Below are positions 1-37,999 of a DNA stretch of 37,999 nucleotides, one piece after another. The stretch's first letter is position 1. Each line of letters starts with the position of its first letter. Source of the stretch: Candidatus Nomurabacteria bacterium RIFOXYB1_FULL_39_16 (GTDB taxonomy: Bacteria > Patescibacteriota > Minisyncoccia > Phycocordibacterales > UBA9973); contig MFWB01000008.1 of the NCBI GenBank assembly GCA_001787205.1, positions 35,802-73,800 on the forward strand, written 5' to 3'. The position numbers were made by a program, and so were the translations under genes. The notes under the pieces were generated by a model. It saw only the letters and a list, made by a program, of their open reading frames with translations, did not search any database and was not told the DNA's origin.

Positions 1-2
1 CT

Positions 3-326
3 GGCAATACCGACAATGATTACGGAGGTTACGATACCGGATGTTACGGGGTTGCTGATCCTTTCATTTCTCCTCTTGAAACTGACGGATTTATTTCTAA
101 AACTCCGTGTGACCCACTCTTTAATGTATGGATTGGCGGTTATTCATATTATCGATATGCTGCGGGAGTCGCTGGTTGTAGCGCCGCCAAAGGAGCTTTT
201 TATGTCTTAGGAATTCGGGATTTAGAAAGTACTAGTGGTACCCATCTTACAAGTCCGGGGTGGAGTTGCCCCTCTTTAAATTGGCAAGCTCAATTTGAAT
301 GGGTAACAGGTAAATTTGAAAACTAG
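3..326 (+). CDS. Pilin/pseudopilin-like protein, C-terminal fragment (5' truncated by window edge)
   Basis: Frame 3 is open from the window start to TAG at 324-326: ...NDYGGYDTGCYGVADPFISPLETDGFISKTPCDPLFNVWIGGYSYYRYAAGVAGCSAAKGAFYVLGIRDLESTSG...WSCPSLNWQAQFEWVTGKFEN*. Gly/Tyr/Cys-rich C-terminal domain as in CPR type IV pilin-like proteins. Absent from the supplied ORF list because its start is outside the window. Confidence 0.6.
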   Translation, partial: GNTDNDYGGYDTGCYGVADPFISPLETDGFISKTPCDPLFNVWIGGYSYYRYAAGVAGCSAAKGAFYVLGIRDLESTSGTHLTSPGWSCPSLNWQAQFEWVTGKFEN

Positions 327-335
327 TTTATTTGA

Positions 336-364
336 TTGACTCTTTGTCGTATATTTGCTAGTAT
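336..364 (+). promoter_or_regulatory. Sigma70-like promoter for the rpsN-secY operon
   Basis: TTGACT (336-341), 17-nt spacer, TAGTAT (359-364), ~130 nt upstream of rpsN. Confidence 0.6.
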
Positions 365-503
365 AAAGACAAGGGGATATAGCTTTGATTAATCCATTTT
401 TCTCCTTTAGATTCCATCTTTTCGCTCCTGATAAGGGGAGATTAAGAGGGGTTTTAAAGAAAAAAAGTGAGATATTACAAGGCTCACCCTGTAATTATTT
501 TTT

Positions 504-689
504 ATGGCAAAAACATCAGTCAAAGCAAGAGCTTTAAAGAAACCGAAATTTTCCACTCGAGCCAAGAATCGATGTTTTCGCTGTGGCCGGGGCAACGCTT
601 TTATGCGAGACTTCGGTATTTGCCGTATTTGTTTCAGGGAATTAGCCAATGAGGGAATGTTGCCGGGAGTTAGAAAATCTTCCTGGTAA
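504..689 (+). CDS. rpsN: 30S ribosomal protein uS14, zinc-ribbon type
   Basis: 61 aa, [61 protein letters not shown]; CxxC...CxxC. Confidence 0.95.
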
Positions 690-705
690 AAATTTAAATA
701 ATTAT

Positions 706-1092
706 ATGGATTCAATTTCAAACATGATAATAGTAATGAAGAACGGTAGCCTCGCAGGCAAAGAGTCTGTGTCCTTGCCTTATTCCAAGATGAAGAACGC
801 CATCGGTGAGTGTTTGAAAAAGGCTGGGTACATTTCCGACATTTCTAAAAAAGTAAAGAAGGGCCAGCCGGTATTGGAAGTAGGTCTTATTTATGTGGAC
901 AAAAAGCCGAAAATCACCGAAGTGGAAAGAATCTCCAAGCAATCTCGCCGCGTTTATTTCGGGATGAAGGATATTCATTCTGTCCGAAATGGTTCAGGAT
1001 TACTGGTTCTTTCAACCCCGAAAGGTATCTTAACAGGCAAGGAAGCCAGGAAAGAACAAGTGGGGGGGGAAGCGCTGTTTAGATTGTGGTAA
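706..1092 (+). CDS. rpsH: 30S ribosomal protein uS8
   Basis: MDSISNMIIVMKNGSLAGKESVSLPYSKMKNAIGECLKKAGYI...; the ATG at 706 matches the family N-terminus better than the ORF-track start at 649. Confidence 0.93.
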   Translation: MDSISNMIIVMKNGSLAGKESVSLPYSKMKNAIGECLKKAGYISDISKKVKKGQPVLEVGLIYVDKKPKITEVERISKQSRRVYFGMKDIHSVRNGSGLLVLSTPKGILTGKEARKEQVGGEALFRLW

Positions 1093-1105
1093 ATAATAAA
1101 AATAT

Positions 1106-1651
1106 ATGTCAAGAATTGGAAAACAAGAAATTTTAATACCAGTCGGAGTCAAAGTCACACAGAGTGAGTCTTCTTTGGGCAACGTTCTTACTGTTGCTGG
1201 CCCAAAGGGTACACTCAGTAGAACATTTAAAAACGATATCACCATTACCATTGCAGGCAACGTCATAACTTTGAATATCAAAAGAAACGACAAATTTTCC
1301 AAATCTCTCTGGGGCACTTATGCTTCTCACATAAAGAATATGATTGAAGGGGTAGAGAAGCCTTACCAGAAGAAATTAATTTTGGAAGGTGTCGGATTCA
1401 AGTCGGAAGTTAAAGGCAAGGAGCTTCATTTTGCGCTCGGCTTTTCTCACCCGGTTGTCGTGTCTGTGCCCGAAGGAATTACCGCCACTGCCGAAAAGAA
1501 CAACATCACCATCACCGGAATTGATAAGGAGTTAGTCGGTAATTTCACTGCTAGTATTCGCGCCTTAAAGAAACCGGAACCTTACAAGGGTAAGGGAATG
1601 CGTTATGAGAATGAAGTCATCAGACGCAAACAGGGTAAGAAGACAGTATAA
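1106..1651 (+). CDS. rplF: 50S ribosomal protein uL6
   Basis: MSRIGKQEILIPVGVKV...; ends ...KPEPYKGKGMRYENEVIRRKQGKK, the L6 signature. Confidence 0.97.
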   Translation: MSRIGKQEILIPVGVKVTQSESSLGNVLTVAGPKGTLSRTFKNDITITIAGNVITLNIKRNDKFSKSLWGTYASHIKNMIEGVEKPYQKKLILEGVGFKSEVKGKELHFALGFSHPVVVSVPEGITATAEKNNITITGIDKELVGNFTASIRALKKPEPYKGKGMRYENEVIRRKQGKKTV

Positions 1652-1656
1652 TAAGA

Positions 1657-1698
1657 CCCTACACCAGGTGTCAGGAATTGCAGACACCTGGTGTAGGG
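1657..1698. repeat. Perfect 16-bp inverted repeat (hairpin) between rplF and rplR
   Basis: CCCTACACCAGGTGTC (1657-1672) / GACACCTGGTGTAGGG (1683-1698), 10-nt loop; no T-run in the operon direction. Confidence 0.85.
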
Positions 1699-1708
1699 AC
1701 AAAAAAAT

Positions 1709-2050
1709 ATGATTAACAAAACAGACAAAAGAATACGACTAAAGAAAAAGATAAGAACAAAGATCAACGGCACAGAGGCGCGTCCTCGTTTGACCATTTT
1801 TCGTTCCAATAAATTTATTTATGCGCAAGTTATCAACGATATGACTGGCAAGACTTTATCGCAGGCGAGTGACGTCAAGACAACCAAGGGCACCAAGACA
1901 GAAAGAGCCAAGGAGGTTGGCGGAGCTATAGCAGCTGCTTGTCTCAAAGCGAAAATAAAGAAAGTTGTTTTTGACCGCAACGGATTTAAATATACCGGCC
2001 GAATAAAATTAGTGGCTGATACCGCTCGGGCTGCAGGGTTGGAGTTTTAA
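1709..2050 (+). CDS. rplR: 50S ribosomal protein uL18
   Basis: 113 aa; ...RPRLTIFRSNKFIYAQVINDMTGKTL...VFDRNGFKYTGRIKLVADTARAAGLEF. Confidence 0.95.
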   Translation: MINKTDKRIRLKKKIRTKINGTEARPRLTIFRSNKFIYAQVINDMTGKTLSQASDVKTTKGTKTERAKEVGGAIAAACLKAKIKKVVFDRNGFKYTGRIKLVADTARAAGLEF

Positions 2051-2067
2051 AATAGAGAATAAATTTT

Positions 2068-2643
2068 ATGGAAAAACCAAAAGAAAACAACACAAGAGAC
2101 AGAAAGAACAGCGGTCGCAGACCGGGTTCTTTCAACAGAGTGAAGCCTGAATTTGACCAAAAGATTCTTGATATTCGTCGTGTTACCCGCGTGGTAGCCG
2201 GTGGACGAAGATTTTCTTTCAGCGTTGCGCTCATAGCGGGAGACAAGAAGGGCCGGGTAGGTTTGGGCCTAGGGAAGGCTGGAGACACTGCTTTAGCAAT
2301 CAACAAGGCTTTAAGGAATGCCAAGAAAAATATGATAAAGCTTAACCTTACCAAGACGATGTCCATTCCTCACGAACTTTCCGCCAAGTTTTCAAGTTCC
2401 CAGATAGTATTGATGCCGAACAAAGGACGCGGGCTCGTAGCAGGTTCAGTTATCCGTGACATAGTGAAGCTCTCAGGTATTAAAGACCTCACAGGCAAGA
2501 TCCTTTCCAATAGTAAGAACAAGTTAAACAATGCTAAAGCAGTTATGTCCGCATTGTCCGCAGTTGCGATAAAACACGAAAAGGAAGTTACCGAGAGTGT
2601 CGTTATTGACAATAAAGAAGTTGCGGTAGAAGCAACAAAGTAA
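2068..2643 (+). CDS. rpsE: 30S ribosomal protein uS5
   Basis: ...FDQKILDIRRVTRVVAGGRRFSFSVALIAGDKKGRVGLGLGKAGD... Confidence 0.96.
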   Translation: MEKPKENNTRDRKNSGRRPGSFNRVKPEFDQKILDIRRVTRVVAGGRRFSFSVALIAGDKKGRVGLGLGKAGDTALAINKALRNAKKNMIKLNLTKTMSIPHELSAKFSSSQIVLMPNKGRGLVAGSVIRDIVKLSGIKDLTGKILSNSKNKLNNAKAVMSALSAVAIKHEKEVTESVVIDNKEVAVEATK

Positions 2644-2647
2644 TGCC

Positions 2648-2950
2648 ATGCAGATACATAATCTAAAAAGACAACACAAGAATAAAAAAGACAGACTAGT
2701 GGGTCGCGGAGGCAAGCACGCCAAGACGTCCGGCAGAGGAGGCAAGGGTCAGACAGCCCGCGCCGGCAACAAGCGCCGTCCGGAACTTCGTGATATCATT
2801 AAGAAATTGCCGAAGAATCGCGGGTATCAATTCAAGTCCATTCAAAAGGTTTTTATCCTAGGTAAGGACAAGCTCGTGTCCGGGGAAGAGAAGTTCTCAG
2901 AAATCCGCAAGCGATTGGGCATAAAGGGGAAGAAGATAAAGATTAAATAG
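2648..2950 (+). CDS. rplO: 50S ribosomal protein uL15, short form (100 aa)
   Basis: MQIHNLKRQHKNKKDRLVGRGGKHAKTSGRGGKGQTARAG...; directly follows rpsE (no rpmD) and precedes secY. Confidence 0.88.
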   Translation: MQIHNLKRQHKNKKDRLVGRGGKHAKTSGRGGKGQTARAGNKRRPELRDIIKKLPKNRGYQFKSIQKVFILGKDKLVSGEEKFSEIRKRLGIKGKKIKIK

Positions 2951-2953
2951 GCA

Positions 2954-4225
2954 ATGACTAATTTTTGGAACAAAATAAAATTAATATGGACAGATGCGGG
3001 CTTGCGCAAGAGGGTCCTGTTTGTTTTTTTTGCGCTCATCATCTTCAGACTGCTTTCTGCTATCCCTATTCCAGGTATTGATACCGTGGCGCTTGAACGA
3101 TTTCTTTCCAATAACCAATTTTTCGGCATCTTGAACATCTTTTCCGGAGGTGGACTTTCCAACCTTTCCATCATAATGCTTGGTGTCGGTCCTTACATTA
3201 CCGGTTCCATCATTATGCAGCTCTTGACCATTATGGTTCCCGCTTTGAAAAAGATTTATCACGAAGAAGGGGAGGCGGGCAGAAAGAGATTTGCTCAATA
3301 CGGCAGATTGCTCACTGTGCCTTTAGCAGCTATTCAAGGGTTCAGCCTTTTATATATTCTTGAACAACAGAACATTATATTCAATCTGACTTCTTTTGAT
3401 CGTATTGTGAATCTTATCATTATTATCGCTGGCTCAATTCTCATAATGTGGCTCGGAGAGCTTATCTCAGAGTTCGGTATTGGTAACGGAGTTTCTTTGA
3501 TAATCTTTGCAGGTATCGTTTCCAGACTTCCTTCATGGGTAGGGGAGCAAATCTTTACTTTTGATATTTCCCAGATTCCTCTTTACCTCGTATTTGCCGT
3601 GATAGGTGTGATTATTCTCGCGGGCATCGTACTTGTCACCGAAGCGGAGCGTCCTATTCCGGTCACTTATGCAAAAAGGGTGAGGGGTATGAAAATGTAT
3701 GGCGGAGGTTCCACCTATCTGCCACTGCGAGTCAACCAAGCCGGAGTTATTCCTATCATCTTCGCGCTTTCTATTTTGCTTTTCCCTCAGATGATTGGCA
3801 CATTCTTGTCCAGATATTCCAATGTCATTTTGGCGAAGATTTCCAGTATTTTGATGGCATTTACTCAGACTAGCGTGCTCTACGCAGTGCTGTATTTCGC
3901 TTTTGTATTTATATTCACTTACTTCTACACAGCCGTGACCTTTGACCCCGAAGCGCTTTCCACCAACCTACAGAAGAATGGCGCGTTTATTCCTGGCATT
4001 CGTCCCGGTCTCTCCACTTCGGAATACATTTCGAAAGTTTTAAGTCGCATCACCTTTTTGGGTGCTACATTTTTGGGCTTCATCGCTGTTTTGCCTCTCA
4101 TTATGCAATTCATTACCGGCAATGCTTCTTTTGCCTTGGGTGGGACGTCTATCCTCATCGTCGTCTCTGTCGTTCTTGATTTAATCAAGAAAGTAGACGC
4201 GCAAATCTCAATGCGAGAGTATTAG
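2954..4225 (+). CDS. secY: Preprotein translocase subunit SecY
   Basis: 423 aa multi-TM; ...FRLLSAIPIPGID..., ...GIGNGVSLIIFAGIV..., ...PLRVNQAGVIPIIFA... Confidence 0.97.
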   Translation: MTNFWNKIKLIWTDAGLRKRVLFVFFALIIFRLLSAIPIPGIDTVALERFLSNNQFFGILNIFSGGGLSNLSIIMLGVGPYITGSIIMQLLTIMVPALKKIYHEEGEAGRKRFAQYGRLLTVPLAAIQGFSLLYILEQQNIIFNLTSFDRIVNLIIIIAGSILIMWLGELISEFGIGNGVSLIIFAGIVSRLPSWVGEQIFTFDISQIPLYLVFAVIGVIILAGIVLVTEAERPIPVTYAKRVRGMKMYGGGSTYLPLRVNQAGVIPIIFALSILLFPQMIGTFLSRYSNVILAKISSILMAFTQTSVLYAVLYFAFVFIFTYFYTAVTFDPEALSTNLQKNGAFIPGIRPGLSTSEYISKVLSRITFLGATFLGFIAVLPLIMQFITGNASFALGGTSILIVVSVVLDLIKKVDAQISMREY

Positions 4226-4791
4226 CTCTTAGCTAGCCAATTTTTATATTCCGAGACGACGATATCAACGACCTGCTTTAGGTTGTTTTTGTTTGTATCA
4301 ACTATTAAGTCAAATTGATTTTTATCAGTGTTGTTTATTTTATATAAATTCCAATATCTTTTTTGTTCGCTTTCAAAACGTTCCTGCATTTTTTTATACG
4401 CTTCCTCAACAGAAGAAATTTGTTCACTCTCCATTCTTAATTTATTTTCTTTGATACTGTTTAAAACTCTATCTTTTGCTATTTCTTGCGACAAATCCAG
4501 ATATACCTTGAATGATTCCGGTATCCAGTGATAGGCCGTTCGTGAATCAATAACAACTTTTTCTTTATTTCGCATATCTCGTAGCTTCTGGTCTGTCATT
4601 TCATCTATCTTGGGGTCTGTTTCCGCTCTTTTATTTACTTCATTAATAGATAGACCGAGTTCCAGGCCTACTTGTCGGAAGAAATCACCTGAGGAGAAAT
4701 GCTGAAACCCTAAAATTTCTGCTACTTTTTTAGCGGTGCTGGACTTTCCGCTCCCCAAGCCTCCGCAAATAGTGATAATTTCTTTTTTCAT
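4222..4791 (-). CDS. Cytidylate kinase-like P-loop kinase
   Basis: MKKEIITICGGLGSGKSSTAKKVAEILGFQHFSSGDFFRQVG...; Walker A GGLGSGKSS. Stop codons of secY and this gene interlock at 4222-4225. Confidence 0.8.
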   Translation of the reverse strand: MKKEIITICGGLGSGKSSTAKKVAEILGFQHFSSGDFFRQVGLELGLSINEVNKRAETDPKIDEMTDQKLRDMRNKEKVVIDSRTAYHWIPESFKVYLDLSQEIAKDRVLNSIKENKLRMESEQISSVEEAYKKMQERFESEQKRYWNLYKINNTDKNQFDLIVDTNKNNLKQVVDIVVSEYKNWLAKS

Positions 4792-4813
4792 AATTTATGC
4801 TATTATAGCACAT

Positions 4814-5401
4814 ATGCAACCGCAAACTTTTGTGTTTTTTGGGCAAGTTGGCTCCGGTAAGGGGACACAGGTCAAGCTCCTTATGGATTTTTTGAAAGCC
4901 AAAGATGGGCGAGAGTCTGTCTATGCTGGTACGGGGGATGGATTTAGAAAACTGATAGAGTTAGGCAACTACACCGCCGGTTTGGTAAAAGAGTACGTAC
5001 ACAGTGGCGCATTGGTGCCGGATTTCTTGACTGATGCTGTTTTCGTCAATATGTTGATTTCTGGCCTTTCTCTGGAGAAAAATCTGATTGCGGATGGGTA
5101 TCCTCGCACCTCTTCGCAGAGCATTGTGTTTGAGGAAATGATGAAATTTTTTAAACGTGATGCAATAAAGATAATTTACATTGAGCTTTCCGAAGAAGAA
5201 GCAACGAAAAGAAATCTCTTACGCGGTAGACACGATGACACTAAGGAAGGGCTCACCAAGAGATTTAATGAATACAAAAACAAAGTGGTTCCCGCTATGG
5301 ATTATTTTAAGGACAAAGAAGGCTATGAGATTCATACGATAAACGGCGAACAGAGCATAGAAGAAGTGCACAAAGATATTATTAAAGCGCTAGGCTACTA
5401 A
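4814..5401 (+). CDS. adk: Adenylate kinase family protein
   Basis: MQPQTFVFFGQVGSGKGTQVKLL...DGYPRTSSQ...; ATG at 4814 with TATTAT at 4801-4806. Confidence 0.85.
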   Translation: MQPQTFVFFGQVGSGKGTQVKLLMDFLKAKDGRESVYAGTGDGFRKLIELGNYTAGLVKEYVHSGALVPDFLTDAVFVNMLISGLSLEKNLIADGYPRTSSQSIVFEEMMKFFKRDAIKIIYIELSEEEATKRNLLRGRHDDTKEGLTKRFNEYKNKVVPAMDYFKDKEGYEIHTINGEQSIEEVHKDIIKALGY

Positions 5402-5403
5402 AT

Positions 5404-6099
5404 ATGGAAGAAACAATAATCATTTCGCTTGGCGGTTCGCTCATAGTGCCTGAGGAGATAGATGCAGAATTTTTAAAAGAGTTTAGAAATTTGATTCTTT
5501 CTTATGTTGCAAAAGGCAAAAGATTTGTGATAGATACGGGTGGGGGGAAAACCTGCAGAAAATATCAAAGTGTCGCGAGAGAAATCGTGGATGCTTCAAA
5601 GGAGGATTTGGATTGGATAGGTCTTACTGTCAATAATGTAAACGCGCAGCTGGTGCGGGTAATTTTCGGCAAGGATGCTTGTAAAAAAGTTTTTTATGAT
5701 CTAAGGGAAGAGGAATTAAGAGAGAAAATACTTGAGTATCCGATAGTGATTGGGGGTGCGCTTGAGCCTGGGCACAGTTCAGACTTTGATGCGGTTTTGG
5801 CTGCGAAAAACATTGGAGCAAAAAAGATAATTAACCTATCTAACACTGATTATGTGTATGATGCGGACCCGAAAATTAATCCGGAAGCAAAAAAGATAGA
5901 ACAAATTTCTTGGGCGGATTATCGTGCGCTTATCCCGAAAGAGTGGACGCACGCTGGCCTTAATTCCCCGTTTGACCCTGTTGCCTCAAAGGCTGCCGAG
6001 GAAGCGGGGATGACTGTAATTATTATGAATGGTAAACCGATAGATAATTTGGCAAAGTGTCTGAATGGAGAGAAGTTTATGGGGACGACTATTAGCTGA
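5404..6099 (+). CDS. pyrH: UMP kinase (amino-acid kinase fold), archaeal-type-like
   Basis: MEETIIISLGGSLIVPEEIDAEFLKEF...DTGGGKTCRKYQ...; AAK fold; resembles the short archaeal-type uridylate kinase. Confidence 0.75.
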   Translation: MEETIIISLGGSLIVPEEIDAEFLKEFRNLILSYVAKGKRFVIDTGGGKTCRKYQSVAREIVDASKEDLDWIGLTVNNVNAQLVRVIFGKDACKKVFYDLREEELREKILEYPIVIGGALEPGHSSDFDAVLAAKNIGAKKIINLSNTDYVYDADPKINPEAKKIEQISWADYRALIPKEWTHAGLNSPFDPVASKAAEEAGMTVIIMNGKPIDNLAKCLNGEKFMGTTIS

Positions 6100-6104
6100 G
6101 GTTT

Positions 6105-6169
6105 ACCTCACCCCCTTCCCCTCTCCTTAACAAGGAGAGGGGTGGATGCAACAGCAGACGGGGTGAGGT
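6105..6169. repeat. Nested double-hairpin repeat (REP/MITE-like)
   Basis: Outer ACCTCACCCC (6105-6114) / GGGGTGAGGT (6160-6169); inner CCCCTCTCCTT (6118-6128) / AAGGAGAGGGG (6132-6142). Confidence 0.8.
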
Positions 6170-6177
6170 CTTAAATT

Positions 6178-6954
6178 ATGATAATTATCAAAACAAAAGA
6201 ACAAATAGATACAATACGCGAAGGGTGTAAAAACTTGGCGACTGTGCTTTATAAAGTGGGGGAGAAGGTCGCCCCCGGTATTTCTACGAAAGATTTGGAT
6301 ATTTATGCCGAGCAATTAATTCGCGAAATGGGAGACATTCCCGCTTTTTTAAATTATCGTCCCGAGGGAGCGAGCTCACCATTTCCGGCTTCTTTATGTA
6401 TCTCCGTGAATGATGAAGTGGTGCACGGCATTCCGAATAAAAATAAAATTTTAAAAGAAGGGGACATCGTGTCCCTTGATTTGGGTACTAAACACAAAGG
6501 ACTTTTTACCGATATGGCTATCACTGTGCCCGTCGGCAAAGTCAGCCCCGAGAATTTGAAACTTATGCAAACTACCGAGCAAGCGCTCCAGGTAGGCATT
6601 GATGCCGCCAGGGCGGGGAACACAGTAGGAGACATAGGTTATGCGATAGAGAGCTACGTCCGCGGGCAGAAGGAGCGTAAATACGGCATTGTGGAAGTTC
6701 TCGCCGGGCACGGCGTGGGTATAGCAATTCACGAAGATCCATTCATTCCAAATTTCGGGAAACAAGGCAAGGGAGAGAAACTCGTGCCGGGGATGATTGT
6801 CGCTTTGGAGCCGATGCTTAATCTTGGCACTAAAAATGTGACCATAGATGACGACGATTGGACCTTCCGCACAAGAGACCGCAAAAACAGCGCGCACTTT
6901 GAACATACTATTTTAATCACTGAAGGTGAAGCAGAGATTTTGACAAAAATTTAG
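6178..6954 (+). CDS. map: Methionine aminopeptidase type I
   Basis: MIIIKTKEQIDTIREGCKNLATVLYKV...; ...GHGVGIAIHEDPFIPNFG...LEPMLNLGT... Confidence 0.95.
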   Translation: MIIIKTKEQIDTIREGCKNLATVLYKVGEKVAPGISTKDLDIYAEQLIREMGDIPAFLNYRPEGASSPFPASLCISVNDEVVHGIPNKNKILKEGDIVSLDLGTKHKGLFTDMAITVPVGKVSPENLKLMQTTEQALQVGIDAARAGNTVGDIGYAIESYVRGQKERKYGIVEVLAGHGVGIAIHEDPFIPNFGKQGKGEKLVPGMIVALEPMLNLGTKNVTIDDDDWTFRTRDRKNSAHFEHTILITEGEAEILTKI

Positions 6955-7036
6955 GAAAATACTTTTTCTCAGGTCCTCGGTTTCCTGGGTCCCTATCCCA
7001 GCCAGACCATTCAAAAAAGTATTTTCCTAAATTTTT
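6945..7036. other. Structured 3'-UTR element, copy 1: 23-bp perfect outer stem with conserved core
   Basis: AAAAATTTAGGAAAATACTTTTT (6945-6967) / AAAAAGTATTTTCCTAAATTTTT (7014-7036); core CTCAGGTCCTCGG...CCAGACCATTCA also present at 15892-15925. Confidence 0.85.
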
Positions 7037-7059
7037 ATTTTTGGGGTATACTTATATTA

Positions 7060-9828
7060 ATGGAAGGATCATTTTTTAAGGAAATGCCAAAGTTTAAGAC
7101 TCCGGAAGAGGAGCTGGATTATTTACGTGCTCACGTCGCCAAACGCGAAGAAGAACTTATCGGCCTGGGGCACATTGAACATACGAAAGAAAACGCGATA
7201 GGAGAAGTGATTGAAGAATATAAAAATGTTCCAGCGGAGAAGGCTGTGCACGAGAGCAATATCATCAACAAGAAAGAAGCCGAAGGGATAGTGCTTCAAT
7301 TGAAACCCGAACCGCACGATATAGTGATGGAAGAACTTCTCGGCATTGTTATCACGAAGGGCATCAAGAATGCACTGTCGGTGGTGGAGGCTATGGGCAA
7401 CCCGCACATTGATGATGATTTTCACCGCGTCCTTGTCCAATATTTAAAGACCGGACAAGTGGCGCTTGATTTCAGAGAGGATTCGCCCGTTTATAAAAGC
7501 CTTAATATGACGCTTTTTGAAATTACTCTTCCTCCGCCCGAGGATGAAGCCGACAAGTCAAAAGGTTTCAAAGAGTTTATCGGTGCGATGGAGCAGTTCT
7601 ATGCCGGGATGCAGTCCATCTCTATTGGCAAGAATAACGAAAAGGAGAATTATTTTACCCTGGAAGTGGCGCTACAGAACAAGAGCGATGAAGTTATAGT
7701 GTACGCTGGGATTCCGAACAAGCACATCTCACTTTTTGAAAAACAAATCTTGGCTTTTTATCATAATGCGAAGATTCGCGAAGTGACGGATGACTATAAT
7801 ATTTTCAATGAGAACGGTGGCTCAGTAGGTGCTTACGCTTCTTTCACACAGCGCGCTGTGATGCCGATAAAGACGTATGACAACATTGAGCACGATCCAA
7901 TGAATCCGATATTGAATGTCTTTTCTAAGTTAAAAACTTCCGGAGAGGGCGCGGCTATTCAAATCGTGATAGCGCCGGCGGGGGATAAGTTTATAGATGA
8001 ATTTCATAAAATTTTAGACGATGTGAAGAGTGGTACTTCGGTCAAACACGCGGATGACAATTTCTACAAATTCAACAAAGCTTTCTTGAAAGCGGGGAAG
8101 GACCTTTTCTTTGGACATAAAGAGAAAAAAGAAGAAGAAAATAAAGAAAAGTATATGAAAGGCAGACGGGCTGTGGATGAAGGCGCGGTGGAGAAAATAG
8201 GCAATAAAATAAAGAGCACAATAATGAAGGCAAACATCCGTATTATCGCTTCGGGGGATAGTAAAGAGCGCGCGGAGGCGGTTTTAAGGGAGATAGAATC
8301 CTCCTTCAATCAATTTTCCGAAGCGGCCAGCAATTCTTTCGTCTTTGAACAATTAAGCGGAAGCGATTTGAAGAAACTTTTTCATGATTTTTCTTATCGC
8401 ACATTTTCTTCCGACAAAACTCTGCCGATGAATTTGAAAGAGCTTGCTTCGGTATTTCATTTCCCGGTCGGCATAGGCAGTCAGCCTCAACTGAAAGAAG
8501 CCAAGGCGGGTATTGCCCCCGTTCCGATAGAGATGGGGACAGAAGGAATAGTCTTGGGGGTAAATAGTTACAGGGGCCGAGATACAGATATCCATATGGC
8601 TCGCGAAGACCGTATGAGGCATTTCTATGTTATCGGTCAGACGGGCACAGGCAAGACGAACATTATGCTCAATATGATAACTCAAGATATCAAGAATGGG
8701 GACGGGTGTTGTTATCTTGACCCGCACGGCACAGACATTCAGACCATCTTGTCGCGTATTCCGAAAGAACGCATTGATGATGTTATTTATTTTGATCCTG
8801 CTTATACACCGAGACCTATGGGGCTCAATATGCTTGAATATGACCCGAAGTATCCCGAGCAGAAGACTTTCGTAGTAAATGAATTGATGGGAATTTTCAA
8901 CAAACTTTTTGATATGAAGGTGGGGGGTGGGGCTATGTTTGAACAATATTTTAGGAATAGCGCTTTCTTGGTGATGGAAGACCCGGAATCCGGCTCAACT
9001 CTTTTAGAAATTACCCGTGTCCTAGCGGATAAAGAATTCCGTGACTTGAAACTTGAAAGGTGCAAGAATCCAATCATTAAACAGTTCTGGGTCTCTGCCG
9101 AACAGACAACAGGGGACCAGTCCTTGGCGAACTTCGTTCCTTATATTTCGTCCAAATTTGATAATTTCATCAGCAACGACATTATGCGTCCAGTGGTGCT
9201 TCAACAAAATTCAGTTTTCAATTTCAGAAAGATTATGGATGAAAAGAAAATTCTTCTTGTAAATCTTTCAAAAGGGAGGCTCGGTGATATAAATGCAAAC
9301 TTAATCGGATTAGTATTGGTGGGTAAAATTCAGATGGCCGCGCTTTCACGCGTAGATATGTTCGGCAAGCCGATGAATGACTTTTATCTCTATATAGACG
9401 AGTTCCAGAACGTCACCACTGACTCTATCGCTTCTATTTTATCGGAAGCAAGAAAATATCGCTTGTCATTAAACATCGCGCATCAATACATCACTCAGCT
9501 GGAAGAAAAAATTAAAAATGCCGTTTTCGGCAACGTGGGTTCTATGGCGGTGTTCCGAGTTGGCACCGAAGACGCGACATTCTTGGAGCCGAAGTTTAAA
9601 CCGATTTTTAGCGCGCAAGATATAACCAAACTTGATAATAGAAATGCTTACGTCAGTATGTTGGTAAATGGACAGCCAACCAAACCGTTTAATTTGAGGA
9701 CATTAGATGCAGAGAAAGGCAATCCGGAAATTGTAGATAGCCTAAAAGAACTTTCGTATGTGAAATACGGTCGCGACCGCGCGGAAGTGGAGGCTGAAAT
9801 TATGGGCAGGTACAAGACGATGGAGTAA
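7060..9828 (+). CDS. Large P-loop ATPase related to T4SS coupling/conjugation ATPases (TraD/VirD4/DUF87-like)
   Basis: 922 aa; HFYVIGQTGTGKTNIMLNMITQDI (Walker A), YLDPHG, FYLYIDEFQNVTT (Walker B), LSLNIAHQYITQL; novel N-terminal ~500 aa. Confidence 0.75.
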   Translation: MEGSFFKEMPKFKTPEEELDYLRAHVAKREEELIGLGHIEHTKENAIGEVIEEYKNVPAEKAVHESNIINKKEAEGIVLQLKPEPHDIVMEELLGIVITKGIKNALSVVEAMGNPHIDDDFHRVLVQYLKTGQVALDFREDSPVYKSLNMTLFEITLPPPEDEADKSKGFKEFIGAMEQFYAGMQSISIGKNNEKENYFTLEVALQNKSDEVIVYAGIPNKHISLFEKQILAFYHNAKIREVTDDYNIFNENGGSVGAYASFTQRAVMPIKTYDNIEHDPMNPILNVFSKLKTSGEGAAIQIVIAPAGDKFIDEFHKILDDVKSGTSVKHADDNFYKFNKAFLKAGKDLFFGHKEKKEEENKEKYMKGRRAVDEGAVEKIGNKIKSTIMKANIRIIASGDSKERAEAVLREIESSFNQFSEAASNSFVFEQLSGSDLKKLFHDFSYRTFSSDKTLPMNLKELASVFHFPVGIGSQPQLKEAKAGIAPVPIEMGTEGIVLGVNSYRGRDTDIHMAREDRMRHFYVIGQTGTGKTNIMLNMITQDIKNGDGCCYLDPHGTDIQTILSRIPKERIDDVIYFDPAYTPRPMGLNMLEYDPKYPEQKTFVVNELMGIFNKLFDMKVGGGAMFEQYFRNSAFLVMEDPESGSTLLEITRVLADKEFRDLKLERCKNPIIKQFWVSAEQTTGDQSLANFVPYISSKFDNFISNDIMRPVVLQQNSVFNFRKIMDEKKILLVNLSKGRLGDINANLIGLVLVGKIQMAALSRVDMFGKPMNDFYLYIDEFQNVTTDSIASILSEARKYRLSLNIAHQYITQLEEKIKNAVFGNVGSMAVFRVGTEDATFLEPKFKPIFSAQDITKLDNRNAYVSMLVNGQPTKPFNLRTLDAEKGNPEIVDSLKELSYVKYGRDRAEVEAEIMGRYKTME

Positions 9829-9842
9829 AATTCAGATTTGCA

Positions 9843-9866
9843 CCCCGTCGTTCGCGAACGACGGGG
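9843..9866 (+). terminator. Intrinsic terminator-like perfect 24-nt palindrome
   Basis: CCCCGTCGTTCG/CGAACGACGGGG, followed within ~15 nt by a T-rich tract. Confidence 0.7.
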
Positions 9867-9902
9867 TTGTAAAATAATTTTTTTCTGCTAGTATAAGAAA
9901 AT

Positions 9903-10487
9903 ATGAAACACCCAAAAGAAGAAAGAACATATGTGATGATAAAGCCGGACGGAGTCCGCAAGGGCTTAATTGGCGAGGTTATAAGACGTTTAGAACAGAG
10001 AGATTTAAAAATAGTGGCTATTGAAATGTTCCAACCGACGTATGATTTGATTGATAATCATTACCCAAAGAAGGAAGAATGGATTACACGACTTGGGGAA
10101 AAAACGAAATCTACATACGAAAAATACGGCTTTGATATGTTGGCTGATTTTGGCACAGTTGATACTTCAAAAATTGGTCCGGAAATAAGAAAGTGGTTGG
10201 TAGATTATATGCTTTCAGCTCCGTTGGTGAAAATGGTGGTACAAGGTACTCACGCGGTAGACGTAGTAAGGAAAATTGCAGGTGATACTTTACCATACAA
10301 AGCTGATATGGGAACTATCCGTGGAGATTTTTCCATTGATAGTCCTGCGCTTGCCAATAAAGAAAAGAGAGCAGTGATGAACATCGTGCATTGTTCAGAA
10401 ACTCCCGAAGAAGCAGAACATGAAATCAAACACTGGTTCGGCGAAGGTAAAACTTACGACTACAAACGTTTCGGAGTGGATGAATAA
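9903..10487 (+). CDS. ndk: Nucleoside-diphosphate kinase with internal insertion (194 aa)
   Basis: ERTYVMIKPDGVRKGLIGEVIRRLEQRDLKIVAIEM...MVVQGTHAVDVVRKIAGDT...GTIRGDFSIDS...NIVHCSETPEEAEHEI. Confidence 0.92.
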   Translation: MKHPKEERTYVMIKPDGVRKGLIGEVIRRLEQRDLKIVAIEMFQPTYDLIDNHYPKKEEWITRLGEKTKSTYEKYGFDMLADFGTVDTSKIGPEIRKWLVDYMLSAPLVKMVVQGTHAVDVVRKIAGDTLPYKADMGTIRGDFSIDSPALANKEKRAVMNIVHCSETPEEAEHEIKHWFGEGKTYDYKRFGVDE

Positions 10488-10497
10488 ACGATTCTAA

Positions 10498-10521
10498 CAA
10501 AATCCCCGAGAGGGGATTTTG
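10498..10521 (+). terminator. Hairpin terminator
   Basis: CAAAATCCCC GAGA GGGGATTTTG, T-tract built into the stem. Confidence 0.7.
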
Positions 10522-10537
10522 TGTTATTATGTTGTCT

Positions 10538-11158
10538 ATGGCAAAAGATATTGAAGTGGAAATTAGAGGCATATTAAATAAGGACCAATATGATCAAACT
10601 AAAACTCTGTTTGAGAAATTGGCGTCCTTGAAAGAAAACAAAAGCCGCATTTTAATCGATTACTCAACTTTCTTGCCTGGAGAGGGTATTCGCGATAGAC
10701 AAAAAGATATAAGGGTGCGGGTGACAAATGGAGTTCCAGAAATTGTAGTCAAACTTGGTTCTTGGGGCGGGTCCGAGAGCAGAAGAGAACTTTCATTTAA
10801 AGGAAAAGAAGGAGAATTTGAAACACTCGTGGAAATATTCGGACAGCTTGGTTTTACGAAAGGCACATTGGCAAAACGCGATGCACTTGTTTATGACTAT
10901 AAAGATATAGAATTTGCTTTGGTTAAAACACCGGGTCAACATTACTATTTTGAAGCTGAAAAAATGGCGCACAATGAAGAAGATTTTACAAAAGTGGAAA
11001 ATGAAATTAGGGAAGTGTGCCAAGAATTGGGACTAGCAGTCGTTAATAAAGAAGGATTCTTTGAATTTATTGATGAATTAAATAAGACAGATAATTCAAT
11101 TTTTGAATTTAAAGATTTTAAAGAAAATTATTTTAAAAATAAATTTGAAAACAGATAG
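10538..11158 (+). CDS. CYTH-domain protein
   Basis: MAKDIEVEIRGILNKDQYDQTKTLFEKLA...DIRVRVTNGVPEIVVKLG...; EIE/K-type CYTH signature. Its TAG stop lies inside the left hairpin of the adjacent RAYT unit. Confidence 0.75.
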   Translation: MAKDIEVEIRGILNKDQYDQTKTLFEKLASLKENKSRILIDYSTFLPGEGIRDRQKDIRVRVTNGVPEIVVKLGSWGGSESRRELSFKGKEGEFETLVEIFGQLGFTKGTLAKRDALVYDYKDIEFALVKTPGQHYYFEAEKMAHNEEDFTKVENEIREVCQELGLAVVNKEGFFEFIDELNKTDNSIFEFKDFKENYFKNKFENR

Positions 11159-11175
11159 AGCCTTAGACTCTATCT
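11152..11175. repeat. Left terminal hairpin of RAYT element
   Basis: CAGATAGAG CCTTAGA CTCTATCT; reverse complement of the right hairpin over 24 nt. Confidence 0.9.
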
Positions 11176-11187
11176 AATACTTACCCA

Positions 11188-11850
11188 ATGAGAAAACAAT
11201 CAATAGTTACAAATGAATATTACCACATATATAATCGTGGGGTAGATAAAAGAGATATTTTCAATAACCAAAGAGACCTGAATCGTTTTATTGAAAGTAT
11301 GTATGAATTTAATAAAGTTGATGGGGTGGGAAGTTTGGCAAATTTAAGAAAAATCGAAACAAAATACAAACCCCTATCTGAACCACTGGTTTCCATTGTT
11401 GCGTATTGTTTAAATCCAAATCATTTTCATTTTATATTAAAACAATTAATGGATGGTGGAATAGCTAAATTTATGCAAAAGTTACAAGGAGGATATACAT
11501 ATTATTTTAATGTAAGCAATATTCGTTCGGGAGCACTTTTTCAAGGAACTTTTAAATCATATCTTATTGATGATGAAAATTATTTCAATAAAATTATTGG
11601 GTATGTAAATAAAAATTATAAAATTCACAATATTCCAAAAAATAAAACAAAATTTATTTTTGCCAGCGATCACGAATATGAAAATAACAACTTTAAGCTC
11701 GTTTCCAAGAAAGAAGGGAAGTCCGTTTTAAAAATTTTTAACGGTAGTGATAACTTTAAAAAGCATTGTGATGAAATTGTTGACATTATAAGAAAAGTTA
11801 GAGGAAAAAACTCTCTTTTAGAAGAAGATAATTTACCAGATAGAGTCTAA
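11188..11850 (+). mobile_element. REP-associated tyrosine (Y1/HUH) transposase
   Basis: MRKQSIVTNEYYHIYNRGVDKRDIFNNQRDLNRF...; HUH-like NPNHFHFILKQ; 220 aa between inverted hairpins. Confidence 0.9.
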
Positions 11851-11861
11851 GGCTCTATCTG
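11837..11861. repeat. Right terminal hairpin of RAYT element
   Basis: CAGATAGAG TCTAAGG CTCTATCTG; overlaps the transposase stop codon (TAA 11848-11850). Confidence 0.9.
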
Positions 11862-11899
11862 AGCTATTTGAAAAAATAAGTTTGGGGTATAATACCAAA

Positions 11900-12532
11900 A
11901 TGAAACATCTTACAAACCTTTTTAAATTAATGCAATTAACTCGTTCACAACCCTTATATGGCTATGTCATTGGTGGTGTTCAAAAGAATGATTTAAGTAA
12001 TTTAGCTGAGCATCATTATTTGGTGACTTTTATCGCTTGGCAACTTGCTAGACAGGTAAAAAGTAAGGGGGCAAATATTAATGTTGAAAAAGTGCTTGAG
12101 TTTGCTATGGTTCATGATATAGGGGAGTTATTTGGTGGAGATATTTCTATGCCATATGCAAGGGCTAACCCAAAAGCGCGGGAATATGCAAAAGCGTTTG
12201 AAGAGGAAAATCAGAAATTTTTATCAAAATTTTTTGGAAGCGAGGAAGCCTACTTTAAAAAACTTGGGCATGAAATATTAGACGCCAAATCAGACGAAGC
12301 TCTTATCGCAAAAATTGCTGATTATTTGGAACATATTCATTACAAACAATATATAAAAGTGATCTCTCAAAAAACTGATATTGATTCTTTAAGACCTGTG
12401 TTGAAATTAAAAATTTCTAAAATTAAAGATCCTGTTGCCAAGAAAGAGATTGATAAATTTACAAAAGATTGGTTAAAGAATGTCTCTAAAAAAGAAATTC
12501 CAGAAATTCTATATAACACTAAAGGTAAATAA
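11900..12532 (+). CDS. HD-domain hydrolase (YfbR/5'-deoxynucleotidase-like)
   Basis: MKHLTNLFKLMQLTRSQPLYGY...LAEHHYLVTFIAWQLA...FAMVHDIGELFGGDI; TATAAT 6 nt upstream of ATG 11900. Confidence 0.8.
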   Translation: MKHLTNLFKLMQLTRSQPLYGYVIGGVQKNDLSNLAEHHYLVTFIAWQLARQVKSKGANINVEKVLEFAMVHDIGELFGGDISMPYARANPKAREYAKAFEEENQKFLSKFFGSEEAYFKKLGHEILDAKSDEALIAKIADYLEHIHYKQYIKVISQKTDIDSLRPVLKLKISKIKDPVAKKEIDKFTKDWLKNVSKKEIPEILYNTKGK

Positions 12533-12534
12533 TT

Positions 12535-13128
12535 ATGATTAAAGTAATTATTTTTGATGGTGTTAATTGTATAACCTACCAGGAAGCCTTGAGCATTGGG
12601 CTTGAAAGAGATTATAAAATTCCTCTGGAAAAAACACTACCCTTTTTCAAGGGCGAGTTACAAGACTGCGTAGCGGGCAAATCCGACCTTAAAGAGGTTT
12701 TACCTTCTTATTTGAAGGCATGGGGTTGGAATGAAGGGGTAGACGGACTTTTGCGTTACTGGTTTGAGCGAGACCACAAAATGGATAAAGAGTTGATCTC
12801 GTATATAAAAGAATTAAGAAGCAAAAAAGTACTCTGTTTACTCGCCACAAACAATGAAAAATATCGTTTTGCTTATATGCTTAGTGGAATGGGTTTCACT
12901 GAAATTTTTGATAGGTCTTATTGTTCGGCGCTTTTGGGTTGTAAAAAGCCAGATCAAAATTTTTTCCAAAAGATATTTAATGATTTAGAAAACATTAAAA
13001 AAGAAGAAATATTATTTTGGGACGATAAAGCTGAAAACGTAAAGGGGGCGAAGGAGTTTGGCATCTATGCGGAAATTTATACAACTTTTGAAGATTTTAA
13101 AGCAAAAATGAAGCAGTATATGGCTTAA
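12535..13128 (+). CDS. HAD-superfamily hydrolase
   Basis: MIKVIIFDGVNCITYQEALSIGL...LLATNNEKYRFAYMLSGMGFTEIFD...KKPDQNFFQKIF...ILFWDDKAENVKGAKEFG. Motif I is FDGVN (not DxDxT/V). Confidence 0.75.
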   Translation: MIKVIIFDGVNCITYQEALSIGLERDYKIPLEKTLPFFKGELQDCVAGKSDLKEVLPSYLKAWGWNEGVDGLLRYWFERDHKMDKELISYIKELRSKKVLCLLATNNEKYRFAYMLSGMGFTEIFDRSYCSALLGCKKPDQNFFQKIFNDLENIKKEEILFWDDKAENVKGAKEFGIYAEIYTTFEDFKAKMKQYMA

Positions 13129-13192
13129 TGTGAATTTCTAATGAAAGAATGATTTGAAATACTCTTGGAATTGTGTTGTTTTGAAAAAGTTA

Positions 13193-13220
13193 TTGCAAAA
13201 ATTTTAAAAGAGAATACACT
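13193..13220 (+). promoter_or_regulatory. Promoter of candidate ncRNA
   Basis: TTGCAA (13193-13198), 16-nt spacer, TACACT (13215-13220). Confidence 0.5.
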
Positions 13221-13225
13221 TATTG

Positions 13226-13381
13226 TAGGGTTATTTCCGATTATTACCTAGAACACTAATTTATGGGAGTTTCGATCGAGTGTGGCCTTGGTTACACGCG
13301 TCTAACACCCACCTAGCGTACAGCTACGGTAATACATCAGAGATAGTCCTAAGAAGAGCCCCCGTCGTGACGGGGTTTTTT
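13226..13381 (+). ncRNA. Candidate free-standing structured RNA, ~155 nt, rod-like; 6S-like architecture possible
   Basis: TAGGGTTATTTC (13226-13237) pairs with GAGATAGTCCTA (13340-13351), 12 bp incl. G-U; GATTATTACC (13239-13248) pairs with GGTAATACATC (13328-13338); terminator CCCCGTC-GT-GACGGGG-TTTTTT. Confidence 0.65.
13360..13381 (+). terminator. Intrinsic terminator
   Basis: CCCCGTC GT GACGGGG TTTTTT. Confidence 0.85.
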
Positions 13382-13406
13382 CTTGAAAATGTGATAATAT
13401 AACAAT

Positions 13407-13835
13407 ATGGATAGGAAGAAACTTATAAAACATCTAGTATTTCTGATGTTTTTTATTTTTATAGCGGATATTATAGCTCAAAAGCTGCATTGGTACTTTT
13501 CTATTTGGTGGTTTGATATGGTGATGCACTTCTTGGGAGGATTTTGGGTGGGCTTGTTTTTTATATGGTTTTTCTCTATAAAAGATTTGCCAATTTTTCA
13601 ACTGTCACTTGAGAAAGCTGATTTTAAACTAATAATGAAGACTATTTTGTTTGTGTTATCTTTTGGAATTTTATGGGAATTTTTTGAAATTTTCACGCAC
13701 AATTATATTGCTCATGATCCTTTCAATATACTTGACACCACTTCTGACATCTTCTTTGACTTGGCGGGAGGAGTTTCAGCGATTCTTTATTATTTAAAAA
13801 ATATTATCCCTGTGGGAGAAAATAAGGTACAATAA
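13407..13835 (+). CDS. Small multi-TM membrane protein (DUF2238/VanZ-like appearance)
   Basis: 142 aa; ...IADIIAQKLHWYFSIWWFDMVMHFLGGFWVGLFFIWFF...WEFFEIFTHNYI...DTTSDIFFDLAGGVSAILYYL. Confidence 0.6.
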   Translation: MDRKKLIKHLVFLMFFIFIADIIAQKLHWYFSIWWFDMVMHFLGGFWVGLFFIWFFSIKDLPIFQLSLEKADFKLIMKTILFVLSFGILWEFFEIFTHNYIAHDPFNILDTTSDIFFDLAGGVSAILYYLKNIIPVGENKVQ

Positions 13836-13841
13836 AGAACG

Positions 13842-15206
13842 ATGGAAAAAATTGCAAAAATAACATTTGCTGGAGGAACAGGCTCTGTGACAGGAGCAAA
13901 TTTTTTGCTTGAAATTGAAAACAAGAAGATTTTGGTTGACTGTGGATTGACCCAAGGAGTAAAGATGGCTGATGACATAAATTGGGACCCCTTTCCTTAT
14001 GACCCGAAGAGTATAGATATTCTTTTTATAACTCACGCGCACATAGACCACATCGGTAGAATCCCGAAACTGGTAGATGAAGGATTCAGAGGGAAAATTT
14101 ATTCCACCAAGCCCACCTTAGGACTTTCCGGCATAATGCTTGAAGACACTATGGAAATTTTAGGGAAGAACACCGCGCTTCATCTGAATAAAATTTATAC
14201 ACCCGAGAATATAAAACTGGCGCTTTCTCTTTGGAAAGGATTTGAATATCATGAGAATATAAAAATTAGCGAAAGCTTGGAAGTATCCTTTTTAAATTCT
14301 GGACACATCTTGGGGTCGGCAATGGTGCAGTTTATTTACAACGGCAAGAAAATTCTCTTCACCGGAGATTTAGGCAATAGTCCTTCACCGCTTTTGCCCG
14401 ATACGGATAAGGTTACCGATGTGGATTACCTGATAATGGAGTCTGTTTATGGAGACAGAAATCATGAATCTAGACAAGACCGCAGGAGATTTCTGGAAGG
14501 AGTAATAGAGGATAATTATAGAAGGAAGGGCACGTTAGTTATTCCCACTTTTTCTCTTGAACGTTCACAGGAATTGCTCTTTGAGCTTGATGCTCTGGTA
14601 GACAACAAGCGCATCCCGGTGATGCCTATTTTCTTTGATTCTCCTTTGGCTATACGTTTGACTGAAGTTTTTAAACAATACAAAAGTTACTTCAATGAAG
14701 CCGCCCAAGCAGCTATGTCTCCCGGAGAACATCTGTTTGACTTTCAGGGTCTTCGCAATACTTTAAAATCCGAAGAGTCTAAAATGATTATGAATATACC
14801 CAATCCCAAGATAGTCATAGCTGGAAGCGGGATGTCTACCGGCGGACGGATAGTACATCACGAGAAGAATTATCTGCCGGACCCGAACAACACCTTGCTC
14901 CTTACTGGGTACCAATCAATAGGGACTCCGGGGCGTTTGATAAGGGAAGGGGTCAAAACTGTTCGTATCTCGGGAGAGGATGTGGCCATCAGGGCTCATA
15001 TTGAAACCATCTCTGGCTATTCGGGGCACAAAGATTCCAATGGATTGTTAAATTTTGTGCAAGATATGCAAGATAGTGTTAAAAAAGTTTTTGTAGTAAT
15101 GGGTGAACCGAAATCGGAAATGTTTTTAGCCCAAAGGTTGCGAGATAATCTGGGGATAGAAGCGCACGTTCCAGAAGAGGGAAGCAGCGTTTCACTTGTT
15201 TGCTAG
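13842..15206 (+). CDS. Metallo-beta-lactamase/beta-CASP RNA-processing exonuclease
   Basis: ...ITHAHIDHIGRIPKL..., ...LNSGHILGSAMVQF..., ...FTGDLGN..., ...AGSGMSTGGRIVHH..., ...YSGHKD... Confidence 0.9.
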   Translation: MEKIAKITFAGGTGSVTGANFLLEIENKKILVDCGLTQGVKMADDINWDPFPYDPKSIDILFITHAHIDHIGRIPKLVDEGFRGKIYSTKPTLGLSGIMLEDTMEILGKNTALHLNKIYTPENIKLALSLWKGFEYHENIKISESLEVSFLNSGHILGSAMVQFIYNGKKILFTGDLGNSPSPLLPDTDKVTDVDYLIMESVYGDRNHESRQDRRRFLEGVIEDNYRRKGTLVIPTFSLERSQELLFELDALVDNKRIPVMPIFFDSPLAIRLTEVFKQYKSYFNEAAQAAMSPGEHLFDFQGLRNTLKSEESKMIMNIPNPKIVIAGSGMSTGGRIVHHEKNYLPDPNNTLLLTGYQSIGTPGRLIREGVKTVRISGEDVAIRAHIETISGYSGHKDSNGLLNFVQDMQDSVKKVFVVMGEPKSEMFLAQRLRDNLGIEAHVPEEGSSVSLVC

Positions 15207-15237
15207 TCATACATTAAGTACTGTATAATAAAATCAA

Positions 15238-15861
15238 ATGGATCAATCACTGAAATTTTTACAAAAGCACGGACATAGCCAGATCAAAATCTGTGTTTCT
15301 GGAGCAGCGGAGACCGGGCATTGTGGGCTTGGTGCGCTTGAAAAAGCGAAAGAACTTGGCCGTGAAATAGCCCGTCAAGGCGCGGTATTGGTGACCGGAG
15401 CCACGACAGGTTTTCCTCTCTGGGTAGCTATGGGTACAAAGGAAGAGGGGGGAGTTTCCGTCGGCATTTCTCCGGCAGCCAATGAACGTGAACATGCGGA
15501 AGTCTACAAGTTGCCTCTTGATTATATGGATTTGATTATTTATACCGGCTTCGGTTATCCCGGGCGCGACCTCTTGCTTACTCGTTCAGCTGATGCAGTT
15601 ATTTGTGGCTGTGGACGTATCGGTACAATCCACGAATTTACCATTGCCTTTGAAGATGGGAAGCCGATAGGCATTTTTGAAGGTCCTTGGGAGATGGGTA
15701 ATGAGCTGAAAGAAATCTTGGAAAAGAGCAACCGTCCGAATGCGAAAATCGCCGCCGGAGATGACCCGAAGAAGCTCCTAGAAGAAGTCATTGCTTTGGT
15801 TAAGAAAGACAAGGTTACTGAATATAAAATCGTAAAAGATTCTGTCTCAGACGCACAGTAG
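15238..15861 (+). CDS. SLOG/LOG-family Rossmann protein
   Basis: IKICVSGAAETGHCGLGALEKAKELGREIARQGAVLVTGATTGFPLWVAMGTKE...DAVICGCGRIGTIHEFTIAFEDGKPIGIFEGP. Confidence 0.75.
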   Translation: MDQSLKFLQKHGHSQIKICVSGAAETGHCGLGALEKAKELGREIARQGAVLVTGATTGFPLWVAMGTKEEGGVSVGISPAANEREHAEVYKLPLDYMDLIIYTGFGYPGRDLLLTRSADAVICGCGRIGTIHEFTIAFEDGKPIGIFEGPWEMGNELKEILEKSNRPNAKIAAGDDPKKLLEEVIALVKKDKVTEYKIVKDSVSDAQ

Positions 15862-15867
15862 AAAATA

Positions 15868-15950
15868 GTAAAAAATAAAAAACAACTTTTTCTCGGGTCC
15901 TCGGAAAAAATCCCCAGACCACTCGAAAAAGTTGTTTTTTATTTTTTTAC
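15868..15950. other. Structured 3'-UTR element, copy 2 (bidirectional terminator between convergent genes)
   Basis: GTAAAAAATAAAAAACAACTTTTT (15868-15891) / AAAAAGTTGTTTTTTATTTTTTTAC (15926-15950, one bulge); core CTCGGGTCCTCGG...CCAGACCACTCG. Confidence 0.85.
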
Positions 15951-16291
15951 TTTACTGCAGCTAAAACTTTAGCGAAAGTCTCTGGATGATGTTCGGCGAA
16001 ATCTGACAGGATTTTTCTATCTAAAAGTATATTTTTCTTATGAAGGGCGCCGATTAATTGAGAGTAAGACATTCCGAGCTCACGAGCGCCGGCGTTGATT
16101 TTAATATTCCAAAGTTTCCTATTGTGAGATTTCTTGTCTTTGCGGTGAGCGAAAGAATAACTACCCGCGTGTAAAAGCGCATCCTTGGCCATGCGTTCCT
16201 TAGTGGATCGTCCGTGGCGGAAACCTTTTGTCTGTTTCAAAACGCTTCTCCTTCTCTTCAATGCGTGTACTCCCTTTTTTACTCTTGTCAT
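15947..16291 (-). CDS. rplT: 50S ribosomal protein bL20
   Basis: MTRVKKGVHALKRRRSVLKQTKGFRHGRSTKERMAKDALLHAGSYSFAHRKDKK... Confidence 0.95.
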   Translation of the reverse strand: MTRVKKGVHALKRRRSVLKQTKGFRHGRSTKERMAKDALLHAGSYSFAHRKDKKSHNRKLWNIKINAGARELGMSYSQLIGALHKKNILLDRKILSDFAEHHPETFAKVLAAVK

Positions 16292-16313
16292 TTTATTTTA
16301 TAAATTATTAATC

Positions 16314-16511
16314 TTAGCTGAAAGGCAGCAAATGGCTCTTCGGCTTGTTTTTGATAACGAAATTCTGACCCTTGCGACCGGCCAACTGACTTCCACGAGA
16401 TTGCTTGGCATTGAAATGGTTGAAGCCCGCCTTGCGAGCAATTACCTTACCATTCTTGGTTAGTTTTAATCTCTTACTATATGATTTATTTGTTTTCATT
16501 CCTTTTCCCAT
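16314..16511 (-). CDS. rpmI: 50S ribosomal protein bL35
   Basis: MGKGMKTNKSYSKRLKLTKNGKVIARKAGFNHFNAKQSRGSQ... Confidence 0.9.
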   Translation of the reverse strand: MGKGMKTNKSYSKRLKLTKNGKVIARKAGFNHFNAKQSRGSQLAGRKGQNFVIKNKPKSHLLPFS

Positions 16512-16549
16512 ATAATTTTTTGTTATTTATTTATAGTGAGCCCGCCCTA

Positions 16550-17053
16550 CTATTTTTTTTCTATTGTTATGGTCATGCCCTTGGGGCCTCTCTTGTATGT
16601 ATCCGACATCTTATAATCTTCCGTGATTAAATGCAAGACTCTATTTAAACGCTCTTTTAAAAACTTTTCATCCATATACTTAGCGCGTCCGGCAAGGAAA
16701 AGCTCAACTTTTATCCTATGGCCTTCTTTTATCCACTTGGAAGCAGTTTTCGCTTTTAACTCCAGGTCGTGGTCTCCGGTGCCTATCTTTATCTGGATTG
16801 ACTTGGTTTCTGTTTTATTCGCTCCAGCCTTGGCTTTCTTTAATTTTTTTGCAGCCTCATATTGATACTTGCCGAAATCCATCAACTTTGCGATAGGGGG
16901 GTTGCCATTCGGAGATATTTCAATCAAGTCCAAACCTCTACTCTCCGCCATTTCTAAAGCGTCTTTTATGCTCAAGATGCCGAGATTTTTGTTTTCGCTG
17001 TCTAAAACCCGAAGTTCCTTAGCCCTTATTTGGTTGTTTATTCTTTCTCGCAA
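16550..17053 (-). CDS. infC: Translation initiation factor IF-3 (non-ATG start)
   Basis: (TTG)RERINNQIRAKELRVLDSENKNLGILSIKDALEMAESRGLDLIEISPNGNPPIAKLMDFGKYQYE... Confidence 0.96.
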   Translation of the reverse strand: MRERINNQIRAKELRVLDSENKNLGILSIKDALEMAESRGLDLIEISPNGNPPIAKLMDFGKYQYEAAKKLKKAKAGANKTETKSIQIKIGTGDHDLELKAKTASKWIKEGHRIKVELFLAGRAKYMDEKFLKERLNRVLHLITEDYKMSDTYKRGPKGMTITIEKK

Positions 17054-17094
17054 TGTTATGTAAGTAGGCCTGTAAAGGCTTCAACTACAAAGAG

Positions 17095-17123
17095 ATAATA
17101 GCGTATTCTGGGCTTAAAGTCAA
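17095..17123 (-). promoter_or_regulatory. Promoter of infC-rpmI-rplT operon
   Basis: Minus strand TTGACT, 17-nt spacer, TATTAT. Confidence 0.65.
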
Positions 17124-17153
17124 TATTTAATATATTTATGATAATATAGATAA

Positions 17154-17621
17154 ATGGCTAGTTATGCAGAAAATAGAAAAGCGAGATTTAACTACGAATT
17201 TTTGGAAAAATACGAGACTGGTATTGAGCTTGTTGGCACGGAAGTAAAATCAGTGCGAAGCGGGCAGATGTCCTTGGAAGGGGCTTTTGTCATCATTCGG
17301 GGAGGGGAAGCATTCTTAATCAATTCCAATATTCCGCCCTTTCAGCCTAAAAACGCGCCTTTGGATTATGACCCCCTTCGCAACAGGAAACTTTTATTGA
17401 CTAAAAAAGAAATAAAAGAATTGTCAGAAAATGAGAAAAACAAGAGTTTGACAATTGTGCCTATTTCAGTGTATAATAAAAACAGAAAAATCAAATTGGA
17501 GATTGCCTTAGCGAAAGGCAAGAAGAAATTTGATAAACGCGAGACTATCAAAAAACGCGAGACGGATCGCGAGATAAGAAGAGAGTATAAAGACCTACCT
17601 GCCGGTAGGCATGGACGTTGA
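17154..17621 (+). CDS. smpB: SsrA-binding protein SmpB
   Basis: MASYAENRKARFNYEFLEKYETGIELVGTEVKSVRSGQMSLEGAFVIIRGGEAFLINSNIPPF...FDKRETIKKRETDREIRREYK; tail DLPAGRHGR encoded by a palindrome. Confidence 0.95.
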   Translation: MASYAENRKARFNYEFLEKYETGIELVGTEVKSVRSGQMSLEGAFVIIRGGEAFLINSNIPPFQPKNAPLDYDPLRNRKLLLTKKEIKELSENEKNKSLTIVPISVYNKNRKIKLEIALAKGKKKFDKRETIKKRETDREIRREYKDLPAGRHGR

Positions 17622-17632
17622 AAATAAAATTC

Positions 17633-18016
17633 GGGACTGCAAGGCATAGACAGTTGGCCTTTTGTTCTTGATGCATACCGAGAATGAACGTAATCTCGTA
17701 AAAATTCGTTCAAATGTTAATTGCAAAATTAACTTCAGCACAAGAGTCTCCATACTTCGGTATGATTTCTTTTGCTCTAGCTTTCGCGTAAGCCTAGGCT
17801 AGTGTCTCTCTTATAGACTTCCGATATATAAGATGGGGCATCATATTATCGGGATAGGGGAAAGAATGTCCTGACTTCCTTCCGAAACAAAGGGACTCGA
17901 TTAAAAAATATTTGGCTCGCTTAAGAATTTTTTAATCTAAACAAAAAAAGCGCGCTATGTATGTAGACTTCTTTGCAAAAACCTTCTGCACCGGGGTTCG
18001 ATTCCCCGCAGTTCCA
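17633..18016 (+). ncRNA. ssrA: tmRNA
   Basis: 5' GGGACTGC pairs with 3' GCAGTTCC (one G-U); T-arm CGGGG TTCGATT CCCCG; tag ORF 17723-17791 encodes AKLTSAQESPYFGMISFALAFA*; immediately downstream of smpB. No encoded CCA. Confidence 0.85.
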
Positions 18017-18020
18017 CTAC

Positions 18021-18057
18021 TAAAATCAAAAGCGCCCTTCGGGGCGCTTTTGATTTT
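18021..18057 (+). terminator. Intrinsic terminator after tmRNA
   Basis: AAAATCAAAAGCGCCC TTCG GGGCGCTTTTGATTTT. Confidence 0.9.
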
Positions 18058-18084
18058 CTCCATTTTTTATGCTATCATTTTCAA

Positions 18085-20010
18085 ATGGATTTCAATTTTC
18101 TAAATCAAAAAGAACCGCAAGGTAAAGGCAAAAAGAATAATAAACCGGCAAAGTGGGGCGGGAGCGTCACCGGCGCGATTTTGTTTTTCATATTTATCAC
18201 TGGATTGTATTTATTGGTTTCCGGAGACGGGAAGGTGATTCCCGAAGTAGCTATCTCTGATCTGGCCAAGAGCGTGCAGTCGGGAGAAGTTAAAAATATT
18301 TTAGTCGAAGGAGACAAACTCACTATCACTTACGAGAACGATGAAATTAAAACCACCAAGAAAGAAGTCGGTTCGGCTTTATCGCAAACACTTTTTAATT
18401 ATGGCGTAACCAGTGAGGCTTTAAATAAAACAAAAATAGAAATAAAAAATGAAAGCGGATTTGTATTCTGGCTCACGAATATTCTGCCGTTTCTCTTGCC
18501 GATAGCTTTCATTTTAGTTTTCTTCTGGTATTTATCACGGCAAGTGAAAGGCGCCGGTATGCAAGCGTTCACCTTCGGTCAGTCCAAGGCGCGCATTACC
18601 GACCCGAATGACAAAAACAACAGAGTGACCTTCAAAGATGTCGCCGGATGCAAAGAAGCGAAAGAAGAATTAAAAGAAATTGTTGATTTCTTGAAAAGTC
18701 CGAAAAAGTTTCTAGATATCGGAGCAAGGATTCCGAAGGGTGTGATGCTGACGGGCGCTCCAGGCACAGGCAAAACTTTGCTCGCCAGAGCGGTAGCGGG
18801 GGAGGCCTCCGTGCCGTTCTTCCATTTGTCCGGTTCTGAATTCGTAGAGATGTTCGTTGGGGTGGGGGCCTCTCGCGTACGCGACCTTTTCAAAATGGCG
18901 AAGAAAGCAGCGCCAGCTATCATCTTTGTGGATGAGATAGACGCGATAGGACGTACTCGTGGAGGGGGTTTTGGGGGTGGAAATGATGAACGTGAGCAAA
19001 CACTGAACCAAATATTGGTGGAAATGGATGGCTTTGAACCTAATGATAAGGTTATAGTGATGGCGGCCACCAACAGGCCGGATGTGCTTGACCCTGCCCT
19101 TGTCCGCCCCGGGCGTTTTGACCGAAAAGTAATTCTTGATTTACCGGACCGCGCAGATCGCGAAGAAATTTTAAAAATTCATGCAGTGAAGAAACCGTTG
19201 GCAGAAGATATAAATCTAAAATTAATTGCCGAGCGTACTCCTGGTTTCTCCGGTGCTGATTTATACTCGCTGATGAACGAGGGAGCCATATTGGCTGCGC
19301 GCGAAAATCGCAAGAAAGTTTTTCAATTTGATTTAATTCGCGCGATTGAGAAAGTGATGCTCGGTCCCGAAAGGAAAAGTCATTTGCTTTCCAAAAAAGA
19401 AAAAGAAATTACCGCTTACCATGAAGCTGGGCACGCGATAGTAGCATCAGTTCTACCTCACGCAGATCCTGTTCATAAAGTTTCCATCATCGCGCGCGGA
19501 AATGCTGGCGGGTACACTTTGAAGTTGCCACTTGAAGAAAGACGCCTACAATCTAAAAAAGAATTTATTGACGACATCGCGATGTCACTCGGCGGATACG
19601 TCGCGGAGAAAATGATTTTCGGAGATATCACTACTGGACCTTCTTCTGATTTACAAGTGGCTTCAAATTTGGCGCGCGCTATGGTGACGAGGTGGGGGAT
19701 GTCTGACCTCATCGGTCCGATAGCGCTCACTGATTCTCCCGGACGGCTTCAATATGGTGAAATGCCGGAAAAAGAATTTTCTGAAACGGTTTCCACGAAG
19801 GTGGATTCGGAAGTTTCCAGAATTATCAACGATGGACTGCAGTCTGCGGAGAAAGTTCTGACCGAACACAAGAAAGCGTTTACCGCTATAGCTAAAAAAT
19901 TAATAGAAGTGGAGACCCTGGAGCAAGAAGATTACGAAAAGATACTCACTGCTCACGGGATAGAATTAAAAAAGAAAGACGTGGTTGCTCCTGCGGAAGT
20001 GGTGGTGTAA
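18085..20010 (+). CDS. ftsH: ATP-dependent zinc metalloprotease FtsH
   Basis: ...[23 protein letters not shown]..., ...[17 protein letters not shown]..., HEAGH. Confidence 0.98.
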
Positions 20011-20077
20011 CTTTTCTTATTGTTTTTCTATTAAAAATGAGATAATCTTCCTATGTTGGGTGTTTGTTCGGCGACAT

Positions 20078-20151
20078 CCGCGTGTAGCTCAGTTGGTTAG
20101 AGCATCGAGCTTATACCTCGAGGGTCCCACGTTCGAATCGTGGCACGCGGA
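20078..20151 (+). tRNA. tRNA-Ile(UAU)
   Basis: Acceptor CCGCGTG/CACGCGG, D-arm GCTC/GAGC, anticodon arm TCGAG-CTTATAC-CTCGA (anticodon TAT), T-arm CCACG-TTCGAAT-CGTGG, discriminator A, no encoded CCA. Confidence 0.92.
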
Positions 20152-20324
20152 CAAGAATCAGTTTGTACTACTCAAATTTTTTTCAAAAACTACCCCCTTT
20201 AGGGCTTACAAATACTCGGTCGGAGAGGCTCGCTCTTGTTTTCTTTTTTCTCGTGTTTTCTTTTGCCAAAATTGGCGAAAAGTGCTGGTCATTTTTTGAT
20301 AGATTCGTGTATAATGATTCACAC

Positions 20325-20870
20325 ATGACGGCGGATAAAAAAAATTATTTTAAGATTCTTCTCGTCCTCATTTTATGTCTTTTGGCTCGGTTAATTCCTT
20401 TTCGTATGCCTAATGTTGAGCCGATTCTCGCGGCGACTATGCCGATAGGGCGCACCAGTGGTGCATTTGTAGGATTTTCTTTTGCTGTTCTAAGTATTTT
20501 ACTTTTTGATGTTATTACCGGCACACTCGGAGCGCAAACATTCTTTACTGCTCTTGCTTATGGGCTAATTGCTTTGTGGTCTCTCAGTTATTTCAAGAAA
20601 CGCGAAGGGACAGCGCTTGATTACGCGCGTTTCGCCATTATCGGAACCTTGGCTTTTGATGCTCTGACTGGGCTTACCGTCGGTCCACTATTTTTTCACC
20701 AATCATTTATGGGGTCTCTCCTGGGGCAAATTCCATTTACCGCGTTTCATCTGCTAGGCAACGTAACTTTCGCTCTCGTTCTGTCTCCCGCGATTTACAA
20801 TTTTATGATTAAGAAAAAAAGAAAAGAGTCGGTATCCATTATTAACATCCCTAACCCTAAGACAATATAA
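20325..20870 (+). CDS. Membrane protein resembling an ECF-type transporter substrate-binding (S) component
   Basis: MTADKKNYFKILLVLILCLLARLIPFRMPNVEPILAATMPIGRTSGAFVGFSFAVLSILLFDVITGTLGAQTFFTALAYGLIAL...; TATAAT at 20310-20315. The ORF-track start at 20163 is too early. Confidence 0.6.
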   Translation: MTADKKNYFKILLVLILCLLARLIPFRMPNVEPILAATMPIGRTSGAFVGFSFAVLSILLFDVITGTLGAQTFFTALAYGLIALWSLSYFKKREGTALDYARFAIIGTLAFDALTGLTVGPLFFHQSFMGSLLGQIPFTAFHLLGNVTFALVLSPAIYNFMIKKKRKESVSIINIPNPKTI

Positions 20871-20875
20871 ACTTT

Positions 20876-23170
20876 ATGAAAAAAACAGAAAAAATTTTAA
20901 AAAGCGAATTAGCGAAAATAAAATCAATCCGCAGAAGAACCGGAGAAGTCGTCGCTTTTGAATTGGAAAGAGTCGCGCACGCTATCTTTAAAGCTTTTGA
21001 AGTCTCGGGTGAGGGGGGAGAAGAGGATTCACACGAAGTGGCTAAGCGCGTTTTCAAAACTCTACTTGGGTTGAGAGAAGAGCTCTTGAGTGTCCACAAG
21101 GGAGCGAAATTTTTGCCGACAGTGGAAGTGGTGCAGGACTTGGTGGAGAAAGAATTGATGAAAAATGGTTTTACCGACACAGCCAAGAAATATATTCTCT
21201 ACCGCAATAAAAGATCCGAACTCAGGAAAGCTTTTGGTCCGGTATCGGAAGCAGTCAAACTGGCGGTGGAAGAATCTAGTAAATATTTTTCCAGTCCATA
21301 TTCAGAATATATCTTCTATCAGTTTTATTCACGATGGGTTCCGGAGCTTGGACGCCGCGAAACATGGATAGAAACCATTGACCGCTATATGGCATATATG
21401 AAGGAAAATTTAGGTGATAAACTTACAAAAACGGAATATACAGATGTGCGGGAAGCTATCTTGAATCAAGACATCTGTCCATCTATGCGACTTTTATGGT
21501 CCGCAGGCAAAGCTTGTCGAAACTCAAACGTTTGGGCCTATAATTGCTCTTATATTGCACCAACCTGCCCTCAGGATCTGGGAGAAATAATGTATATCTC
21601 CATGTGCGGAGCAGGCTTAGGCTTTGCCGTAGAATGGGAAAATGTTCAACAATTTCCACAAATTAAAAAACAGATTAAAGAAAAGCCGACGGTGCATGTC
21701 GTAGATGACAGCAAAGAAGGCTGGGCTGATGCCTTTGTGCTTGGGCTCAAGGCTTGGTTTGATGGTAGAGACATTAAATTTGATTACTCTATGGTTAGGC
21801 CAGCCGGAGCGCGCCTAGAGACAGCCGGAGGAAGAGCTTCCGGACCTCAGCCACTCATAGACCTAATAGAATTTTCTAGACGTAAAATTTTGTCTAAACA
21901 AGGCCGTCGTCTTTCAAATTTGGATATGCACGATATCATCTGTCAGATCGGAATGATTGTGGTGGCGGGAGGGGTACGCAGGAGCGCCCTCATTTCTCTT
22001 TCTGAACTTGAAGATACGGAAATGCGAGATTCAAAGAAGGGACAGTTTTATCTGACTGAAGGACAGAGAAGTATGGCAAACAATTCGGCTGTTTTTAATT
22101 CAAAACCAAGCGCAGAAGAATTTTTAAATGAATGGACTGCTTTAGTAAAATCAAAATCTGGTGAACGTGGAATTTTCAACAGGGGAGGATTAGAGAAGCA
22201 GTTGCCGGCTCGCAGGTGGGCGGCAATCAAAGATGAGAAGCAAATAGGACTAAATCCTTGTGGAGAAATTTATTTGCGTTCAAAACAATTCTGCAACTTG
22301 ACCAGTATCGTGATTCGCCCGAAAGATACAGTGGCAACCCTAAAAAGAAAAATGGAATTGGCAACATTGCTTGGTACTTATCAATCCACCCTGACCAACT
22401 TCGGTTATCTTTCAAAGAAATGGAAAGAAAATTGCGAAGAAGAAAGATTGCTCGGAGTTTCTCTCACGGGATATTACGACAACACGACTATCAGAAATGA
22501 CAAAGTATTGGACACGTTGCGACTGGATGCCATTGAAACAAATAAAAAGTATGCCAAGCGTTTCGGTATAAATCAATCCACTGCTATTACTTGTGTGAAG
22601 CCTCATGGTAATTCTGGACAGCTCTTGGGAGTCGGCTCCGGTATGCATCCTTGGTACGCGCCATACTTCATTCGCCGAGTGCGCATTTCTCACACAGACC
22701 CTCTATTGCAAATGGCTCGGGATCAAGGTGTGCCTTGCTTACCGGAAGTCGGACAATCTGAAACCTCTGCCACTACTTTTGTTTTAGAGTTTCCGGTAAA
22801 GGCTCCGGAGGGAGCAATCTTTAAAGATGAAGTTTCGGCGCTTGATTTAATGAAGGAATGGAAGAGACTCAAAGAGCATTTCGTAGAACACAATCCATCG
22901 GCAACCATATACGTCGGTCCGGATGAGTGGATGGCAGTGGGCAATTTCGTCTATGAAAATTGGGACTGGATTGGCGGACTTTCTTTCTTGCCTCGTTCAC
23001 AGCACGTATATCAGCTGGCTCCATATGAAGCGATAAATAAAGAAGAATACGAAAGACGCACGAGAGCTATCGGTAAGATAGATTTCTCTAAACTCTCTCA
23101 ATATGAAGTCGCGGATAATACTACTGGGGCAAAAGAATTTGCTTGTGTTTCGGGCGTTTGTGAAATTTAA
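20876..23170 (+). CDS. nrdJ: Class II, adenosylcobalamin-dependent ribonucleotide reductase (with N-terminal ATP-cone)
   Basis: ...ICPSMRLLWSAGKACRNSNVWAYNCSYIAP...MSMCGAGLGFAVEW...LNPCGEIYLRSKQFCNLTSIVIRP...TCVKPHGNSGQLLGVGSGMHPWYAPYFIRRVR...; C-terminal CVSGVCEI. Confidence 0.92.
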   Translation: MKKTEKILKSELAKIKSIRRRTGEVVAFELERVAHAIFKAFEVSGEGGEEDSHEVAKRVFKTLLGLREELLSVHKGAKFLPTVEVVQDLVEKELMKNGFTDTAKKYILYRNKRSELRKAFGPVSEAVKLAVEESSKYFSSPYSEYIFYQFYSRWVPELGRRETWIETIDRYMAYMKENLGDKLTKTEYTDVREAILNQDICPSMRLLWSAGKACRNSNVWAYNCSYIAPTCPQDLGEIMYISMCGAGLGFAVEWENVQQFPQIKKQIKEKPTVHVVDDSKEGWADAFVLGLKAWFDGRDIKFDYSMVRPAGARLETAGGRASGPQPLIDLIEFSRRKILSKQGRRLSNLDMHDIICQIGMIVVAGGVRRSALISLSELEDTEMRDSKKGQFYLTEGQRSMANNSAVFNSKPSAEEFLNEWTALVKSKSGERGIFNRGGLEKQLPARRWAAIKDEKQIGLNPCGEIYLRSKQFCNLTSIVIRPKDTVATLKRKMELATLLGTYQSTLTNFGYLSKKWKENCEEERLLGVSLTGYYDNTTIRNDKVLDTLRLDAIETNKKYAKRFGINQSTAITCVKPHGNSGQLLGVGSGMHPWYAPYFIRRVRISHTDPLLQMARDQGVPCLPEVGQSETSATTFVLEFPVKAPEGAIFKDEVSALDLMKEWKRLKEHFVEHNPSATIYVGPDEWMAVGNFVYENWDWIGGLSFLPRSQHVYQLAPYEAINKEEYERRTRAIGKIDFSKLSQYEVADNTTGAKEFACVSGVCEI

Positions 23171-23194
23171 GAATAGGGCTAGAATATAGGTGTT

Positions 23195-23752
23195 ATGCTT
23201 TACACCAGGAAAGGGGACAATGGTACTACTAAGACTTTTGGTTGCGATCAGCGCATTTCCAAGAGTTCTATTGTGGCTGAAGCCTTGGGGGTTTTAGACG
23301 AGACTAACTCTTATTTGGGTTTGGCTCGCGCTAAAACTAATGGCACAAATTTTGAAATTGCTAGCGGAAAAATAAAATTTTCTGAAATTATTTTAGAAAT
23401 TCAGCAGAATCTGTTTATTGTTCAGGCGGAAGTGGCGGGGTCCACTCTTTCCATCGCAAAAGAAAAAATTACCAAAGTTGAAAATATCGTGGATGGAATT
23501 GAAAAAGTTTTACCGCCCATCAAGAGTTTCTTTATCAGCGGCGCCACCGAAATAGGCGCCACCTTTGACTTTGCGCGCACCTTGGCGAGAAAGGCGGAAA
23601 GGCGAGTCATTGCCGCGAAGGAAGAGGGGAAGGTAAAAGTAAGCGATGATACCTTAGCTTACTTAAACAGACTTTCCAGTTTGCTGTATGCCCTCGCAAG
23701 AATTTCTAGTCACCAAGAAGGAGAAGAAGAACTAAAACCGGATTATAAATAA
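23195..23752 (+). CDS. pduO: Cob(I)alamin adenosyltransferase, PduO type
   Basis: MLYTRKGDNGTTKTFGCDQRISKSSIVAEALGVLDETNSYLGLARA...IQQNLFIVQAEVAG...FARTLARKAERRVIA...LNRLSSLLYALAR. Confidence 0.9.
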   Translation: MLYTRKGDNGTTKTFGCDQRISKSSIVAEALGVLDETNSYLGLARAKTNGTNFEIASGKIKFSEIILEIQQNLFIVQAEVAGSTLSIAKEKITKVENIVDGIEKVLPPIKSFFISGATEIGATFDFARTLARKAERRVIAAKEEGKVKVSDDTLAYLNRLSSLLYALARISSHQEGEEELKPDYK

Positions 23753-23755
23753 TTT

Positions 23756-24469
23756 ATGAAAAGAAAAAATTCTAAATTGGATAAGTCTCTTGATAACATC
23801 TATAAGTTTATGGCTGACAATTATCAGGGTAATTGGTCTTATCGATGGGAGGGAGTTCCTTGGATGCTGAAAAATACTACGGGGAATAAAAATGAATCAA
23901 TCCTGGCTCATCAGTGGGCTTGTGTTGGATTTTGGCTGACCCTGAAAGATGTTTGTCCGGCGTTAAGCTCCCTAGTTGATACACAAGAAATTTACGAGCG
24001 TGTATGGAGCCACGATATGGGGGAAACTTTCGTGGGTGATATCTCCCAATTCACACAAATAAATGGAGGTGGTAAAGACAAACACGTAATTGAGCAACAA
24101 GAAATAGAAAGAATAACAAAATTTATTCCGGCAAAAACATCACGCAAAATTCGCGGGTATTTTAAAGAATTTGAAAAACCGAGAGAGAAAATAACCAAAC
24201 TAGAGGCTTTGGTTGCAAAGCTTATTGATACACTTCAAGGCAACCATTTTGCCCTCGTGTTTGCAGAGGGTTTGGGGTCTTTGCAAAACAAGGATTCAGT
24301 TAAAAAAATAGTTGAAAGAACTACAGTCCGCACTACTCTTCAGCTCCTAAAAGTTTTAAAACATAAGGGACATGCTAAGGCGTATAAAGAAGTTTTAGCT
24401 GTTGTTAATCATCATTTAGACTATTATCGAAAACTGGGAATAAAAATAGATTTTGATTACTCAAAATAG
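23756..24469 (+). CDS. HD-domain hydrolase
   Basis: ...ESILAHQWACVGFWLTL...ERVWSHDMGETFVGDISQFT...; HD motif in a YfbR-like context. Confidence 0.7.
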   Translation: MKRKNSKLDKSLDNIYKFMADNYQGNWSYRWEGVPWMLKNTTGNKNESILAHQWACVGFWLTLKDVCPALSSLVDTQEIYERVWSHDMGETFVGDISQFTQINGGGKDKHVIEQQEIERITKFIPAKTSRKIRGYFKEFEKPREKITKLEALVAKLIDTLQGNHFALVFAEGLGSLQNKDSVKKIVERTTVRTTLQLLKVLKHKGHAKAYKEVLAVVNHHLDYYRKLGIKIDFDYSK

Positions 24470-24472
24470 TAT

Positions 24473-24507
24473 GTTATCAAACTTAACGGCCGTCACAAAG
24501 TGATAAC
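24473..24507. repeat. Quasi-palindromic repeat, copy A
   Basis: GTTATCAAACTTAACGGCCGTCACAAAGTGATAAC; 7-bp outer arms plus ACGGCCGT core; near-identical to copy B. Confidence 0.88.
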
Positions 24508-24509
24508 CA

Positions 24510-24992
24510 CTAATTGTTTCGTTTTGTTATTTTAAAAGTTTTAACATTCTTTCTGATGTTTAGATCCTCCAAGCGTTTTAAGAAAGACAAAGGCAGGGGA
24601 CTAGGACCAAGCCACAGGCTTTGTTGCAACATTTTATATCCGAATATTTTTAACTGATTTCGCAGCCAGTAGCGTATTTTCCTGTCTACTTCAGGAATAT
24701 CAAAAGAAACAATCATAGATGTTGCTGAGTCTTTTTTGAAAGGAGAAGAAATGTAACTTAATAAATGGGTCTCTTTTAGTCTCCTTATTCCTTCTTTCGA
24801 CATTGACCAGCCCAATTTAGAGTTGTTTATGTAGCCCTTTTTGTGTAAACGCGAGAGGGCGACTTTTACGCTTTCCTTCTTGTATTTTTTGAATTCACGT
24901 TCATGCAATATTCTATGAAAAGATCTGGTGCTCTTGCCACTTGTTAAGGTTGCAATGAGAAGATTTGTAATACTAGGCGAATTGGTATACAT
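24510..24992 (-). CDS. PaaX-like regulator / Cas2-like (ferredoxin-fold) protein with N-terminal winged helix
   Basis: MYTNSPSITNLLIATLTSGKSTRSFHRILHEREFKKYKKESVKVALSRLHKKGYINNS...TSMIVSFDIPEVDRKIRYWLRNQLKIFGYKMLQQSLWLGPSPLPLSFLKRLEDLNIRKNVKTFKI. Confidence 0.65.
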   Translation of the reverse strand: MYTNSPSITNLLIATLTSGKSTRSFHRILHEREFKKYKKESVKVALSRLHKKGYINNSKLGWSMSKEGIRRLKETHLLSYISSPFKKDSATSMIVSFDIPEVDRKIRYWLRNQLKIFGYKMLQQSLWLGPSPLPLSFLKRLEDLNIRKNVKTFKITKRNN

Positions 24993-25000
24993 ATCTATAG

Positions 25001-25036
25001 GTTATCATACTTTAACGGCCGTCACAATATGATAAC
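25001..25036. repeat. Quasi-palindromic repeat, copy B (upstream of the PaaX/Cas2-like gene)
   Basis: GTTATCATACTTTAACGGCCGTCACAATATGATAAC; 9-bp perfect outer arms GTTATCATA/TATGATAAC. Confidence 0.9.
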
Positions 25037-25052
25037 TCTGTTTGTAGTAACT

Positions 25053-27215
25053 TTACTCAAAATGAAACTCGCTGGCTTTTTCGCGCACTTTTTGTTTGAG
25101 AAGGGGATATTTTTTAAGTTCCGGGTCTTCCTCTATCAGGCGGATGGCTTCAGTGCGGGCGGCTTCTACCATTTTAATATTTTTAATTGCTTCCATTCCG
25201 AGGTCAGTGATGCCCCATTGCTTAGTGCCACCGAGTTCGCCTGCGCCACGTAAAGCGAGGTCTAGCTCAGCTAATTCAAAACCGTTTTTCGCTGTTTTTA
25301 GCGCCTTCAATCGTTCTACAGTTTTCTCGCTTTTAGCTTCGGCGAAAATATAACAATATGCCTGATGCGTACTTCTGATGACGCGTCCACGGAGCTGATG
25401 AAGCTGGGCGAGTCCGAAACGCTCCGCTCCCTCAATGATGATGATGGTCGCGTTTGGTACATTCACTCCGACTTCTACCACGGACGTCGCGCAGAGAATA
25501 TTTATTTTGTTTTCTGTAAAATCTCGCATCACTTCTTCTTTTTTCTCTTTACTCATTTTGCTGTGGAGCACACCTATTTCATACTCTTGGAATACCTCTT
25601 TTTTCAGACGTTTCGCTTCAGCAACGGCGGACTTCACATTGAGTGCAAGTTCTTTTTCTGGGTCGGGTTCAAAAATTCTCGGACAGATGACATAAAGCTG
25701 TCTGCCGTTCGTTAGTTCTTGGCGAATTTCTTCATAAGTGTTTTCTCTTTTGTTTGGAGTGATAATTTCGGTGATTATTTGTTTTCTTCCGGCCGGCATC
25801 TCGTCTAAAAGTGATAAATCCAAATCTCCATAAATAGTGAGGGCCAAGGTGCGAGGGATAGGGGTTGCGGTCATTGAAAGCAAATGGGGAGCGATGTTAT
25901 CCTTGCGGACAAGTTTTCTTCTTTGTGCTGTGCCGAATCTGTGTTGTTCATCAATCACGACTAGTGCTAAGTTTTTAAATTTTACAGTTTTTTGAATAAG
26001 AGCGTGAGTGCCAATTAAAATCGGTATTTCTCCATTATCTACCCATTTTAGAAGCTGGGCGCGAGAAATAGTTGTCCAACCGCCAGGATTTACTTTGGAG
26101 GGGAATTTACGGCAACCAGAGCCAGTTATAAGTCCTATATTTATAGGTAAATGTTTAAAATATTCTATAAACGATTCAAAATGTTGAGTAGCTAATATTT
26201 CTGTGGGCGCCATATATGCCACCTGTAAATTGCCAAAGCTCTGCCCATTTGGACGTTGTTGCACTGTCACATAACTTGCCGTGGCCGCTACTGCTGTTTT
26301 CCCCGAGCCTACATCGCCTTCAAGCAATCTAGACATTGGGAAAGCTCTCGCCATATCTTCAAGAATTGTGTTGATGGATTTTTTTTGTGAATTGGTGGGT
26401 TCAAACAGAAAACGTTTTATAAATTCTTCGGTATTTTTCGTTTCTTTTTTAATCTGAAAAGATTTATTTTTTCTGTATTCAAACTTGTCGTGCTGGCGTT
26501 CCAGCTGGATACAAAACACTTCTTCAAAAGCGAATCTTTTTCTGGCGCTCTCGCTATTGTTTTTATTTTTCGGCTTGTGAATCCAGACCAGTGCTGTTTT
26601 CAAGGCGGGCAGGTGATACTTCTTTAAGATATCTTGCGGGATGGTATCCGTAATGTCATCTAGCGTCTTTTCTTTAAATATTTTTTCTATTGCATGATAA
26701 AACCATTTGGAAGTTATTCCACGAGTCTCTGCGTAAATGGGATAGGAGAAGCCCGCATTTGGTACTTTATCTTTTCTAAAAAGCGTATCATGCGTATCAA
26801 TTGGCATATCAGGCATTTTTTCAAATTCAGGATTGGCTAGATAGACCCCCTGTTTGCCTTGCGTGACCTTGCCTGTTAACTTCACATTCTCCCCATCTTT
26901 TATCATTTTAGCCAAGTAGGCCTGATTGAACCAAATTATTTTTATTTTCCCCGACAAGTCTTCAATTTCTCCCTCGGCCATAGGCATACGAGAACGGAAA
27001 CCTTTTTTGGTTTTTAATTTTGAAACTTTTCCATAAATTGTCGCCATATCTCCCGAAATCAATTCTGAAATCTTTTTTACTTCGCTTATGTCGCTATAAC
27101 GGACAGGAAAGTGAAAAAGCAAGTCAGCAACAGAAAAAATCTTGAGTTTGTGTAAGGCTTTTTTCTGTTTTATATCAAGACGAAACTTTTCCTCTATTTT
27201 GTTATGAAGTTCCAT
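25053..27215 (-). CDS. recG: ATP-dependent DNA helicase RecG
   Basis: ...RLLEGDVGSGKTAVAATA..., ...IDEQHRFGTAQRRKL..., ...LLSMTATPIPRTLALTIYGDLD..., ...LRGRVIRS. Start MELHNKIEEKF at 27215 preferred. Confidence 0.95.
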   Translation of the reverse strand: MELHNKIEEKFRLDIKQKKALHKLKIFSVADLLFHFPVRYSDISEVKKISELISGDMATIYGKVSKLKTKKGFRSRMPMAEGEIEDLSGKIKIIWFNQAYLAKMIKDGENVKLTGKVTQGKQGVYLANPEFEKMPDMPIDTHDTLFRKDKVPNAGFSYPIYAETRGITSKWFYHAIEKIFKEKTLDDITDTIPQDILKKYHLPALKTALVWIHKPKNKNNSESARKRFAFEEVFCIQLERQHDKFEYRKNKSFQIKKETKNTEEFIKRFLFEPTNSQKKSINTILEDMARAFPMSRLLEGDVGSGKTAVAATASYVTVQQRPNGQSFGNLQVAYMAPTEILATQHFESFIEYFKHLPINIGLITGSGCRKFPSKVNPGGWTTISRAQLLKWVDNGEIPILIGTHALIQKTVKFKNLALVVIDEQHRFGTAQRRKLVRKDNIAPHLLSMTATPIPRTLALTIYGDLDLSLLDEMPAGRKQIITEIITPNKRENTYEEIRQELTNGRQLYVICPRIFEPDPEKELALNVKSAVAEAKRLKKEVFQEYEIGVLHSKMSKEKKEEVMRDFTENKINILCATSVVEVGVNVPNATIIIIEGAERFGLAQLHQLRGRVIRSTHQAYCYIFAEAKSEKTVERLKALKTAKNGFELAELDLALRGAGELGGTKQWGITDLGMEAIKNIKMVEAARTEAIRLIEEDPELKKYPLLKQKVREKASEFHFE

Positions 27216-27306
27216 ATATGCTATATAGTTTACTATATAAAAATTGCGCTCGGACATTAAACAAGTAAACTTGTGTTTGCTCCTCGCTTATTGTTATAAT
27301 ATACCC

Positions 27307-27567
27307 ATGGACACACTTCTACAATCACAAGTTTTCTTCTTTATTTCCTCTGTGGGTTTCGTAATTTTGTGGATTTTGACGGCGATATTTTTATTTTATC
27401 TTATTCGCGCGACGAAAACATTTTCAAAAATTCTTGACCAGATGGGAGATGATATAGAGAGTATGGGGGACACGACCAAGGAGATGCTTGAAGACATCAG
27501 GGACAGCGCCGTGTTCGGCTTTCTTTTCAGGAAGAAAAAGAAGGGTCGTAAATCCAAAGAAGATTAA
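27307..27567 (+). CDS. Small single-TM protein
   Basis: MDTLLQSQVFFFISSVGFVILWILTAIFLFYLIRATKTFSKIL...; TATAAT 6 nt upstream of the ATG. Confidence 0.6.
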   Translation: MDTLLQSQVFFFISSVGFVILWILTAIFLFYLIRATKTFSKILDQMGDDIESMGDTTKEMLEDIRDSAVFGFLFRKKKKGRKSKED

Positions 27568-27596
27568 TAATCATTTAATTTTTAAGATATAAAACT

Positions 27597-27968
27597 ATGA
27601 AAGAAAATAATAAAAAAATGTCAGGTGCAAAAAAAGTAGCAATAGGCGCGGGAGTAGTAGCGTTGGGTGCGGCTAGTGCGGGAGCATATTATTTGTTTGG
27701 ACCTAAAGCTAAAGTTCATCAAAAGAAAGCGACAATGTTGATGGGAAAGATGAAAAAAGAAGTAATGAGTGAAGTAAAAAAAGTAAAGAATGTGACGATG
27801 CCTGTTTATCATAATGTTGTAGATAAAATAGCTACCAATTATACTAAACAATATAAAATTCACGAGGGAGATGCAAAAGCTTTTGCAAAAAAACTCAAAA
27901 GTGAATGGAAGGGGGCAAATAAACTAGTCAAAAAAACAGTCCAAGATTTGAATAAAAAAAGTAAATAA
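27597..27968 (+). CDS. Lys-rich small membrane-anchored protein
   Basis: MKENNKKMSGAKKVAIGAGVVALGAASAGAYYLFGPKAKVHQKKA... Confidence 0.55.
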   Translation: MKENNKKMSGAKKVAIGAGVVALGAASAGAYYLFGPKAKVHQKKATMLMGKMKKEVMSEVKKVKNVTMPVYHNVVDKIATNYTKQYKIHEGDAKAFAKKLKSEWKGANKLVKKTVQDLNKKSK

Positions 27969-27973
27969 GATAA

Positions 27974-28004
27974 AAAAACAGCACAAATAAATTGTGCTGT
28001 TTTT
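27974..28004 (+). terminator. Intrinsic terminator
   Basis: AAAAACAGCACAA (ATAAA) TTGTGCTGTTTTT. Confidence 0.85.
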
Positions 28005-28009
28005 GTGTT

Positions 28010-28099
28010 TGGCGGAGAGAGAGGGATTCGAACCCTCGGTCCTTTTAAGGGGACGACAGTTTAGTAAACTGTTGGTTTAAGCCACTCACCCATCTCTCC
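28010..28099 (-). tRNA. tRNA-Ser(ACU)
   Basis: GGAGAGA TG GGTGAGTGGCTTAAACC A ACAGT TTACTAA ACTGT + long variable arm (GTCC/GGAC) + GAGGG TTCGAAT CCCTC TCTCTCC G CCA. Anticodon reads ACT; CCA encoded. Confidence 0.85.
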
Positions 28100-28158
28100 T
28101 AAACCTAAAACGAGTATAACAGAAAAATGGAAAAATGATACAAATATGTTAGAGTAAT

Positions 28159-28188
28159 TACGTAATTAAATAAGTATTTAATTACGTA
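28159..28188. repeat. Perfect 14-bp-arm palindrome between the divergent tRNA-Ser genes
   Basis: TACGTAATTAAATA AG TATTTAATTACGTA. Confidence 0.9.
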
Positions 28189-28189
28189 T

Positions 28190-28278
28190 GGAGCCGTGTC
28201 AGAGCGGTCTAACGTACCTCTTTGCTAAAGAGGCAGGGGCTTCAAAACCCCTCGGCGGTTCGAATCCGCCCGGCTCCG
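28190..28278 (+). tRNA. tRNA-Ser(GCU)
   Basis: GGAGCCG...CCTCT TTGCTAA AGAGG (anticodon GCT), variable arm AGGGGC..CCCCT, GGCGG TTCGAAT CCGCC CGGCTCC G. Confidence 0.92.
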
Positions 28279-28302
28279 CCGGTATTATGATATAGTATTC
28301 TT

Positions 28303-28797
28303 ATGACATTTTTTGATAAAATCAAACAAGATATCTGGAACTTTATTTACAAATTCTTCTTGCCCTTGAGAAAGCTTCTTTTAAATATGGGGCTAGTTTG
28401 GCACAAGAAAGGAAGACAGAGATACCACATAGGGTGGCTGGCTCCCGGGAAGACTTTAATGGAATTAAAAAGTCACCTTCATGACAAATGGGGTTTCGGT
28501 AACCATTTCATCGCTTGGATAGATGAAGACCAAGTTTTAAGCTGGAGAAAGTTAACGGATTTCGAAGACCAGTATCATCTGCGGGTTTACAAAGACGGAG
28601 AAATCTGCGGACATTTTGAATTAACCCCGGAAGCGCATCCTCTTGAGCACTTGGAAGAAAAAGGAGAGATAAATAAAAGAGAAGACTTTTTGAAATTCTT
28701 GGGTTCTTACGTGACACAAGAAAAACATATTTCAAATTTAAAAATGGATCCGAATGCCTTTGATCCAAAGTCGGAGATTACGATATCTAGGATTTAG
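28303..28797 (+). CDS. Uncharacterised 164-aa protein
   Basis: MTFFDKIKQDIWNFIYKFFLPLRKLLLNMGLVWHKKGRQRYHIGWLAPGKTLMELKSHLHDKWGFGNHFIAWIDEDQVLSWRKL...; TATAGT 6 nt upstream of ATG. Confidence 0.65.
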   Translation: MTFFDKIKQDIWNFIYKFFLPLRKLLLNMGLVWHKKGRQRYHIGWLAPGKTLMELKSHLHDKWGFGNHFIAWIDEDQVLSWRKLTDFEDQYHLRVYKDGEICGHFELTPEAHPLEHLEEKGEINKREDFLKFLGSYVTQEKHISNLKMDPNAFDPKSEITISRI

Positions 28798-30001
28798 ATT
28801 CAGGTAAAACCAAGTCCCAGAGACGGCCTGCGACATTTTGGGGTTTCCCGAACATTACATAATGATGCAGGTCAATAAATGGCAAACTGTTGCACTCAAT
28901 GATTCCGCAGTGCCGTTCTTCTTTCCAAGATTTTGTGACGTCTTCAATGATGAAGTCTACTCCCACCAACGGGTCTTTCAGAAAGGCGCCGACTTTTTCC
29001 AGCATTTCTTTGTTTTCAGGGTGAATAATATCCGTTACTTCTGTGGTAGTTCCGCCACAACTTCGACTGGTTTTTTGTGAAAAAGTCACAGTGCGTCCTT
29101 TCTCTGGGATATCTTCTAAATTTATTTTTTGTCTTTTTAGTTCTTCTAGAGCCTCTTTATCTATGGATATCTGATGAAAAATAGGCCCCCCGCGTTCAGG
29201 TCTTTTATTTTCTTCATCTAAAAGTTCGTGCAAGGTGTGAACTCCGTCGCCTTTTACTTCCGGCTGGTCGCGCTTGACCACGCCGACTAATTTTCCACCT
29301 ATTAAGGTTCCACGAAAGAGGTATCCGCGCAGTTCTTCTTCAATCACGACGAGCGGGGAGAGTTTCTTCGCTTTTTTGAAGCCCACCATCAGCCCTTCCT
29401 CGGTATTTATATGAATCATCGTGTGTCTGCTTCTGGATCCCAGGTTTGGCTTGGTAATCACAGGTCTTTTTATGGGTTTTTGTATTCCGTTAAAAATTTT
29501 GAGCGCGGTTCTCTTGGTAAAAGCTACTCCGCCAGCCGCCACCGGGAAGCCTTCTTTCAAAAATTTTATTTTCATCGTGCCTTTGTTGTCCATCCACTTG
29601 AGCGCGGCGGATTCTTTAAATCCCGGACGAGGCAAGCCGTCAAAAAGAATAGTCTTGTTTACCCCGTTTGCGGGGCCCTTATATTCCGCCACGAAACCGT
29701 CTCTAATGGGGCCTAGATGAAACTCGCGCATTTTTATTCCGCGTTTCTTGGCCTCTTCCCAGAAACATTTTGTCCTCCAGGTGTCTTTTGCATCTGGTTC
29801 GTCGCTGTAGTATCCGAGCTTTAAAAAAATCATTAATTTGAAAAAGGGGAGGGAAATTTTATTGGAAATAGCTTCCGCGGTGTTCTTGAAAATCATTTCC
29901 ATTAAGTCAAAAAGTGGCTGGTCCAGCCATCCAAAAACAACGGACAGATAAGCTACTATGTGTATTTCCTGCGCCGGTTCACAATCTTTACAATGTCTCA
30001 T
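28787..30001 (-). CDS. ATP-grasp ligase, cyanophycin-synthetase-like
   Basis: ...PVITKPNLGSRSRHTMIHINTEEGLMVGFKKAKKLSPLVVIEEELRGYLFRGTLIGGKLVGVVKRDQPEVKGDGVHTLHELLDEEN...VGVDFIIEDVTKSW...GIIECNSLPFIDLHHY. Start at MRHCKDC preferred. Confidence 0.7.
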   Translation of the reverse strand: MRHCKDCEPAQEIHIVAYLSVVFGWLDQPLFDLMEMIFKNTAEAISNKISLPFFKLMIFLKLGYYSDEPDAKDTWRTKCFWEEAKKRGIKMREFHLGPIRDGFVAEYKGPANGVNKTILFDGLPRPGFKESAALKWMDNKGTMKIKFLKEGFPVAAGGVAFTKRTALKIFNGIQKPIKRPVITKPNLGSRSRHTMIHINTEEGLMVGFKKAKKLSPLVVIEEELRGYLFRGTLIGGKLVGVVKRDQPEVKGDGVHTLHELLDEENKRPERGGPIFHQISIDKEALEELKRQKINLEDIPEKGRTVTFSQKTSRSCGGTTTEVTDIIHPENKEMLEKVGAFLKDPLVGVDFIIEDVTKSWKEERHCGIIECNSLPFIDLHHYVMFGKPQNVAGRLWDLVLPESKS

Positions 30002-30026
30002 AGAAGGTAGTATACAAAAATATATT

Positions 30027-30737
30027 CTAGTGCGCCACTGTGAAGGCAATCACTTTTCGTGCACCAGCTTGCCTTAAAACTTTCCTGGCTTCGCTTAAAG
30101 TGGCGCCGGTGGTGGTGATGTCGTCTATCAGAATTACATTTTTTCCTTTTATTAAATCTGTACTCTTCGCTTCATTTTTTATCGCAAACGTGCCGACCAT
30201 ATTTTTCAATCTGGTACTACGGTCCTTGATATGCGCTTGATGCAAAGTGTCCTTCGGTTTGATTAAAATATTATTTTCTAATTGCATATTTACGCTATCA
30301 CTGAAATGTGTATTTGTATCTACGCTATCGCGTAGATTGGTTTTTTTATTTATTTCTATTATTTCCTGACAAATCAGTTCTGCCTGGTTAAATCCCCGTT
30401 CCCGATATCTTTTCCGCGAGAGGGGGATAGGAATCAAAATAGCATCTATGAAGTTTTCCATTACAGATAACTCTGATAACTCTTCCAGAATTTTCTCATA
30501 AATATTCTCCGCAAAGACGCTCGCCAGCCTTTTTCTTCCCTTATATTTCAGAAGCCAGAGTGACTTTTTGATAGATTTGTCACGATAGTCATAAAGGGGG
30601 AAAATCCACTTCGCGCTCTCTCTTTCTGCTCCTCTAGCGTCCTTCAGGCACTCTCTGCATAAATCAACCCCTGTTTTACCGCACAATACGCATCTGGCGG
30701 GGAAAACTATGTCCAATATGGTGTTTAAAAATCGCAT
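30027..30737 (-). CDS. comF: ComF-family phosphoribosyltransferase
   Basis: ...FPARCVLCGKTGVDLCRECL..., ...LIPIPLSRKRYRERGFNQAELI..., ...VILIDDITTTGATLSEARKVLRQAGA. Confidence 0.92.
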   Translation of the reverse strand: MRFLNTILDIVFPARCVLCGKTGVDLCRECLKDARGAERESAKWIFPLYDYRDKSIKKSLWLLKYKGRKRLASVFAENIYEKILEELSELSVMENFIDAILIPIPLSRKRYRERGFNQAELICQEIIEINKKTNLRDSVDTNTHFSDSVNMQLENNILIKPKDTLHQAHIKDRSTRLKNMVGTFAIKNEAKSTDLIKGKNVILIDDITTTGATLSEARKVLRQAGARKVIAFTVAH

Positions 30738-30765
30738 TTATGATATAATTTTAGCACAGATTAAA

Positions 30766-31893
30766 ATGAGCAATTTATTTAAAAATCTTTTTTCGGGTTT
30801 TAACAAAATTGGGAGTAATAGTATAGACAGCGCTGTCGGGGTGGACATCGGTTCTTCCGCTATTAAAGTGGTGGAAATCAAGAAAAAAGGAGGCAAGGCT
30901 GTACTTGAAACATACGGCGCCATAGCTCTCGGCCCTTATGCGGAAGTTGAAGCAGGGCGCGTTACCAACCTGCCGGTGGACAAGACAGCCCTGGCTCTAC
31001 TTGAGGTACTCAAGCAGTCCGACGTCAGCAATAAATCTCTTGCCCTATCTATCCCGGCCCAGTCAAGTTTGATTTTTACCTTAGAGCTCCCTCCACAAGT
31101 GGGAGACTCTGACATAGCCACCATTGTTCCTACTGAAGCTCGTAAATATATTCCGGTTCCGATAACCGAGGTTTCAATTGATTATTTTATCTTGCCGAAG
31201 AAAGAAGCTTCTTTTGAAGAAATGAATAACGCGGAATCGGCGGGGAGCGACAAAGGCAAGACGACTGTGCTGGTCGTCGCTACGCAGAATGATGCGGTGG
31301 CGAGATATCGCTCTATTGTTTCGGAGAGTAAACTGTCGGCTTCCTTTTTGGAAATCGAAGTATTCTCCTCCATTCGGGCAAATTTTGAACACGAGCTCTC
31401 CCCGGTTTTATTGGTGGACTTCGGCGCGTCTTCCACCAAGCTCTCTATCGTTGAATTCGGTATGATTAAAAATTATCACACCATAGATAGGGGAGGAGCA
31501 GATATCACCAACGCCATTTCCAAATCTTTAAGTGTTCCTTTTGCTGATGCGGAAAAAATGAAAAAGGAATTCGGCCTTTTTGGTAATCCTGTGGAGAAGA
31601 GTCTGGCTGATATCATCAAGGTGCACGTAGATTATATCTTTTCCGAGATGAATAATGTATTATTAGGATATGAGAAGAAAGACAATCGGACCATCAGCAA
31701 AGTGATATTCACGGGTGGGGGAGCTCTCTTAAAAGGATTGAAAGAAGTAGCCATAAATAATTTCAGAGCGGAGATAGAAATCGGCCATCCGTTCTCCAAA
31801 GTTGGCGCGCCGGCATTTCTAGAAAAGGTGCTTCTCTCTATGGGTCCAGAATTCGCAGTTGCTCTCGGTTTGGCATTGCGAAAATTACAATAA
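30766..31893 (+). CDS. pilM: Type IV pilus assembly protein PilM
   Basis: MSNLFKNLFSGFNKIGSNSIDSAVGVDIGSSAIKVVEIKKKGGKAVLETYG...LLVDFGASSTKLSIV...FTGGGALLKGL. Confidence 0.93.
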   Translation: MSNLFKNLFSGFNKIGSNSIDSAVGVDIGSSAIKVVEIKKKGGKAVLETYGAIALGPYAEVEAGRVTNLPVDKTALALLEVLKQSDVSNKSLALSIPAQSSLIFTLELPPQVGDSDIATIVPTEARKYIPVPITEVSIDYFILPKKEASFEEMNNAESAGSDKGKTTVLVVATQNDAVARYRSIVSESKLSASFLEIEVFSSIRANFEHELSPVLLVDFGASSTKLSIVEFGMIKNYHTIDRGGADITNAISKSLSVPFADAEKMKKEFGLFGNPVEKSLADIIKVHVDYIFSEMNNVLLGYEKKDNRTISKVIFTGGGALLKGLKEVAINNFRAEIEIGHPFSKVGAPAFLEKVLLSMGPEFAVALGLALRKLQ

Positions 31894-31915
31894 GTGAGAT
31901 AATAGAATAAAGAAA

Positions 31916-32512
31916 ATGGAGCAGAATTTTCAAACATCATTTATACCTCAGAAGCCTATCGTCAAAGAGCGTACTTCTTCGTCGCAGCCGGTCAGTATTT
32001 TTCTGATAATCTCCTTGTTTGTTTTGTTCGCCGTGCTTCTTGCCACGGGTGGTTTGTATTTCTATAAAGGGGTTATGAAAAATAATATTACGGAAATGGA
32101 AAAGACCTTGAACCTTGCCAAGAATCGCTTTGAGCCCGCCAAGATAGCGGAACTGCAAGTTTTAGACAAGCGTCTGCGCGCATCGAGCGAAATTTTATCC
32201 AAACATATAGCAACCACTCCGATTTTTAGCGCGCTTGAAAAGCTTACGATGAAGACTGTTCGTTATACGGATTTCAGCTATGAGCTCGGAACAGAGAAGA
32301 ACGCTCCGGTGAAAGTCAAAATGTCCGGACAGGCAATAGGCTACCGTTCCATCGCGCTTCAGTCCGATTTGTTTTCAAAGAATAAGAATTTTATTGATCC
32401 CGTCTTTTCCAATTTAACGCTGGATAACAACGGCAGTGTTATTTTTGACTTGGAGTTTTCGGTTGACCCGAGTTTTGTTAATTATAAGCAGACACTTTTA
32501 ACGGAGAGCTAA
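31916..32512 (+). CDS. pilN: PilN-like pilus assembly protein
   Basis: Single N-terminal TM followed by a periplasmic domain, in pilM-N-O order. Confidence 0.65.
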   Translation: MEQNFQTSFIPQKPIVKERTSSSQPVSIFLIISLFVLFAVLLATGGLYFYKGVMKNNITEMEKTLNLAKNRFEPAKIAELQVLDKRLRASSEILSKHIATTPIFSALEKLTMKTVRYTDFSYELGTEKNAPVKVKMSGQAIGYRSIALQSDLFSKNKNFIDPVFSNLTLDNNGSVIFDLEFSVDPSFVNYKQTLLTES

Positions 32513-32518
32513 ACTTTT

Positions 32519-33133
32519 ATGATGAGATTTATAATGCCAATCATCTTAATAGCAATATCTATCACTCTCTTTTTCGTGTTTGCCAATCCTATCTACAACG
32601 AAATCTCAGTTTTGAGAGGGGAGGTCGCTTCCTACAACGAAGCGCTTGATAATTCCAAGGCGCTTGAAAACGAACGAGACAAATTGACCGCCAAATATAA
32701 CGCCATTAATCCGGAAAATTTAACCAAAATAGCAAAGCTTTTGCCGGAAAACGTTGATAACATACGTTTGATTTTAGAAATAGAACAGATAGCTCTGCCT
32801 TACGGCATGGTGTTGAAAGATGTGAAATACGACACGACAGACGCTGGAGCTGCCGCTACGGGTAGTGCTGCCATCCAAGGAGGTGGAGCCACCAAGACAA
32901 GTCCCAAAGATTACGGAATTTTTGATTTATCCTTCTCAACCACCGGCACCTATAATAATTTCATTAATTTTACCAAAGATCTTGAAAATAACCTTAGAAT
33001 TGTAGATATGTCTTCAATCATCTTTTCGTCCAACAACATAGTCGGCGCCAGTTCCAACCCCAGCTCCAAAACGGTTTCCACAGAAGTTTACAAATACGAT
33101 TTCAAGATTAAGACTTATTGGCTAAAAAATTAA
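32519..33133 (+). CDS. pilO: PilO-like pilus assembly protein
   Basis: MMRFIMPIILIAISITLFFVFANPIYNEISVLRGEVASYNEALDNSK...; PilO-like TM plus coiled coil. Confidence 0.7.
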   Translation: MMRFIMPIILIAISITLFFVFANPIYNEISVLRGEVASYNEALDNSKALENERDKLTAKYNAINPENLTKIAKLLPENVDNIRLILEIEQIALPYGMVLKDVKYDTTDAGAAATGSAAIQGGGATKTSPKDYGIFDLSFSTTGTYNNFINFTKDLENNLRIVDMSSIIFSSNNIVGASSNPSSKTVSTEVYKYDFKIKTYWLKN

Positions 33134-33149
33134 AATCAAGAATAAAAAT

Positions 33150-33590
33150 ATGCCAAAAATCAAAAACATCATAATATTCACAGCCATCGCAGCAACTTTT
33201 GTCCTGATATATATTTTTTTTATTAGGCCATCTCCCGAAGAGGAAAATTTGGTAGTATCGCCATCTACCACGACATTGCCGGACGTAGGAGGTTCTCCCG
33301 CCAATTCGCAGGTAGTAGCTCCTTTGGTTGCTAAAGATTTTCTTGCTCTGTTGTTGAATGTTAAAAATATAAAATTAGACGACGCTATTTTATCCGATCC
33401 AGCGTTCCTTACTTTGCGCGATTCCAGTATTGTGCTTATCCCAGATGGAAACGAAGGCAGACCGAATCCGTTTGCGAAGTTTGGCAACGATGCTGTCACG
33501 ATGCCGACTACACCCACCTCTCCAGTTTCTCCAACAACAGTTCCTCCCACAACACCTCCAAATACCATCCCAGATCCCGTTCAGCCTTAA
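33150..33590 (+). CDS. Membrane-anchored protein in PilP position with Thr/Pro-rich tail
   Basis: N-terminal TM IIIFTAIAATFVLIYIFFI; C-terminus TPTSPVSPTTVPPTTPPNTIPDPVQP. Confidence 0.55.
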   Translation: MPKIKNIIIFTAIAATFVLIYIFFIRPSPEEENLVVSPSTTTLPDVGGSPANSQVVAPLVAKDFLALLLNVKNIKLDDAILSDPAFLTLRDSSIVLIPDGNEGRPNPFAKFGNDAVTMPTTPTSPVSPTTVPPTTPPNTIPDPVQP

Positions 33591-33602
33591 CACACTTTAA
33601 TT

Positions 33603-35351
33603 ATGAGTTTTTTAGAAGCATTAGTTAAAAAGGGGGTGATAGAAAGTAGTCAAATAGGCGAAATCAAAAACCACGCCAAAGAGGAATACAACGGAAACAT
33701 TGAGGAAGCACTCCTTGAATCCGGTATTTCGGAAGAAAAAATTCTTGAAGCAAAAGGAGAGTATCTTGGTATTCCGATAAGGAAAGTAAATTCAGAGGAT
33801 ATGTCTTTCAGTGTTCTCAAATATATCTCGGAAGATTCGGCCCTACACTACCGTTTTGTGCCGATTGAATTGAGAGAGGGGGTGCTGGAAGTCGGAGTAA
33901 TGGATCCGGAGAACATCCAAGCTATGGATGCCCTTCAATTTATTTCCACCAAAATTGGCCTTCCTTTTAAAGTTTTTCTTATTACCAAGAGCGATTATGA
34001 GGGCGTTATGCAGACTTATAAAGGGCTCGGTAGCCAGGTGGAAGAAGCCTTAAATGAACTCAGTCAGGAAGAAATGGCTGATGTTAAAAATTTAAGCGAA
34101 GAAAATCTCAGTAAAGAAATAAAAAACATTAAACCGGGAGAAGAAGCGAAAATTGTGGAAGACGCGCCAGTGATAAAGATTGTCGCTGTCGTCTTGCGTA
34201 ATGCCATAGAGGGGGGCGCTTCCGATATACATATTGAATTCACGGGAGAAAAAGTAAAAGTGCGTTTCCGGGTGGACGGTGAACTGCACACCTCTATAGT
34301 CTTGCCTCCCAATGTCTATGGCGGTATTGTGGCGCGTATAAAAATTCTTGCCAAACTGCGTCTGGATGAGAAGCGCAAACCACAGGATGGGTCCTTTAGT
34401 ACCAGCATTGACGGAAGAAAAATTGATTTCCGTGTTTCCACTATGCCCGCATATTATGGGGAAAAAGTCGTGATGCGTATTCTTGATTCAGAAAAAGGAG
34501 TAAAACCATTAGATCAGCTAGGATTGTCGGAAATGAATTTAAACATAATCAGAGAAGCTATCAAAAAACCGTACGGACTTATCCTGGTAACAGGACCGAC
34601 GGGCTCCGGAAAGTCCACTACACTTTACTCAATAATGAATGAATTAGATAAAGAAAAAAGCAACATCGTTTCCTTGGAAGATCCGGTGGAGTATCATATG
34701 CCAGATATAAACCAATCTCAGATGATGCCGGAGATAGGTTACACTTTTGCTTCCGGCCTTCGCTCCATTCTTCGTCAGGACCCGGACATCATTATGGTCG
34801 GAGAAATCCGCGATAAAGAAACCGCGCAATTGGCTATTCAGGCAGCTCTAACTGGACACTTGGTGATCTCCACTCTACACACTAACAACGCTATCGGAGC
34901 TGTCCCTCGTTTGGTGGATATGGGAGTTGACCCATATTTGATAGCGCCGACCCTTATCGTATCAATCGCGCAACGTCTCGCTCGATTGACTTGTCCATCA
35001 TCTCGCAAGCTTGTGCCTATTGACCCCGGAGTCTTGAAACAGATTGAAGAACAGATGAAAGATTTGCCGGCAGAGTTTAAAAAGGACCTTTCTATGAAAA
35101 AGGAAATGTACGAAACCGTTCCGTCAGGGGAATGTCCTTCCGGCACGAGGGGTCGTATCGCGGTTTTTGAAATGTTCAAAATAGACAAAGAAATGCAATC
35201 TGTGATTTTGAAAGACCCGACCGATGGAGCTATCTATAAATCTGCCCGCAATAAGGGAATGCTTATGATGAGAGAAGACGCAATGCTAAAGGCTCTAGAC
35301 GGTATAATTCCTTTTACTGAAGTGTACAATTTCAACAATGAAAAAGAGTAG
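33603..35351 (+). CDS. pilB: Type IV pilus assembly ATPase PilB (GspE family)
   Basis: ...VTGPTGSGKSTTLYSIMNELD..., ...SILRQDPDIIMVGEIRDKETAQLAIQAALTGHLVISTLHTNNA... Confidence 0.95.
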   Translation: MSFLEALVKKGVIESSQIGEIKNHAKEEYNGNIEEALLESGISEEKILEAKGEYLGIPIRKVNSEDMSFSVLKYISEDSALHYRFVPIELREGVLEVGVMDPENIQAMDALQFISTKIGLPFKVFLITKSDYEGVMQTYKGLGSQVEEALNELSQEEMADVKNLSEENLSKEIKNIKPGEEAKIVEDAPVIKIVAVVLRNAIEGGASDIHIEFTGEKVKVRFRVDGELHTSIVLPPNVYGGIVARIKILAKLRLDEKRKPQDGSFSTSIDGRKIDFRVSTMPAYYGEKVVMRILDSEKGVKPLDQLGLSEMNLNIIREAIKKPYGLILVTGPTGSGKSTTLYSIMNELDKEKSNIVSLEDPVEYHMPDINQSQMMPEIGYTFASGLRSILRQDPDIIMVGEIRDKETAQLAIQAALTGHLVISTLHTNNAIGAVPRLVDMGVDPYLIAPTLIVSIAQRLARLTCPSSRKLVPIDPGVLKQIEEQMKDLPAEFKKDLSMKKEMYETVPSGECPSGTRGRIAVFEMFKIDKEMQSVILKDPTDGAIYKSARNKGMLMMREDAMLKALDGIIPFTEVYNFNNEKE

Positions 35352-35394
35352 TTTGAAAGCTTGTTTTATAGTATAATTAAGACAGGGGAAACAT

Positions 35395-35799
35395 ATGGAA
35401 GGAAATAAAAGAAAAATTTTAATAGTAGATGATGATAATTTTCTTTTAGATATGTATGCTCTGAAGTTCAGTCAGAATAATTTTGAAGTGTATACGGCAG
35501 CAAGTGGCATACATGCCCTGGAGAAATTAAAAGGAGGACTTTGTCCCGAGGTGATGCTGATGGATATAATTATGCCGGAGATGAACGGTTTTGAAGTGCT
35601 GGAGGAGCTTAATACAAAGAATATTTGCCCCAGTTGTACAAAAATAATTCTCTCTAATAAGAGCGAACAGAAAGACATAGATGAGGGTAAAAGGTTGGGT
35701 GTGGCCGGATACATCGTGAAAGCAAATTCCACCCCGGCAGAAGTCATAGAACAAGTGGTAAAAATTTTAGAAGAAAAAAAAGTTGTTGTTCCAAAATAG
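35395..35799 (+). CDS. Stand-alone response-regulator receiver (CheY-like)
   Basis: KRKILIVDDDNFLLDMYALKFSQNNFEVYTAASGIHALEKLKGGLCPEVMLMDIIMPEMNGFEVLEEL...KIILSNKS. Confidence 0.92.
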   Translation: MEGNKRKILIVDDDNFLLDMYALKFSQNNFEVYTAASGIHALEKLKGGLCPEVMLMDIIMPEMNGFEVLEELNTKNICPSCTKIILSNKSEQKDIDEGKRLGVAGYIVKANSTPAEVIEQVVKILEEKKVVVPK

Positions 35800-35853
35800 T
35801 ATTTTTAGATTTACCTTACAAACTTTATAACTTTACAAACCTTTAACTTATTT

Positions 35854-36912
35854 ATGGATTATAAAAAAGAACTTGAAACACTTATTTTAAATGTTATCCA
35901 CGAAAATGGTTCCGACCTACATTTAGGTGTAGGGCGTGTGCCAGTCATTAGGGTGGCAGGGGAACTTACTTTTCTGGTTAAGCATTCGATTCTAACGAAG
36001 GAAGATATGTTGGGTTTTTTGGAAGAAATATTCGACAAGACGAAGCTTGCCCTTTTTAAAGAAAATCAAGAAGCTGACTTCTCTTACGATTTCCGGGGAG
36101 AAGCTAGGCTTCGCGGGAACGCCTTTTTTCAGAAAGGTTTAATGAATATAGTTTTCAGATTGGTGCCGAAAGTGGAGACTATGTCTGAGTTGAGATTGCC
36201 CCCCATTTTAGCGGATTTGGCCCGCAAGAAGCAAGGATTTTTCCTTTGTGTCGGTCCCGTGGGGCAAGGTAAATCAACCACACTGTCAGCTATGATCAAT
36301 GTCATCAACAATGAACAAGCGCGTAATATTATTACTATTGAAGACCCAATTGAACACGTATATACTCCGAACAAATCCATCATTAACCAGCGGGAAGTGG
36401 GCATAGATACTAAGGACTTTCACGTGGCGCTTAAAGAAGTTTTCCGCCAGGACGTCAACGTAATAATGATTGGAGAAATGCGCACACCGGAAACTATTTC
36501 AACAGCCGTAACCGCAGCCGAGACGGGTCACCTGGTGCTCTCAACTCTACACACCAACAATGCTTCCCAGACCATTGATAGAATTATTGATTCATTCCCT
36601 GGCAGTCAGCAAGATCAAATCCGTGGACAGCTCGCAGCCTCTCTGCTCGGTATTTTCTCCCAGAGGCTTGTGCCGAGAATTTCAGGAGGGCTTGTTCCCG
36701 CCTATGAACTTCTTTTAAACAATAACGCCGTGGCGAATCTGATTCGCGAGAAACGCACACACGAGATAGACGTGGTCATAGAGACTGGTATGGAGTCTGG
36801 AATGGTAGACCTCAACCACTCACTGCTTGAGCTTGTGCGCGCTGGAGAAATCTCCATTGAAAACGCTTATCAGTATTCGCTTAATCCGAAAGGTCTTGAA
36901 AGGTTAATTTAA
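35854..36912 (+). CDS. pilT: Pilus retraction ATPase PilT
   Basis: ...GSDLHLGVGRVPVIRV...CVGPVGQGKSTTLSAMINVIN...EVFRQDVNVIMIGEMRTPETISTAVTAAETGHLVLSTLHTNNA... Confidence 0.94.
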   Translation: MDYKKELETLILNVIHENGSDLHLGVGRVPVIRVAGELTFLVKHSILTKEDMLGFLEEIFDKTKLALFKENQEADFSYDFRGEARLRGNAFFQKGLMNIVFRLVPKVETMSELRLPPILADLARKKQGFFLCVGPVGQGKSTTLSAMINVINNEQARNIITIEDPIEHVYTPNKSIINQREVGIDTKDFHVALKEVFRQDVNVIMIGEMRTPETISTAVTAAETGHLVLSTLHTNNASQTIDRIIDSFPGSQQDQIRGQLAASLLGIFSQRLVPRISGGLVPAYELLLNNNAVANLIREKRTHEIDVVIETGMESGMVDLNHSLLELVRAGEISIENAYQYSLNPKGLERLI

Positions 36913-36921
36913 AAAATTACT

Positions 36922-36952
36922 TGTCCCGTACTAAATTTTTGATTACGGGACA
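36922..36952 (+). promoter_or_regulatory. 9-bp hairpin upstream of pilC, part of a possible alternative-pairing leader
   Basis: TGTCCCGTA (36922-36930) / TACGGGACA (36944-36952); competing partner AAAATTTTAGTACTGGG at 36974-36990. Confidence 0.5.
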
Positions 36953-36990
36953 TAAAGATAAAGATTATTAATTAAAATTTTAGTACTGGG

Positions 36991-37999
36991 ATGTTATTCA
37001 AATACAAAGCCATAGATGACAAAGGGGTAAATAAGGAAGGGGAAATTGACGCGCCCAATCGCGACATTGCCATCAGTGGACTACAGCGCAGAGGTCTGGT
37101 TGTCATCACTATCAGAGAAGAATCGGAAACCAAATCAATTTTTGAAATTTCTTTTTTTGAAAAGGTGAAGCCGAAAGATGTGGTGATTCTTTCTCGCCAG
37201 ATTGCGACATTGTTTGAAGCGCAAGTTTCCGCGCTTAAGGCTTTCACTATGCTTGCCGCCAATACCGAAAATAAGCTTCTAGGACGCAAACTCACGCAGA
37301 TTGGCGATGACTTGCAAGCCGGAATATCCATTTCGGGAGCCCTCTCTCGTCACCCGGATGTGTTTTCTGATTTTTATGTGAATATGGTCAAGGTGGGAGA
37401 GGAGACCGGTAAATTAAATCAAACTTTCCTACACCTGGCGGATTATCTGGATCGTCAATACGCCCTTACTTCTAAAACCAGAAACGCGCTTATTTATCCC
37501 GCTTTCGTTATTATCACATTCTTCGTCGTTATGACCTTGATGTTTACGGTTGTGATTCCAAAGCTTTCTTCTATTATTTTGGATTCTGGGCAGGAAGTGC
37601 CCTTTTTCACTAAAATAGTGATTGGAATTTCAAATTTGTTTGTTCACTATGGTTTTTTCATTTTGATTTTCTTGGTGCTTCTGGGAATTTGGATTTGGAG
37701 GCTATCTTCCACCCCTAAAGGAAAAGTATATCTGGACACTCTGCGTCTCTCCACTCCGGCTGTCGGAAATTTGTATAAAAAACTTTATCTTTCCAGAATA
37801 ACGGACAATTTGAATACAATGCTTTCTTCGGGCGTGCCGATAGTCAGGTCCATAGACATAACCGCGGAAGTGGTGGGCAGTCTATTGTATAAAGAAGTGC
37901 TAGGAGAAGTGGCAGACAGCGTAAAGTCCGGTATCGCTCTTTCTGCGGCGCTTGAAAAACACGGAGAACAAATGCCGGGAATTATGGTGCAAATGGTTA
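36991..37999 (+). CDS. pilC: Type IV pilus inner-membrane platform protein PilC (GspF family), 3' truncated by window
   Basis: MLFKYKAIDDKGVNKEGEIDAPNRDIAISGLQRRGLVVITI...LSRQIATLFEAQVSALKAFTMLA...NMVKVGEETGKLNQTFLHLADYLDRQ...; open to window end. Confidence 0.93.
   Translation, partial: MLFKYKAIDDKGVNKEGEIDAPNRDIAISGLQRRGLVVITIREESETKSIFEISFFEKVKPKDVVILSRQIATLFEAQVSALKAFTMLAANTENKLLGRKLTQIGDDLQAGISISGALSRHPDVFSDFYVNMVKVGEETGKLNQTFLHLADYLDRQYALTSKTRNALIYPAFVIITFFVVMTLMFTVVIPKLSSIILDSGQEVPFFTKIVIGISNLFVHYGFFILIFLVLLGIWIWRLSSTPKGKVYLDTLRLSTPAVGNLYKKLYLSRITDNLNTMLSSGVPIVRSIDITAEVVGSLLYKEVLGEVADSVKSGIALSAALEKHGEQMPGIMVQMV

Follow-up and report, generated by a model that had tools for sequence, protein, structure and literature searches.

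Rickettsia palindromic elements (RPEs) are short palindromic repeats of a bacterium with a reduced genome, found both in intergenic regions and in frame within conserved enzymes (Ogata et al., 2000, 2002; reviewed in PMC10969869). Coding palindromes are also known from the mitochondria of Nematomorpha, where near-perfect palindromes are located in essential genes, stay perfect while their sequence changes, and are gained and lost (PMC6649704). Dispersed short palindromes are furthermore typical of REP/RAYT and MITE-like repeats. To our knowledge, no transposase is known for RPEs.

The feature described here is probably a member of a dispersed and mobile family of palindromic DNA repeats of Nomurabacteria-type Patescibacteria, very small bacteria of parasite-like character, that works in an RPE-like manner. 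As with RPEs, it is a dispersed palindromic repeat (slightly shorter than RPEs, which measure about 100-150 bp) and it is inserted in frame in the ORFs of unrelated genes. This likeness is one of description, and there are differences: in the present element the arms are site-specific, the core being the sole part in common; all six frames are used, whereas RPEs encode a conserved peptide in a preferred frame; and the palindromes persist, whereas a loss of repeat identity has been reported for RPEs (PMC6649704). With the palindromes of Nematomorpha, the element has in common nearly perfect inverted repeats in essential coding genes that are kept perfect while changing, but the former have no core in common and are located within conserved coding sequence, whereas here the core is dispersed and the palindrome is mostly an insertion. 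In contrast to REP/RAYT and MITE-like repeats, it shows no constant ends or tag (REPs carry a GTAG/CGTC tetranucleotide and a palindrome of 20-40 bp), it is inserted in frame in coding sequences and it shows no visible dependence on a Y1 transposase. Finally, its intergenic copies are hairpins near gene ends, as are intrinsic terminators, but most copies lie in ORFs. We found no report of palindromic or MITE-type repeats of such a kind in Patescibacteria in the open-access library searched.

Anatomy of the two copies in the window

The window, i.e., the whole stretch of 37,999 nucleotides that was analysed, originates from Candidatus Nomurabacteria bacterium RIFOXYB1_FULL_39_16 and contains two copies of the element, one at the end of map and one next to rplT (coordinates are those of the window):

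6178-6954, plus strand: map (methionine aminopeptidase, Peptidase_M24), the gene end lying inside copy 1
6945-6967, plus strand: 5′ arm of copy 1, AAAAATTTAGGAAAATACTTTTT, a perfect 23-bp arm
6972-7008, plus strand: core of copy 1, GGTCCTCGG...CCAGACC, of the long type with an apical hairpin (6985-6989/6997-7001)
7009, plus strand: bulged A of copy 1
7014-7036, plus strand: 3′ arm of copy 1, a perfect inverted copy of 6945-6967
15870-15892, plus strand: 5′ arm of copy 2, AAAAAATAAAAAACAACTTTTTC, a perfect 23-bp arm
15896-15920, plus strand: core of copy 2, GGTCCTCGGAAAAAATCCCCAGACC, of the short type
15925-15947, plus strand: 3′ arm of copy 2, ending on the final base of the rplT stop codon
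15947-16291, minus strand: rplT (ribosomal protein L20), the gene next to copy 2, in convergent orientation

The initial annotation of this DNA had described a 3′-UTR element in two copies and had read it as a selected RNA structure. Its account of the letters themselves is accurate. The arms of copy 1 (6945-6967/7014-7036) are perfect over 23 bp, and the second copy has the same core in a different stem whose arms (15870-15892/15925-15947) are equally perfect over 23 bp. The GGTC/GACC inner helix and the bulged A are present in the sequence, together with the change from A-T in copy 1 to G-C in copy 2 beside this bulge, and the apical hairpin CTGGG/CCCAG occurs in copy 1 only. The map stop codon is indeed located within the 5′ arm, the ORF ending at position 6954, and the outer 10 nt of this arm are native to the gene, being its 3′ end with the stop codon. 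The 3′ arm of copy 1 is absent at the empty map sites of related genomes. The arms of copy 2 are A- and T-rich.

Both hairpins are unusually stable, with folding z-scores on the two strands of about -8.6 and -7.9 for copy 1 and about -7.9 and -7.2 for copy 2; none of the 200 shuffles folded as well in either case. The comparison with Rfam that the initial annotation had suggested was carried out, and no family reached its gathering score for the window hairpins; a permissive scan gave weak matches, mostly to microRNA-type hairpins, that were far under their thresholds. No terminator-like site (a GC stem followed by a T run) was called at either window copy.

A dispersed repeat family

Copies were searched for with the exact pattern GGTCCTCGG-N(4-30)-CCAGACC, the reversed pattern serving as a control, and true copies were told from chance matches by the pattern combined with a scoring of the flanking arms. 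The source genome (762,513 bases, 0.76 Mb) contains six exact cores and none in the control; the second copy first noticed is real, but a count of two was too low. The core of copy 2, GGTCCTCGGAAAAAATCCCCAGACC, is identical in four of these six copies. The element also extends to related genomes, in agreement with the initial annotation: one to eight copies were found in each of 45 genomes out of 100 from the same family (control, 0), and these copies are spread over six of the 25 genera represented. A true copy was detected in Candidatus Nomurabacteria RIFCSPHIGHO2_01_FULL_37_25 (L149). The median arm score is 37.5 in the family versus 9.0 in other genomes, the highest viral score being 20.5. 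In other phyla and among viral contigs, sequences that match the pattern have no flanking stem, and the wide genome scan mostly returned chance matches without arms in GC-rich genomes. A phage carrier was considered and rejected at the search sensitivity used, the matches in viral contigs being chance matches without arms.

The element is roughly 80-120 nt long, with two arms of 20-30 nt each and a core of 25-46 nt, and is present in one to eight copies per genome. A T-rich/A-rich inner stem beside the core is common to the copies; the outer stem is different in every copy and nearly always fully paired. The pairing profile starts with a short mismatch patch by the core, followed by a stem that extends to roughly position 20; positions 21-24 form a second mismatch patch, after which pairing resumes. 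In many copies (L007-L210), we observed a 3x3 pyrimidine-rich mismatch about 21-24 nt from the core, with TTC, TCC or TAC on both strands and GC pairs bordering it. The possibility that these TNC triplets at the outer ends represent a target duplication was rejected; since their two sides often differ (TAC/TCC, TTC/TAC), we read them as a mismatch patch. The core holds conserved internal loops, and several types of loop separate GGTCCTCGG from CCAGACC (a short one, AAAAAATCC, a long one with a GC hairpin, and others), one type tending to be uniform within one genome.

Copies inserted in frame in conserved genes

About 55 of the roughly 96 flanked copies fall within ORFs of 200 aa or more, keeping the frame and introducing no stop codon (this count leaves out L205, an artefact), and the other copies are intergenic. 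Among the intragenic copies, 33 are in genes that run with the core and 22 in genes that run against it, and they use three phases on each strand, i.e., all six frames. Pfam analyses identified among the host proteins several enzymes of replication and repair, namely DNA ligase A (LigA), DNA polymerase I (PolA), UvrA, UvrB, UvrC, a UvrD-type helicase and RecJ, as well as PheS, PheT, leucyl-tRNA synthetase (LeuRS), RsmA, Tgt and a RNase R-like RNB protein. Other hosts are an amidase (GatA-like), a class-V aminotransferase (cysteine desulfurase-like) and a M1 aminopeptidase. In the PheT of the source genome, the predicted insert peptide is GLAGVGDPENRGP. No stop codon was found in the LigA frame in 56 genomes or in the RsmA frame in 55 genomes.

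The six-frame openness of the core (5.37) is in slight excess over that of shuffled sequences (5.06); as it is barely above this value, we do not claim that the core is built for translatability. Since most copies are in frame within ORFs, in either orientation, the family has no role specific to 3′-UTRs, and the designation as a 3′-UTR element should be abandoned.

Occupied and empty sites in related genomes

The genomes that we compared are mostly drafts of different species. In LigA, the insertion separates the first half of the zinc finger from the second (VEKR...SVAYYC). This site is empty in some species, the distance between CPxC and the second cysteine pair being 23-32 residues, and elsewhere contains either the core element, in either orientation, or members of no fewer than four further palindrome families. 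Here, the insert seems to comprise both arms. The UvrB site also holds the core in both orientations. The gap following map is empty in several species (e.g., L348, L357, L358, L361 and L363-L365), contains the core element in five (L337, which is the window itself, L340, L341, L346 and, in reversed orientation, L342) and contains different palindromes in further species, these other occupants reaching 1-11 nt into the native stop region. In the gap next to rplT, the element is missing in most relatives, several of which have ordinary bidirectional GC terminators. The RsmA-encoding gene is less informative, its loop being too variable among the empty genomes to identify a native arm; in L311, L316, L328 and L334, this loop contains no palindrome but short tandem repeats, in frame and with a length of about 7 nt (GCCTANN-like). 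By eye, no target duplication was recognised at the map and rplT sites in this comparison between different species.

A second palindrome family (CGGTACGGATTTTTTGAAGCTTAAAAAATCCTGAARTTYTC...), also with site-specific arms, is present in the map gap of L338, L347 and L353 and in the rplT gap of L372 and L375. Beyond this one, four or more additional palindrome families, each combining a conserved core with arms that differ by site, have insertion sites in common with the core element, and their holders, with families separated by semicolons, are:

map gap: L345, L351; L344, L349
ligA: L215, L228, L230; L229, L231, L234; L232, L235

These sites shared by several palindrome families suggest a general process in these genomes. 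They could also be explained if the core entered palindromes that already existed, neither bringing nor making its arms. At the rplT locus of G048, there is no core, and a short A/T palindrome, GTAAAAAATTAAAAA/TTTTTTAATTTTTTAC, which resembles the outer arms of copy 2, occupies the same place; at this site, it is possible that a palindrome was present before the core arrived. As a general explanation, entry into existing palindromes is nevertheless unlikely: no long palindrome was found at the empty map sites, and a similar stem length and the mismatch patch about 21-24 nt from the core recur across many copies.

Independent evolution of core and arms

For 36 pairs of copies from the same genome with cores at least 96% identical, the outer arms are 49% identical, compared with 47-50% for unrelated pairs. 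Conversely, the arms of copies from the same locus in different species are recognisably alike. Copy 1 and its counterpart after map in G040 differ in core type and have similar arms with compensatory changes (ATTTAGG/CCTAAAT to ATCTAGA/TCTAGAT), so that the covariation first seen between the two window copies holds in orthologues. The arms being unrelated within a genome and alike at a given locus, the core type appears to spread or to be homogenised within a genome, and the arms belong to the site. Concerted evolution of the cores by gene conversion would equally produce similar cores in the same genome.

At the LigA site, 97.1% of the cells are paired in an alignment of eight species (82% in shuffles), with 36 two-sided cell changes (11.9 in shuffles) and no one-sided (wobble) change. 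In the outer helix, 12 of 17 pairs have changed on both sides, and slid controls were also far lower. Over all copies, G-U pairs represent 1.7% of Watson-Crick plus G-U pairs at more than 12 columns from the core; the corresponding share in 25 tRNAs of the same loci is 6.3%. In the stems, A-C mismatches (66) are more numerous than G-U (29). The arms are coding in many copies, and amino-acid constraint is mixed with the pairing signal.

Such strong covariation is what would be expected of a structured RNA under selection, and the initial annotation had proposed a transcription terminator or a 3′-end protector, in which an internal loop might bind a protein. The stability of the folds on both strands and the conservation of the internal loops of the core agree with this proposal, and copy 2 may replace one of the bidirectional GC terminators seen in the rplT gap of relatives. 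However, selection on a RNA helix should tolerate G-U pairs on the functional strand, and the scarcity of these pairs, with no wobble intermediates at LigA, fits arm-to-arm correction in DNA. The location of most copies within ORFs in both orientations, the lack of a call for a terminator-like site at the window copies and the empty map gap of several relatives are also at odds with a selected RNA, which we consider quite improbable. The evidence thus favours a palindromic DNA repeat over a selected RNA terminator; some intergenic copies may have a secondary role as terminators.

Maintenance of the palindromes and possible mobility of the core

Template switching homogenises the arms of inverted repeats and inverts their spacers (PMC8604942), and has been put forward for the mitochondrial coding palindromes of Nematomorpha (PMC6649704). 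This process probably keeps the arms of the present repeat palindromic. A polymerase stalled in the hairpin would use one arm as a template for the other, so that the palindrome would be kept perfect in DNA and double changes would arise in one step; the same event could flip the core, which would account for the presence of both orientations at one site. The unpaired bases of the core are retained although arm conversion on its own would remove them, which implies a degree of selection on the core or of its recognition. The core may spread as selfish DNA, via some enzyme or via replication errors, and tolerance would suffice for the survival of copies that lie in frame in loops, or in spacers where the hairpin may aid termination.

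The initial annotation had envisaged that the copies might prove to be a known mobile element devoid of covariation. The repeat does behave like a mobile element, but it has no match in Rfam, we found no paper describing it, and its stems covary. No mobilising enzyme, target duplication or transposition event was found among these genomes, mostly drafts of different species. We tentatively propose that the mobile unit might be the hairpin core alone, with fold-back synthesis from the core copying the adjacent strand of the target, which would thereby supply the arms; such a spread by template switching, free of any transposase, would be common to several unrelated palindrome families. The arm that runs into the native map stop region, and whose inverted copy is missing from empty sites, fits arms supplied by the target, and its overlap with the end of map suggests that the flank was copied, at insertion or later.

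Mobilisation of a REP-type repeat by an IS200-like/RAYT (Y1) transposase would agree with the palindromic and dispersed nature of the element, and 54 of 80 genomes in the genus have Y1_Tnp genes, one of which lies in the window. Yet five genomes have copies and no Y1_Tnp match (G098, with three copies, G111, G094, G082 and G016), the Y1 gene of the window is bordered by different inverted repeats, and inspection of the aligned flanks revealed no common GTAG/CGTC-like tag at one end, which makes a RAYT-type origin very doubtful. The transposase ORF in question (11188-11850) is located between perfect 24-bp inverted repeats, CAGATAGAGCCTTAGACTCTATCT (11152-11861), which are themselves hairpins unrelated to the core. 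Excision after transcription, as for an intron, or bypassing by the ribosome could be imagined for inserts in conserved enzymes with a long stem joining their ends and conserved internal loops in the core, but the frame is open through the insert in the examined cases, which neither mechanism requires, and all phases and both orientations are used, so that we regard both as extremely improbable.

Coding palindromes thus exist outside Rickettsia, in some of the most reduced bacteria and in enzymes of replication, repair and translation. With a core that follows the genome uncoupled from arms that follow the site, and double changes without intermediates, the probably mobile palindromic repeat described here makes it testable, by comparing close strains, how such palindromes spread with no transposase in sight. 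It also raises the question, testable in the same way, of whether covariation of the kind normally taken as proof of RNA structure can arise from template switching and nothing else, and calls for caution, since compensatory changes by themselves are no proof of a functional RNA.

Other repeats in the window

Two additional features were observed in the window. The SmpB protein (17154-17621) ends with ...DLPAGRHGR just before the tmRNA gene (17633-18019), and this LPAGR end may be another coding palindrome. A 25-bp direct repeat, TTAACGGCCGTCACAA... (24483-24507 and 25012-25036, 92% identical), brackets an ORF of 160 aa on the minus strand (24510-24992).
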